NCBI GenBank assembly: GCA_015232565.1
Contig: JADFZK010000019.1
Location: forward strand, 1 to 51,814
Reading direction: 5' to 3'
Source: Candidatus Omnitrophota bacterium
Lineage (GTDB): Bacteria; Omnitrophota; Gorgyraeia; Zapsychrales; Fredricksoniimonadaceae
DNA length: 51,814 nt
Notes under the pieces: generated by a model
The model's database searches: none
Seen by the model: only the letters and a program-made list of their open reading frames with translations
Told to the model about the DNA's origin: nothing
Program-made: the position numbers and the translations under genes
Shown here: positions 1 through 51,814 of the stretch, one piece after another
Layout: every line of letters begins with the position of its first letter
Position numbering within the stretch: position 1 is the stretch's first letter

Positions 1-37
1 GCTAATATAACGGGATTTCGAAATTAGTCGAGATGGG

Positions 38-2986
38 TTGGCGGGACAGATACTGGAAGATATCATTCGTTATGCACCCAAGACGGCCCTGGTCAATAAA
101 GACATCATTCCATTCCTGGGCAAAGCAACCTACTCTTCCCTGGTCCAGGCTATTACCAGGTCCGGGAATATCGCGGAACATTTTGACTCCCTGTCTTCGC
201 TCTTCCGTTTTCGAATGGAGTTTTTTCCTAAAGAAAAATATTCTGCCTTTAGAGCGGCCCTGGCCAATGAAAAGATCGCCATCGACGTGCGCATGCAGAT
301 CGCGGATACCTACACCGAATTATTAGAGCTGAGCGCTCAACAGACAATATCAACCAAGCACTCCCTGACAATTCCAAGGCTCGACGGCCTCATGGCCGAG
401 CACGAAAAGGCCAATACTGCCATTGAAAACGTGCTTGCACACCCAACGACAGGGGAAATCCTGACAACTGACGATATCCCGCGTTTACGATCAATCCTTT
501 TTGCTTTCCGAAAGGCCTTCCTGGAATCCGCCCTGGACAATGCACTCCCGGAGCACATGATCCCCCTTCTGCAGAATACATCTTCAAAAAGGTTCCATGA
601 AAGCATCCAGGAAATCCTAAGGTTGGCCAGCGCAATCCGTTTAATTCTTCAAAGAATCCATAACCATGAAAAAAACACCTCTTTTCGTACCATCACAGCC
701 AGCATTCTTAATAAACAACAACACACACGCTTTGAAGATTTCTTGTCTTATTTCAAGCTCCGGGTAAAACTCATCGAATCATTGTCCTGGGCGAGCATCT
801 CGATTGACGACTCGTCCGCACCTTTCTTCATTGAGCTTTTTGTCTCCGGCAACCCTCTTTATACGCATCAGATAAAAGCGTTCCTGGTCCTGGATTCCGC
901 CCTTAACAGAAACAAAACCTTTATGAATGCTGTGGTCAAATTCCTGTCCAACAAAGATATCAAGCTTAACTTGCGTATGAGTATAATCCCGGGGTGCACT
1001 GAACTTCTTAAAATCGAACAAAATATACGCTCCAAAACAACAACACCCCGTTATGACCCCCCGCTGAAACGCCGCATGGAATGGACCCTCCGGGCCTTCA
1101 CCCGTTATCTTGCATACGTCAAAAACCCGCAACTGGTCAAAAAGATCCCGGCACGCATGACCAGTCGCATGACTGAATTAAGACAATATGTGCTGGAAGA
1201 CCTTCTGGAGAAAAAGCTTCCGGCCAAACTGACCCCCCTCTTAAATGACGATCGTTTCATTAACACGATCAACACCATGGTCTCGGTTCTTAACAACATG
1301 GTCCGCAACGGACAGAATGAACAGACCATCACTGCCTTAACCCGCTTTGCCATCAACCGCTTTATCGCTGTCTACACTCCCCCCACCGCAAAAGCCCTGC
1401 AGAAAGCTAATGGGAATACCCGCCGCACCCTTGAGGCGGCCGCTCTAAAGAATGCCGAAAAGAAAGTCACTGACACCCTGATGAACATTGATGATGATTT
1501 CTGGACCAAAGAAGGACTCGAAAATCCGGGCAAGCGCTACACATCGAACAGCACCATTAGCCAGCACCTTAAAGATGCGCAGTACGATCCTATGTTCCTA
1601 TCCACAGGCTTTACCCTGCCCTGGACGCTAAACGCCGGAACCAGTAACCTGGAACGTAAAGAACAAATCCGTAAGACAGTCATCGCCATGCTCGAGACAG
1701 TCCTGGAGCTCGGAGTAACCTCGCTGAACGGAGAAAGACTTTCCCTAACCAGCGCTCCTGATCAAATAACTACCACCGCAAAAGCCGAAGATCTCCTCAA
1801 GGCGGTCAAAGCCTCGGGCATTTCCATACCCAGAGCCCAAGAACAGTTCCTCCAAAACATGCTAACCGATATCCGGCGCATCGAGGCCGAAATGAAGAAT
1901 ACTGACGAAACATCGCCGGCTACGGTCGAGGTTGCCAAAAACGTATTCCGGGAGTCCACCATCGGCGGGTACGGCGGGCAAGGCTGTTTTGCGATCGGCG
2001 GTGTTGCCCAAATCCGGCCGGCCATCACAGGCTTTTCCCCTAATATAACCTTTATCCGTGTCCATAACCAAAGTGATGAGCTCATCGCCACAGCGGATGT
2101 TGTTCTGGGGAAAGAAGGGGCCTTCATTGAAGCCATCTATAGCGGGTCTTCCTACAACGTCACCCCGGCCTTTGCGGCCGCGATCGCCAAAATGGCTGAA
2201 TTCGTCCCCCAGGTCGTACTGGGCCCTAAATCAGCCGCCTATGATTTCTTTGCGCAATACATCCCTCCATCCCAAACTTCCGTCACCATCACCCGGGAGA
2301 GCGGAATGTTCCCTGATGCCTATTTTGACACCACCCCCCGGAACAATTTGAACGAGCAGGTATTTACAATCCGCGATCCGATCATAATCACCAAAGCATT
2401 ACTGCAGAAAAACAAGGCCTTAACTAACCTGCTCGCCAGCGAAACAAAACAGGAAAAACCCAAACTGGACCCCAAAGTAACCGGCCCCATCTTCAGAACC
2501 ATTACAGACACTGTCACTGAATACTACAAAGACGACCCGAAAATGGATCCCAAGCAACTTGGCCGGATCAAAAACGCCTACTACAAAAGCCTGGAATATT
2601 TAAACAAACTGCTTACATCCGTACGGGCCCAAGGAACCAATACCTTGCCGAGCAAGACCTATATCGATTACAAAGAGAACCTCGCACTCAGTGGTTTTCC
2701 ATTCGTCCCGGAACTCGCCGATAATATCATGGATGCCGCATTTGATTTCTTTGAAAACCACTACAATGTTGAAATTGTCACCATCGACGCTGCTGCCGCC
2801 CAGGGTAGAACGCAGAATCCTGGCGGTATCAATATGAACCCGGACCTGCTGGACATTACCGACTCAGGTACGACGCAACCCATCATGCCCGCCGACCACG
2901 CCGCCCTGCCCGAACAACTTTCCGGGCTTATCCCCATAGTGACCTCGATCATCCAGCTTTCCACAGCGGCACAATTTATTGAATAA
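38..2986 (+). CDS. Large modular protein of unknown function, probably an N-terminally truncated remnant
   Basis: The 982-residue frame begins at a TTG codon without a clear ribosome binding site. An in-frame stop lies at 8-10, no ATG intervenes, and no signal peptide is visible. Residues 1-450 look helical and contain degenerate repeats whose units begin near residues 5, 160 and 384; the pattern is ILED/FLES/VLED, then about eight residues, then a PxLxPLL-like stretch. The first unit starts right at the N-terminus, which suggests lost upstream sequence. Residues about 640-790 are richer in beta strand and begin with a glycine-rich GGYGGQG motif. The last ~55 residues begin with GGIN and resemble the C-terminal GGI/GGV-D module of the two secreted proteins at 4331-6571 and 49175-51694. 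This is the only large plus-strand gene here. I do not recognise an enzyme. The coding frame is well supported; the start is not. Confidence 0.6.
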   Translation: MAGQILEDIIRYAPKTALVNKDIIPFLGKATYSSLVQAITRSGNIAEHFDSLSSLFRFRMEFFPKEKYSAFRAALANEKIAIDVRMQIADTYTELLELSAQQTISTKHSLTIPRLDGLMAEHEKANTAIENVLAHPTTGEILTTDDIPRLRSILFAFRKAFLESALDNALPEHMIPLLQNTSSKRFHESIQEILRLASAIRLILQRIHNHEKNTSFRTITASILNKQQHTRFEDFLSYFKLRVKLIESLSWASISIDDSSAPFFIELFVSGNPLYTHQIKAFLVLDSALNRNKTFMNAVVKFLSNKDIKLNLRMSIIPGCTELLKIEQNIRSKTTTPRYDPPLKRRMEWTLRAFTRYLAYVKNPQLVKKIPARMTSRMTELRQYVLEDLLEKKLPAKLTPLLNDDRFINTINTMVSVLNNMVRNGQNEQTITALTRFAINRFIAVYTPPTAKALQKANGNTRRTLEAAALKNAEKKVTDTLMNIDDDFWTKEGLENPGKRYTSNSTISQHLKDAQYDPMFLSTGFTLPWTLNAGTSNLERKEQIRKTVIAMLETVLELGVTSLNGERLSLTSAPDQITTTAKAEDLLKAVKASGISIPRAQEQFLQNMLTDIRRIEAEMKNTDETSPATVEVAKNVFRESTIGGYGGQGCFAIGGVAQIRPAITGFSPNITFIRVHNQSDELIATADVVLGKEGAFIEAIYSGSSYNVTPAFAAAIAKMAEFVPQVVLGPKSAAYDFFAQYIPPSQTSVTITRESGMFPDAYFDTTPRNNLNEQVFTIRDPIIITKALLQKNKALTNLLASETKQEKPKLDPKVTGPIFRTITDTVTEYYKDDPKMDPKQLGRIKNAYYKSLEYLNKLLTSVRAQGTNTLPSKTYIDYKENLALSGFPFVPELADNIMDAAFDFFENHYNVEIVTIDAAAAQGRTQNPGGINMNPDLLDITDSGTTQPIMPADHAALPEQLSGLIPIVTSIIQLSTAAQFIE

Positions 2987-2991
2987 CCATT

Positions 2992-3102
2992 TCAAACCAT
3001 CCGAAATGCCGAATGTTTTACAATAAGATCCAAAGCCTTCTTAAGCAGGCTTTTGCCAAGCTCCATGCGATGCCACGGCGAAGCGCCGGAGAAATGCGCG
3101 CC
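2992..3102 (-). pseudogene. Fragment of a uracil-DNA glycosylase gene (C-terminal ~36 residues)
   Basis: Read on the minus strand, this stretch encodes HFSGASPWHRMELGKSLLKK and onward, ending HSAFRMV and a TGA stop. It closely matches the C-terminus of the intact glycosylase at 3558-4211, whose version reads HPSGASPWHRMEPGKSLLKK. At DNA level 3002-3090 and 3607-3695 align without gaps over 89 bp with about seven differences. The reading frame and own stop codon are kept, so it is the tail of a diverged paralogue or an old duplication rather than a fresh copy. No upstream portion of the gene is visible. Confidence 0.75.
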
Positions 3103-3167
3103 ACAACCCTTTGGTTTGACACCCAGCTAAAAGAATGTTACATTCTAATAAATCAACTGGAGACCTT

Positions 3168-3380
3168 ATGACCGTCAAAACCATCGAGAAAAGTATACAA
3201 AACCTTAAACCTGCCGAACAATTACGCATCGCCGATGCGATCTTCCAAAATCTGCACGGATCGAACCCCGCAGTTGAACGGGCCTGGGGCATTGAATCAG
3301 ATCGACGTCTGGCCGCTTACAAAAAAGGCGGTATTAAAACCGTCAGTTACGACGACATCAAAAAACGACTCTTACAATGA
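3168..3380 (+). CDS. Addiction-module antitoxin, RelB/Unstab_antitox-like
   Basis: The 70-residue product matches the small antitoxin family often annotated as putative addiction module component (Pfam Unstab_antitox). It has an N-terminal LKPAEQLRIADAIFQNL helix, then a WGIESDRRLAAYKKGGIKTV segment and a C-terminal DDIKKRLL helix. Such proteins neutralise a ParE/RelE-type toxin and repress their own operon. I chose the ATG at 3168 because GGAG lies five bases before it; an ATG at 3135 has no such site. The stop overlaps the next start as ATGA, the usual antitoxin-toxin coupling. The partner toxin is broken, so this is now an orphan antitoxin. Confidence 0.82.
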   Translation: MTVKTIEKSIQNLKPAEQLRIADAIFQNLHGSNPAVERAWGIESDRRLAAYKKGGIKTVSYDDIKKRLLQ

Positions 3381-3561
3381 ACATAGTTTTCCTTCAAACA
3401 GCCGAACAAGAAATCTCAGATGCCCGTTCATCACAAAAACTTCCAGAAAATGTCTTCTGCGAAGATTTCCGTACATGGTAATCTATGGTATTGTTAACAA
3501 CACCATTGTTATCTCAGCCATTGCCCACCAACACCGGCATCCGCGCACTTACCTGAATTAA
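3377..3561 (+). pseudogene. Broken ParE/RelE-family toxin gene
   Basis: The start at 3377 overlaps the antitoxin stop. The first frame encodes MNIVFLQTAEQEISDAR, a typical RelE/ParE N-terminus, and then stops at TAA about 34 codons in. A second frame downstream, ending at 3561, encodes RRFPYMVIYGIVNNTIVISA followed by IAHQHRHPRTY, a typical C-terminus with the family's FPY-hydrophobic strand and AHxxRxP motif. Both ends are present, but the middle (about 30-40 residues) is missing and the frame has shifted. An active toxin is not expected. This is consistent with decay that spared the antitoxin. Confidence 0.8.
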
Positions 3562-4211
3562 CCCCTGTCGCCGCCACCGCAGGCAACGAACGAACTCAAC
3601 ATCACACGAAATTGCGGATGTTTTACAATAAGATCCAACGCCTTCTTAAGCAGGCTTTTGCCGGGCTCCATACGATGCCACGGCGAAGCGCCGGAAGGGT
3701 GCGGGAGGGGAATAATATCAAAGGAATTTCCGGCTCTGGCAACCGGGAATTGACGGCCGATAATATCATCCAGCTTGCCCGATGGAATAAACTGGTTAAT
3801 AGCCAGCTTGCCCACCGGTATCACCAGTGCAGGCCGCAAGATCAATAGCTCGCGGTCCAGCCAGCGGGCACAATTCAGGATTTCTTCCGACGCCGGCACC
3901 CGGTCGCCGCCAGTGGCCTTCTTGCCCGGGAAACACCGGCATACCGCGGCCATATAAACGCTAGACCGAAACTGCGCTTCACTTACCCCGGCCGCTTCCT
4001 TAAACCAGCGGAACAGGGTCTTCCCCGCCGTCCAGGCAAACGGCCGGCCCAGCACCGGCTCCTTGTCACCCGGCGCCTGGCCTACCAGCAAAACCCGGCT
4101 CACCACCGGCCCGCCGGAAACCACCGCAGGATGCATGTGCGGACAACTCCGGCATTCCAGTAAACTGGCCACATGCTCAACAAGTTGTTGTTTTACTGAC
4201 TTATTAACCAA
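3558..4211 (-). CDS. Uracil-DNA glycosylase superfamily protein, iron-sulfur family 4-like
   Basis: The 217-residue protein resembles the monomeric glycosylases that remove uracil from DNA to start base excision repair. Residues 44-58 (GQAPGDKEPVLGRPF) correspond to the GEAPG active-site motif 1. The C-terminal LPHPSGASPW corresponds to the HPS/A motif 2. Cysteines at 20, 23, 91 or 93, and 114 are spaced as expected for a 4Fe-4S cluster. The start is TTG; a GGAGG six bases upstream supports it, and the next methionine would lose two cluster cysteines. The C-terminal 89 bp are duplicated at 3002-3090. Family 4, family 5 and close relatives cannot be separated by eye, and substrate range is unknown. 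Confidence 0.8.
   Translation of the reverse strand: MVNKSVKQQLVEHVASLLECRSCPHMHPAVVSGGPVVSRVLLVGQAPGDKEPVLGRPFAWTAGKTLFRWFKEAAGVSEAQFRSSVYMAAVCRCFPGKKATGGDRVPASEEILNCARWLDRELLILRPALVIPVGKLAINQFIPSGKLDDIIGRQFPVARAGNSFDIIPLPHPSGASPWHRMEPGKSLLKKALDLIVKHPQFRVMLSSFVACGGGDRG
3607..3695. repeat. 89-bp direct repeat, copy 2 (copy 1 at 3002-3090)
   Basis: This segment is the 3' part of the intact uracil-DNA glycosylase gene. It repeats in the same orientation at 3002-3090 with about seven mismatches and no gaps. The two copies are 605 bp apart and bracket the antitoxin and broken toxin. The layout suggests that the island arrived with, or between, a duplicated glycosylase gene end. Confidence 0.8.
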
Positions 4212-4268
4212 ACGCTTCCTCCCCTAATGTTGGCGGTGTGCAGAATATGAACAAATCCAGCCAAGATG

Positions 4269-4302
4269 GTCCCGGTGAGCCGCGCGGGAATCTGACCGGG
4301 AC
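4269..4302 (-). terminator. Inverted repeat downstream of the methyltransferase-like gene
   Basis: GTCCCGGT (4269-4276) and ACCGGGAC (4295-4302) form a perfect 8-bp stem around an 18-base loop. It lies 28 bp after the stop of the 746-residue gene and before the glycosylase start. No T-run follows it, so intrinsic termination is uncertain. It could equally stabilise the mRNA end or act as an operator. Confidence 0.35.
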
Positions 4303-4330
4303 GTTTCAAGACATTTGAATACCTCTGAAT

Positions 4331-6571
4331 CTAACCACCTACGGGCGGTGAAGAAATCCCATAAACGCCCAAGAACCGCGGTAAGTTATCAAAGCGTTCC
4401 ATGCCAATGATCTCCGACTCCAAGCCATCAGCATTTTGCATGCGGTCCAGCATGACAGGGTCTACATTGAATTGAATTTCACCCCCGCTGCTTTTATTCT
4501 CAACCTTCATCCGCTCAGCGGCCAGGTCAATACCACCCCTATCCGATCTATCCGTCTGCGCGCCATCACCAGACCCCTCGGTACTTAGATGATCATTTGC
4601 CTGGTAGGCAGGCACTTCTTCTGTGTCTACGCTATTAGCACTAGGGCCTATCCCAGATCCATCCCCCAAAAACAAAAGCGTTCCCCGGTCTGTCAAAACA
4701 CGACCATGCCCTTCCATCTTGTAGTAATCCCAATGGCCGGAGTCAAAAGGGATGTGCGCACAGAAAACCCCTTCAGGCGCAAAATACTTCAAGATATTGT
4801 GAACGTAATCAGCTCGATCTGAGAAGTTAAGATTTATAAGATAATGCGTAACACTAGCGAAGCCCCATCCAGCAATAACTTTGCCACGTACCCCCATCTT
4901 GTCTAGCTGACCAAACAAATCCTGAGCTCTTCCAAAAATAAAAGACACCTCCGGAAAATTTATTATTCTGGAATCCAGGACATTTCCAAATGCCAGAATA
5001 TGGACGTTCTTGATCCCTTCACCCCTCAATCGATGGATCAGATCGTTTAACGCCGAATCTAATCGCCCCGCCCCCCAATCAAGCACATAGTGTACCTTAT
5101 CAGGCTCAGCTCGAGCCATCCGAATAATATGGGCAAAAAGACTTCTTCCCTTCTGTCCCGCCATCGCAGCAACGGAACTCTGAAAGAACTGATCAATTGT
5201 GTCGTAGGAAGTTGCTTGAATTGACCAAGGAAAATTATCGTAAGTTTCGATCACATTACCGTCAGTAACCTTTATAAACGGACTGTTCTGCATTGCTTGT
5301 AATACCGATTCTCTCGAAATATGAGGCGATGCAATATAAACATTTAAAGGTAATTGTTCCACTCTAGGCCTAGAGTCTCCCATTGTGACAGCCTCTGACT
5401 TATCGTCTACTGTTCTCCCTACTTGTATAACTTTCTTCAGCGGCCGGGTTATCATTGTAATGATCATAGCCCGAATAAAACGAATCCTCGTCAATGTTTC
5501 TAAGCCCACAGGCTTTTTTTCAAACACATTGTTCATCGCCCAGTCTATCCCGCCGGAGAAATACTTTCTCGGGATGGTCTCCTGTGTGGTTGGGTCATAT
5601 TCTTCCTTTATGAGGTTATATGCACCCTTCTTAAACGTCTCAACGTACTGTTGATAAATAATTTCATTCTCGTTCTTGTCGGCAATATCAATGCCGGCGG
5701 TCTTCTGCTGGTCAACATACGCCCGCCCAAGGATGCTTTCCTTAACCTTGCGCTTGTACCACGTTGCCAAGATCAACGAATTATATACTTGGCGGAGCGG
5801 TGCGAAGTTCTTGCCTTCGTTGACTTCTTTCTCAAGAATGGGAATCACGACCTCACGGACAATGTCCGACCCAAGCTTATTGGTAGTTGGCATGGCCTGC
5901 TCTTTGACCGCTATGTTCTTGTCAAGGGCCAGGTAATCCTCTTCCAGCATAACCTTCAGCTTGCTTTCCACTACAACTGCGGCGTCTTTATTTTCGTAGA
6001 CCGTCGCCTTTTCGGGAATAATCCAGACCTTGTTAAACGTATCAACGGGGATGTCAGTCGTACCGTATCTTTTAAGCATTTCAGCATAGACCTTGCCCCA
6101 AAACTCCTTGCCAATTTTGCCTTCAGGATAAAAAACAGACGCCGTTATCTGCTTGAGGATGTAATCCTGTGCAAGGAGGTCACGCCCCATTTCGGTCTGA
6201 CCAAAGGCGTCTGGCACAATACGGTCTTTCTCATAAGGCGAAAGATTAACCCAAAGGTCTTTCTCAGGAACGGTCAACGAGGCGAGGAAATATTTTATAA
6301 GACGGTTGGCATCGGTCTTTAGCTGCTGGACTGATTCCGGGTCATCACCTGTATCAAGAATAAAATCAAAGCGGAAAGGGTCATTACGATAAATCTTGAT
6401 GCCCTTAAGTAGTGGCGGAACAAAGGGCTCGCTTAAGGAAACCATGGTCCCGGGTGCAGACATTAGAACAACGCTCTGAGCATACGAAGTCCCCACAGAT
6501 CCTATGACAAATACAGCCGCCACAAGCCCGGAAATGACTTTTTTGCAATATCTCCCAAAAAATCTGTTCAT
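4331..6571 (-). CDS. Secreted modular protein with methyltransferase-like core
   Basis: The 746-residue product starts at the ATG at 6571 (MNRFFGRYCKK); a TTG nine bases upstream is an alternative. A signal peptide ends near the TSYAQS motif at about residue 32. Residues ~33-345 form a module shared with 49175-51694: LLKGIK.YRNDPFRFDFILD, then VPEKDLWVNLSPYEKDRIVP, ending QETIPRKYFSGGI. A different core follows. Near residue 495 VLDWGAGRLDSAL resembles motif I of class I SAM-dependent methyltransferases, followed by an alternating strand-helix region to about residue 640. The last ~65 residues begin GGIDL and match the C-terminal module of the other two family members. Export would be odd for a SAM enzyme, so the fold may be reused for another role. 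Function is unknown. It is on the minus strand, between the glycosylase and the IS110 element. Confidence 0.8.
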   Translation of the reverse strand: MNRFFGRYCKKVISGLVAAVFVIGSVGTSYAQSVVLMSAPGTMVSLSEPFVPPLLKGIKIYRNDPFRFDFILDTGDDPESVQQLKTDANRLIKYFLASLTVPEKDLWVNLSPYEKDRIVPDAFGQTEMGRDLLAQDYILKQITASVFYPEGKIGKEFWGKVYAEMLKRYGTTDIPVDTFNKVWIIPEKATVYENKDAAVVVESKLKVMLEEDYLALDKNIAVKEQAMPTTNKLGSDIVREVVIPILEKEVNEGKNFAPLRQVYNSLILATWYKRKVKESILGRAYVDQQKTAGIDIADKNENEIIYQQYVETFKKGAYNLIKEEYDPTTQETIPRKYFSGGIDWAMNNVFEKKPVGLETLTRIRFIRAMIITMITRPLKKVIQVGRTVDDKSEAVTMGDSRPRVEQLPLNVYIASPHISRESVLQAMQNSPFIKVTDGNVIETYDNFPWSIQATSYDTIDQFFQSSVAAMAGQKGRSLFAHIIRMARAEPDKVHYVLDWGAGRLDSALNDLIHRLRGEGIKNVHILAFGNVLDSRIINFPEVSFIFGRAQDLFGQLDKMGVRGKVIAGWGFASVTHYLINLNFSDRADYVHNILKYFAPEGVFCAHIPFDSGHWDYYKMEGHGRVLTDRGTLLFLGDGSGIGPSANSVDTEEVPAYQANDHLSTEGSGDGAQTDRSDRGGIDLAAERMKVENKSSGGEIQFNVDPVMLDRMQNADGLESEIIGMERFDNLPRFLGVYGISSPPVGG

Positions 6572-6653
6572 AGCCAGCAAGGCCCCTGGTATGGAAAACC
6601 GCCGTCAACCCTTTTCGCGTTCGTGTTAATTGCTCGTCATTTCATAACGCAAC

Positions 6654-6844
6654 AAAAAAAGAGGAACGATTGGCGGCTTCGACGATGAATCAACCTGGTA
6701 TGCGTAGGTTCAGCTCATTTTCATGAACTTACTACAGTGGATCAACTCCGTCTGGGCCTGCCTTGCACTACGTGTCGTGCATTCAGAATTTCTTCCTAGC
6801 ACATAGGGGAGCCAAGGATTGCCCTCTCGTGCCAATCGTCCCTC
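6654..6844 (-). ncRNA. Candidate structured RNA (~184 nt) ending in a T-run
   Basis: GCCAATCGTCCCTC at 6831-6844 and GAGGAACGATTGGC at 6661-6674 are inverted repeats that pair at 13 of 14 positions. On the minus strand the closing stem is followed directly by seven T residues (6654-6660), as in an intrinsic terminator. Inside I see at least four smaller hairpins: GCAC/GTGC enclosing GGG/CCC, TGCAC/GTGCA, TCAT-GAAA-ATGA, and AACCT/AGGTT. No long reading frame lies here. It sits downstream of an IS110-family transposase on the same strand, the place where IS1111-group elements encode their target-guiding (seek/bridge) RNA; that role is inference. It occupies most of the 316-bp gap between the two flanking genes. 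Confidence 0.5.
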
Positions 6845-6858
6845 TTAGAATGCTCCTG

Positions 6859-6874
6859 ATGGTTTTTTAAAAAA
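6859..6874 (-). terminator. Perfect A/T palindrome after the transposase gene
   Basis: GGTTTTTTAAAAAACC is a 16-base perfect palindrome starting 14 bp beyond the transposase stop. It could act as a weak terminator in either direction, or mark an element end. Without an internal loop, cruciform or hairpin formation would be strained. Confidence 0.3.
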
Positions 6875-6887
6875 CCGTTTATTCAAT

Positions 6888-7988
6888 TTACCGGCTAAAA
6901 CCCGTCTCATGCGTCATTAACGACCATACAAAACCGCTTAACTCTCGAGCCACAGCCACCGTTGCAATATTTTTCTCTTTTCGATTCGCTAACCGCCAAT
7001 ACTTCTTGCTCAATCTTTGCTGGGCCTTCCACGAATACTCTTTCACTTCGACCGCTATATCGTTCTGCCGGTCTTTTAAGGCTTTTGTCACTGCCGGCTT
7101 ATGCCGATAATGCCAGGCCGCCTCCACGAACACCCGTCTTAATCGTCGATTCCCGGTTCCCGTAATTGATCCAAGCCTTCGAGATCCGCCGGAACTGTAC
7201 TGGCTTGGCACCAACCCCAAAAACCCCATAAAATCTTTTGCCCCGGCGAACCGCTTAAAATCGATCACCTCCGTGATGATCGTCATCGCACTTAATGTGT
7301 CTATCCCGCGGAAACTCCTTAACTTCTTAACCGGCTCCGCATATTGATTGCTCACCGACAAGTGCTCAATCCCAACTTCGATCTCTCTTAATTCGATCTT
7401 CTTGAATTCCAACATCGCCAAGTATCGGTCGAACACAAACTGCTCATGCTTATTCTCGAACTTTAATCTCTTAAGAAAAAACTCATGCTCTTGCGTCCAA
7501 TTACTACCCTCGTAACGATATCCGCGTAACTGTAAAAACTTCAGAATATACTGCCTTGATTGATTTAGTTCTTTTAAAATCTGTTCCCGCAACCGCACCA
7601 GAGCCCGGTCCGCTTCTTCGGATGCGCTCGGAACATGAACCCGAACCAACTCTCCCGACCGATACAACCGGCCGATCTTCTTTGCGTCACGCTTGTCGGT
7701 CTTTATCCGGTCTCCGCTTCGTTTCGGGATCAAGCTCGGAGCAATCACATCGCATCCGGCTCCGATTTCTTTCAACCACCGATACACTACATACCCGCAA
7801 CCGCCCGCTTCATAACACGCCCGTACATCATATTCTTCCACCAGCTTCTTGTAAAACTTCTGCACGACACCGCGATCATTTACCAGACGCTTCTCGATGA
7901 ACGGCTCATTCTCATCTGCCCGATACACTGCCACCTCAATAAAATCTTGATGAACATCATTCCCTGCATATACTATTGCTTGTCTCAT
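6888..7988 (-). CDS. IS110-family DEDD transposase
   Basis: This 366-residue recombinase has the IS110 layout. The N-terminal DEDD RuvC-like domain shows D11 (GNDVHQDF), E60 (CYEAGGCG), and D98 and D101 (KTDKRDAKKIGRLY). A coiled linker lies around residues 130-210. The C-terminal transposase_20 domain contains RSFRGIDTLSAMTIITEV and a serine motif (YSSGGSRRLGSITGTGNRR), which supplies the catalytic serine of this family. Length and motifs are complete, so it is probably active. The ATG at 7988 follows GGAGG by five bases; that binding site is part of an inverted repeat that could hide it. Related enzymes act with a non-coding RNA that guides target choice. Confidence 0.95.
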   Translation of the reverse strand: MRQAIVYAGNDVHQDFIEVAVYRADENEPFIEKRLVNDRGVVQKFYKKLVEEYDVRACYEAGGCGYVVYRWLKEIGAGCDVIAPSLIPKRSGDRIKTDKRDAKKIGRLYRSGELVRVHVPSASEEADRALVRLREQILKELNQSRQYILKFLQLRGYRYEGSNWTQEHEFFLKRLKFENKHEQFVFDRYLAMLEFKKIELREIEVGIEHLSVSNQYAEPVKKLRSFRGIDTLSAMTIITEVIDFKRFAGAKDFMGFLGLVPSQYSSGGSRRLGSITGTGNRRLRRVFVEAAWHYRHKPAVTKALKDRQNDIAVEVKEYSWKAQQRLSKKYWRLANRKEKNIATVAVARELSGFVWSLMTHETGFSR

Positions 7989-7989
7989 T

Positions 7990-8069
7990 ACCGCCTCCTT
8001 TTAATGACTGTTTCAGTCATTTGTAGCTCTGACAACTCACGTTGTCAACCTACGCTCAAGGGAGGCGGT
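7990..8069 (-). promoter_or_regulatory. Folded transposase leader that can sequester its ribosome binding site
   Basis: On the minus strand ACCGCCTCC (complement of 8061-8069) pairs perfectly with GGAGGCGGT (complement of 7990-7998), which holds the transposase Shine-Dalgarno. Two perfect inner hairpins lie between them: GACAAC/GTTGTC (8031-8046) and AATGACTG/CAGTCATT (8003-8021). The result is a closed multibranch structure ending three bases from the start codon. It could repress translation of the transposase or be part of an element-encoded RNA. Confidence 0.55.
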
Positions 8070-8232
8070 TTTTCATGATACTACCTTTCTCGCTCTAAAT
8101 ATAAAACATTATTTCTCACATTGCGAATTTATTTAATATCTAAGAAGAGAGAAGGGATATTGTCTCGCAGAAACCATCATTGTGCGCGTCAGAGTCCATT
8201 TAGCACGGAACCACCGCCAACACCTCAACAGG

Positions 8233-8919
8233 CTATTCCGACTCGCGCAGCTGGAAAGAGATCTGGATATTGAAGGTCAACTCGGGATAATTCAGCTCTT
8301 TTGGGAAAGGCGGGAACGGGGCGGCCTCGCGGATACTGTCCTTACCGGCCGCACACAAGGACTCGCTCGCCTGGGTGCGATTCTGCAATACCTGCACATC
8401 GCTTAGTTGCCCGTCGGAACGCACCACGAAAGTCAAATAAACATCCCCGCCGGCATACTTCACAAAGTTCACATACGCCCGCTCCCGGATACGATCGCGG
8501 ATAATATTGGTATACATCGCGTACCCGGGGGTATCGATCTTCTCGGATTTCAATATGGGAATGGATACTTCCTTGGTGACCTTAAGGCCCTTTACTTTCT
8601 CGGGCGCGCGCTCAAACACCTTAAACTCGGAAGCCACATCCACAACGTCCTTAAAAAGCGGCTGGGGGCCGTCCATTTTCCTAAGCCCCACCCCGTCTTC
8701 AACCTTAACCATGGCAGTGGCCGCCAAAGCTGAATCTTTGGTGTTCTGCTCCAGGACTTCGGAAGGCCGAGCCTCCGGCTGAGGAGTAAAATGATACGAC
8801 ATTTCTGCCGTCTTTTGGACCACCTCGGGACCTTTCGGGCTGAAATATAACTTTACAAAAACGCCCAGATGTAACAGGAGGGAAAGAGTAATAGCATATT
8901 TAAAGAAACGGTCTTCCAT
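8233..8919 (-). CDS. TonB-family energy transducer-like protein
   Basis: The 228-residue protein has a short cytoplasmic N-terminus, one membrane span at about residues 9-28 (YAITLSLLLHLGVFVKLYF), a linker, and a C-terminal TonB-like domain. The domain shows the usual strand pattern GGDVYLTFVVRSDGQLSDVQ, then a helix and APFPPFPKEL, ending in FNIQISFQL. TonB proteins span the periplasm and transmit inner-membrane energy to outer-membrane receptors; some relatives act in TolA-like roles. No ExbB/ExbD genes are nearby. Its start codon abuts a composite hairpin repeat (8920-8992), and no Shine-Dalgarno is visible. It ends the long minus-strand series that begins upstream with the ribosomal cluster. 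Confidence 0.8.
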   Translation of the reverse strand: MEDRFFKYAITLSLLLHLGVFVKLYFSPKGPEVVQKTAEMSYHFTPQPEARPSEVLEQNTKDSALAATAMVKVEDGVGLRKMDGPQPLFKDVVDVASEFKVFERAPEKVKGLKVTKEVSIPILKSEKIDTPGYAMYTNIIRDRIRERAYVNFVKYAGGDVYLTFVVRSDGQLSDVQVLQNRTQASESLCAAGKDSIREAAPFPPFPKELNYPELTFNIQISFQLRESE

Positions 8920-8992
8920 AAAATTTTTCTACGTAAAGATTTTATGCTCCTGGACGCCTCGACGGCCCAATAGGCCGACGGCGGCCAGGAGC
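8920..8992 (-). repeat. Composite AT/GC hairpin element (copy 1)
   Basis: An A/T-rich imperfect inverted repeat (AAAATTTTT-CTACGT-AAAGATTTT, 8920-8943) is followed by a GC-rich hairpin with arms GCTCCTGG (8946-8953) and CCAGGAGC (8985-8992). Inner arms GCC/GGC and GGCC/GGCC strengthen it. The core CGACGGCCCAATAGGCCGAC resembles the core of the 17106-17155 element. It fills the gap between the GT2 stop and the tonB-like start. Confidence 0.65.
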
Positions 8993-9002
8993 TTCCTAAA
9001 TA

Positions 9003-9668
9003 TCAGCGGATGAACATCTCTCTAACTATATAAATGAAAAAACGGATCGTATCAAAAAAAGGATTGATCTTACTGCGTTCATTGGAATAAATGGTCTTTA
9101 TCGGCACCGAGACTATCGAGTAACCCTTTTTACTGGCTTTTATCAGCACTTCGGATTCGATCTCAAAAGCGGTGGAAGATAACTGGATATTACGCAGGAC
9201 TTCCGTGCTGATCAGGCGATACCCGCACTGGGTATCATAGATCTTCTGGCGGCACACCAGCGAGATCAGCCCCGACATGATCTTGTTGGTTACAAAGCGC
9301 ACCCCCGGCATGCCTTTCGGGTTACGCATACGGTTGCCGCAAATTATGTCCGGTTTCTTCTCGGCGTAAAGAGCCAGGAACTTGGCCAGGTCGTCCGGGC
9401 AATGCTGGCCGTCGCCGTCCATAGTGATCAAAGCGTCAAAATCCCGGGCCAGGATATCGTCGAACCCGCGTTGCAGGCTGTACCCCTTGCCATGATTGCG
9501 GGTATTCTTGATGACCATGGCTCCGGCCGAGCGCGCTATTTGCGCGGAGTCGTCCGACGAACCGTCATCGACCACCAGCACAGTAAAACCCCGGGCCAGA
9601 ACATCCTTAACGAGCGGCCCTAAGGCCTGCGCCTCGTTGTAAGCGGGAATGAGAAGACAGATCTTCAT
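9003..9668 (-). CDS. Family 2 glycosyltransferase, dolichyl-phosphate mannose synthase-like
   Basis: The 221-residue GT2 domain starts MKICLLIPAYNEA. VVDDGSSDDS near residue 35 binds the nucleotide sugar, and the DGDGQH motif near residue 88 carries the metal-binding DxD-type acid. C-terminal features are the DTQCGYRL motif and an SERSKINPF segment, both typical of DPM-synthase-like enzymes that use a lipid phosphate acceptor. No membrane domain is fused. I chose the ATG at 9668 over a TTG at 9680. It overlaps the 3' end of the upstream acyltransferase gene by 62 bp, implying coupled translation. Its neighbours make lipids and glycolipids, so it probably acts at the membrane. The sugar and acceptor cannot be read from sequence. 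Confidence 0.88.
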   Translation of the reverse strand: MKICLLIPAYNEAQALGPLVKDVLARGFTVLVVDDGSSDDSAQIARSAGAMVIKNTRNHGKGYSLQRGFDDILARDFDALITMDGDGQHCPDDLAKFLALYAEKKPDIICGNRMRNPKGMPGVRFVTNKIMSGLISLVCRQKIYDTQCGYRLISTEVLRNIQLSSTAFEIESEVLIKASKKGYSIVSVPIKTIYSNERSKINPFFDTIRFFIYIVREMFIR

Positions 9669-10527
9669 ATTCAATGCCAAACTCCCTGAACATTAACCAT
9701 CGCAGCGGATTCTCCCGCACTTTACATTCTATTGCCGCAACACATTGCTTCATCAAACTTAACTCAATATCGCGTTCATTATCCGCCGGCCCCTCGGGCG
9801 CGATGATAGCTGCCCCGAAACTCAGCACATAACGCCCCCGTCCGTCCGGCACAAAGAAAGACGGAACGATCGCCGCCCCCGCCTTATGGGCAAAAAATGC
9901 CGCCCCTTTGGGAATTAAAGTTGGCCGCCCCAGAAAAACCAGCGGCTCACCAAAAGAACCGAAATCCCGATCCCCCAGAACCGCCACGCACTTGTTCTTC
10001 CGTAAGGCCAGGACACAACCCCGGACCGCGATGTTGGAGGGTATCACCGTTACCCCCTGGGCAATACGCTGACGGTTAAAAAGCTCGTTGACCCGGCGGT
10101 CTTTATGCGGCAAAGCAATTGCAGTCAGCGGATGGCCCAACTGGTTCATGACCGCCGCGCCCATTTCCCAGTTACCGATATGCGCGGCCAGGATCACTAC
10201 CCCCTTGCCGCGGGCTAACGCCGAAGTCAGATGTTCATAACCCTCAATCGACACCTGTTCCTTCACAAAACGGGCATCAACCATTTTGTCCATGAAGAAG
10301 AAATCCACCAAATAGGTCCCGAAATTACGGAAGACCTCGCGGGCCTTTACCGGCAAACCGTCCCGGGTCTTTAGGATCTGCTGAAGATTGTTGGTTACCG
10401 CCCGACGGTCGGTGGGTGACGAATAGTAATGGATGTCCGCGCACAAACGCGCAAACCCGTAAGCGCGCTGACGCCCCAGACAATGAATAATAAAGATGAC
10501 GATTCGATAGAGAAAATACTGCACCAT
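9607..10527 (-). CDS. LpxL/HtrB-like lysophospholipid acyltransferase
   Basis: The 306-residue protein starts MVQYFLYRIVIFIIHCLG, giving an N-terminal membrane anchor. The acyltransferase HX4E motif appears as HIGNWE, followed by PHKDRRVNELFNRQR and [18 protein letters not shown], all matching the lipid A late-acyltransferase family (LPLAT superfamily). These enzymes add a secondary acyl chain to lipid A precursors, or act in related lipid acylation, at the inner membrane. The start at 10527 lies just past the stop of the upstream GT28 gene, so translation is likely coupled. The frame stays open 28 codons further upstream, but only within that gene. Neighbours support envelope lipid synthesis. 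Confidence 0.85.
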   Translation of the reverse strand: MVQYFLYRIVIFIIHCLGRQRAYGFARLCADIHYYSSPTDRRAVTNNLQQILKTRDGLPVKAREVFRNFGTYLVDFFFMDKMVDARFVKEQVSIEGYEHLTSALARGKGVVILAAHIGNWEMGAAVMNQLGHPLTAIALPHKDRRVNELFNRQRIAQGVTVIPSNIAVRGCVLALRKNKCVAVLGDRDFGSFGEPLVFLGRPTLIPKGAAFFAHKAGAAIVPSFFVPDGRGRYVLSFGAAIIAPEGPADNERDIELSLMKQCVAAIECKVRENPLRWLMFREFGIEYEDLSSHSRLQRGAGLRAAR

Positions 10528-10529
10528 AA

Positions 10530-11651
10530 TCAGGCGGGACGCGCCTCCTTGACCAAACGGGCGATACCATCCGCCGCATGTGGTTTGCCATTCTCGCGGG
10601 CCGCGCGGCACATGGCCTTAAGCCGCTCGGGTGATTTTAACAACAAACCCACCTCTTCCGCCAGGTCGCGCACATCATGCACGTGGATCGCGATCCCCTT
10701 CTCCAGAAGAAAGTCGGTATTCCGCGCCTCCTGGCCAGGCAAAGGACTTACTATAACCATCGCCAGCCCCTTGGCCAGGCATTCGGACGTGGTCATCCCG
10801 CCGGGCTTGGTAACAATAAGGTCGGCGGCTTCCATCAACTGGTCGATGTTGCTGGAGTAATCATAATAGATGATCTTGTTCGCGGCTCCGGGCGCATTCT
10901 TTTCCAGCCAGGCGAATAGTTTCTTGTTAGCTCCGGCCACCACTATCATTTGCAAAGGCACGGGCATTTTCATCAGCTCTTTAACCGCCTCTTTCATAGG
11001 CCCCAGGCCTTGCCCTCCACCCATGATCAAGGCCGTAGGCGCCTTCTCATCCAGGCCAAGCTTACGCCTGACCTCGCCCTTATCGAGCTTGTCGGCGAAA
11101 TTGCTACGAATAGGTATTCCCAGCACCCGGATCTTCTCCGGCGGTACGCCTTTCTTTATAAAACGGTCCCGGCTATCGTCCGAGGGCACCACATAATAAT
11201 CCACGCCCTCGTTGATCCAATATGAATGCGGCGCCCAATCAGTAAGCACGCCTATCAAAGTCATATTTAATTTATTCTTAACCTTATAATCCGCCACCAT
11301 CGAGCAGGGGAATGCCTGGGAACACACCACCGTATCTGCCGGAAATTCACGAAAAAGCTTGGCGAGTTTCTTGTGACTGGATGAATTCAGGAACTTGCGC
11401 AAATTGGCCGAACGCTTTACCACCTTGGGATTGTCATATAGATAGTCCCAAACCTGCGGGCTATGGCGGATTATCCCCATATAAGCCGTATTGACCACGT
11501 TCTCAAGGATAGGGTAACTATACCCGAAACCGTTTATACTGGTTACTTCAGCGTCGGGCAACAAAGCCTTAAGGGAACGGGATATCGCCATGGTAGCCTG
11601 GCGGTGCCCGGAGATCTTCGAGATGTACATTAAAAGGATGTGCCGTTTCAT
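10530..11651 (-). CDS. GT28-type glycosyltransferase, diacylglycerol glycosyltransferase-like
   Basis: The 373-residue protein resembles MGDG synthase/UgtP enzymes and, more distantly, MurG. The N-terminal half has SGHRQATMAI and GVLTDWAPHSYWINEGVDYY, matching the acceptor domain of monogalactosyldiacylglycerol synthases. The C-terminal half has IMGGGQGLGPMKEAVK and LIVTKPGGMTTSECLAKGL, the nucleotide-sugar binding site. It probably transfers glucose or galactose to diacylglycerol to make membrane glycolipids. The ATG at 11651 was chosen over a TTG nine bases upstream. It follows the lipoyl-domain gene and runs directly into the acyltransferase gene, forming a short lipid-modification series. 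Confidence 0.85.
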   Translation of the reverse strand: MKRHILLMYISKISGHRQATMAISRSLKALLPDAEVTSINGFGYSYPILENVVNTAYMGIIRHSPQVWDYLYDNPKVVKRSANLRKFLNSSSHKKLAKLFREFPADTVVCSQAFPCSMVADYKVKNKLNMTLIGVLTDWAPHSYWINEGVDYYVVPSDDSRDRFIKKGVPPEKIRVLGIPIRSNFADKLDKGEVRRKLGLDEKAPTALIMGGGQGLGPMKEAVKELMKMPVPLQMIVVAGANKKLFAWLEKNAPGAANKIIYYDYSSNIDQLMEAADLIVTKPGGMTTSECLAKGLAMVIVSPLPGQEARNTDFLLEKGIAIHVHDVRDLAEEVGLLLKSPERLKAMCRAARENGKPHAADGIARLVKEARPA

Positions 11652-11656
11652 ACTGG

Positions 11657-11887
11657 TCAAACCAGCTCTCCCAATGAACTGCCGATAACCGCTTCCTGTC
11701 CGGCCGCCACATGGATCCTCTGCAGGACCCCGCTAACCGGCGCCGGCACATTGAACGAAGCCTTGTCGGTCACCAGCTCAACTAGATCATCATCTTTCAT
11801 CACCACAGCGCCTTCCGCCTTATACCAGGAAGCCACTTCAACACTCACAATGCCATCGCCCAGATCGGGCACCAGAATAGCCGTCAT
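11657..11887 (-). CDS. Free-standing lipoyl/biotinyl-attachment domain protein
   Basis: The 76-residue product is a single lipoyl domain of the kind found at the N-terminus of 2-oxoacid dehydrogenase E2 subunits. It starts MTAILVPDLGDGIVSVEVAS and carries the modification lysine in VTDKASFNVPAP at about residue 41, closing with GQEAVIGSSLGEL. No E2 catalytic or E3-binding domain follows; the stop comes right after the fold. The start overlaps the lipB stop as ATGA, so the octanoyl/lipoyl donor enzyme and its likely substrate are co-translated. It may be a stand-alone carrier, comparable to GcvH or other lipoyl carrier proteins, or a detached E2 domain serving subunits encoded elsewhere. Confidence 0.85.
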   Translation of the reverse strand: MTAILVPDLGDGIVSVEVASWYKAEGAVVMKDDDLVELVTDKASFNVPAPVSGVLQRIHVAAGQEAVIGSSLGELV

Positions 11888-12507
11888 AAACACCCAAATA
11901 TTCTCTTAAAATGTTGTGCCGCCCGGAGCTTGATGTCCGGCATATCCACTGCGCGCTTAAGTTCCCAAGCCAGCGAAGTCATCCGGACATTTAACCCGCA
12001 AGGACGCATTGTATTGAACAAAGCCAGGTCGGTTGAAACGTTAAGGCCCATACCATGATACGTTACCCAGCGGCTGACCCCGATACCGATAGAAGCCACC
12101 TTACGTCCGGCCACCCAAACACCGCGCTGGGCTTCATTTCCGCTAGCCACTATACCAAAATCATTTAATAAATCAACGGCAGACTGCTCAAGTTTATGCA
12201 AATAATCCTTAAGACCCAGCGAGTATCTTTTAAGGTTTATTATCGGATAAAAGATCAGTTGTCCGGGCGCGTGCAGGGTAACATCTCCACCCCGGTCTGC
12301 CCGGGCCACTACAAAGCCTTGCCGAGACAGCTCGTCCGCAGACGCTAAAAGATTAGCCTCCCGGAACTTGCGGCCCAGTGTAATTGTTTTGGGATGTTCA
12401 CAAAAGATAAGAGAGTCTTCCGCCCCGGCATAAACCTCACCGACCAGTTCCTGTTGCCGAGCCAGAGCGGCGGCATAACCGATCGTACCCAGGTCCAAAA
12501 ATTTCAT
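11884..12507 (-). CDS. lipB: Octanoyl-[acyl carrier protein]-protein N-octanoyltransferase
   Basis: LipB moves an octanoyl group from acyl carrier protein to lipoyl domains, the first step of lipoic acid synthesis; LipA then inserts sulfur. The 207-residue length is normal. The RGGDVTLHAPGQL motif (residues 72-84), the catalytic lysine K136 in GRKVASIGI, and the catalytic cysteine C170 in RPCGLNV are all present. It overlaps both neighbours by four bases (pilT upstream, lipoyl domain downstream). No lipA gene is seen in the window. Confidence 0.95.
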   Translation of the reverse strand: MKFLDLGTIGYAAALARQQELVGEVYAGAEDSLIFCEHPKTITLGRKFREANLLASADELSRQGFVVARADRGGDVTLHAPGQLIFYPIINLKRYSLGLKDYLHKLEQSAVDLLNDFGIVASGNEAQRGVWVAGRKVASIGIGVSRWVTYHGMGLNVSTDLALFNTMRPCGLNVRMTSLAWELKRAVDMPDIKLRAAQHFKRIFGCL

Positions 12508-13577
12508 TTGTGAGCGGAATTCTTTACGAAGAATTTCAATTCTTCCGGATTCTTGGCGTGGTTCAGCGCTTCCTCGAAGGAGATCTTGCCGGCCTCAAAC
12601 AACTCCTTGAGAACCCGGTCCATAGTCCGCATACCAAACTGCCCGCCCGTCTGAATAGCGGTATGCATTTGCTCTATGGCCTGCTCCCGGATGAGGTTCC
12701 GAATGGCCGGCGTAGCCACCATGATCTCGGTCGCCAGCACCCGGCCTTTACCGCTTACATGGGGCAAAAGGCACTGGGAAACCACTCCCTGTAAACAGGC
12801 CGATAACTGCTGACGCACCTGGTGCTGTTGATAGGGCGGGAACACGTCTATGATACGCTCGATGGTTTGGGGAGCATCCGGTGTATGCAGGGTAGCCAGC
12901 ACCAAATGCCCGGTCTCCGCCGCAGTTAACACGGTGGAAATGGTTTCCAGGTCACGCATTTCACCGACCACTATGACATCAGGGTCCTGGCGCAAACAAC
13001 GCTTCAACGCTTCGGAAAAAGAATGCGTATCGCGAAACACTTCACGCTGTTTAACCACCGACATTTTGTTAGTGTGTATAAACTCGATCGGGTCCTCAAT
13101 GCACATGATCATGCACTTACGCTCGGAATTGATCAGCTGGATCATCGCGGCCAGGGTAGTGGATTTACCCATACCAGTTGGCCCCGTGATCAACACCAAG
13201 CCGTTAAGGCGGCGAGCCAACGCTGTAATGGCAGGCGGCAGGTTTAGATCCTCGATCGTGGGAATAAACAGCGGCACGCGCCGTAAAGCCGCTTCTACAC
13301 AGCCGCGCTGTTGATGCACATTAACACGAAAACGATCCAACCCTACGAAAGCCAGTGAAAAATCCAGCTCTTTCTCTTCTTCAAACTGGATCTTTTGTGA
13401 ATCACTTAACGCGCCATAGATCATGCGCTTAAGGTCATCTTCGGTCAGGACGGCTTCATCCATAGCCATCAGATCACCGTCGATCCGCAACACTGGAGGC
13501 ATACCATTGGTTAAATGCAGATCTGAAGCGTTTAACTGGATAGAGGTCAGAAGAAGATCGCGCAGTTCACGAGGCAT
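12504..13577 (-). CDS. pilT: Type IV pilus retraction ATPase
   Basis: PilT is the hexameric cytoplasmic ATPase that retracts type IV pili and drives twitching, surface attachment or DNA uptake. The 357-residue protein has a PAS-like N-terminal domain, Walker A GPTGMGKST (residues 132-140), an Asp box (CIEDPIEFIH), a Walker B region (DPDVIVVGEMRD), a His box (GHLVLATLHTPDAPQTIERI), and the PilT-type AIRNLIREQAIEQMHTAIQ segment. No other pilus genes lie nearby. It overlaps lipB by ATGA. PilU paralogues are similar, but the AIRNLIRE region favours PilT. Confidence 0.93.
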   Translation of the reverse strand: MPRELRDLLLTSIQLNASDLHLTNGMPPVLRIDGDLMAMDEAVLTEDDLKRMIYGALSDSQKIQFEEEKELDFSLAFVGLDRFRVNVHQQRGCVEAALRRVPLFIPTIEDLNLPPAITALARRLNGLVLITGPTGMGKSTTLAAMIQLINSERKCMIMCIEDPIEFIHTNKMSVVKQREVFRDTHSFSEALKRCLRQDPDVIVVGEMRDLETISTVLTAAETGHLVLATLHTPDAPQTIERIIDVFPPYQQHQVRQQLSACLQGVVSQCLLPHVSGKGRVLATEIMVATPAIRNLIREQAIEQMHTAIQTGGQFGMRTMDRVLKELFEAGKISFEEALNHAKNPEELKFFVKNSAHK

Positions 13578-13611
13578 ATGGCAACAGGTCCGTTCTTGGG
13601 TAAACCGGGAA

Positions 13612-14778
13612 TTACGCTTGCGTCCCGATCCAGCTCTTGATGCGGGAAATACCTTCCTTGATCCTTTCCTGTGAGGTAGAGAACGTCAGGCGTATATAAC
13701 CTTCCGCGCCAAAACCATCACCGGGGATCAAAGCCACATTCACATCATTAAGTATCCTTTTGGCCGTTTCCGCGCAAGAGCCGAACCGGGAGAAATCACA
13801 AAAGAGATAGAACGCACCGTCAGGTTTGATATAGCTTATATTGCCGATCCCATCCACCAAGGACATCATCAGGTCCCGGCGGGCCTTAAACTCATTGCGC
13901 ATGGCAATGATCGTGTCTTCCGGGGCACTCAGCGCAGCCAAAGCCGCCTTCTGACTGATGGAACAGGGATTGGAAGTCGAATGGTCCTGCAGGTTCTTCA
14001 TGGGGGTCATTATGTCCATGGGTCCGGCGGCATAACCAATACGCCAGCCGGTCATGGAATAAGCCTTGGAAACCCCATTGATCGTGATCGTGCGGTCGAA
14101 TATATCTTTTCCCAAAGAAGCAATGGAAACAAACGGCTCGTCGCTATACAGCAACTTTTCATAGATCTCGTCGCTGATAACATAAATACCGTGATTAACA
14201 CAAATATCAGCTATTTGCTGCAACTCTTTACGGGAATAAACCATCCCAGTAGGATTGGAAGGAGAGTTCAGAATAAGGATTTTGGTCCGCGGAGTTATCG
14301 CACCCGTCAAATCCGCAGCCGTCATCTTAAAACCGTTCGCCCGTTTTGTTGGCAGGATGACCGGTACTGCTCCGGCAACTTTTACCATCTCCGGATAACT
14401 TACCCAGTAAGGCGCCGGAATAATGACTTCCTCGCCGGCATCGGCCAAAACCATCACCGCATTAAAAATGGAATGCTTGGCGCCACAGCCAACCACGATC
14501 TGGCCCGGCTTATAATCGAGCCCGTTATCACGTTTGAATTTGGCGCAAATAGCAACGCGCAGATCTTCCGCGCCGCTGGTGGGAGTATACTTAGTGAAGC
14601 CGCTGTTAATTGCCTTAACAGCGGCTTCTTTTATATGATCAGGAGTGTCAAAATCGGGCTCTCCGGCCGCAAAATTAACAACATCCTTGCCTTGCTCTTT
14701 TAATTCCTTGGCACGCGCAGTAATCGCCAAAGTAGTCGACCCAACCACTTGCTGAATGCGGGAATTTAACTTGACCAT
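13612..14778 (-). CDS. aspC: Class I aminotransferase, aspartate aminotransferase subgroup Ib
   Basis: This 388-residue PLP enzyme shows the subgroup Ib pattern. Markers are AAGEPDFDTPDHI near residue 37, NSPSNPTGMVYSR near 171, the PLP-contacting D203 and Y206 in ISDEIYEKL, the Schiff-base lysine K238 in SKAYSMTGWRIGY, and a C-terminal GYIRLTFS arginine for the substrate carboxylate. It most likely interconverts aspartate and 2-oxoglutarate with oxaloacetate and glutamate; some relatives also accept prephenate or aromatic amino acids. It starts four bases past the rplQ stop, so it may be cotranscribed with the ribosomal cluster. Confidence 0.9.
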   Translation of the reverse strand: MVKLNSRIQQVVGSTTLAITARAKELKEQGKDVVNFAAGEPDFDTPDHIKEAAVKAINSGFTKYTPTSGAEDLRVAICAKFKRDNGLDYKPGQIVVGCGAKHSIFNAVMVLADAGEEVIIPAPYWVSYPEMVKVAGAVPVILPTKRANGFKMTAADLTGAITPRTKILILNSPSNPTGMVYSRKELQQIADICVNHGIYVISDEIYEKLLYSDEPFVSIASLGKDIFDRTITINGVSKAYSMTGWRIGYAAGPMDIMTPMKNLQDHSTSNPCSISQKAALAALSAPEDTIIAMRNEFKARRDLMMSLVDGIGNISYIKPDGAFYLFCDFSRFGSCAETAKRILNDVNVALIPGDGFGAEGYIRLTFSTSQERIKEGISRIKSWIGTQA

Positions 14779-14782
14779 TAAA

Positions 14783-15352
14783 TTATTCCTTGGTTGCCGC
14801 CTTCTTTGCCGGAGCCTTCTTTACTTCCGCCGCGGGCTTTTCCTTGGCTTTTTCCTTGGTTTTCTCCTTGGCTTTTTCTTTTGCTTCGGGCTTAACGGCA
14901 ACCGCCTTCTTTACCGCAACCTTGGGATCAGCCTTCTTTTTATCCACGATAACAGCATCGGCCACTTTGCTTTCAGCCGCAACTGCCACCGGAGCGCGCT
15001 CGGTCAATTCGAGAATTACCATTTCAGCATTATCACCCTGACGGTTAGTCGCGAACTTTATAATGCGCGTATAACCACCCTGACGGCTGACGAACCGCGG
15101 AGCCACCACATTAAAAAGATGGCTCACCAACTCATGATCGATCAACAGCGCAAAAGCCCGGCGCTTGGCGGCCAAGGTATTATCCTTGCCCAGCGTGATC
15201 AAACGATCAATAGCTTTCCTGGCTTCGACCGCCTTGGCCCGGGTAGTCTGAATGCTTTCACATTTTATAGCAGCCCGGCAAAGATCACGTATAGTTGCCG
15301 CGCGTAATGTTTGATTGCGTCCGAATTTATTACCTGACAGTCCATGTCTCAT
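14783..15352 (-). CDS. rplQ: 50S ribosomal protein L17 with long Ala/Lys tail
   Basis: L17 sits near the exit-tunnel region of the 50S subunit. Residues 1-~120 match the family (MRHGLSGNKFGRNQTLRAAT, then RLITLGKD and GGYTRIIK). About 70 extra residues follow, made mostly of alanine, lysine, glutamate and valine with repeated KEKAKEK units, giving 189 in total. Such low-complexity, charged tails are not needed for the fold and probably stay flexible on the ribosome surface. It is the last gene of the alpha-operon block, four bases after rpoA. Confidence 0.96.
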   Translation of the reverse strand: MRHGLSGNKFGRNQTLRAATIRDLCRAAIKCESIQTTRAKAVEARKAIDRLITLGKDNTLAAKRRAFALLIDHELVSHLFNVVAPRFVSRQGGYTRIIKFATNRQGDNAEMVILELTERAPVAVAAESKVADAVIVDKKKADPKVAVKKAVAVKPEAKEKAKEKTKEKAKEKPAAEVKKAPAKKAATKE

Positions 15353-15356
15353 AGAA

Positions 15357-16352
15357 TTACTCGCTCTTCTTTCTCAACTTTTTAATATCGATCTTCATAC
15401 CCAGGCTCAGGCCCATTACTTTGAGCAGGTCCTGGATCTCAGTGAGCGACTTCTTGCCGAAATTGCGGAACTCCAGCAGGTCTTCTTCGGTCTTGCGTAC
15501 CAGTTCAGAAATGCTTTTGATCTTGGCGTCCTTAAGGCAATTAGAACTGCGTACAGAAAGTTCCAACTCCGATATAGGCAACCGCAACTTGGCATACAAA
15601 GACTCTTCTTCAGCCGAAACCTCTTCCTCTTCTTCCTCTTCTTCCGGAAGCTGGCCATAGGCCACAAATACATCCAGGTGACGCTGTAAAATGTTAGCCC
15701 CGTACAACAATGCTTCTTTGGGGCTCATGGCGCCATTGGTCCAGATCTCAATGATCATACGATCATAATCTGTGCGCTGTCCGACACGAGTATTCTCCGG
15801 AAAGAAATTAACTTTCTCAATGGGGGTAAAGATAGAATCTACCGCAATAGAATCAACGGGAGCGCCTTCTTTCTTGTTCTGCTCAGCAGGAACATAGCCC
15901 CGGCCGCGACAAACTTCAAGTTCCATATTAAAATTAATATCTTTGGTCAAAGTACAGATATGATGTTCCGGATTTAAGACCTCAATAGTCTCGTCGGAGA
16001 TGATATCCTTGGCCTTAACATCGCCCTTTTTTGCCGCTTTAATAAAAACCGACTTCGGGCTCTTGGAATGCGACCTTAACACCAGTTCTTTAACGTTAAG
16101 GATAATATCCGAAACCGTTTCCATAACACCGGGAATAGTCGAAAACTCATGCTGAACGCCATCGATACGGATCGCGGTAACCGCGCTTCCTTCGATAGAA
16201 GACAAAAGAACCCGGCGTAAAGAATTACCCAAGGTTACACCATAACCGCGCTCAAAAGGCTCGGCTATGAATTTGCCATACTTTTCAGTATATGATGCCT
16301 CTTCGCAATCCAAACGTTTGGGCATCTGAAAATCACGCCATTTAACTCCCAT
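15357..16352 (-). CDS. rpoA: DNA-directed RNA polymerase subunit alpha
   Basis: Alpha nucleates assembly of RNA polymerase and contacts activators and UP elements. The 331-residue protein has the N-terminal dimerisation domain (FERGYGVTLGNSLRRVLLSS) and a C-terminal helix-hairpin domain (LRLPISELELSVRSSNCL, then FGKKSLTEI). An acidic linker of about nine glutamates joins them. I chose the ATG at 16352 because GAGGAGA precedes it; the frame stays open 33 codons upstream, but that stretch is non-conserved intergenic sequence. It lies between rpsD and rplQ, the canonical order. Confidence 0.97.
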   Translation of the reverse strand: MGVKWRDFQMPKRLDCEEASYTEKYGKFIAEPFERGYGVTLGNSLRRVLLSSIEGSAVTAIRIDGVQHEFSTIPGVMETVSDIILNVKELVLRSHSKSPKSVFIKAAKKGDVKAKDIISDETIEVLNPEHHICTLTKDINFNMELEVCRGRGYVPAEQNKKEGAPVDSIAVDSIFTPIEKVNFFPENTRVGQRTDYDRMIIEIWTNGAMSPKEALLYGANILQRHLDVFVAYGQLPEEEEEEEEVSAEEESLYAKLRLPISELELSVRSSNCLKDAKIKSISELVRKTEEDLLEFRNFGKKSLTEIQDLLKVMGLSLGMKIDIKKLRKKSE

Positions 16353-16381
16353 GAGTTCTCTCCTCGTTTTAAGTGAAGCCT

Positions 16382-16396
16382 CACGACCAGGTCGTG
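16382..16396 (-). promoter_or_regulatory. Perfect inverted repeat upstream of rpoA
   Basis: CACGACC-A-GGTCGTG forms a seven-base perfect dyad in the 106-bp gap between rpsD and rpoA. With a single central base it is more like an operator or a cruciform than an RNA hairpin. No T-run follows. Confidence 0.3.
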
Positions 16397-16458
16397 AAGC
16401 GTAACCCCTCTCGTCCCGAACTTGAAAAAGCTCAGGCCGCGGGATAACCAATTATGGC

Positions 16459-17067
16459 TTATTTTGAATACAACTCAATGATCAACTGTTCATTAACCGG
16501 CAATGAAATGTCTTCCCGGGAAGGGATACGTATCACTTTACCCTTGAAAGCCGCGCTGTCAGCCTGTAGCCATGCCGGGACAGCCCAACCATCATTCAGA
16601 TCAAGATTCTTTTTAAGGTACTTGGTAGTCGCATCCTTGACCGAGAAACTGATCTCGTCACCCACCTTGACCGGGGCCGAAGCAATATTTACTTTACGGC
16701 CATTTACACGCACCAGACCATGACTTACGATCTGCCGCGCCTGTGCACGCGTAATAGCAAAACCCAGACGATAAACCACATTATCCAGCCGGGTCTCGAG
16801 ATATTGTAACAATACTGTGCCGGTTACACCCTTGGCCGCGGTAGCCTTAAGGTAATAATTCTTAAACTGCTTTTCAAGAATACCATAAATACGCTTTGCC
16901 TTCTGCTTTTCACGCAGCTGCAAACCATAGTTGGAAAGTTTGCCCCGGCGGAACCCATGCTGGCCCGGAGGTGCTTCGCGCTTGTCTAGCGACCAGCGCT
17001 TCTTGAGGCCGAGATTAACGCCCTCTCTTCTTGAAAGCCTGCAACGTGGACCGGTATAACGTGCCAT
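16459..17067 (-). CDS. rpsD: 30S ribosomal protein S4
   Basis: S4 is a primary 16S rRNA binder that nucleates 30S assembly. The 202 residues include the N-terminal MARYTGPRCRLSRREG, the REAPPGQHGFRRGKLSNYGLQLREKQK segment (given here in part) and the S4 RNA-binding domain (ETRLDNVVYRLGFA, then HGLVRVNGRKVN). Only one cysteine lies in the N-terminal region, so it is the zinc-free type. A Shine-Dalgarno AAGGAG precedes the ATG. The 354-bp gap upstream holds a repeat array. Confidence 0.97.
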   Translation of the reverse strand: MARYTGPRCRLSRREGVNLGLKKRWSLDKREAPPGQHGFRRGKLSNYGLQLREKQKAKRIYGILEKQFKNYYLKATAAKGVTGTVLLQYLETRLDNVVYRLGFAITRAQARQIVSHGLVRVNGRKVNIASAPVKVGDEISFSVKDATTKYLKKNLDLNDGWAVPAWLQADSAAFKGKVIRIPSREDISLPVNEQLIIELYSK

Positions 17068-17078
17068 GAATTAACTCC

Positions 17079-17155
17079 TTAAAAATTTTTCTCCGAAAAA
17101 TTTTTAACTTCCAACTGCCGCGACAGGCCAACAGCCTGACGGGCAGTTGGAAGTT
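17079..17155 (-). repeat. Composite AT/GC hairpin element (copy 2)
   Basis: AAAAATTTTT (17081-17090), CTCCG, AAAAATTTTT (17096-17105) is followed directly by a 50-bp hairpin. Its perfect 14-base arms are AACTTCCAACTGCC (17106-17119) and GGCAGTTGGAAGTT (17142-17155), and its inner core is CAGGC-CAACA-GCCTG. It shares layout and length with 23580-23655 and 24311-24388. It forms the rpsD-proximal end of the tandem array. Confidence 0.75.
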
Positions 17156-17415
17156 AATTATAGATATAAAACCTTTTACTACACACTTCGCTAACAGGCC
17201 AACAGCCTGACGGGCGGTTGGGAGTTAATTATAGATGTAAAACCTTTTACTACATACTTCATTAACAGGCCAACAGCCTGACGGCAGTTGGAAGTTAATT
17301 GTAGATATAAACCTTTTTACTACCTGGTACCCTAACAGCCAACAGCCTGACGGGCGGTTGGGAGTTAATTATAGATTTAAAACCTTTTACAACTTACATC
17401 GCTAAGAGGCCAACA
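17123..17415. repeat. ~71-bp tandem repeat array between rpsK and rpsD
   Basis: Four full units and one partial begin at 17123, 17194, 17265, 17334 and 17405, giving periods of 71, 71, 69 and 71 bp. Each unit carries ACAGGCCAACAGCCTGACGG, then G(G/A)TTGG(G/A)AGTTAATT, an A/T-rich stretch and CCTTTTACTACA. The last motif is shared with the composite hairpin at 24311-24388 (TTTTACTACA). Units differ by scattered substitutions and a two-base deletion. The array fills nearly all of a 354-bp gap that is usually short in other bacteria. Three units have TATAAT on the minus strand, but no good -35 partner is visible. I see no gene in it. Confidence 0.9.
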
Positions 17416-17421
17416 AGAATT

Positions 17422-17862
17422 TTATACTCTTCTCTTTTTACGCGGGCGACAACCGTTATGCGGTATAGGTGTAACGTCGCGAATGGAAGTTACCTGTAAT
17501 CCAGCCGCAGCCAACGCTCTGATAGCAGATTCACGTCCAGTGCCCGGACCCTTAACCAAAACTTCCAAAGTCTCGATCCCCAGATCCTTAGCACGCTTGG
17601 CCGCTTCCCCTGCCGCAACCTGCGCCGCAAAAGGCGTAGATTTCTTGGAGCCGGTAAAACCACAAACGCCAGGTGTAGACCAGACAATAGTATTGCCCTG
17701 CTTGTCGGTAATGGTAATGATCGTATTATTAAAAGTCGCACGTATCATCGCCACTCCGCTAGTAACGCCTTTAAGGGAGCGTTTTTTAGCCTTAGCCTTG
17801 CGCGAGGCAGTCTTGCTCTGAGCCTGTGCCTGTTGAGTCTGTTGCTTATTTTCTTTTGCCAT
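17422..17862 (-). CDS. rpsK: 30S ribosomal protein S11
   Basis: S11 lies on the 30S platform near the E site. The 146 residues include an unusual glutamine, alanine and lysine-rich N-terminal extension of about 30 residues ([15 protein letters not shown]). The conserved fold follows: [36 protein letters not shown] and the C-terminal [14 protein letters not shown] chose the ATG at 17862, which has GGAG nine bases upstream, over one 15 bases earlier. Confidence 0.96.
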
Positions 17863-17872
17863 AAAAAACTGC

Positions 17873-17935
17873 TCCAAAATTTTATTGTACTCGAGAACGT
17901 ATCGCCAGCCCTTTAGGCAGACGGCAGACTACGAA
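17873..17935 (-). repeat. Degenerate composite hairpin element between rpsM and rpsK
   Basis: An AAAATTTTATTGTACT stretch is followed by CGTATCGCC ... GGCAGACTACG with short complementary arms (CGTA/TACG, GCC/GGC). The core CCCTTTAGGCAGACGGC resembles the CCCAATAGGCCGACGGC core at 8958-8983. It fits the family layout but is too degraded for certainty. Confidence 0.35.
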
Positions 17936-17944
17936 TTACCAATA

Positions 17945-18325
17945 CTATTTCTCTTCCTTCTTCTTCATGCCGCCCACAGTTTGCTTGCGCCCTTTGCGTG
18001 TGCGCGAATTTGTCCGCGTACGTTGACCACGGCACGGCAAACCTTTACGATGCCTTAAACCACGGTAGGATCCCATATCCATATGCTGACGGATATTTTG
18101 ATTTACTTCGCGGCGCAGGTCACCCTCGACCACATAGTTCTTCTGAATAACAGCCACGATCTTGGCGATCTCGTCTTCAGTAAGATCCTTGGAACGCTTG
18201 TTAAGGTCAATGCCCGTGACCGTCAAGATCTTTACCGCAATCGCCGGACCAATGCCGTAAATATACTGTAAAGCGATCTCAATACGTTTTTCTTTGGGCA
18301 GGTCTATACCTAAGATTCTTGCCAT
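17945..18325 (-). CDS. rpsM: 30S ribosomal protein S13
   Basis: S13 forms intersubunit bridges and contacts P-site tRNA. The 126 residues start [19 protein letters not shown] and have the helix-two-turn-helix core ([14 protein letters not shown]). The basic tail has [18 protein letters not shown], followed by a lysine and glutamate-rich end. The order rpmJ-rpsM-rpsK-rpsD is canonical. Confidence 0.97.
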
Positions 18326-18330
18326 ACTTC

Positions 18331-18444
18331 CTATCCTTGTCTTTGCTTATGTTTAGGGTTCTCGCAGATCACACGAACCACGCGTTCACGCCGAACGATC
18401 TTGCACTTATTGCAGATCCTTTTAACCGATGATTTAACTTTCAT
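18331..18444 (-). CDS. rpmJ: 50S ribosomal protein L36
   Basis: This 37-residue gene is easily missed. Its product reads [20 protein letters not shown] and ends [10 protein letters not shown]. Zinc-ribbon ligands are visible as CNKC, then a cysteine and a histidine ([10 protein letters not shown]), matching L36 of the zinc-binding type. It sits two bases after infA and five before rpsM, the usual place. Confidence 0.97.
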
Positions 18445-18445
18445 T

Positions 18446-18664
18446 TTACTTATTCCTGTAAGTGATACGCCCGCGGGAAAGATCATAAGGCGTCAACTCA
18501 ACCTTAACCTTATCGCCCGGAAGAATGCGGATAAAATGCATGCGCATCTTCCCCGAAACATGCGCCAGGACCTTATGCCCATTGTCGAGAACCACCCGAA
18601 ACATTGCGTTAGGCAATGCTTCTTCAACAACGCCCTCAACTTCTATAAGGTCTTCTCTGGCCAT
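18446..18664 (-). CDS. infA: Translation initiation factor IF-1
   Basis: IF-1 binds the 30S A site during initiation. The 72-residue OB fold begins [20 protein letters not shown] and contains [20 protein letters not shown] and a C-terminal LSRGRITYR. Length and motifs are standard. It abuts map (no gap) and rpmJ (one base). Confidence 0.98.
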
Positions 18665-19426
18665 TTATTTTACCGTTAAGATCAAAGGTCCCGATTCCGT
18701 TATCGCGACCGAATGTTCAAAATGAGCCGATGGTTTCTTGTCCGCGGTTATCGCAGTCCATCCATCGCTTAATACTTTGGTCCTGGCCAAACCCATATTC
18801 ACCATGGGTTCAATCGCAAAAACCATCCCGGTCTTTAAAAGCGGCCCATGATTAGGCGAACCGTAGTTAGGGATCTCCGGATCCTCATGCAATTTGCGTC
18901 CAATCCCGTGCCCAACAAAATCTCGCACTACCGAGAATCCTTTAGACTCGACATAAGACTGAATCGCAAACGAAATATCAGAAAGCCTGTTGCCTGCCCT
19001 CGCCTTGGCAATTCCATGCAATAAAGCCTGGCGAGTAACATCCAAAAGCTTCTGCCGGTTAGGCTCAAGGATACCGACTGCCAGTGTAACGGCCATATCA
19101 GAATAATAATTCTGAAAAATAATGCCGATATCCACACCGACTATATCGCCGTCTTTCAAAACTCGCTTGCCTGGTATACCATGAATAACTTCTTCATTAA
19201 CCGAAATACAAGCACAAGCCGGAAAGCCGCGATACCCCTTGAAAGCCGCAACTACGTTGTTTCTTTTAATGAGCGAATCGGCGACCTGGTCCACTTCTCC
19301 AGTAGTCATTCCGACTTTTACCGAATTCTTTATCTCTTCAAAAATATCGGCCAATATCCTGCCGCCTTCCCGCAGGATAAGCAACTCCTCGGGAGTCTTA
19401 ATACGGATATCAGTATTTTTTCCCAT
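18665..19426 (-). CDS. map: Methionine aminopeptidase, type I
   Basis: This cytosolic enzyme removes the initiator methionine from new proteins. The 253-residue pita-bread fold shows the five metal ligands: two aspartates (DIVGVDIG and YYSDMAVT), a histidine (FVGHGIGRKLHE) and two glutamates (FAIEPMV and AHFEHSVAI). There is no N-terminal zinc extension, so it is the short type Ia form. It overlaps adk by 17 bases and abuts infA. Confidence 0.97.
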   Translation of the reverse strand: MGKNTDIRIKTPEELLILREGGRILADIFEEIKNSVKVGMTTGEVDQVADSLIKRNNVVAAFKGYRGFPACACISVNEEVIHGIPGKRVLKDGDIVGVDIGIIFQNYYSDMAVTLAVGILEPNRQKLLDVTRQALLHGIAKARAGNRLSDISFAIQSYVESKGFSVVRDFVGHGIGRKLHEDPEIPNYGSPNHGPLLKTGMVFAIEPMVNMGLARTKVLSDGWTAITADKKPSAHFEHSVAITESGPLILTVK

Positions 19427-20066
19427 TCAATATCGCGATCAGCGCCTTACGCACATCATCAGCACCAGTGTCGGCGTTGACCGTTTTAAGTTTGCCTTGT
19501 GCCTTATAGAAATCGATTATCGGCTTGGTCTGTTCATTGTAAACCGACATACGCTTCATGATCGTTTCAGTATTATCATCAGTCCGCTGATAAAGCTCAC
19601 TGCCACAAGAATCACAGACGCCCTCTTTTTTAGAAGGCATATTTGTTAAATGAAATAATGCGCCGCACTTCCGGCAAACACGCCGGCCGGTCAATCTCTG
19701 CAAGACCACATTAACCGAAGCTTCCATGTAAAGAGCAAAGTTTACTGCCAAACCATTCGCGGCCAGAACTTTATCCAGATCGCTAGCTTGGGCACTGGTA
19801 CGCGGAAAACCATCAAACATGTACCCTTTGTTATCCGCAGCAGTCGCTTTAACTTTACCCTCAATCATACGGGTGACGACTTCATCCGGGACCAATCCGC
19901 CAGATTCAACATAACTTTTAATCTCTAGACCTATTGCTGTTCCACCCTTGATCTCGGCTCTGATTAAATCCCCGGTAGATATATGGTGGACACCAAGCTC
20001 ATCTTTAATTGCGCCAGCCAAAGTTCCTTTGCCCGCGCCAGGAGCGCCCAAAAGTACTATTATCAT
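19410..20066 (-). CDS. adk: Adenylate kinase
   Basis: It interconverts AMP and ATP with two ADP. The 218 residues have the P-loop GAPGAGKGT (7-15), the FPRTSAQASDLDK motif and a long lid domain. The lid carries four zinc cysteines (CRKC near residue 130 and CDSC about 20 residues later), as in thermostable and Gram-positive types. It overlaps secY by ATGA and map by 17 bases. Confidence 0.97.
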   Translation of the reverse strand: MIIVLLGAPGAGKGTLAGAIKDELGVHHISTGDLIRAEIKGGTAIGLEIKSYVESGGLVPDEVVTRMIEGKVKATAADNKGYMFDGFPRTSAQASDLDKVLAANGLAVNFALYMEASVNVVLQRLTGRRVCRKCGALFHLTNMPSKKEGVCDSCGSELYQRTDDNTETIMKRMSVYNEQTKPIIDFYKAQGKLKTVNADTGADDVRKALIAILNGKKY

Positions 20067-21424
20067 CTTCTACCCCTTAAATGTCCTGACTGCATAAAAC
20101 CTTCATAATTATACATTTGCAAGTGCGATTCAACCTGCTTCATAGTATCAAGCATGACACCAACAGTGATTAAAATACCTGTACCACCAAAGAATGAAGC
20201 TACTAAATACGGCACTTTAGCCGACGCCATTATCGCGTCAGGCATAATAGCGATACAACAAATGAAAGTAGCTCCAGCCAAAGTAATGCGCGTCAAAACA
20301 AAATCCAGATAATCAGCGGTATCTTTACCAGGACGAATCCCAGAAACAAAACCACCGTGTTTCTTTAAGTTTTCGGCAACATCTACAGGATTAAAAACTA
20401 TAGCTGTATAAAAATAGCAAAAGAAAACTATAAGCCCGGCATAAAGTGAGTAATATAAGAAATTCCCTCTTGACAAAAAAGCCGCGACAGTAGTCATGCC
20501 CTGAGCCGGTATAAAACTTGCCAACGTTGCCGGGAAAAGCAAAATAGATTGCGCGAAAATAATTGCAATAATGCCTGCAGTGTCCACTTTAAGAGGAATA
20601 AAAGTGCTTTGTCCCCCAACAGTTTTATTGCCCACAGTCCGGCGAGCATACTGTACAGGTATACGACGCTGAGCCTGGGTCACTAAAGTAGTGGTTACAA
20701 CGACAGTTACAAAAAAGAACAATAACATCAAAAGTGTCATCGGCTGTATTTGCGCACCACCCACACCTTTGGTAGTAAGCAATCTAAAGGTCTGCTCGAC
20801 CGCCGCCGGTGCCGCCGAAAGTATACCGGCAGTAATGATAAGAGACATGCCGTTACCTACGCCACGCTCCTGAATGCGCTCACCAAGCCACATAATAATT
20901 AGAGTGCCAGTCGTCAAAGTTACGACCGTAGTTAAACGGAATAACCAGCCGGGATTATCAACGATCTGCAAACCTTGAAAAGCCTGAGGGCTCTCGAGCC
21001 AAAGTGCTATAAAAAAAGATTGGATCAAAGCCAATACCACAGTGCCATAACGGGTGAACTGATTGATCTTCTGATGCCCGGCATGCCCTTCTTTTGAAAG
21101 CTTTTCCAAGGAAGGAATTACTGCCGTTAAAAGTTGCATTATAATAGAACTTGATATATATGGCATAACACCCAAAGAGAAAACTGTCAATTTCTCCAAG
21201 GAACGTCCGGAAAACATATTCATTATGGTAAATACGTTCCCACCACCGGTAGTGGCTGCGATTCTTTCAAAGAACTCGGCCAAAGACTTGCCATTAATAC
21301 CAGGCGTCGGGATAAAACAACCCAAACGATAGATCAAAATAATGCCGAGAGTAAAAAGAATCTTCTTGCGAAGATCCTCGATCTTAAAACAGGTTGCCAA
21401 CGCCTTAAAGAATTGAGCGAACAT
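20063..21424 (-). CDS. secY: Protein translocase subunit SecY
   Basis: SecY forms the protein-conducting channel in the inner membrane with SecE (encoded at 45469-45654). The 453-residue protein has ten hydrophobic spans. The family motifs RLGCFIPTPGING, MPYISSSIIMQLL, TRYGTVVLA and GIRPGKDTADYL are present. It lies between rplO and adk. Both secreted modular proteins in this window would pass through it. Confidence 0.97.
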   Translation of the reverse strand: MFAQFFKALATCFKIEDLRKKILFTLGIILIYRLGCFIPTPGINGKSLAEFFERIAATTGGGNVFTIMNMFSGRSLEKLTVFSLGVMPYISSSIIMQLLTAVIPSLEKLSKEGHAGHQKINQFTRYGTVVLALIQSFFIALWLESPQAFQGLQIVDNPGWLFRLTTVVTLTTGTLIIMWLGERIQERGVGNGMSLIITAGILSAAPAAVEQTFRLLTTKGVGGAQIQPMTLLMLLFFFVTVVVTTTLVTQAQRRIPVQYARRTVGNKTVGGQSTFIPLKVDTAGIIAIIFAQSILLFPATLASFIPAQGMTTVAAFLSRGNFLYYSLYAGLIVFFCYFYTAIVFNPVDVAENLKKHGGFVSGIRPGKDTADYLDFVLTRITLAGATFICCIAIMPDAIMASAKVPYLVASFFGGTGILITVGVMLDTMKQVESHLQMYNYEGFMQSGHLRGRR

Positions 21425-21429
21425 AGATA

Positions 21430-21915
21430 TTATGTTTTGGCTTTCTTGACTTTTGGTTTAGGTTCAGGGCGCTTACCGACCACTTCCGCTTTACCACCGG
21501 CTTTCTTTATCTTCTCCGCCGCATCCGCCGAAAACGCATTAGCCTGCACGGTCAACGCCTTAGTGAGCTCACCGCGTGAAAGGATTTTATAAGGCCTACG
21601 TGAACTGCTCAACAACTTGGCATTCTTTAGCAATTCAACATTAACTGTGGAATTAGCTGCAAAACAATTAAGCGAATCCAGCTGAACAACCTGATAAACA
21701 ATCGGATTGGCAGTATTAAAACCAACCTTGGGCAATCTCCGGATCAAAGGCATCTGACCGCCTTCTGAACCAAGGATTATTCCACGACCAGAGCGGGAAC
21801 GTTGTCCCTTATCTCCACTACCAGACTGTTTTCCCAAGCCCGAAGCCGGACCCCGTCCACGACGAACTTTCTTGGTCCTTGATCCTTTTGGAGCTTTAAT
21901 TTGATGCAGCTGCAT
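21430..21915 (-). CDS. rplO: 50S ribosomal protein L15
   Basis: L15 is a late-assembly 50S protein with a basic extended N-terminus (KGSRTKKVRRGRGPASGLGK). The 161 residues include GSEGGQMPLIRRLPKVGFN and a C-terminal FSADAAEKIKKAGGKAEVV domain. It starts 12 bases after the rpsE stop; the rpmD (L30) gene normally found between them is missing. Confidence 0.97.
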   Translation of the reverse strand: MQLHQIKAPKGSRTKKVRRGRGPASGLGKQSGSGDKGQRSRSGRGIILGSEGGQMPLIRRLPKVGFNTANPIVYQVVQLDSLNCFAANSTVNVELLKNAKLLSSSRRPYKILSRGELTKALTVQANAFSADAAEKIKKAGGKAEVVGKRPEPKPKVKKAKT

Positions 21916-21927
21916 ATTAATAAACCT

Positions 21928-22659
21928 TTAGGTAGTTGCTACGGCGATCTTTACCGGTCTTTTCTTCATCTGGGCAAGACCATCAAACGTAGCTTTAACA
22001 ACATTAAGAGGATTGCTCGAACGATGTACTTTGGTCAAAATATTCTTGATGCCGACTCCATCGCAAATAGCGCGCACAGGGCCAGAAGCGATAACACCAG
22101 TACCGTCAGAAGCCGGCTTTAAAAGAACACGAGTAGCACACCAGGCACCCAGGACTTGATGCGGAACAGTCGTGCCATAAACATTTACCTCTACCATGCA
22201 CTTCTTGGCAGCGTTCATGCCCTTCTTGATAGCGATGGCAACTTCCGCCGCTTTACCGAGTGAATAACCAGCATGACCTTTGCCATCACCAACTACGACG
22301 AGTGCAGTAAAAGATAATTTTGTACCGCCTTTGGTAACTTTCGCCACCCGGCTTATGCGTATGACCTTCTCGATCAAGCCGCTGGACTCTTCCTTTTCCC
22401 GGGGAGGCCGTTGCCCTTTCTTGCCACCGCCGCCGCGACCACCGCGACCGCCGGAATCCCGGCCTCTGCCACCAGCCGCTGCGGCTGGACCGCTAGGCGC
22501 GATATCAGATGAATAAGCAAGTTTCTTTTCTACCTTCTCAACAGACTGCATTACTACCTTTGGTTCAGCACCAGATGGTTGTGCCGCGCCAGACTGCGGA
22601 GCTTTCGAAACCTTGTTTTCCTGGGCAGGAGCACCTGCTTTTATGTCTTTGTCTTCCAT
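21928..22659 (-). CDS. rpsE: 30S ribosomal protein S5 with long N-terminal extension
   Basis: S5 helps decoding accuracy near the A site. The 243-residue product is about 75 longer than usual. The N-terminal ~85 residues are low-complexity, with alanine, proline and glutamine followed by an RGG-rich stretch (GGRGRDSGGRGGRGGGGKKG). The normal fold begins near SSGLIEKVIRISRVAKVTKG and includes GKGHAGYSLGKAAEV and SNPLNVVKATFDGL. RGG stretches often bind RNA; that role here is inference. Confidence 0.96.
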   Translation of the reverse strand: MEDKDIKAGAPAQENKVSKAPQSGAAQPSGAEPKVVMQSVEKVEKKLAYSSDIAPSGPAAAAGGRGRDSGGRGGRGGGGKKGQRPPREKEESSGLIEKVIRISRVAKVTKGGTKLSFTALVVVGDGKGHAGYSLGKAAEVAIAIKKGMNAAKKCMVEVNVYGTTVPHQVLGAWCATRVLLKPASDGTGVIASGPVRAICDGVGIKNILTKVHRSSNPLNVVKATFDGLAQMKKRPVKIAVATT

Positions 22660-22664
22660 ATCAA

Positions 22665-23027
22665 TTAGAATTCCAATCCTGCTTTTCTAGCTGCATCCGC
22701 GAACGCCTTCACCCGGCCATGATACATATATCCGCCGCGGTCGAAGGCCACCTTGCGATACCCCTTGGCGATCGCCTCTTTTCCAAAAGCTTCACCAAGA
22801 ACAGCCGCAGCTTTAATGTTACCACCACTCTTCAGCTGGGTCCTGAGATCCTTGGCCAATGTACTCATCCCCATCAGGACTTTACGCGCAGTATCGTCAA
22901 TAATGGAAGCCGAAATGTTTTTAAGGCTGCGATGCAAACACAAACGCGGACGCTCAGGCGTGCCGACCATTTGCTTTCGGATACGACGATGACGATAGAC
23001 TCTTTTTATTTCAGTGATTTTTGACAT
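22665..23027 (-). CDS. rplR: 50S ribosomal protein L18
   Basis: L18 binds 5S rRNA in the central protuberance. The 120 residues contain RRIRKQMVGTPERPRLCLHR, SLKNISASIIDD and the C-terminal VAFDRGGYMYHGRVKAFAD motif. Length and order (rplF-rplR-rpsE) are standard. Confidence 0.97.
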   Translation of the reverse strand: MSKITEIKRVYRHRRIRKQMVGTPERPRLCLHRSLKNISASIIDDTARKVLMGMSTLAKDLRTQLKSGGNIKAAAVLGEAFGKEAIAKGYRKVAFDRGGYMYHGRVKAFADAARKAGLEF

Positions 23028-23032
23028 AATTA

Positions 23033-23572
23033 TTACTTCGTAGTCGATTTACCTTGTTTTCTCTTAATGATCTCACCTGTATAACGAATACCCTTACCCT
23101 TGTATGGCTCCGGCGGCTTAATACCGCGGATCTTGGCCGCAATCTGACCTAATAAGATCTTGTCCGCACTTTCCAGCTTGATCTCCGTAGGCTTCGGAGA
23201 AGAAATCTTAATACCAGCCGGAACAATAAACTCAACCGGATGACTAAAGCCAAGGCTTAAACCAAGTTTCTGCCCGGTAACCTGTGCACGAAAACCTATA
23301 CCCTGAATCTCAAGATCCTTAAAATGCCCCTTGGTAACGCCAATGATCATATTCTTGAGCAAGGACCTGATAGTGCCATGGTTAGCCTTGTTCTGCTTCG
23401 CATCATTTACGCGCGATACTATTACCCCTTTATCGCCTTGCTCAACTTTAATGCCAAGGGGTAATGCAAGCGTAAGCTTGCCTTTAGGGCCCTCCATATT
23501 AACAGAGGTCAATGTAATAGCCAGCTTTACTTCTTTAGGTAATTCTAATGGGATCTTACCAATTCGTGACAT
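23033..23572 (-). CDS. rplF: 50S ribosomal protein L6
   Basis: L6 lies near the factor-binding site of the 50S subunit. The 179 residues form two similar domains, starting MSRIGKIPLELPKEVKL and ending with the signature KPPEPYKGKGIRYTGEIIKR. The upstream gap to rpsH holds a composite hairpin element. Confidence 0.97.
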   Translation of the reverse strand: MSRIGKIPLELPKEVKLAITLTSVNMEGPKGKLTLALPLGIKVEQGDKGVIVSRVNDAKQNKANHGTIRSLLKNMIIGVTKGHFKDLEIQGIGFRAQVTGQKLGLSLGFSHPVEFIVPAGIKISSPKPTEIKLESADKILLGQIAAKIRGIKPPEPYKGKGIRYTGEIIKRKQGKSTTK

Positions 23573-23579
23573 AAGTTCC

Positions 23580-23655
23580 TTAAAAATAATTCTACAATAA
23601 AATTTTAACTTCTTACCGTCAATTATCCCTAAGGGATAACCAGCGGAATTGAGTT
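23580..23655 (-). repeat. Composite AT/GC hairpin element (copy 3)
   Basis: The A/T part is TTAAAAATAATTCTACAATA followed by AAATTTTAA. A 49-bp hairpin-like segment follows (23607-23655), with outer ends AACT/GAGTT, inner arms ACCG/CGG and a core TTATCCCT-A-AGGGATAA (eight-base stem). It fills the gap between the rpsH stop and the rplF start. Confidence 0.6.
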
Positions 23656-23659
23656 ACCA

Positions 23660-24055
23660 TCACCAAATGTAACAGAGTACTTCGCCGCCGATTTTAAGTT
23701 TGCGCGCTTCTTTATCGTCGATAATACCCTTCGAAGTGGAAATAATTGCCTTCCCTAATCCACTTAAAACTCGCGGAATCTCGGTATGGTCAACGTAAAC
23801 ACGCAACCCTGACCGGGACACTCTCTTGATGCCGGTAATAACCGACTTCTTGTTTTCATATTTGAGAAAGATCTTTAAGACTCCCTGCTTGTTATCCTTC
23901 AGCAAGCGGAAATCTTCTATATAGCCATCCTGCTTAAATATATGAAGGATTTTCTCCAAAAGTTTGGAGGCGGGTACATCCACAGTCTCATGACGAACTT
24001 TGAGAGCATTACGGATTATCGTTAACATGTTTGCGATCGGATCAATGACTGACAT
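23660..24055 (-). CDS. rpsH: 30S ribosomal protein S8
   Basis: S8 is a primary binder of 16S rRNA helix 21, and in many bacteria it represses the spc operon. The 131 residues start MSVIDPIANMLTIIRNAL and have the C-terminal STSKGIIDDKEARKLKIGGE motif. No obvious rRNA-mimic operator was identified by eye. Confidence 0.97.
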   Translation of the reverse strand: MSVIDPIANMLTIIRNALKVRHETVDVPASKLLEKILHIFKQDGYIEDFRLLKDNKQGVLKIFLKYENKKSVITGIKRVSRSGLRVYVDHTEIPRVLSGLGKAIISTSKGIIDDKEARKLKIGGEVLCYIW

Positions 24056-24107
24056 CGTTTAAAACCTCATTTCATATTTCGTAAAAAAACTTATTCTGAA
24101 CACCAAA

Positions 24108-24293
24108 CTACCAACTGGCCTTCTTCACGCCAGGGATTTCACCCTTCCAGGCCATCTCACGAAAACAAAGACGGCAAATACCAAAGCGACGCATAAAAGC
24201 TCTGGGACGACCGCATATGCGGCAACGACGATGTGCCCGGGTGGAAAACTTTGGTGCAACCTTAGACTTGTTGATCAACGCTTTTTTCGCCAT
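24108..24293 (-). CDS. rpsN: 30S ribosomal protein S14, zinc-binding (type Z)
   Basis: The 61-residue short form has two cysteine pairs, CRIC and CRLC, 12 residues apart, forming a zinc ribbon ([20 protein letters not shown]). It ends GVKKASW, as in type Z proteins. S14 assembles in the 30S head. A composite hairpin lies just upstream. Confidence 0.97.
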
Positions 24294-24310
24294 AAACCTT
24301 ATTTACCCTC

Positions 24311-24388
24311 TTAAAAATTTTACTACATGAAAATTTTTAACTCGCAACCGTTACGCTATCCCTCCGGGATAAAGGTCGGTCGGGAGTT
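24311..24388 (-). repeat. Composite AT/GC hairpin element (copy 4)
   Basis: TTAAAAATTTT (24311-24321), ACTACATG, AAAATTTTTAA (24330-24340) is a perfect 11-base inverted repeat. The adjoining 50-bp segment (24339-24388) has outer arms AACTC/GAGTT, inner arms ACCG/CGGT and a core TATCCC-TCC-GGGATA. It lies between the rplE stop and the rpsN start. It shares the TTTTACTACA motif with every unit of the 17123-17415 array. Confidence 0.7.
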
Positions 24389-24389
24389 A

Positions 24390-24941
24390 CTATTGCTTCT
24401 TTTCAAACGGCATGCCCAAAGCACGCAACATATGTAAATTTTTCTCGGGATTACCGCCCTTTATAACAATCGAAATATCCATACCCTGGGCGCGAAAATC
24501 ACGCCTGTTTACATCGATCTCGGGAAATATAGAATGTTCTTTGAGGCCGAAAGTATAGTTGCCTTCATTGTCAAAAGATTTTGTCGGTACACCATTAAAA
24601 TCGCGGATACGCGGGAGCACCACGTTCATTAGCTTGTCAAGGAACTCATACATCCTGGCACGACGAATAGTAACCTTACACCCCACCGGTGCATTCTCTT
24701 TCAAACGAAAATTTGATATCGCCATACGGGAACGTCTGATTGAAGGCTTCTGTCCGGAAATCGCCGCCAGATCCTCAGCAGCAGTATCCAGAATTTTGAT
24801 ATCAGTAATAGCTTCACCGACACCCATGTTTATTACCACTTTCTCGAGACGCGGAACAGCATTCAAATTCTTAATGCCGTACTTCTCTCTCATGGCCTCA
24901 AATACTTGACTTTGATACTTTTCGAGCAATGCCGGTTTCAC
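24390..24941 (-). CDS. rplE: 50S ribosomal protein L5
   Basis: L5 binds 5S rRNA and contacts P-site tRNA. The 183 residues contain NLNAVPRLEKVVINMGVGEA, the GQKPSIRRSRMAISNFRLKE stretch and the C-terminal MDISIVIKG motif with the final GMPFEKKQ. Position between rplX and rpsN is canonical. Confidence 0.97.
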   Translation of the reverse strand: MKPALLEKYQSQVFEAMREKYGIKNLNAVPRLEKVVINMGVGEAITDIKILDTAAEDLAAISGQKPSIRRSRMAISNFRLKENAPVGCKVTIRRARMYEFLDKLMNVVLPRIRDFNGVPTKSFDNEGNYTFGLKEHSIFPEIDVNRRDFRAQGMDISIVIKGGNPEKNLHMLRALGMPFEKKQ

Positions 24942-25055
24942 TTAAACACCTCGTAAATTTTCTACGTTTTGATCCCATTCAACTAAAAGCCTTTACACAG
25001 AACGGGGTAAATCTTCGACCCTCTACCGTAAAGCTTCACGGGAAAAAGTTGCCTT

Positions 25056-25367
25056 TTAAAAAGCCTCGCCGCTTTTTTTACTGATACGCACCTTGGTGCC
25101 ATCTTTAAGAACATTAACCTTGGCGCGCGCCGCCTTGTTGGTCTTAGGATCCAGAAGCATCACCTTAGAAATATGCAAAGGCTTTTCCAACTGGATAAAT
25201 CCGCCCTGGGGATACTGATCGCTTTTCTTGACCGCTTTCTTGATCAAGTTGACGTTCTCAACGACCACAGACTTCTCAGCAGGGAATACTTTTATTACCT
25301 TACCGGTCTTGCCTTTATCTTTACCGGAGATAACCACAATCTTATCATCTCGCTTAATACGTAACAT
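25056..25367 (-). CDS. rplX: 50S ribosomal protein L24
   Basis: L24 starts 50S assembly and lines the exit tunnel. The 103 residues have the KOW motif (KIVVISGKDKGKTGKVIKVF) and a basic C-terminus. It shares one base with the rplN stop. A 114-bp gap to rplE follows, with no clear gene or hairpin. Confidence 0.96.
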   Translation of the reverse strand: MLRIKRDDKIVVISGKDKGKTGKVIKVFPAEKSVVVENVNLIKKAVKKSDQYPQGGFIQLEKPLHISKVMLLDPKTNKAARAKVNVLKDGTKVRISKKSGEAF

Positions 25368-25735
25368 TAGACAACCTCAGGGGCTAAAGAGATAATTTTC
25401 ATATATTCCATATTTCTAAGCTCACGAGCCACTGGTCCAAAAACACGAGTGCCCCGTGGATTGCCAACATCATCAATAAGAACAACGGCATTATTGTCAA
25501 ATCGGACATAGGTGCCATCCGGCCGGCGAATACGTGCCTTGGTACGTACTACGACGCCCTTGGCCTTTTGGCCTTTTTTAACAGCGGCATCCGGAGTTGA
25601 CTCCTTGATATTTACCCTGACAATATCCCCCAACTTGCCGCTTAATTTCCCTTTTGCATTTAGAATGCCGATCACGGACGCTTTACGAGCTCCAGTGTTA
25701 TCAGCAACCTGCAAAATACTTTTTAACTGTATCAT
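25367..25735 (-). CDS. rplN: 50S ribosomal protein L14
   Basis: L14 forms intersubunit bridges and binds the silencing factor RsfS. The 122-residue length is exact for the family. Motifs include MIQLKSILQVADNTGARKAS and GTRVFGPVARELR. It overlaps rpsQ by ATGA. Confidence 0.98.
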   Translation of the reverse strand: MIQLKSILQVADNTGARKASVIGILNAKGKLSGKLGDIVRVNIKESTPDAAVKKGQKAKGVVVRTKARIRRPDGTYVRFDNNAVVLIDDVGNPRGTRVFGPVARELRNMEYMKIISLAPEVV

Positions 25736-26013
25736 ATGGCCGCCGCCTCTTTATCCTGATTCTTTTTAACGATCGAGGTAATGGTCCAACGCTTGTCCTT
25801 GGACAAACGGCGAGTCTCCATCATTTCCACAACGTCACCAGACTTGGCTTCATTCTTTTCATCATGAGCCTTGAACTTGGTATGAAACTTAACCTGCTTG
25901 GGATACTTGGAATGTGGCCGGGTTGAAGAAACCTGTACAACACGGGTCTTTTCCATTTTGTCGCTAAGCACGATCCCGATCAGTGTCTTGCGTTTATTAA
26001 GTCTTTTTTCCAT
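25732..26013 (-). CDS. rpsQ: 30S ribosomal protein S17
   Basis: S17 is a primary 16S rRNA binder with an OB fold. The 93 residues include KTLIGIVLSDKMEKTRVVQV and a GDVVEMMETRRLSKDKRW motif. The start overlaps the rpmC end by 17 bases. Confidence 0.97.
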   Translation of the reverse strand: MEKRLNKRKTLIGIVLSDKMEKTRVVQVSSTRPHSKYPKQVKFHTKFKAHDEKNEAKSGDVVEMMETRRLSKDKRWTITSIVKKNQDKEAAAI

Positions 26014-26203
26014 TGCTCTTCTTTCTTTCGTTAAGGATCGTCAGGATCTGCGCGACCTCAGTTTTAAGCGTACTGAAACGGGCTGGTTTTTCAACTTGTC
26101 CCATCCGCCCCTTCTGACGCATATCAAAAAGCTCCTTTTTCAGGAACTGTTCGCGCTGAGTGAGTTCGCCATTATTGAGATTTTTCAATTCTTTTAGGTC
26201 CAT
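25997..26203 (-). CDS. rpmC: 50S ribosomal protein L29
   Basis: L29 is a helical hairpin at the tunnel exit, near the signal-recognition and trigger-factor docking site. The 68 residues contain ELFDMRQKGRMGQVEKPARF, a close match to the family core. It lies between rplP and rpsQ. Confidence 0.96.
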   Translation of the reverse strand: MDLKELKNLNNGELTQREQFLKKELFDMRQKGRMGQVEKPARFSTLKTEVAQILTILNERKKSNGKKT

Positions 26204-26208
26204 ATGCT

Positions 26209-26628
26209 TTACTGTGCCTGCTGTCTGGTAACGAATTTAGTCCTAACGGGAAGTTTGAACGCAATTAAACGAAGTAAACTTTTTGCGAAATCCTCGGGTA
26301 CACCGCTGATCTCAAAAAGAATGCGTCCGCGCTTAACTACGGCCACCCAATGATCCAACTCACCTTTACCCTTACCCATGCGTGTTTCAGCAGGCTTTTT
26401 GGTAACCGGCTTATGAGGAAAAATGTTGATCCAAACTTTACCGGCCCCGCGCAATTTGCGCACCATAGCAACACGGCAAGCTTCTATATGATTGGCTCTA
26501 ACATGACCATTATCCAAAGACTTCAGGCCATACTCACCAAAACTCAACCGATCGCCACGGGTAGATACTCCACGGCATTTGCCTTTTTGTGACTTGCGGT
26601 ATTTAACTCTTTTTGGCATTATCGCCAT
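26209..26628 (-). CDS. rplP: 50S ribosomal protein L16
   Basis: L16 helps position A-site tRNA. The 139 residues contain MPKRVKYRKSQKGKCRG, the ARVAMVRKLRGAGKVWI-like segment and GKGKGELDHWVAVVK. The ATG at 26628 is preceded by AGGAG at ideal distance, so three residues (MAI) probably precede the usual MPKR start. Confidence 0.97.
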   Translation of the reverse strand: MAIMPKRVKYRKSQKGKCRGVSTRGDRLSFGEYGLKSLDNGHVRANHIEACRVAMVRKLRGAGKVWINIFPHKPVTKKPAETRMGKGKGELDHWVAVVKRGRILFEISGVPEDFAKSLLRLIAFKLPVRTKFVTRQQAQ

Positions 26629-26710
26629 AAAACGTCTCCTGAAGCCTCTTTAATTTTTACATCGTGCTGATAAACCACGCCCGATCCTCTTAGAGGATCC
26701 GATCGTAAGA

Positions 26711-27361
26711 TTACGCCTCAACCCGCTTCGAGTCACGAATAGTATCGCCCTTGTAAATCCAAACTTTTACGCCGATGCAACCGAAAGTAGTGTTCGCTTC
26801 GGCAAAACCGTAATCGATATCTGCCCGGAAAGTCTGAAGTGGGATCTTGCCGACATGATATTTCTCACGACGAGCGATCTCAGCCCCATCCAAACGGCCC
26901 GATACAATAATCTTGATACCTTTACCACCAGCCTGGATTGTCTGTTCGACGGCACGCTTCATAGCCCGGCGAAAACCAACACGTTTTTCCATCTGAAAAG
27001 CCACACTTTGCGCAACTAAAGTAGCGTCAACCGCCGCATTCTTGATCTCTTTAATATCAACCGTGATCTCTTTCGGTGTGATCTTGGCCAAATCCGCCCT
27101 TAAACGATCAATATCAGCGCCACGCCGCCCGATAATTACACCTGGACGAGCGGAAGATATCCGGATCTTAATCGTCTGAGCCAAACGCTCGATCTCGACC
27201 AGAGAAACTGCACCCTGGATGAACTTTTTCTTAATATAAGTGCGGATCTTTTGATCCTCAATAATATTATTTGCGTAATCCTTGGGATCGGCGAACCAAA
27301 GACTGCTCCAGTTCTTATTAATGCCAATTCTTAGTGCTATAGGAGAAACTTTCTGTCCCAC
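26711..27361 (-). CDS. rpsC: 30S ribosomal protein S3
   Basis: S3 lies at the mRNA entry channel and has helicase-related contacts. The 216 residues start MGQKVSPIALRIGINKNWSS. The KH domain carries the GVIIGRRGADIDRLRADL loop and the C-terminal domain GKGIKIIVSGRLDGAEIAR. The start MGQKV and length are standard. Confidence 0.97.
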   Translation of the reverse strand: MGQKVSPIALRIGINKNWSSLWFADPKDYANNIIEDQKIRTYIKKKFIQGAVSLVEIERLAQTIKIRISSARPGVIIGRRGADIDRLRADLAKITPKEITVDIKEIKNAAVDATLVAQSVAFQMEKRVGFRRAMKRAVEQTIQAGGKGIKIIVSGRLDGAEIARREKYHVGKIPLQTFRADIDYGFAEANTTFGCIGVKVWIYKGDTIRDSKRVEA

Positions 27362-27375
27362 GTCTGATAACCTCT

Positions 27376-27711
27376 TTATTTGGTCTTTAAGTCCAACTCA
27401 ATGGTAATATGCGATGTCTTTTTAAGAATTTCACTGGCCCTTCCGAAAGAAGCCGCCCGAAAGCGCTTCCAAACAGAACCCTGGTCAGCTACGATCTTAG
27501 AGACGATCAACTGGTCTTCCGTAAGACCCTTCTGCCTGGCATTCGCAACCGCCGAATGCAGCACCTTGACGACTTTTTCCTTAACTGGCTTGTTAAGATG
27601 CTCCAGTATACCGATAGCCACCGGAACCGTCTTGCCACGAATAAGGTCCAAAACCTGCCTGACCTTTGTAGGAGAAACCCTGAGATGACGACCTTTTGCT
27701 TGTGCGATCAT
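27376..27711 (-). CDS. rplV: 50S ribosomal protein L22
   Basis: L22 contributes a long beta hairpin to the exit tunnel. The 111 residues include HLRVSPTKVRQVLDLIRGK and the hairpin region GSVWKRFRAASFGRASEI. No insertion of the macrolide-resistance type is obvious in the loop. Confidence 0.97.
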   Translation of the reverse strand: MIAQAKGRHLRVSPTKVRQVLDLIRGKTVPVAIGILEHLNKPVKEKVVKVLHSAVANARQKGLTEDQLIVSKIVADQGSVWKRFRAASFGRASEILKKTSHITIELDLKTK

Positions 27712-27724
27712 TTTTACCCTTTAA

Positions 27725-28012
27725 TTATTTCTTCTGCATGGCTTTTTTGGCTTTAACGCCGCCATGCTGTTTAAATGTGCGCGTCGGAACAAATTCTCCG
27801 AGCTTGAAACCGACCATGTTCTCGGTGATAAAAACCGGGATATGTTTTTGGCCGTTATGAACAGAAAAAGTATAAGAAACAAAATCAGGCATGATCGTTG
27901 AACGACGCGACCAGGTCTTGATCGGCTGACGCTGGCCAGAAGCCACCATCTTATCAAATCGACGCCTTAATGACTCATCGAGAAAAGGACCTTTTGCTAT
28001 AGAACGTGCCAT
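27725..28012 (-). CDS. rpsS: 30S ribosomal protein S19
   Basis: S19 in the 30S head forms bridge B1a. The 95 residues start [20 protein letters not shown] and contain [20 protein letters not shown] and [20 protein letters not shown]. The fit is complete. Confidence 0.98.
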
Positions 28013-28014
28013 AA

Positions 28015-28854
28015 TTACTTCGTCCTTCTTTTAATAATGAACTGATTTGAATACTTGCGCTTCGAACGGGTCTTGAAGCCCTTGGTCTTCCAGCCCCACG
28101 GAGAAACCGGATGCGGATTACCCTGTGGCGTTTTACCTTCACCACCGCCATGTGGGTGGTCAACCGGATTCATAACAACACCGCGCGATTGCGGGCGTAT
28201 ACCCTTCCAGCGATTCCGTCCGGCTTTACCGATCGACTGTGAACCATGCTCAACATTGCCCAGCTGGCCAATAGTTGCGCGGCAATTAATTAAAACCTTG
28301 CGCATCTCACTCGAAGGAAGCCTAACGATAGCATAATCGCCTTCCTTACCAAGAAGCTGAGCTGAAGTACCGGCGGAACGAACGATCTTGCCACCCTTAC
28401 CGGGTTTTAATTCAATATTATGTATTGCCGTGCCCATTGGTATTTTGCCCAAAGGTAAAGCATTGCCGGCATGGATCTCAATATTCTCGGAATTGCTGCT
28501 TACTACGGTGTCGCCAGTTTTAAGTTCTACAGGAGCAAGAATATAGCTTCTGGTCTTGTCGCTTTTGTATTCGATCAAAGCGATGCGGCATGTGCGATTA
28601 GGATCATATTCTATACCAACCACAATGGCCGGATCATCAACGCGAGTGCGTTTAAAATCAATAATACGATACATCCTCTTGTGTCCGCCGCCTTTATGAC
28701 GGGAAGTAATACGCCCGTTATTATTGCGACCACCGGTCTTTTTGATCGGCTCCAAGAGAGACTTCTCGGGTTTATGTTTGGTAAGCTCAGCAAAATCCAC
28801 CAGAGCCGCGTGCCGAACACCATTCGTTGTAGGTTTGAACCGTTTAATACCCAT
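28015..28854 (-). CDS. rplB: 50S ribosomal protein L2
   Basis: L2 is needed for subunit joining and the peptidyl transferase centre. The 279 residues contain [19 protein letters not shown], a central [20 protein letters not shown] and the essential [13 protein letters not shown] loop with its histidine near residue 230. It starts two bases before the rplW stop region, a tight coupling. Confidence 0.98.
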
Positions 28855-28856
28855 TG

Positions 28857-29135
28857 TTAAGCTACCTCGATCTTGCTACCTTCTTTAAGAGTTACGAACG
28901 CTTTTTTCCAGTCGGATGTATACCCTATGCGCTGGCGAACGCGTTTCTTTTTCCCAGGCACATTAGTTACGTTTACTGACTGAACTTTAACTTTATAAAT
29001 ACCTTCAACCGCTTTCTTGATCTCGATCTTGGTCGCAGCAGTAGCAACATTAAATATGTACTGACGTGACTTCTCTAAACCAGTGCTCTTTTCAGTACGC
29101 AACATTGTCTTAATAATATCGTAGCTCGTAATCAT
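28857..29135 (-). CDS. rplW: 50S ribosomal protein L23
   Basis: L23 is the docking site for trigger factor and SRP at the tunnel exit. The 92 residues contain [20 protein letters not shown] and [20 protein letters not shown]. The start overlaps the rplD stop by ATGA. Confidence 0.97.
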
Positions 29136-29755
29136 TGTAATCTCTTCAGGATTGTTTCCATCGCAGCCTTGGTGACCACGATCTTGTTATTCTTAAGAAC
29201 ATCCAGCGCATTTACTTCGAGCGGCTTAACCAAATTCAACCTTGGTACATTGCGTGATGCTAATGTTACTTCCTTGGCACAATCATCAAAAAGTGCCAAA
29301 ACTTTTTTGCCGTTAACCTTAAGATTATTCAGAATAGCAATAAATTCCTTGGTCTTGCCGGACTTTACCGCCATCACATCCACACAACGCAATGAATCAC
29401 CATTAATCTTCGACTTCAAAGACTCACGCAGTGCCGCAAGACGAACTTTCTTGGGAACTACATAGCTGAAATCTCTTGGATGCGGCCCGAAAACGATACC
29501 ACCATGACGCATCAAAGGTGAACGGCTGGAACCCTGACGAGCTCGCCCGGTACCTTTCTGACGAAAAGGCTTTTTATTGCCGCCCGAAACCTCGGAACGA
29601 ATCTTGGTATCAGCATTGCCCTGCCGTTCATTGGCCTGGTACATGATCACCGCTTGATGGATCACGTCCTGATTAACCTTGTCGGCGAAATTAGCCGGAA
29701 GGTCCATTGAACCATTCTCTTTACCATCTACGCTATAAATAGTTAACTTAGGCAT
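29132..29755 (-). CDS. rplD: 50S ribosomal protein L4
   Basis: L4 lines the exit tunnel, and in E. coli it represses the S10 operon. The 207 residues start MPKLTIYSVDGKENGSMDL. They include the tunnel loop GGNKKPFRQKGTGRARQGSS and a Rossmann-like C-terminal half. I chose the ATG at 29755, with AAGGA four bases upstream, over a GTG four codons earlier. Confidence 0.96.
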   Translation of the reverse strand: MPKLTIYSVDGKENGSMDLPANFADKVNQDVIHQAVIMYQANERQGNADTKIRSEVSGGNKKPFRQKGTGRARQGSSRSPLMRHGGIVFGPHPRDFSYVVPKKVRLAALRESLKSKINGDSLRCVDVMAVKSGKTKEFIAILNNLKVNGKKVLALFDDCAKEVTLASRNVPRLNLVKPLEVNALDVLKNNKIVVTKAAMETILKRLQ

Positions 29756-29776
29756 TACTTCCTTCACTTTGCTCTA

Positions 29777-30484
29777 TTACGCTTTACCCTTGGCCTTTGC
29801 TTTAGCCTGTTTCATCGGGTTGCGCTTATGGATAACAACTTCCTTTTTCTCATCGAACGAACGGTAAGCTTTCTTGAATGAATGCTCAACAGTAACCAAA
29901 CCGTTCTTACATCCCGGGATCGCGCCCTTAACCAAAATCATATTTTCAGAAAGATCCACGTGCATAACTCGCAGATTATGTACCGTGACCCGCACATCAC
30001 CCATATGGCCAGGCATAGTCTTACCACGCAAAACACGGCCAGGATAAGTATTGGCACCTACAGAACCTATGCGCCGGTGATGCATCGAACCATGTGCCGC
30101 TCCACCACCAGTCCAGTTATGGCGTTTCATACCACCCTGGAAACCTTTACCCATCGAAGTGCCGATAACATTAACATACTGCCCGGCCCTGAAGATATCA
30201 GCAGCCAGTTTCTGCCCGGCTTGATACGAAGCATTATCAGTAGACTCGAATTCCTTGACAGTCCGCAAAGCCGGAACATTCACTTTCTTAAACATTCCCA
30301 AGCGGGGCTTGGTGCAATTCTTTTCCTTGATCTCGTCAAAACCCAGGACCACCTTTTTGGGCGTTTCCTTGACACCAAGAATATAGCAAGGCCCAACTTC
30401 AATAGCAGTGACCGGGACAACATTTCCATCTTTGTCGAAGAACTGCGTCATACCTATTTTTTTACCCAACAAACCGCTGATCAT
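29777..30484 (-). CDS. rplC: 50S ribosomal protein L3
   Basis: L3 helps start 50S assembly. The 235 residues begin [20 protein letters not shown] and carry [20 protein letters not shown], containing the glutamine methylated by PrmB in other bacteria. The C-terminus has [14 protein letters not shown], a short basic tail. The ATG at 30484 fits the family; a GTG lies 12 bases upstream and no strong Shine-Dalgarno is visible. Confidence 0.96.
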
Positions 30485-30501
30485 ATCAATAACCACTTTA
30501 T

Positions 30502-30804
30502 TTATTGTTTGATTTCAACATCCACACCGGCGGGAAGATTCAACTTCCTTAGTGCCTCGATCGTCTTAGAAGTAGGCTCAACCAAATCGATGAGCCGTTT
30601 ATGCGTCGCTAAACTGAACTGCTCGCGGGACTTTTTGTCTATTACCGGTGAACGAAGGACGGTATAGAGCTCCTTCTTGGTCGGTAATGGTACCGGGCCA
30701 CGAACTTTAGCACCAGTCCGGATGGCAGTATCTACAATTTCCTGCGTCGACTGGTCTATCAGCCGATGATCGTATGCTTTGAGTTTGATCCTTATTTTCT
30801 GCAT
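30502..30804 (-). CDS. rpsJ: 30S ribosomal protein S10 (NusE)
   Basis: S10 assembles in the 30S head and also binds NusB and NusG, linking transcription to translation. The 100 residues contain [40 protein letters not shown] and a C-terminal [10 protein letters not shown]. It heads the S10 block, following tuf. Confidence 0.97.
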
Positions 30805-30831
30805 GTGCCTTTGACTACTCTTTAATGTGAT

Positions 30832-30858
30832 GCTCCACTTTTAAAACTTTGGTGGAGC
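30832..30858 (-). promoter_or_regulatory. Hairpin in the tuf-rpsJ gap
   Basis: GCTCCAC (30832-30838) and GTGGAGC (30852-30858) form a seven-base perfect stem. A weaker CCCG/CGGG pairing lies closer to tuf. No T-run follows either. The pair may mark a processing site or the S10 leader, the usual place for L4 control; I could not match an L4 target. Confidence 0.3.
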
Positions 30859-30897
30859 GAAATCCCGTCCGACTAAGATCCGGCTGCGGGGTTAATA

Positions 30898-32091
30898 TTA
30901 TTCTAAAACCTCGCTGACCACGCCAGCGCCTACGGTTTTGCCGCCTTCACGAATAGCGAAACGCAACTCTTTCTCCATAGCCACAGGCACGATCAGTTCA
31001 ACCGTTAACTGTACATTATCACCAGGCATGCACATTTCAACGCCAGCAGGAAGCTCGGCGGTGCCGGTTACGTCAGTTGTCCGGAAATAAAACTGCGGAC
31101 GATAGCCCTTGAAGAACGGAGTATGACGTCCACCTTCTTCCTTGGAAAGAATATACACAGAACACTTGAATTTCTTGTGCGGCTTAATAGTGCCCGGTGC
31201 GGCCAAAACCATGCCACGCTCGATTTTATCCTTGTCCACGCCGCGCAATAATAAACCAACATTGTCGCCAGCCTGTCCTTCATCAAGTTCTTTCCGGAAC
31301 ATCTCAACGCCGGTTACGGTGGTTTTCCCGATCTCAGGGCGCAAACCAACAATATCCGCATCCTGCCCGACTTTTACAATACCACGATCGATACGACCAG
31401 TAGCTACGGTACCACGTCCGGAGATCGAGAACACATCTTCGATAGCCATCAGGAACGGCTTATCCAACTCGCGCACCGGCTGCGGTATCCAGGCGTCAAC
31501 AGCCGTCATTAATTCGATAATACACTTGGATTTACCCGTAATATCTTTCGGATTATTCAGCGCGTCCAGAGCCGAACCACGAATGACCGGAGTATTATCT
31601 CCATCAAACTTATACTTGGTCAATAAATCGCGCACTTCCATCTCAACGAGATCCAAAAGCTCAGGATCTGCCATATCGCACTTATTAAGGAAAACAACGA
31701 TCTTCGGAACATTCACCTGGCGAGCCAAAAGAATATGTTCGCGCGTCTGAGGCATTGGGCCGTCGGCGGCGGAAACCACGAGGATAGCGCCATCCATCTG
31801 AGCCGCACCAGTAATCATGTTCTTAATAAAGTCGGCGTGGCCGGGGCAATCAATGTGCGCATAATGACGCGTATCAGTTTGATACTCCAAGTGAGCAATA
31901 TTAATGGTTACGCCGCGGGCTTTTTCCTCGGGAGCATTATCGATAGAATCATAAGCACGCGCAGTAGCCAAACCTCTCTCAGCCAGCACGGTCGTGATCG
32001 CAGACGAAAGGGTGGTCTTACCATGATCTACGTGACCAATGGTGCCGACGTTCAAGTGCGGTTTATTTCTTTCAAATTTTTCTTTAGCCAT
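30898..32091 (-). CDS. tuf: Elongation factor Tu
   Basis: EF-Tu delivers aminoacyl-tRNA to the ribosome. The 397 residues have the G1 motif [10 protein letters not shown], the switch [15 protein letters not shown]-like segment, [23 protein letters not shown] and the standard domains 2 and 3 ([13 protein letters not shown]). An AGGA site precedes the ATG. It lies between fusA and rpsJ. Confidence 0.99.
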
Positions 32092-32123
32092 AGTATTCCT
32101 CCCTTTACCTAACTCTATCGAAT

Positions 32124-34226
32124 TTATGTTTTTCTTCTATTAATGAATTCCTGACGCGAACCGATGATCTTCTCGGCCAGCATGTTAGGAACCTGAGCAT
32201 AATATGAAGGCTCCATCGAGAAACTTGCCCTGCCTTGTGTTAAAGAGCGCAACGCATTAGCATAATTAAACATTTCTGAAAGCGGCACATCCGCCCGAGC
32301 AGTCTTTAGAACGCCCACACTCCCAAGCTCGGTTATCTTGGCCCGACGAGTATTTAAATCGCCAATAACTGAACCCATAAACTCTTCCGGACAGCTGATC
32401 TCAACAGCCATGATCGGCTCAGTAAATACCGAATTAGCCTTGATCAAAGCATCCTTAAGGGCATATTTTGCCGCCATCTGAAAAGCGATATCGCTGGAAT
32501 CAACGTCGTGATACGAACCGTCAACGAGGGTGACCACAATATCGGCCACAGGATATGCCGCCAGAACGCCATTCAAAGCCTGAGATTTAATACCATTCTC
32601 AACCGACTTTATAAATTCACGCGGTATAGAACCACCACGGATCGCGTCAACAAACTTGACACCACAACCTTTTTCACCAGGCTCAATATCAATGACCACG
32701 TGCCCATACTGACCACGACCACCCGACTGCGAAATATGTTTTCCAACAATGTCTTCCGCTTTACGGGTAATCGTTTCTTTATAAGCAACCTGGGGCCGGC
32801 CGATATTAGCCTCAATACCATGCTCACGACGCATACGATCAATAATGATCTCAAGATGCAACTCACCCATACCGGATATAATGGTCTGGCAAGTTTCCTG
32901 ATCGTATTCAACCCTTAACGAAGGATCTTCATCGAGGAACTTCTTGATAGAAATACCCAGCTTGTCCTGGTCGGCCTTAGACTTGGGCTCCAAAGACATC
33001 GATACAACGGGCTCCGGTACTTTCATATTCTCAAGAACAATAGGTGTTTCTTCGTTGCAAAGTGTATCACCATTCTTGGTTTCTTTCAAGCCTACCAGAG
33101 CAACGATCTCACCAGCTCCCGCTTTTGCCACGATCTCCTGCTTAACAGCGTGCATCATAACAATTTTAGTTATGCGTTCGCGTTTATCGCGGGTACTGTT
33201 CAAATATGTTTCACCGGCTGTAATGACGCCGGAATAAATACGCGTGAAGAATAATTTTCCCACATAAGGATCAGACATGATCTTAAAAGTCAAAGCCGAT
33301 AACGGCTCACTATCCGAAGGCTTACGTTCAATGATCTCGTCTTTATAAGGATGCTTGCCTTTTATCGGCGGGACATCTAAAGGAGAAGGAAGATAATCGG
33401 TAACGGCGTCTAACACCATCTGAACGCCACGATTTTTTAAAGCAGTACCTGAAAGAACAGGTAAAAATTTGGCTTTAAGCACACCACGACGAATACCAGC
33501 TTTTAATTCCTCAACCGAAACCGGCTGTTCATGAATATACTTCTCCATGATAGCATCATCGGCCTCACCAACCTTCTCTAATAGAAGATGGCGATATTCA
33601 TCGGCCTTAGCCTTAAACTCGGCCGGGATCTCACTAAAACGAACCTTAAGTCCATCGGCATCGTCGTAAGTAACATATTTCATTGTAACTACATCTATTA
33701 TCCCTTTAAATTTGTCTTCATGTTGATCAGGGAAATTGATAGCTGCGGCATTAGCTCCCAGGCGTTCATAGATCTGCTTAAGAACGCGATCAAAATCAGC
33801 ACCCAGTCTATCTACCTTATTAATGAAGGCTATACGCGGAACATGATACCGGTCGGCCTGACGCCATACAGTTTCGGTTTGCGACTGAACACCACTAGTG
33901 GCGCAAAGAACAATAACAGCGCCATCCAGAACCTTAAGTGAACGCTCAACCTCTACAGTAAAATCAACGTGACCGGGAGTATCAATAATATTGATCTTAA
34001 AATTCTTCCAGAAAGTAGTGATATTGGCAGAAGTAATTGTAATACCGCGCTCTTTTTCCTGCTCCATCCAATCCATAACGGTATTACCTTCATCCACGGT
34101 ACCCATCTTATGGATAACGCCCGTGTAGTAAAGTATCCGCTCGGTAGTGGTAGTCTTACCAGCATCAATATGCGCGATAATCCCGATATTTCTAACTTGA
34201 TTTAAAGGTACATTCTCAACTGCCAT
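32124..34226 (-). CDS. fusA: Elongation factor G
   Basis: EF-G drives translocation. The 700 residues contain G1 [19 protein letters not shown], the [14 protein letters not shown] switch, [19 protein letters not shown], and [10 protein letters not shown]. Domain IV carries [16 protein letters not shown]. Length is standard, and no split EF-G2 traits are seen. It follows rpsG and precedes tuf in the str order. Confidence 0.99.
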
Positions 34227-34327
34227 CGATTCTTATTCCTTAAAAAGTTGTTAAAAACTATATTACTTGTTGCTGCAGTTTAAACCAAAACTGCCAGGAT
34301 GATCATTTGAAAACTTATCGCTAGAAT

Positions 34328-34798
34328 TTACCAGCGGAAATGGCTAAATGCCTTGTTGGCTTCGGCCATCTTGTGCGTTTCATCGCGCTTCTTGATCGCC
34401 GCGCCTTCTTGCTTGTATGCCGCAATAAGCTCATCCGCGATCTTGTTGAGCATTGGCTTGCCCTTCTTCTTACGGGCAAAATCACGTACCCAACGAAGAG
34501 CCAATGAAGTGCCGCGAAGAGAGGACACATCAACGGGGACCTGATACGTAGCACCACCAACCCGACGGGCTTTTAATTCCACCTTGGGACGTACATTATC
34601 TATTGCTTTACTGAAAGCCTTGAGAACAGGCTCTTCAGGCAACTTTTCCTGCATAATATCAAGAGCGCCATAAACCACTCGCTCGGCAACTCCCTTTTTA
34701 CCCTCTTCCATGATCACATTGATCATACGGGAAACAAGCTCACTGCTATGCTTGGGATCCGGGGTTACGATTCTTTTTTCTGCGCGTCTTCTTCTCAT
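34328..34798 (-). CDS. rpsG: 30S ribosomal protein S7
   Basis: S7 nucleates the 30S head and in E. coli controls the str operon. The 156-residue form has MRRRRAEKRIVTPDPKHSSE, the RRVGGATYQVPVDV motif and a C-terminal AEANKAFSHFRW. A 101-bp gap to fusA contains one seven-base hairpin (34275-34294). Confidence 0.98.
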   Translation of the reverse strand: MRRRRAEKRIVTPDPKHSSELVSRMINVIMEEGKKGVAERVVYGALDIMQEKLPEEPVLKAFSKAIDNVRPKVELKARRVGGATYQVPVDVSSLRGTSLALRWVRDFARKKKGKPMLNKIADELIAAYKQEGAAIKKRDETHKMAEANKAFSHFRW

Positions 34799-34801
34799 AA
34801 A

Positions 34802-35176
34802 TTACGACTTCGCTTTCTTTGTGCCATATTTGGATCTAGACTTGTTGCGCTTGGCAACACCTGAAGCATCCAGCGTGCCGCGTACAGTGTGATAACGAAC
34901 ACCCGGAAGATCTTTTACGCGACCGCCGCGTACCAGTACTATTGAATGCTCCTGAAGGTTATGCCCTTCGCCAGGTATATAACTGGTAACCTCAACTTTA
35001 TTTGAAAGACGCACACGGGCAATCTTGCGTAAGGCCGAGTTCGGTTTTTTCGGGGTCATGGTCTTCACCTGAAGACAAACACCACGTTTCTGCGGGCACT
35101 TATCAAGCGCCGGAGACTTACTCTTGCTCGGACTCTGCTTCCGGCCCTTGCGAATCAACTGCTGAATTGTCGGCAT
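34802..35176 (-). CDS. rpsL: 30S ribosomal protein S12
   Basis: S12 is at the decoding centre. The 124 residues contain [20 protein letters not shown], with the lysine that sets streptomycin sensitivity in its usual form, and the [16 protein letters not shown] loop with the aspartate that RimO modifies in other species. Its first 59 bases overlap the end of rpoC in another frame. No strong Shine-Dalgarno is visible, so translation is probably coupled to rpoC. Confidence 0.97.
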
Positions 35177-38100
35177 ACTTAACCATTTCTATTTTTTGAT
35201 ACTTTATAAAACCGGTACCCGCCGGAATCAAATGACCGACGATGACGTTTTCTTTCAGCCCCGAAAGAGTGTCGATTTTACCAGACGATGCCGCTTCTGT
35301 CAACACTCTTGTTGTTTCTTGGAAACTTGCCGCCGAAATGAAACTCTCCGTCGACAAAGAGACTTTTGTGATGCCCAAAAGGAGCGGTGTTGCGGAAGCC
35401 GGCTTCTTTTTCTTTTTAAGAAGCGCTTCATTTGTATTCTTGAAAACCAACCGGTCAACCTGTTCTCCGGCGAGAAACTCACTATCGCCCGCTTCATCGA
35501 TACGGACTTTCTTTAACATCTGGGAAATAATTAATTCTATATGTTTATCGTTGATGCGCACACCCTGCAGACGATAAACTTCCTGAACTTCGTTCAGTAA
35601 ATATTCCTGCAATTCCTTGTCGCCCTGAACACGCAGAATATCCTGCGGTACGACGGGGCCTTCCGTCAGGGACTGGCCGGCAAAAACCGCATCACCCTTG
35701 TACACCGTCGGGTGCTTGCCGTGCGGAATAGTATATTCCTTGGACATGCCCGTCGAGCTCTTGACAATTATAGTACGGTGTCCGCGGCGATCTTCGCCGA
35801 ACTCAACCACACCGTCGATCTCGGCGATAACAGCCGGATCTTTCGGACGGCGCGCTTCGAAAAGCTCGGCGACACGCGGCAAACCGCCGGTAATGTCGCG
35901 CGTCTTCTGCGCACCGCGCGGGATCTTGGCGATCAATTCACCGGCTTCAATAGTATGCTTATCCTCAACGAGAATATGCGCACCGACCGGGATCGAATAA
36001 ATACCCGCCACTTCCGCCCCCACGTTAATAACGATCTGCGGATGAAACTCCTGTTTATGATCCACGACCACGCGCTCGGTTACACCCGTGACCGGGCTCT
36101 GCTCTTCGCGGACCGTGATGCCTTCTTTCAGGTCTTCAAAAGTGATCACACCTTTAACTTCAGTGATGATCGGAATAGTATAAGGATCCCACTTGGCGAA
36201 GATCACGCCGGCTTCGGCATTCTCTCCGTCGGCGATCGAAATCGACGCGCCCTGTGGAAGCTGATAACGCTCATGCTCACGGCCATATTCATTATTGATC
36301 GAGATCGAACCATTACGGTTCAATACGATAAACTCTTTGCCCTTCTGTACCACGCGTAACTGATGATACTTAACCACACCCTTGTTCTTGGAACGCAGGA
36401 ATGACTGCTCAACAGAACGGCTGGCAGTTCCACCGATGTGGAACGTCCTCATGGTCAACTGGGTACCCGGCTCACCGATAGACTGCGCCGCGATTATCCC
36501 CACCGCCTCGCCCAATTCCACCATGCGATGCGTAGCCAGGTTACGACCATAACAACGCGCACAAATACCTTTCTGCGCTTCGCAGGTCAAACCGCTGCGG
36601 ATACGGACCTTTTCTATACCCAACTGCTCGATCATATCGGCATTCTCCTCGGAGATTATCTCTCCGGAAGACACTACTCTTTGATCAGTAACAATATCGA
36701 CAATGCTATCCAAAGCCACTCGCCCAACAATACGCTCCTTAAGGGAAACCACAACTTCATCCCCCTCGATGATGGCCGAAACAGCTACTCCGTTTAGAGT
36801 TCCGCAATCGTCCACCGTGACCACAACTTCCTGTGCCACATCCACCAGGCGGCGGGTTAAATACCCGGCGTCGGCAGTCTTGAGCGCGGTATCGGCAAGA
36901 CCTTTGCGCGCTCCGTGGGTGGAAATAAAATACTCCAATACGGTCAAGCCTTCGCGGAAACACGCCGTGATCGGATTCTCGATGATCTCACCCGACGGCT
37001 TGGCCATCAAACCACGCATACCGGACAACTGGCGGATCTGAAGCTTCGAACCGCGCGCGCCGGAATCGGCCATGATGAACACCGGATTGAAAGGATCCAT
37101 CTTTTTAAATACCAGGTCCGATACCACTTCCGTAGTATGCGTCCAGATATCGATAACTTTATTGTAACGTTCGCGGCCGGTGATAATACCCTTGTGGTAC
37201 TGATCCTCAACCTTATCGGCATCCTGCTTGGCACCAGCCAGGATAGCCACTTTTTCTTTCGGCACGGCGATGTCGGACATCGCGATAGAAATACCGGCAT
37301 CCGTGGCCGAGCGAAAACCCAGAGCTTTCATGCGGTCCAACAACTGGACAGTTTCATGATGCCCAAGAATTTTATAACAAGACGCTATGACCGCGCCGAT
37401 ACGCTTTTTATCCAGCAATACATTAACAAACCCCAGACCGACGGGAATAACCTCATTAAGCAAAACCCGTCCAACTGTAGTTTCAATTACGCGGGTCTTG
37501 ATCTCTTCGGCGGTTACCTCGCCAGTAGTAACTCCATGATCAGTTTTAATGACCATCGAGGGCTTTTCATCTCCCCACACCGGGAAATCCAGGCGCAAAC
37601 GAATACGGGTATGCAGCCCCATCAAGCCGTCATTAAAAGCCACGATCACTTCGGAACGGTTGGCGAACAATTTGTCTTCGCCTGGTAAGCCGTTCTTTTC
37701 TTTCGTCAAATAATATAAGCCCAACACGATATCCTGGGTAGGCGAAACAATCGGGCGCCCATCCGCCGGGGAGAACAAGTTGTTTACCGACAGGAGCTGT
37801 AACCGGCACTCGATCTGCGCTTCATTGGAGAGCGGCACATGCACAGCCATCTGGTCGCCGTCAAAGTCGGCGTTAAATGCAGTACAAACCAGAGGATGCA
37901 AGGTTATGGCCTTACCTTCGATCAAGACCGGCTGGAACGCCTGAATAGAAAGACGGTGCAGAGTCGGCGCACGGTTGAGCATAATAGGATGATCCTTAAT
38001 AACCTCATCCAGGATATCCCAAACCTCGACATTCGCGCGCTCTACCATACGCTTGGCGCCTTTGATAGTATGGACAAAACCTTTTTCGCGCAATTTGCGT

Positions 38101-39227
38101 ATAATGAACGGCTCAAATAACTCCAAAGCCATTTTCTTAGGCAAACCGCACTGATGGATCTTAAGCTCCGGACCGACGACTATAACGGAACGGCCGGAAT
38201 AATCAACGCGCTTTCCCAACAGGTTCATACGGAAACGACCCTGCTTTCCTTTTAACATATCGGAAAGCGACTTCAGGGGGCGGTTGCCCGAACCAAGTAC
38301 CGGACGGCCATGACGACCATTATCCAAAAGCGCATCAACTGCTTCCTGGAGCATGCGTTTTTCATTACGAATGATGATCTCTGGCGCACTCAAATCAATA
38401 AGTTTGCGCAAACGATTGTTGCGGTTGATAACTCGACGGTAAAGGTCATTAAGGTCGGAGGTCGCAAACCGGCCGCCTTCCAGCGGAACCAGCGGACGAA
38501 GATCCGGGGGAATGACCGGGAGAATCTCGAGAACCATCCATTCGGACATGTTCCCGGAAACTTTAAAATCTTCCACAATTTGCAGGGTCTTGGATATCTT
38601 TTTGAAATTCGTACCGCTCGGATTGGATTTCTCCAGGTCCTTACGCAACTTCTTGCATAGCGCGTCCATATCGATATCGCGCAAAAGATCCCTTACCGCC
38701 TCGGCCCCGATCCGGGCTTTGAAAGCGGCGCCATATTTAGCGACGGCTTCCTGATATTTATCCTCGGACAAAAGCTCCTTCTTCTTTAAAGGAGTAGTGC
38801 CCGGGTCCATTACCACATATTCTTCATAATAAATGATCTTTTCCAGGTCCCGCAAACCAAGAGACAACAGGGCCGCCAGTCGGCTGGGCACTGCCTTGTA
38901 AAACCATATATGAGTAACCGGGCAAGCCAGGTCTATATGCCCCATGCGCTCACGACGAACAGAGGAACGGGTAACCAATACGCCGCAACGATCGCAAGTG
39001 ATCCCCTTGAACTTAATACCCTTATACTTGCCGCAATTACATTCCCAATCGCGGACCGGCCCGAAGATGCGTTCGCAAAAAAGACCATCCTTCTCGGGCT
39101 TGAGGGTGCGGTAATTAAGGGTTTCGGCTTTTTTCACCGCCCCGGTAGACCAGGACTTAATAACTTCCGGTGAAGCGATCTTTATAGAAACGCGATCATG
39201 AGTGATGACTTCTTTATTGATTTTCAT
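35118..39227 (-). CDS. rpoC: DNA-directed RNA polymerase subunit beta'
   Basis: Beta' holds the active-site magnesium and the clamp. The 1369 residues include an N-terminal zinc ribbon ([19 protein letters not shown]), the catalytic [12 protein letters not shown] near residue 455, the second zinc site ([13 protein letters not shown]) and the trigger-loop region [18 protein letters not shown] near residue 920. No large lineage-specific insert is obvious. The start overlaps rpoB by 14 bases. The C-terminal ~20 codons (ending GPEAESEQE) overlap rpsL by 59 bases. Confidence 0.98.
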
Positions 39228-42200
39228 TTACCTTATCACCCTTCTCTGCTTCATTCTCAGTTTTCTCGAGCTTAATATCCAGGCACAACCCCTGCAACTC
39301 TTTTACCAAGACGTTGAAGGATTCCGGTATTCCCGGAGGCAAGGCCTGCTCACCCTTGACAATAGCCTCATAGATGCGGCTGCGGCCAAGGACATCGTCG
39401 GACTTTACGGTAAGCATTTCCTGCAGCGTATAGGCCGCGCCATAAGCTTCCAGCGCCCAAACTTCCATTTCACCGAAACGCTGTCCACCAAAATGCGCTT
39501 TACCGCCTAAGGGCTGTTGGGTAACCAGCGAATAAGGCCCGATCGAACGCGCGTGGATCTTCTCGTCAACGAGATGATTAAGCTTAAGCATATAAATAAA
39601 ACCAACCGTCACCTTCTGGTCGAACGGCATACCCGTATGGCCATCGAGCACCACCGATTTGCCATCCTCGGGAAGGCCCGCCATCGTAAGGTATTCACTT
39701 ATCTGCACCTCAGTCGCACCATTAAAAACAGGCGACAGGAAACGGAAACCCAATGCCTTAGCCGCCCAGCCCAAATGCGTCTCCAGCAATTGACCAACGT
39801 TCATACGAGAAGGAACGCCCAGCGGGTTCAACACAATATCCACCGCGCGGCCATCCTCCAGGAACGGCATATCTTCTTCCGGCATAATGCGGGAAACAAT
39901 ACCTTTGTTACCGTGCCGTCCGGCCATTTTATCGCCGACCGACAATTTGCGTTTGGTAGCTACATAAACGACCACGCGCTTCAACACGCCAGCCGGAAGT
40001 TCGTCACCTTTACGCACGCGATCGATCTCGCGATCCTCTTCTTCGGCCAACTCGGCAATGCGGTCCTTGTAAAAAGCCAGCACTTCACGGCCTTCGCTGT
40101 CTTCTTCCAGATCTTCACTGGAAAGGAGCCCCACCTTTTTTTCATCCAGGCCGAGGAGTTCGGCGAGTTTTTTGTTCTTCTCGTCGTTAACGAACTCGAT
40201 CTCCTGCTTATAATATTCACGGATCTTGTCGATCTCGGACTGTTCTTTAACTTTGTCGGACTTGGCCTTGCGCCCGCGTTCATTACGCTGGAACACTTCC
40301 ACGTTCACAATAACACCACTGATACCCGGTGAAAGCGTCAGCGAGGTGTCGCGCACATCCGCCGCCTTCTCACCGAAGATCGCACGTAACAGGCGCTCTT
40401 CCGGAGAAAGTTCTTTTTCGCTTTTCGGCGTTACCTTACCTACCAATATATCGCCGGCCTTAACATCCGCACCGATACGCACAATACCTTCCGGAGTCAA
40501 GTCCTTAAGAGCATCTTCGCCGACATTCGGGATGTCCCGGGTGATCTCTTCGTTACCCAGGCGCGTCTCGCGGCATTCACATTCAAAACGTTCGATATGG
40601 ATCGAGGTAAACTTGTCTTCGCGGACACAACGTTCGTTAATAAGAATAGCGTCTTCGAAGTTATAGCCGCGCCAAGGCATGAACGCCACCATTACGTTGC
40701 GGCCCAAAGCCACTGCCCCGTCCTTGGTAGCCACACCGTCAGCCAGAACCTGGCCCTTTTCCACTTTATCGCCGAGCTTGACGATCGGCTTCTGGTGGAC
40801 ACAAGTGTTAGCATTGGAGCGCTGATAATTCCTTAAAGTATAAACCTCTTCACCGACCACGATCTCGGCGGCATCAATACTGGTAACCGTGCCCGCGGCC
40901 TTGGCCACTACCACCGCACCGGAGTCAACCGCAACCTTCTCTTCCATACCGGTACCGACCAACGGCGCATCCGTGATCATCAACGGAACGGCCTGGCGTT
41001 GCATGTTAGAGCCCATGAGCGCGCGATTGGCGTCGTCATGCTCCAGGAAAGGGATCATCGCCGTAGCCACCGAAACCAGCTGTTTGGGCGACACGTCCAT
41101 ATATTCAACTTTTTCCGGCGCAACAATCGGGAAATCAGTCTTATAGCGGCAGTACACTTCTTTTACCGCGATCGTCCCGTCTTTCTCAAGAGGAGTATTC
41201 GCTTGCGCTATATACTTATCTTCATCTTTGTCTGCAGTTAAATATTCGATTTTCTTGGTAACGCGGCCATTCTCGACCTTGCGATAAGGAGTTTCAATGA
41301 AACCCAGATCGTTAACCCGGGCGCAGGTGCTGAGCGAAGAAATAAGCCCGATGTTCGGACCTTCCGGTGTTTCAATCGGGCACACCCGGCCATAATGGGT
41401 AGGATGCACGTCACGGACTTCGAAGCCGGCTCTTTCCCGGGAAAGGCCGCCCGGCCCCAACGCCGATAAACGCCGTTTGTGCGTCATCTCCGAGATCGGA
41501 TTCACCTGGTCAGCAAACTGCGATAACTGACTACGGGCAAAAAAGTCCTGGATCTGATTAGAGAACAAACGTGAATTGATGAGGTGATGCGCGGTAAGAT
41601 TTTCAAAATTGCTCATTACGACCAAACGTTCCTTAATGGAACGTTCCAGGCGTGAAAGGCCAATGCGCACCTGGTTCTGCACCAGTTCGCCAACGGTCTT
41701 GATACGACGATTGCCCAAGTGGTCAATATCATCGCACACGCCCTTACCTTCACGCAGGCTGAATAAATAACGCGTAGTTTCAACTACCGTGGTAATGTCC
41801 AGCACGCGATTATCCAGCGGTACATTGATCCCGAGCTTGCGATTAGCAATATGACGCCCGACTTTGGATAAGTCGTAACGTTTGGGGTCAAAAAACAACC
41901 GGAAGAAAAGCGCCTCAGCGACATCCACCGTTGCCGGTTCCGTCGGGCGCATCTTGCGGTAAAAATCCAGTAAAGCATCTTCTTTGGATTCGGTATGGTC
42001 TTTCTCAAAGGTCGGAGCGAGCTTGTCGAACATATCGCCGAACATCTTCTGGATATCTTCGCGGCTGACCAGTCCCATGATACGAAAGATCTGGGTGGCC
42101 GGGAAATTCCTGCGGCGATCGACCTGTGCCCACATAATATCATTGAGATCGAACTTGATCTCGAACCAGGCTCCGCGTGAAGGGATCATGCGGCCATAAT

Positions 42201-42672
42201 AAATATTTTTACCCGTCGGATGGGTTTCTTCCTCAAAAGAAACACCCGGCGGACGCTGGATCTGTGAAACCACCACCCGTTCGTCACCGTTGATAATAAA
42301 GGTGCCAGTTTCAGTCATCAGGGGGAAATCGCCCAGATAAACTTCCTGCTCTTTAATATCGACGGGGGAAATAAGGCGCAGTTTGACCTTCAACGGAGCA
42401 GAATAAGTCATTCCGCGGCGCTGGCATTCCTGACGGGAATACTTTTCCTTACCGAACGTATAGGTTATGTACTCCAGCCGTATCTGGCCATCGTAACTTT
42501 CGAGCGGGAACACCTCGCGAAAAACCTCTTCCAGGCCCTGATCGGCACGCTTGTCCGGGGCGCATTCGCGCTGGAGGAAGCTGTCGTAAGACTTTACCTG
42601 AAGATCCAGAAGCGAAGGCAGCTCAAAATTATCCTGGAATTTGCTTAAAGTTTTGATCGTTTGTTTGGCCAT
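39214..42672 (-). CDS. rpoB: DNA-directed RNA polymerase subunit beta
   Basis: Beta forms much of the polymerase cleft. The 1152-residue protein contains [13 protein letters not shown] near residue 375 and [20 protein letters not shown] in the rifampicin pocket. Further motifs are [33 protein letters not shown] and the C-terminal [18 protein letters not shown] segment. It is shorter than the E. coli protein, consistent with missing lineage-specific inserts. The equivalent of E. coli N518 is valine. The ATG at 42672 is preceded by a GGACGGAT stretch. Confidence 0.98.
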
Positions 42673-42701
42673 ATCCGTCCGAAAGGTATTTTCATCGGAT
42701 G

Positions 42702-42756
42702 CTTTTCCGGGAATCCCCGGAAAAACACGAGCTGAGGCGGGAATACCCGCCCCAGC
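42702..42756 (-). terminator. Two tandem hairpins between rplL and rpoB (attenuator-like)
   Basis: In transcription order the first hairpin has arms AGCTGGGGCGGG and CCCGCCTCAGCT (complement of 42729-42756; eleven pairs of twelve, four-base loop). CGTGTTTTT follows, as in an intrinsic terminator. The second hairpin, TTTTCCGGG/CCCGGAAAA (42702-42723), follows at once with a nine-base perfect stem. E. coli has an attenuator and an RNase III site at this very place, lowering rpoBC relative to rplJL. The same role is inferred here. Confidence 0.65.
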
Positions 42757-42810
42757 TTGTTAAAGAAAAAGGCTTTACGCGCAATAGCGACTAAACAACA
42801 TCCGCCGATA

Positions 42811-43206
42811 TTACTGTAACTCGACCTTGGCACCAGCCGCTTCGAGCTTCTTCTTAATTTCCTCAGCTTCTTCCTTGGTCGCGTCTTCCTTGACGGCCTT
42901 GGGGGCAGCTTCAACCAGGTCCTTAGCCTCTTTCAGGCCAAGATTCGTGATCGCGCGGACTTCCTTGATGACATTGATCTTGCTTGCGCCAGCTTCCTTA
43001 AGGATGACCTTGAACGTGGTCTTTTCCTCGGCCGCCGGAGCCGCGGCACCAGCCGCCGGACCCGCCATCATCATCGGCGCAGCGGCCGTGATGCCAAACT
43101 TTGTTTCCAACGCCTTAACGAGGTCGGAAAGCTCCAAAGCTGTAAGAGTCTCAATGCTCTTAATTAGCTCTTCGAGCTTCGGAGTAAGATTTGCTTTGTC
43201 AGACAT
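42811..43206 (-). CDS. rplL: 50S ribosomal protein L7/L12
   Basis: L7/L12 is the flexible stalk that recruits GTPase factors. The 131 residues have the N-terminal dimerisation helix ([20 protein letters not shown]), an alanine-rich hinge, and the C-terminal [20 protein letters not shown], then [18 protein letters not shown]. It follows rplJ with no gap. Confidence 0.98.
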
Positions 43207-43737
43207 TTAATTACCTCCCCTTTTTTCGCTTAACTGTTTCAAGATCAGAATGAGTTCTGTGGTTTTACCGTTCAATGCCCTCGCCAGCCGCGTCATCGGC
43301 GCCTGGAGCGTGCCCAACAACTGGGCGATAAGAATTTCTTTCGACGGAAGATCAGCAATACGCTTGATATCTTCCTTGCGTAACAGACCCTTGTCGAGTA
43401 TACCGCCGCAGAAAACGAAATTCTCGTTCTTCTTGGCGAACTCGACCAGTGTCTTGGCGATATCGGCCGGATCAGCGCTGGAAAAGATCACTGCGGTCTG
43501 CCCGCTGAGGCCTTCCGCCAACGATGCGTAATTCGTCCCTTTAAAAGCCACCTTGACCAAAGAGTTGCGGGACGCACACATCTTGGCTTTTTTCTGACGG
43601 AGAGTCTTTCTGAGGCTAGAAAGATCACCCGAGGAAATCTTTTGAAAATTAACTACCACGCAAGTACTGCTGGTGTCCAGACCGTCCTTGATGGTCTTAA
43701 CCATCGTATCTCTGTAAACTTTACCGACTTTTATCAT
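43207..43737 (-). CDS. rplJ: 50S ribosomal protein L10
   Basis: L10 anchors L7/L12 dimers. The 176 residues include VVNFQKISSGDLSSLRKTLR and a C-terminal helix (ALNGKTTELILILKQLSEKR) that binds the stalk dimers. The start overlaps the rplA stop by ATGA. No clear L10 leader is seen because rplA ends immediately upstream. Confidence 0.96.
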   Translation of the reverse strand: MIKVGKVYRDTMVKTIKDGLDTSSTCVVVNFQKISSGDLSSLRKTLRQKKAKMCASRNSLVKVAFKGTNYASLAEGLSGQTAVIFSSADPADIAKTLVEFAKKNENFVFCGGILDKGLLRKEDIKRIADLPSKEILIAQLLGTLQAPMTRLARALNGKTTELILILKQLSEKRGGN

Positions 43738-44420
43738 ATGGCCACCTTCACCCCTGCCCCCATTGTTGAAGAGAGGTAAACGCTCTTGACGAAAATACCC
43801 TTAACCGACGACGGCTTGGCGTGGATAATAGTGTCTATCACCAGCTGGGCGTTAGCTACTATCTGCTCGGGCGTAAATGAACGCTTACCGACACCAAGAT
43901 GCACCCCACCCTGCTTGTCGTTCTTGAATTCCACACGGCCAGCCTTAACTTCGCGCAATGCGCGCTCCACATCAGGCGTAACCGTTCCGGCCTTTGGCGA
44001 AGGCATCAGGCCGCGGGGACCCAGGACCTTACCAAGCTTACTAAGGTCTTTCATCATATCCGGCGTGGCGACGATGCAGTCAAAATCCAGGAAACCTTCC
44101 TTATCGATCTTTTCGATAAGGTCCATACCGCCTACATGATCCGCCCCGGCATTCTTGGCCTTGGCGACATTATCGCCCTGGCAAATAACGGCCACTCGGA
44201 CCGACTTACCGGTACCATGCGGCAGGACGATCGTCCCACGGACATTCTGGTCGGAATCTTTGGTATCGATACCCAGGTCAAAATGCAGTTCAACGGTTTC
44301 ATTGAACTTGGCTTTCGGGGTCTGAGAAAGGGCCAGGACAGCATCCTTAAGCGGATACGCCTTGCCAACTTCGATATTTTTATATACTTCTTTTACGCGC
44401 TTGCTTAACTTGGTGGCCAT
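43734..44420 (-). CDS. rplA: 50S ribosomal protein L1
   Basis: L1 forms the mobile stalk at the E site and represses its own operon in many bacteria. The 228 residues contain [20 protein letters not shown], the hinge [15 protein letters not shown] and a C-terminal [20 protein letters not shown]. It starts one base past the rplK stop. Confidence 0.97.
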
Positions 44421-44421
44421 G

Positions 44422-44847
44422 TTAATCCTTTATTGCTATTCCCATACTTCTGGCAGTTCCCTTTACGATACGGAACGCCTGTTCCGGGTCGCCGGTATTA
44501 AGATCGTCCATCTTCATCTTGGCGATCTCGTCCACCTGTGCCCTGGTAACCGTTCCAATGGTTTCCTTACCAGCCGTCCCTGAAGCCTTGGCAAGTTTGG
44601 CCGCCTTCTTTAACAATGCCGAACTAGGCGGAGTTTTGATAATGAAATCGAAGGACTTGTCTTTATAAACATTGATGATGACCGGAAGCGGCATAGCTTC
44701 CCGGCCCTTGGTCTGCTCATTGAAAGACTTGCAAAACATCATAATGTTCACGCCATGCTGACCAAGCGCTGGGCCAACTGGCGGCGCAGGATTCGCCTGC
44801 CCGGCGGTGACATACAAATTAACTTTTGCGACTATTTCTTTTGCCAT
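44422..44847 (-). CDS. rplK: 50S ribosomal protein L11
   Basis: L11 binds the GTPase-associated rRNA. The 141-residue length is exact. Motifs are [17 protein letters not shown] and a C-terminal [30 protein letters not shown] precedes the ATG. Confidence 0.98.
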
Positions 44848-44911
44848 AACCTTATCCTTGTGAAACTCCCGCTCTCCCGCGGCCTATACAGGCGCCTGAA
44901 GGAGCCGAAGC

Positions 44912-44937
44912 AATTTTTCAAGAAGCCTTGAAAAATT
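44912..44937 (-). promoter_or_regulatory. Perfect 11-bp hairpin at the nusG stop
   Basis: AATTTTTCAAG and CTTGAAAAATT, with a four-base loop, overlap the nusG stop codon and lie upstream of rplK. On the minus strand there is no T-run beyond the arm, so termination is uncertain. It could be a stability or processing element between nusG and rplKA. Its A/T arms resemble the A/T half of the composite elements. Confidence 0.45.
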
Positions 44938-45460
44938 AGATTTTTTCAACCTGCCAATACTCCAGCTCCACCAAAGTCGAGCGGCCGAAAATGGAAACAC
45001 TAACCTTTAATTTCCCGCGATCAGGGAAAGTCTCAACCACAACACCGTTAAAATTACCAAAAGGACCCTGGGTAATACGCACCGGTTCATTCGTCTCGAA
45101 AACAACTTTGGGAGACGGCTTGGACTCGGTATCCACAGAGCGCTTCAATATATTATTGACTTCAGCTTCAGATAATTTTTGCGGTTTACGGCCGGGTCCG
45201 ATGAAACTGGTTACCCCGGGGGTAGTTTTGATGAGATACCAGCTTTCCTTATTCATGTCCATCTTGACGATAAGGTAGCCGGGGAAGAATTTACGGGTCG
45301 TAATGCGCTTCTTGCCACCGCGCACTTCTGAAACCTGCTCGGTGGGAACTACGATCTCGCCAATATAAGTTTTTAGCGCGGTCTGTTCCATGCGGCGTTC
45401 CAGCCCGGCTCTTACCCGGTCTTCTGCGCCAGTTTGCGTATGTATTACGTACCATTCCAT
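44936..45460 (-). CDS. nusG: Transcription termination/antitermination factor NusG
   Basis: NusG binds RNA polymerase and links it to Rho or to ribosomal S10. The 174 residues contain the NGN domain (MEWYVIHTQTGAEDRVRAGL, then RKFFPGYLIVKMDM and TPGVTSFIGPGRKPQKL) and a C-terminal KOW domain (VRITQGPFGNFNGVVVETF). It follows secE, the standard pair. Confidence 0.98.
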   Translation of the reverse strand: MEWYVIHTQTGAEDRVRAGLERRMEQTALKTYIGEIVVPTEQVSEVRGGKKRITTRKFFPGYLIVKMDMNKESWYLIKTTPGVTSFIGPGRKPQKLSEAEVNNILKRSVDTESKPSPKVVFETNEPVRITQGPFGNFNGVVVETFPDRGKLKVSVSIFGRSTLVELEYWQVEKI

Positions 45461-45468
45461 AAAATGAA

Positions 45469-45654
45469 TTACCTGATGATAGTATTGAGTCCGCGTGAAA
45501 GGATAAGATCGGTAAGCGTTATGAAGCAGCCCAGGCAGATGGCGCTTATGATCACAATGAACGAGGAATTAATAAGGTCTTTCCTGGAAGTCCAGTTAAC
45601 CTTCTTTAACTCAACGATCACTTCCTCTATGAATGTCTTTGCTTTTATAATCAT
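45469..45654 (-). CDS. secE: Protein translocase subunit SecE
   Basis: SecE clamps SecY. The 61-residue single-span form has an amphipathic ELKKVNWTSRKDLI helix and one membrane segment (FIVIISAICLGCFITLTDLI). I chose the ATG at 45654; a TTG lies four codons earlier and neither has a strong Shine-Dalgarno. It lies between tRNA-Trp and nusG. Confidence 0.95.
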   Translation of the reverse strand: MIIKAKTFIEEVIVELKKVNWTSRKDLINSSFIVIISAICLGCFITLTDLILSRGLNTIIR

Positions 45655-45670
45655 TTTTTCTAACAAATTA

Positions 45671-45744
45671 CAGGCCAGGCAGGATTCGAACCTGCAACCT
45701 ACGGTTTTGGAGACCGACGCTCTACCAGTTAGAGCTACTGGCCT
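45671..45744 (-). tRNA. tRNA-Trp (anticodon CCA)
   Basis: The cloverleaf has acceptor arms AGGCCAG/CTGGCCT, D arm GCTC/GAGC, an anticodon loop CTCCAAA giving CCA, and T arm GCAGG-TTCGAAT-CCTGC, with discriminator G. The CCA end is not encoded. Lying directly before secE is its common position in bacteria. Confidence 0.96.
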
Positions 45745-45777
45745 AAAATATCGGGTTCTTCACCATACGGGTGCAGG

Positions 45778-45795
45778 ATGACGGACATCCGTCAT
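45778..45795 (-). promoter_or_regulatory. Hairpin at the rpmG stop
   Basis: ATGACGG-ACAT-CCGTCAT forms a seven-base perfect stem overlapping the rpmG stop codon and preceding tRNA-Trp. The T-run beside it is on the plus-strand side, so for the minus-strand transcript it is more likely a processing or stability hairpin than a terminator. Confidence 0.4.
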
Positions 45796-45944
45796 TTTTT
45801 CATTTCTTTATGCGGCGTATGCTTACGGTCGAACGGGCAATACTTGCTCAACTCGATACGCTCGGGTTTCTTCTTTTTGTCTTTGGTGCCATTGTAATTA
45901 ATGCGCTGGCACTCGGTGCACTGTAAATGGATTACTTCTCTCAT
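45792..45944 (-). CDS. rpmG: 50S ribosomal protein L33
   Basis: The 50-residue product starts MREVIHLQCTECQRINYNGT and ends CPFDRKHTPHKEMKK. The zinc ribbon shows CTEC and a CPFD pair, a form also seen in Bacillus-type L33. The gene is encoded between tRNA-Thr and tRNA-Trp, its usual place. Confidence 0.96.
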   Translation of the reverse strand: MREVIHLQCTECQRINYNGTKDKKKKPERIELSKYCPFDRKHTPHKEMKK

Positions 45945-45966
45945 GGGTCCGGCCGCTCCGTACATA

Positions 45967-46039
45967 AGCCCTCGACCAGGATTGAACTGGTGACCTCGTC
46001 CTTACCAAGGACGTGCTCTACCAACTGAGCTACAAGGGC
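45967..46039 (-). tRNA. tRNA-Thr (anticodon GGT)
   Basis: The cloverleaf has acceptor arms GCCCTTG/CGAGGGC (one G-U pair), D arm GCTC/GAGC, an anticodon loop TTGGTAA giving GGT, and T arm ACCAG-TTCAATC-CTGGT. The discriminator is T and no CCA is encoded. It is the first transcribed gene of the macro-cluster, beginning about 16 bases after a consensus -10. Confidence 0.94.
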
Positions 46040-46055
46040 GTTTAAATGAAGCAAG

Positions 46056-46084
46056 AGTATATACAACGCTCCTGCAATTGTCAA
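46056..46084 (-). promoter_or_regulatory. Consensus sigma-70 type promoter of the macro-cluster
   Basis: On the minus strand TTGACA (complement of 46079-46084), a 17-bp spacer and TATACT (complement of 46056-46061) lie 16 bases before tRNA-Thr. Only one -10 base departs from consensus. It is the only strong promoter I found for the 30-kb cluster downstream. Confidence 0.8.
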
Positions 46085-46166
46085 GGTCTTTCGGCAACAA
46101 ATAAAATCAGAGGCAGGATTGGGGATAAACCCCGACGGGACCACCCTTTTTCGGCCCTGAAAACAA

Positions 46167-47321
46167 TCAAACGATCTTCAGGAAACGACGCTTGCCAACC
46201 TTAAGGACGCCGCGCTGAACGCTCCAGCTTTCATCGGCCACAGCACTGCCCTCAAAGGTTACCGCATTCTGTTTAATGAGCCGGCGGGCTTCATTCTTTG
46301 ACGGCGCGATTCCCGCGAGTACCAGGATGCCGATCAAATCCATGCCGGGCTCAAGCGCCAGGGTTGCTATGTCGTCCGGGACTTGCTTTCTGGCGAACAC
46401 ACTATTGAAATGTTCGCACGCATCCCTCGCGGCATCGGGTCCGTGAAACTGGTGGACAATACTGCCCGCCAGCTCCATCTTCGCCTCCTTCGGATGCTTT
46501 TGCCGGAGCGACCCGAGGTCCTGGTCCGTCAAAAGCTCGAAGTATTTCATCATCAATTCATCGGATATCGACATCAATTTGCCGAACATATCGCGCGGCG
46601 GCTCATTGATGCCGACATAATTACCCAGGGACTTGGACATCTTGTTGACCCCGTCCAGGCCCTCTAAAAGCGGCGTCATAATTACCACTTGCGGCTCAAC
46701 ACCGTAAGCTTCCTGGATCTGCCGGCCCATCAGCAGATTAAATTTCTGATCCGCGCCGCCCAGCTCCACATCCGCCTTAAGGACTACGGAATCATACCCC
46801 TGCAAAAGAGGATAAATAAACTCCAGCAGGCTGATCTCCCGCCCGTCTTCAAAACGCTTCTTGAAATCCGCCCGCGCCAGCATCTGGGCCACCGTGGAAC
46901 GCGCGGTCAGCTCCATCAGGTCCTGGGCGCTGAACTTGCCGAACCAGTGACTGTTATAAACCACTTCGGTCTTTTTCGGATCGAGGACCTTAAACACCTG
47001 CTCCGAATAGGTTTTGGCGTTTAGTTCAATATCTTCCCGGGTCATTTTCTTGCGCAATTCATTGCGCCCGGTAGGGTCGCCGACCTGGGCCGTAAAATCG
47101 CCAATGAGAAACAGAACCCGATGACCCAGGTCCTGGAACTGCCGCATTTTCCTCAGCAGGACCACATGCCCCAAATGAATATCCGGGGCGGTCGGGTCGA
47201 ACCCGGCCTTGACCACCAGCGGCACACCCTTGGCGCGGCTTTTCTCAAGCTTCTTTTCCAAATGCTTAAGATCGATTATCTCGACCGTACCACGAGTGAT
47301 GGTTTTGAGGGCTTCTTGCAT
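46167..47321 (-). CDS. tyrS: Tyrosyl-tRNA synthetase, TyrZ-like type
   Basis: It charges tRNA-Tyr. The 384-residue class I synthetase has the HIGH-type motif PDIHLGH near residue 50, the [13 protein letters not shown] segment and the signature [12 protein letters not shown]. The KMSKS form and length fit the second (TyrZ) subgroup. A C-terminal S4 domain follows ([20 protein letters not shown]). A composite-family hairpin lies just upstream (47332-47381). Confidence 0.95.
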
Positions 47322-47331
47322 ATATAGGCGA

Positions 47332-47381
47332 AACTCCCAGCCGCCCGTCAGGCTAATGGCCTGTCGTGACGTCTGGGAGTT
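47332..47381 (-). repeat. 50-bp GC hairpin of the composite family (copy 5, without AT half)
   Basis: AACTCCCAG (47332-47340) and CTGGGAGTT (47373-47381) are perfect arms, with an inner CAGGC-TAATG-GCCTG-like stem. The reverse complement has the core CGACAGGCCATTAGCCTGAC, nearly identical to that of 17106-17155 (CGACAGGCCAACAGCCTGAC). It lies in the rpsA-tyrS gap and may also stop rpsA transcripts, although no T-run is seen. Confidence 0.7.
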
Positions 47382-47473
47382 ATTTGCCGCATTTTAAACA
47401 GAGCCGACATCTTTTCTAACCAATGTCGTTATTTGTTAAGACGCCTTAAGGGCGCGAATTACGCTGCAACTAT

Positions 47474-49021
47474 TTAGACTTTGGTGCTTACGCCGATCTT
47501 CATTTGATCAACGTCAACTTTAATAACCTTAACGCGCAGAGTATCATTGGCCTTAAGCTTGGCGGCTTCTTCCTTTTCGATCTCGGAAGAATACACCAGA
47601 GCCTCCACTTCGTCGTCGAGCTTCACAAAGACGCCAAAGTTGGAATTGGTAATGACCGTGGCTTCAATAACGGTATCCACCGGATACTTCCGGGCGATCT
47701 CAGCCCAGGGATTGGCCACCAGCTGTTTGAGCCCCAGCGTGATCTTGCGCGCCTTGGGATCGACCGCTAACACAACCACTTCCACCGCCTGACCCTTTTG
47801 CAGGACTTCCTGCGGATGATTGATCTTGCGGGTCCAGGACATGTCGGAAACATGGATCATGCCTTCCAGGCCATGCTCCAGCTCCACGAAAGCGCCGTAA
47901 TCGGCAAAGCCGCGCACGGTACCCTTAACGCTGGCCCCGACCGGGAAATACTGCTCGGCCTTAAGCCACGGATTATCTTCCAGCTGTTTCATGGAAAGGG
48001 AAATACGCTTGGCATCCTTGTCCACATTGATGATCTGCACTTCGACCTGCTGTCCCACGGTAAAGAGCTCCTGGGGATTGACCATCTTCTTCTGCCAGGT
48101 GATCTCGGAGGAATGCAACAAGCCCTCGATCCCGCGGCTGATCTCCACGAACACGCCGTAAGGCATGATATTAACGACCTTGCCCTTAACTACGGTGCCG
48201 GCCGGATACTTGTCGTAAACCGCTTCCCACGGATTGGCCGAGATCTGCTTGAGGCCCAGGGAAACCTTGGAATTCTCCTTGTCGAAATCCAGGATCACGA
48301 TCTCCAGGCGCTGGCCCAGAGAAACGATCTCCGAAGGATGGCTGATGCGCGACCAGCTCATATCGGTAATATGTAAAAGCCCATCCACGCCACCGAGGTC
48401 GATAAAGGCGCCAAAGTCCGTGATGCCCTTGACCATACCGGTACGGCGCTGGCCTTTTTCCAGCTTGCTCCACAAATGCTTGCGGCTCTCTTCGTGCTCT
48501 TTCTGCACGATCTCGCGGCGCGACAAGATAAGATTGCGACGCTGTTTGTTCATCTTGGCTACCAGGAAGCGGTAGGTGCGGGACATAATGTCGTCCGGCG
48601 GCAAACCCTTGAACGCGGAAAGCGACATGGGCAAGAACGCCTCGACGCCAGAAACGTCGGCGATATAACCACCCTTGACAATGCGGACCACGCGGCCTTC
48701 CACCACATCGCCCTCATTGATAACATCGGCGATCTTCTGCCAGCCCTTCAGGCGCTCGGCCTTGTTGAAGGAGAGCACCAGCTTGCCTTCGTCGTCTTCG
48801 ATGGTCTCAATGAGCACATCGATAGCCTGGCCGATGGTAAGCAAAGTGGGGTCACGGAACTCTTCCATGGCCACAAAACCCTCGGATTTAAACCCGATAT
48901 CCACCACCACTTCGTCCTTGCTCTTGGCGACGATAGTACCCTGTACGATCTGGCCTTCTATGAAGGTCTTCAGCGTGCTGCCGTACAGTTCCTCCATAAT
49001 AGATTTTTTTGTTTCTGACAT
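47474..49021 (-). CDS. rpsA: 30S ribosomal protein S1
   Basis: S1 unfolds and captures mRNA. The 515-residue protein has six S1 domains, seen as repeated G-x-V-x-x-x-x-x-GxFV patterns beginning near IEGQIVQGTIVAKS, NEGDVVEGRVVRI, EKGQRRTGMVKGI, YPAGTVVKGKVVNI, FPVGASVKGTVRGF and YPVDTVIEATVITN. It has its own promoter and a structured leader. A GAGG Shine-Dalgarno precedes the ATG. Confidence 0.95.
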   Translation of the reverse strand: MSETKKSIMEELYGSTLKTFIEGQIVQGTIVAKSKDEVVVDIGFKSEGFVAMEEFRDPTLLTIGQAIDVLIETIEDDEGKLVLSFNKAERLKGWQKIADVINEGDVVEGRVVRIVKGGYIADVSGVEAFLPMSLSAFKGLPPDDIMSRTYRFLVAKMNKQRRNLILSRREIVQKEHEESRKHLWSKLEKGQRRTGMVKGITDFGAFIDLGGVDGLLHITDMSWSRISHPSEIVSLGQRLEIVILDFDKENSKVSLGLKQISANPWEAVYDKYPAGTVVKGKVVNIMPYGVFVEISRGIEGLLHSSEITWQKKMVNPQELFTVGQQVEVQIINVDKDAKRISLSMKQLEDNPWLKAEQYFPVGASVKGTVRGFADYGAFVELEHGLEGMIHVSDMSWTRKINHPQEVLQKGQAVEVVVLAVDPKARKITLGLKQLVANPWAEIARKYPVDTVIEATVITNSNFGVFVKLDDEVEALVYSSEIEKEEAAKLKANDTLRVKVIKVDVDQMKIGVSTKV

Positions 49022-49042
49022 AAAATTTCCTCTTTCCCTATA

Positions 49043-49082
49043 TATTAGCCTTTGGATTTAGGGTTGCCCCTAGAGGCTAATA
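49043..49082 (-). promoter_or_regulatory. Structured rpsA 5' leader with GCAA tetraloop
   Basis: On the minus strand TATTAGCCT and AGGCTAATA pair perfectly (nine bases), and the enclosed TAGGG-GCAA-CCCTA makes a five-base stem with a GNRA-type tetraloop. The structure lies between the promoter and the ribosome binding site of rpsA. S1 represses its own mRNA in E. coli, so this may be the control element. Confidence 0.6.
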
Positions 49083-49090
49083 GAGAGGGC

Positions 49091-49118
49091 ATTATCTACG
49101 AAAACCGGGCTGTGTCAA
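49091..49118 (-). promoter_or_regulatory. Sigma-70 type promoter of rpsA
   Basis: On the minus strand TTGACA (complement of 49113-49118) is followed by a 16-bp spacer and GATAAT (complement of 49091-49096), about 70 bases before the rpsA start. Confidence 0.65.
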
Positions 49119-49174
49119 TTTATTATTTTCTGGCTGAATGACTGGCCATAGCAAGAAGCGGCCCTTCAGTAACC

Positions 49175-51694
49175 CTATTTTGGCGTTCCATCCAGAAATT
49201 GGCCGAGGCTTTTAAGCGGCTGGATGCCGAGGATGACCGGTGCGGCGCCTTGGGCATTGCGTACCTGCGCCAGCATGGCGGGATCGAGTTTTAGTGAAAG
49301 CGGCTGTCCGGCATTGATGGTTTGCAGACCCTCCGGTGCCGTGGTCAGGTCCACACCACCGGTGTTTTGCGCCGGGTTTGTGGTTCCCTCGACACTTTTT
49401 CGACCCGCTATATTGGGAAGCCTTACCGTTCCATCAGAATTAAAACGTTTCATCGCTTGCCCAACAACGGTTTCAGCGGCAAACTTAAGATTCTGGATAG
49501 GCAAGCTGGTCCATTTCTCAAATACTGCAGCAATTGTCTCTCTATATAGCACATCTTGTCCATTGATCTTTTCCCAACCCTCGATCGCTTTTTCAAGGTC
49601 TTTTGCCAAAATGGCTCTGGCTTCTTCCGTTGAAAGCTCTTTGGGAATCTCTATACCATCGGTCCCTTTCTTTTCTTCCTGCCTCCCGAAGAGGTCTGAA
49701 TTCGCACGCAGGAAAGAGAAATATTTCAAGCTGTACGCAACATGGTTCACTAAATAATCATATCCTACCGATCCTGGAATAAAATTAGGATCTAACAATT
49801 TTGATCTCATGTGCCTTAGTCTTATCAACCTGTTCGCAACTTGCAAATCGCTAGAAAAATCACCGACACAAAATGCAAACACTTCATGCGCGTCGCTAGC
49901 AGTAAATTCCTCTACCCCTGGCAGATCGTTAACAACATACCCCGATCGCATCAATTGCTCAATCCACCAATGCGCCATTTCATGAGCAACAGCAAACATC
50001 ATCCTCCTCTTAAAGAAACCAGCCTTGATCAAAGATTTATATTCTTCAGGCGTGCTTACAGCAATAAGATCTGTAATAAGTGCGCGCGGACTAATAAACA
50101 CTGCATCCTCAAGGCGGGAATATAAAGCACCAATCGCTATATTGGGGCTCTCTTTTCTTATTCCCTCATCAAAAAAGAACAGCGGCACACCATTCAATGA
50201 TGCTTGATAAACAAGATGCTGATTTCTTTTAAGTTTTGCTAAAGAATCTTCGCCAACGCTTTTAAGAACAGGCCCTATGTCAAATTGATTACTCCCGATG
50301 CTTCTCGCTAAAACAGAAAACTTTTTTATAACCGACGGATTGATTCTTGACGGAAATACATCCACTAACACATCCATTAGCTTTTCATCTTCCGTAAGCC
50401 TCACTACAAGCTGATCATTGGGTCCTTCACGATAGTAATGAGGCACGTTGGTGTTCGCTCGAATTATTTCTATGTCTGCTCCCATCGCACTGCCCGCCAA
50501 AAGCCCTGCGGCGAGCGCGGGCACCAGTAACTTTTGAACCCATTTAAGGGCGATCGATACAACAGACGATCGGGCCGACGTTGCCGGGAGCAACGCATTG
50601 GAATTGGTCAATGTCATGGAAGCGTCAGGATTAAACAGGATCCCGCCCGAGAAGTATTTCCTGGGAATTGTTTCCTGGGTAGTGTCGTCAAATTCTTCCT
50701 TGATAAGGTTGTAGGCGCCTTTTTTGAAGGCTTCCACATATTTCGACCAGATAAGATCAGCTTCGTTCTTGTTGGAAATATCAACACCCACGGTCTTTTT
50801 CTGGTCAACATACGCTTGCGCCAGAATGCTTTCCTTGATCTTGCGCTTGTACCAGGCCGCCAGAAGAAGCGATTGATACACCTGACGAATTGGCGCAAAG
50901 TTCGCGCCTTCATTAACTTCTTTTTCCAGGACCGGGATCACGATCTCGCGCAGAATGGCTTTGGCAATGTCGTTGGGGGCGTTTGGCGTTGGGGTTGAGA
51001 CCTGCAGAACGTTGGTCGACGTCGCTAAATAGTCGGTTTCCAGCATGACTTTCAGTCGGCTTTCCACGATATAGGCCGTGCCGGCAGAGGCGTTTTCATA
51101 AACGACGGCCTTTTCGGGAGTGATCCAGACCTTATTGAAGGTGTCGATAGGGATATCCGTTGTGCCATACGTGGCATATGTTTTTTCGTAAACTTTTTTC
51201 CAGAATGCCTTGCCGGTTTCTCCTTCGGGATAAATAACCGATGCGGTGATCTGCTTGAGCAGGTAATCCTGGGCTAAAAGATCGCGGCCCATTTCCGTCT
51301 GGCCGAACGCCTCCGGAACGATACGGTCTTTTTCATACGGCGAGAGGTTAACCCACAGGTCTTTTTCGGGAACAGTAAGGGAAGCGAGGAAATATTTAAC
51401 GAGTTTCTGCGATTCGCGCTTTAAATCGTCCTCATTAGGCCGGCCCGGATCTTTTGCCGATAGAGCAGAGCCAGTTTCCACCCCGGCACTCGCACTATCA
51501 CCTTTGTCGAGAATAAAATCAAAACGGAACGGATCGTTGGCAAACACCTTGATGCCTTTAAGCAAGGGCGGATTATAGGCCGAGCTTAAGCCAACCATTT
51601 GGCCCGGCGCAGGCAAAACCAGGCTTTCCGCGCGCACTCCGAGACCGGAGATCATAAAACATATCAATGTTATTAACGAAATTAGATTCCGCAT
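49175..51694 (-). CDS. Secreted modular protein with HExxH metallopeptidase-like core
   Basis: The 839-residue product has a signal peptide (MRNLISLITLICFMISGLGV, then RAES). Residues ~25-355 form the module shared with 4331-6571, ending QETIPRKYFSGG. A second hydrophobic stretch resembling a signal peptide (LLVPALAAGLLAGSAMGAD) occurs near residues 386-405, at the start of the private core. The core has HEMAH at 571-575 (AVAHEMAHWWIEQL), and about 20 residues later EEFTASDAHE, where a glutamate could be the third zinc ligand, as in gluzincins. The last ~60 residues begin GGVDL and end IQPLKSLGQFLDG, matching the shared C-terminal module. It is probably an exported zinc peptidase or a derivative. 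Substrate and true location are unknown. Confidence 0.82.
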   Translation of the reverse strand: MRNLISLITLICFMISGLGVRAESLVLPAPGQMVGLSSAYNPPLLKGIKVFANDPFRFDFILDKGDSASAGVETGSALSAKDPGRPNEDDLKRESQKLVKYFLASLTVPEKDLWVNLSPYEKDRIVPEAFGQTEMGRDLLAQDYLLKQITASVIYPEGETGKAFWKKVYEKTYATYGTTDIPIDTFNKVWITPEKAVVYENASAGTAYIVESRLKVMLETDYLATSTNVLQVSTPTPNAPNDIAKAILREIVIPVLEKEVNEGANFAPIRQVYQSLLLAAWYKRKIKESILAQAYVDQKKTVGVDISNKNEADLIWSKYVEAFKKGAYNLIKEEFDDTTQETIPRKYFSGGILFNPDASMTLTNSNALLPATSARSSVVSIALKWVQKLLVPALAAGLLAGSAMGADIEIIRANTNVPHYYREGPNDQLVVRLTEDEKLMDVLVDVFPSRINPSVIKKFSVLARSIGSNQFDIGPVLKSVGEDSLAKLKRNQHLVYQASLNGVPLFFFDEGIRKESPNIAIGALYSRLEDAVFISPRALITDLIAVSTPEEYKSLIKAGFFKRRMMFAVAHEMAHWWIEQLMRSGYVVNDLPGVEEFTASDAHEVFAFCVGDFSSDLQVANRLIRLRHMRSKLLDPNFIPGSVGYDYLVNHVAYSLKYFSFLRANSDLFGRQEEKKGTDGIEIPKELSTEEARAILAKDLEKAIEGWEKINGQDVLYRETIAAVFEKWTSLPIQNLKFAAETVVGQAMKRFNSDGTVRLPNIAGRKSVEGTTNPAQNTGGVDLTTAPEGLQTINAGQPLSLKLDPAMLAQVRNAQGAAPVILGIQPLKSLGQFLDGTPK

Positions 51695-51767
51695 CCCCGC
51701 CCCCTTTAAACCGCCTTGATCCTGCGCTTAAAGTCGCCACTACCCACAAACAACCACTAATTGCGGA

Positions 51768-51814
51768 TTCCGATAACTTCGTCCGGTCATTCCGGTGAAC
51801 TTCGGCCAGCCATT
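51768..51814. repeat. Short direct repeats at the window edge, possible insertion-element end
   Basis: Two ~22-bp units lie head to tail: ATTCCGATAACTTCGTCCGG at 51768 and ATTCCGGTGAACTTCGGCC at 51790, and the window ends inside or just after the second. Multiple terminal repeats of this sort, rich in ATTCCG and CCGG, occur at IS21-family ends. No transposase lies within the window. Confidence 0.35.

Follow-up and report, generated by a model that had tools for sequence, protein, structure and literature searches.

The window, a stretch of 51,814 nucleotides, contains on its minus strand an intact DEDD transposase gene followed by a structured RNA segment, both enclosed within the ends of an IS1111-type insertion sequence (Table 1). 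The transposase matches the NCBIfam model of IS110 RNA-guided transposases (NF033542, 227 bits), and its nearest solved structures are IS621 (E 7e-8; PDB 8wt6) and ISCro4. The candidate catalytic residues are D11, E60, D98 and D101, in the motifs GND, YEAG and TDKRDA, and the motif GLVPSQYSSG at residue 258 fits the IS1111 pattern GL-P----SG. At 366 aa the protein lies outside the 330-350 aa quoted for IS1111 transposases in PMC11187229, which is a typical rather than a strict range. Non-coding sequence extends for about 300 nt between the stop codon and the right end and for about 90 nt on the upstream side of the gene. The RNA segment lies in the former stretch on the strand of the transposase, in the downstream position that the first-pass annotation had recognized as that of the IS1111 group. 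Between the stop codon and the RNA there is also a perfect 16-nt palindrome (GGTTTTTTAAAAAACC, 6861-6876).

The sub-terminal inverted repeats of the element (ATGGAAAACCGCC at the right end, read on the plus strand, and ATGAAAAACCGCC at the left end, read on the minus strand) match at 12 of 13 positions, and the ends of relatives show the same pattern of repeat and extension. Read in the sense of the transposase, the right end is CAT-ACC-AG and the left end is AG-TATC-ATG, from which the core is taken to be AG, or CT on the opposite strand. The element lies between a 749-aa signal-peptide gene with no Pfam match (4331-6580) and a promoter-like block at 8090-8140 (TTCGCA-18-TATATT); in related genomes this block is found directly upstream of similar genes. 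Removal of the element in silico rejoins the block to the gene, as in the G130 and G337 homologues; a search of the genus for an orthologous empty site returned none, only homologous promoter-gene arrangements. In the related G107 element (L010), rejoining the flanks restores the target AGTGCCAGGTCCCTTCATCCCG, which is one of the two arms of a perfect 22-bp inverted repeat, the second arm having remained in place (L010 ~1208-1220, 2697-2738); IS1111 elements are known to enter REP-like palindromes. In addition, the joined ends create a predicted promoter, TTGACG-17-TATCAT in the window and TTGACA-17-TATTAT in G107, and such circle-junction promoters carry at least 10 of the 12 consensus bases in 6 of 13 elements, compared with 0.3% of shuffles. 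Promoter formation on joining of the ends is described for IS1111 elements in PMC11187229. The element ends are thus supported by the G107 palindrome, the promoter-gene arrangement in the window and the circle-junction promoters, and, defined in this way and with the help of relatives, they include the RNA segment, a point on which the first-pass annotation could have failed.

Table 1. Features of the IS1111-type element and of a related fragment (window positions unless a locus is named)
Feature	Position	Strand	Evidence or remark
IS1111-type element, 1495 bp core to core	6586..8082	-	Sub-terminal repeats, relatives, promoter-gene arrangement restored on removal
Core, CT on plus strand (AG in transposase sense)	6586-6587 (right end); 8081-8082 (left end)		
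Right sub-terminal inverted repeat	6591..6603	-	3-bp extension ACC at 6588-6590
Left sub-terminal inverted repeat	8064..8076	-	Extension AGTATC at 8077-8082
Predicted -35, TTGACG	6603..6608	-	17 nt from the -10 once the circle forms
Predicted -10, TATCAT, in left end	8075..8080	-	
DEDD transposase, 366 aa, intact	6888..7988	-	Pfam PF01548 and C-terminal PF02371
Guide (bridge/seek) RNA body, bounded by closing stem	6661..6844	-	Fold z -4.1, covariation, matches of model R1 downstream of related transposases
Closing stem, 5' arm, GAGGGACGATTGGC (partner 6661-6674)	6831..6844	-	Two-sided changes in 10 of 10 modelled pairs in some relative
Closing stem, 3' arm, GCCAATCGTTCCTC	6661..6674	-	Two-sided changes in 10 of 10 modelled pairs of the helix
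U7 tail (T7 in DNA)	6654..6660	-	Sequence; only in the window copy and the G115 fragment
Right target guide (RTG) loop, GCUCCCCUAU	6803..6812	-	CCCCU (6809-6805) pairs with AG-GGG of the right flank
Left target guide (LTG) loop, GACACGUAGUG	6766..6776	-	GUAG (6771-6768) equals left flank GT-AG
Left donor guide (LDG), CAUACCAG	6695..6702	-	Identical to element right end CAT-ACC-AG
Putative right donor guide (RDG) loop	6737..6747	-	UGAU (6744-6741) pairs with left extension ATCA; weak, permutation 134/20,000
MITE-like unit, 266 bp	L012 1481-1746 (G115)		21-bp perfect inverted repeats TCATATATGTCCAATTGGGAC; holds RNA 3' half and truncated right end

The RNA segment folds on the minus strand at -76.9 kcal/mol (z = -4.12; none of 200 shuffles equalled it), compared with a z of only -1.84 on the plus strand. 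Its closing stem, in which the first-pass annotation had counted 13 pairs over 14 positions, consists of 13 Watson-Crick pairs and one G.U, and the inner hairpins claimed at the same time are likewise present. Two arms lie inside the stem. The 5' arm runs in the order CCUUG, loop, GUGC hairpin, loop, CAAGG, and the donor loop is here a simple internal loop below one hairpin. Pairings given by RNAalifold in the target loop were rejected in favor of the CCUUG/CAAGG stem. The seven-T tail, which had been taken as a further indicator of the RNA, does exist, but it is not conserved in relatives other than the G115 fragment (see below) and is therefore not a feature of the family. A stable stem followed by U7 might also be read as an intrinsic terminator or attenuator of the transposase mRNA instead of a guide RNA. 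This is most improbable, however, as the arms of the stem lie ~156 nt apart, no standard terminator was found, most relatives lack the T run, and the inner loops are either conserved or follow the junctions of the element. The RNA has no match in Rfam at gathering score, and below that score chance matches only; a new covariance model would therefore aid the annotation of such elements.

A covariance model (R1) was built from three elements (window, G107 and G271), in the alignment of which, under a structure written by hand from the three sequences themselves, 94.4% of pair cells are paired and 11 pairs show two-sided changes, compared with 29-42% and at most one pair in slid-partner controls. 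In a 16-sequence alignment, which was fitted to the covariance model, 93.8% of pair cells are paired and compensatory changes occur in 27 of 36 pairs (101 cells), the corresponding controls giving 28-46% and two-sided changes in at most 13 pairs. The predicted fold and these pairings confirm that 6661-6844 (minus) encodes a conserved RNA, which is discrete as originally proposed.

The DNA and protein searches covered 384 genomes of the phylum (the window's class in the model search). The model matches the RNA in six of the 384, and a transposase or its remnant adjoins all but the G115 fragment. The G107 transposase is 58% identical to that of the window, and the transposase of G271 is cut off by the contig end. 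Outside the building set, the G463 RNA (E 7e-11) adjoins an intact transposase and the G217 RNA (E 6.5e-35) is a relic beside a broken transposase remnant. The latter (L029 2-307) also adjoins the C-terminus of an ORF resembling, by eye, a REP-associated Y1 transposase. Model matches are also found on plasmids of Pseudomonadota, Bacillota and Spirochaetota (E 6.5e-11 to 0.0075), with Cupriavidus, Azospirillum, Agrobacterium, Rhizobium, Sphingobium, Chelativorans, Pseudosulfitobacter, Klebsiella, Alicyclobacillus and Leptospira as hosts, and these RNAs sit directly downstream of transposases ~36-41% identical to that of the window. The occurrence of the RNA downstream of related transposases spans four phyla. 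The model search gave no match in L070 (Rhodococcus), in L067 and L071 (IS5075), or in L003-L005 and L011, which confines the RNA sequence family to a subgroup, and a search of viral contigs found neither a protein relative nor a conserved RNA motif.

The sole RNA without a transposase, the occurrence that would speak against the association made in the first-pass annotation, is the G115 fragment from the 384-genome search, which is 95% identical and lacks the 5' half of the RNA and the outermost right end. This fragment is flanked by perfect 21-bp inverted repeats, which recur at three other loci in G115 and at none in the window's genome. We read the half-RNA as a captured relic inside a MITE-like repeat, and not as a counter-example.

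The two loops of the 5' arm match the sequences into which the elements are inserted. Complementarity between the RTG loop and the right flank starts at the core and extends outward over 8 nt in G107 (AGGGACCT), G271 (AGGGGACA), L062 (AACGGGCA) and L065 (TTCTCGAC), over 7 nt in L063 (AGCGTGT), over 6 nt in G217 (AGGAGG) and G463 (AGTGTC), and over 5 nt in the window (AGGGG). The LTG loop repeats the sequence of the left flank as far as the core, as seen in G107 (ATGAAG), L069 (CACGTAG), L065 (CAGCAG) and the window (GTAG). The window's own target match is thus short (RTG 5 nt and LTG 4 nt, AG core included), and that of L054 is poor (2 and 3 nt). In the elements tested RTG precedes LTG, that is, the top-strand complement lies 5' of the bottom-strand match.

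The 3' arm carries the motif AU-NNN-AG, in which NNN is the 3-bp right extension of the element's own end. In the window this is AUACCAG, with its DNA counterpart CATACCAG at the right end. The triplet is ACC in the window's clade and ATC, GAG, AAG or CGG elsewhere, and the only exception among the elements tested is L061 (CAG vs GAG). The last hairpin offers another candidate for the right donor guide in its apical loop (UUCAUGA in the window, AUAAUA in G107), but no claim is made for it, as matches of such length are little above chance.

The longest match of each guide to its own junction was compared with that to the junctions of other elements by permutation (13-15 elements, 20,000 trials). 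The mean longest match, own against others, is 5.87 vs 2.80 for RTG, 4.77 vs 3.13 for LTG and 6.93 vs 4.02 for LDG, and in each case none of the 20,000 permutations reached the observed value, compared with 134 for RDG (P ~0.007); these significances are inflated, since related elements were treated as independent. With one element per close group (10 elements), the observed match was reached in 0 (RTG), 1 (LTG), 1 (LDG) and 451 (RDG) of 100,000 permutations; L013, L029 and L052, whose right ends were placed knowing the guide, were excluded from this test, and of the Agrobacterium/Chelativorans pair it holds the matching L063 and not the non-matching L054, both of which are in the larger test. 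The prediction that the loops should match the joined sequences is thus borne out for one element end and both insertion flanks, with matches that follow the identity of the element. The permutations support a left donor guide that would read the right-end extension; the case for a right donor guide is weak.

Taken together, 6654-6844 (minus) almost certainly encodes the guide RNA (seekRNA or bridge RNA) of an IS1111-type insertion sequence. Sequence comparison gives the structure, the location, the element ends and the agreement of three guides with their own junctions; transcription, transposase binding and catalysis would proceed as follows. Excision would join the element ends into a circle, the junction of which would create a sigma-70 promoter from which the transposase and then the RNA would be transcribed. 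The RNA would bind the transposase, the internal loop of its 5' arm bearing both target guides, so that RTG could pair with the top strand to the right of the core and LTG with the bottom strand to its left. The second loop, in the 3' arm, would bear the donor guides, AUACCAG reading the right end (3-bp extension plus core) and, less certainly, a 5-nt donor block reading the left end. The complex would exchange strands at the core AG (CT on the opposite strand), and the circle would be inserted without target duplication.

Of particular interest is the role of the donor loop. In the alternative reading the RNA is a target-finding seekRNA only; the donor loop is conserved as a structural motif or as a binding site for protein, and its likeness to the element end is due to coincidence or shared ancestry. 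Siddiquee et al. (PMC11187229) report for ISEc11 that an 82-nt RNA with the target guides is enough for transposition, the AUACCAGG block is highly conserved in the window's clade, and the right donor guide is weak. Against this, the triplet before AG tracks the right extension through five variants in nearly all elements, and the permutation counts for LDG are as low as those given above, which makes a target-only role quite unlikely. We consider it probable that the long RNA of the IS1111 subgroup is a complete bridge RNA, with recognition of the ends as well as choice of the target guided by RNA. Its conserved 3' loop would then read the variable 3-bp right extension, and probably also the left extension. 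If so, end recognition could be reprogrammed.

Natural variation in the target guides is seen in Cupriavidus, where L053 and L060 are 96% identical over the 1239 bp between the left end and the start of the RNA. Of 169 RNA positions, 5 differ between the two, and each of these falls in one of the two target-guide loops (P 1.4e-5), as retargeting would predict. This is an apparent case of natural retargeting, though neither RNA matches its own site much better than the site of the other. In the window's genome, the element could be an immobile relic and its RNA a fossil out of use: RNA and transposase are both single copy, the target match is short, and a search of the genome for the guide-predicted target found no perfect second site, sites with one or two mismatches being no commoner than in the control. 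This reading is possible but on balance doubtful, as the transposase ORF is intact with its catalytic motifs, the ends and the RNA are intact, and recent movement is suggested by the 95%-identical fragment of RNA and right end found in a different genus of the family.

Guide RNAs of this kind were first described in 2024 (PMC11187229 and PMC11208160). The IS1111 seekRNAs of ISEc11, ISPa11 and ISKpn4, as presented by Siddiquee et al. 2024 (PMC11187229), share with the window element the downstream non-coding region, the sub-terminal repeats (~11-13 bp) with asymmetric extensions (~6-7 and 3 bp), the order of guides (top-strand complement first) and the circle-junction promoter, here predicted. 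Their long form of 145-170 nt is nearest to the predicted ~184 nt here, whereas the transposase is longer here (366 aa against 330-350 aa) and the donor-end matches found here are not described in the available text of that paper. The bridge RNA of IS621 (IS110; Durrant et al. 2024, PMC11208160; PDB 8wt6) has the same two internal loops, target and donor guides that take in the core CT/AG, as predicted here, and a homologous DEDD recombinase. However, the IS621 RNA lies upstream of the gene, the sub-terminal repeats are only 2-3 bp and the guide order differs. The predictions of Durrant et al. for IS1111 members (among ISPpu10, ISAar29, ISHne5, ISCARN28, ISAzs32 and ISPa11) place donor- and target-binding loops in the right end, as here, although in many of them the donor nucleotides lie in a multiloop rather than a simple internal loop. 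Likeness of function and family membership agree, save for the slightly longer transposase, and the window RNA is a new example of the known IS1111 seekRNA/bridge RNA, of modest novelty. It offers independent confirmation, from a genome without cultured-model context, that IS1111 elements may carry two-sided guide RNAs. The most useful addition is the covariation of the donor guide across phyla, which suggests that the RNA follows not only the target but also the element end, a point on which the founding papers differ, PMC11187229 stressing target guides only and PMC11208160 predicting donor guides, and the cross-phylum set of elements makes this question directly testable by paired mutations.
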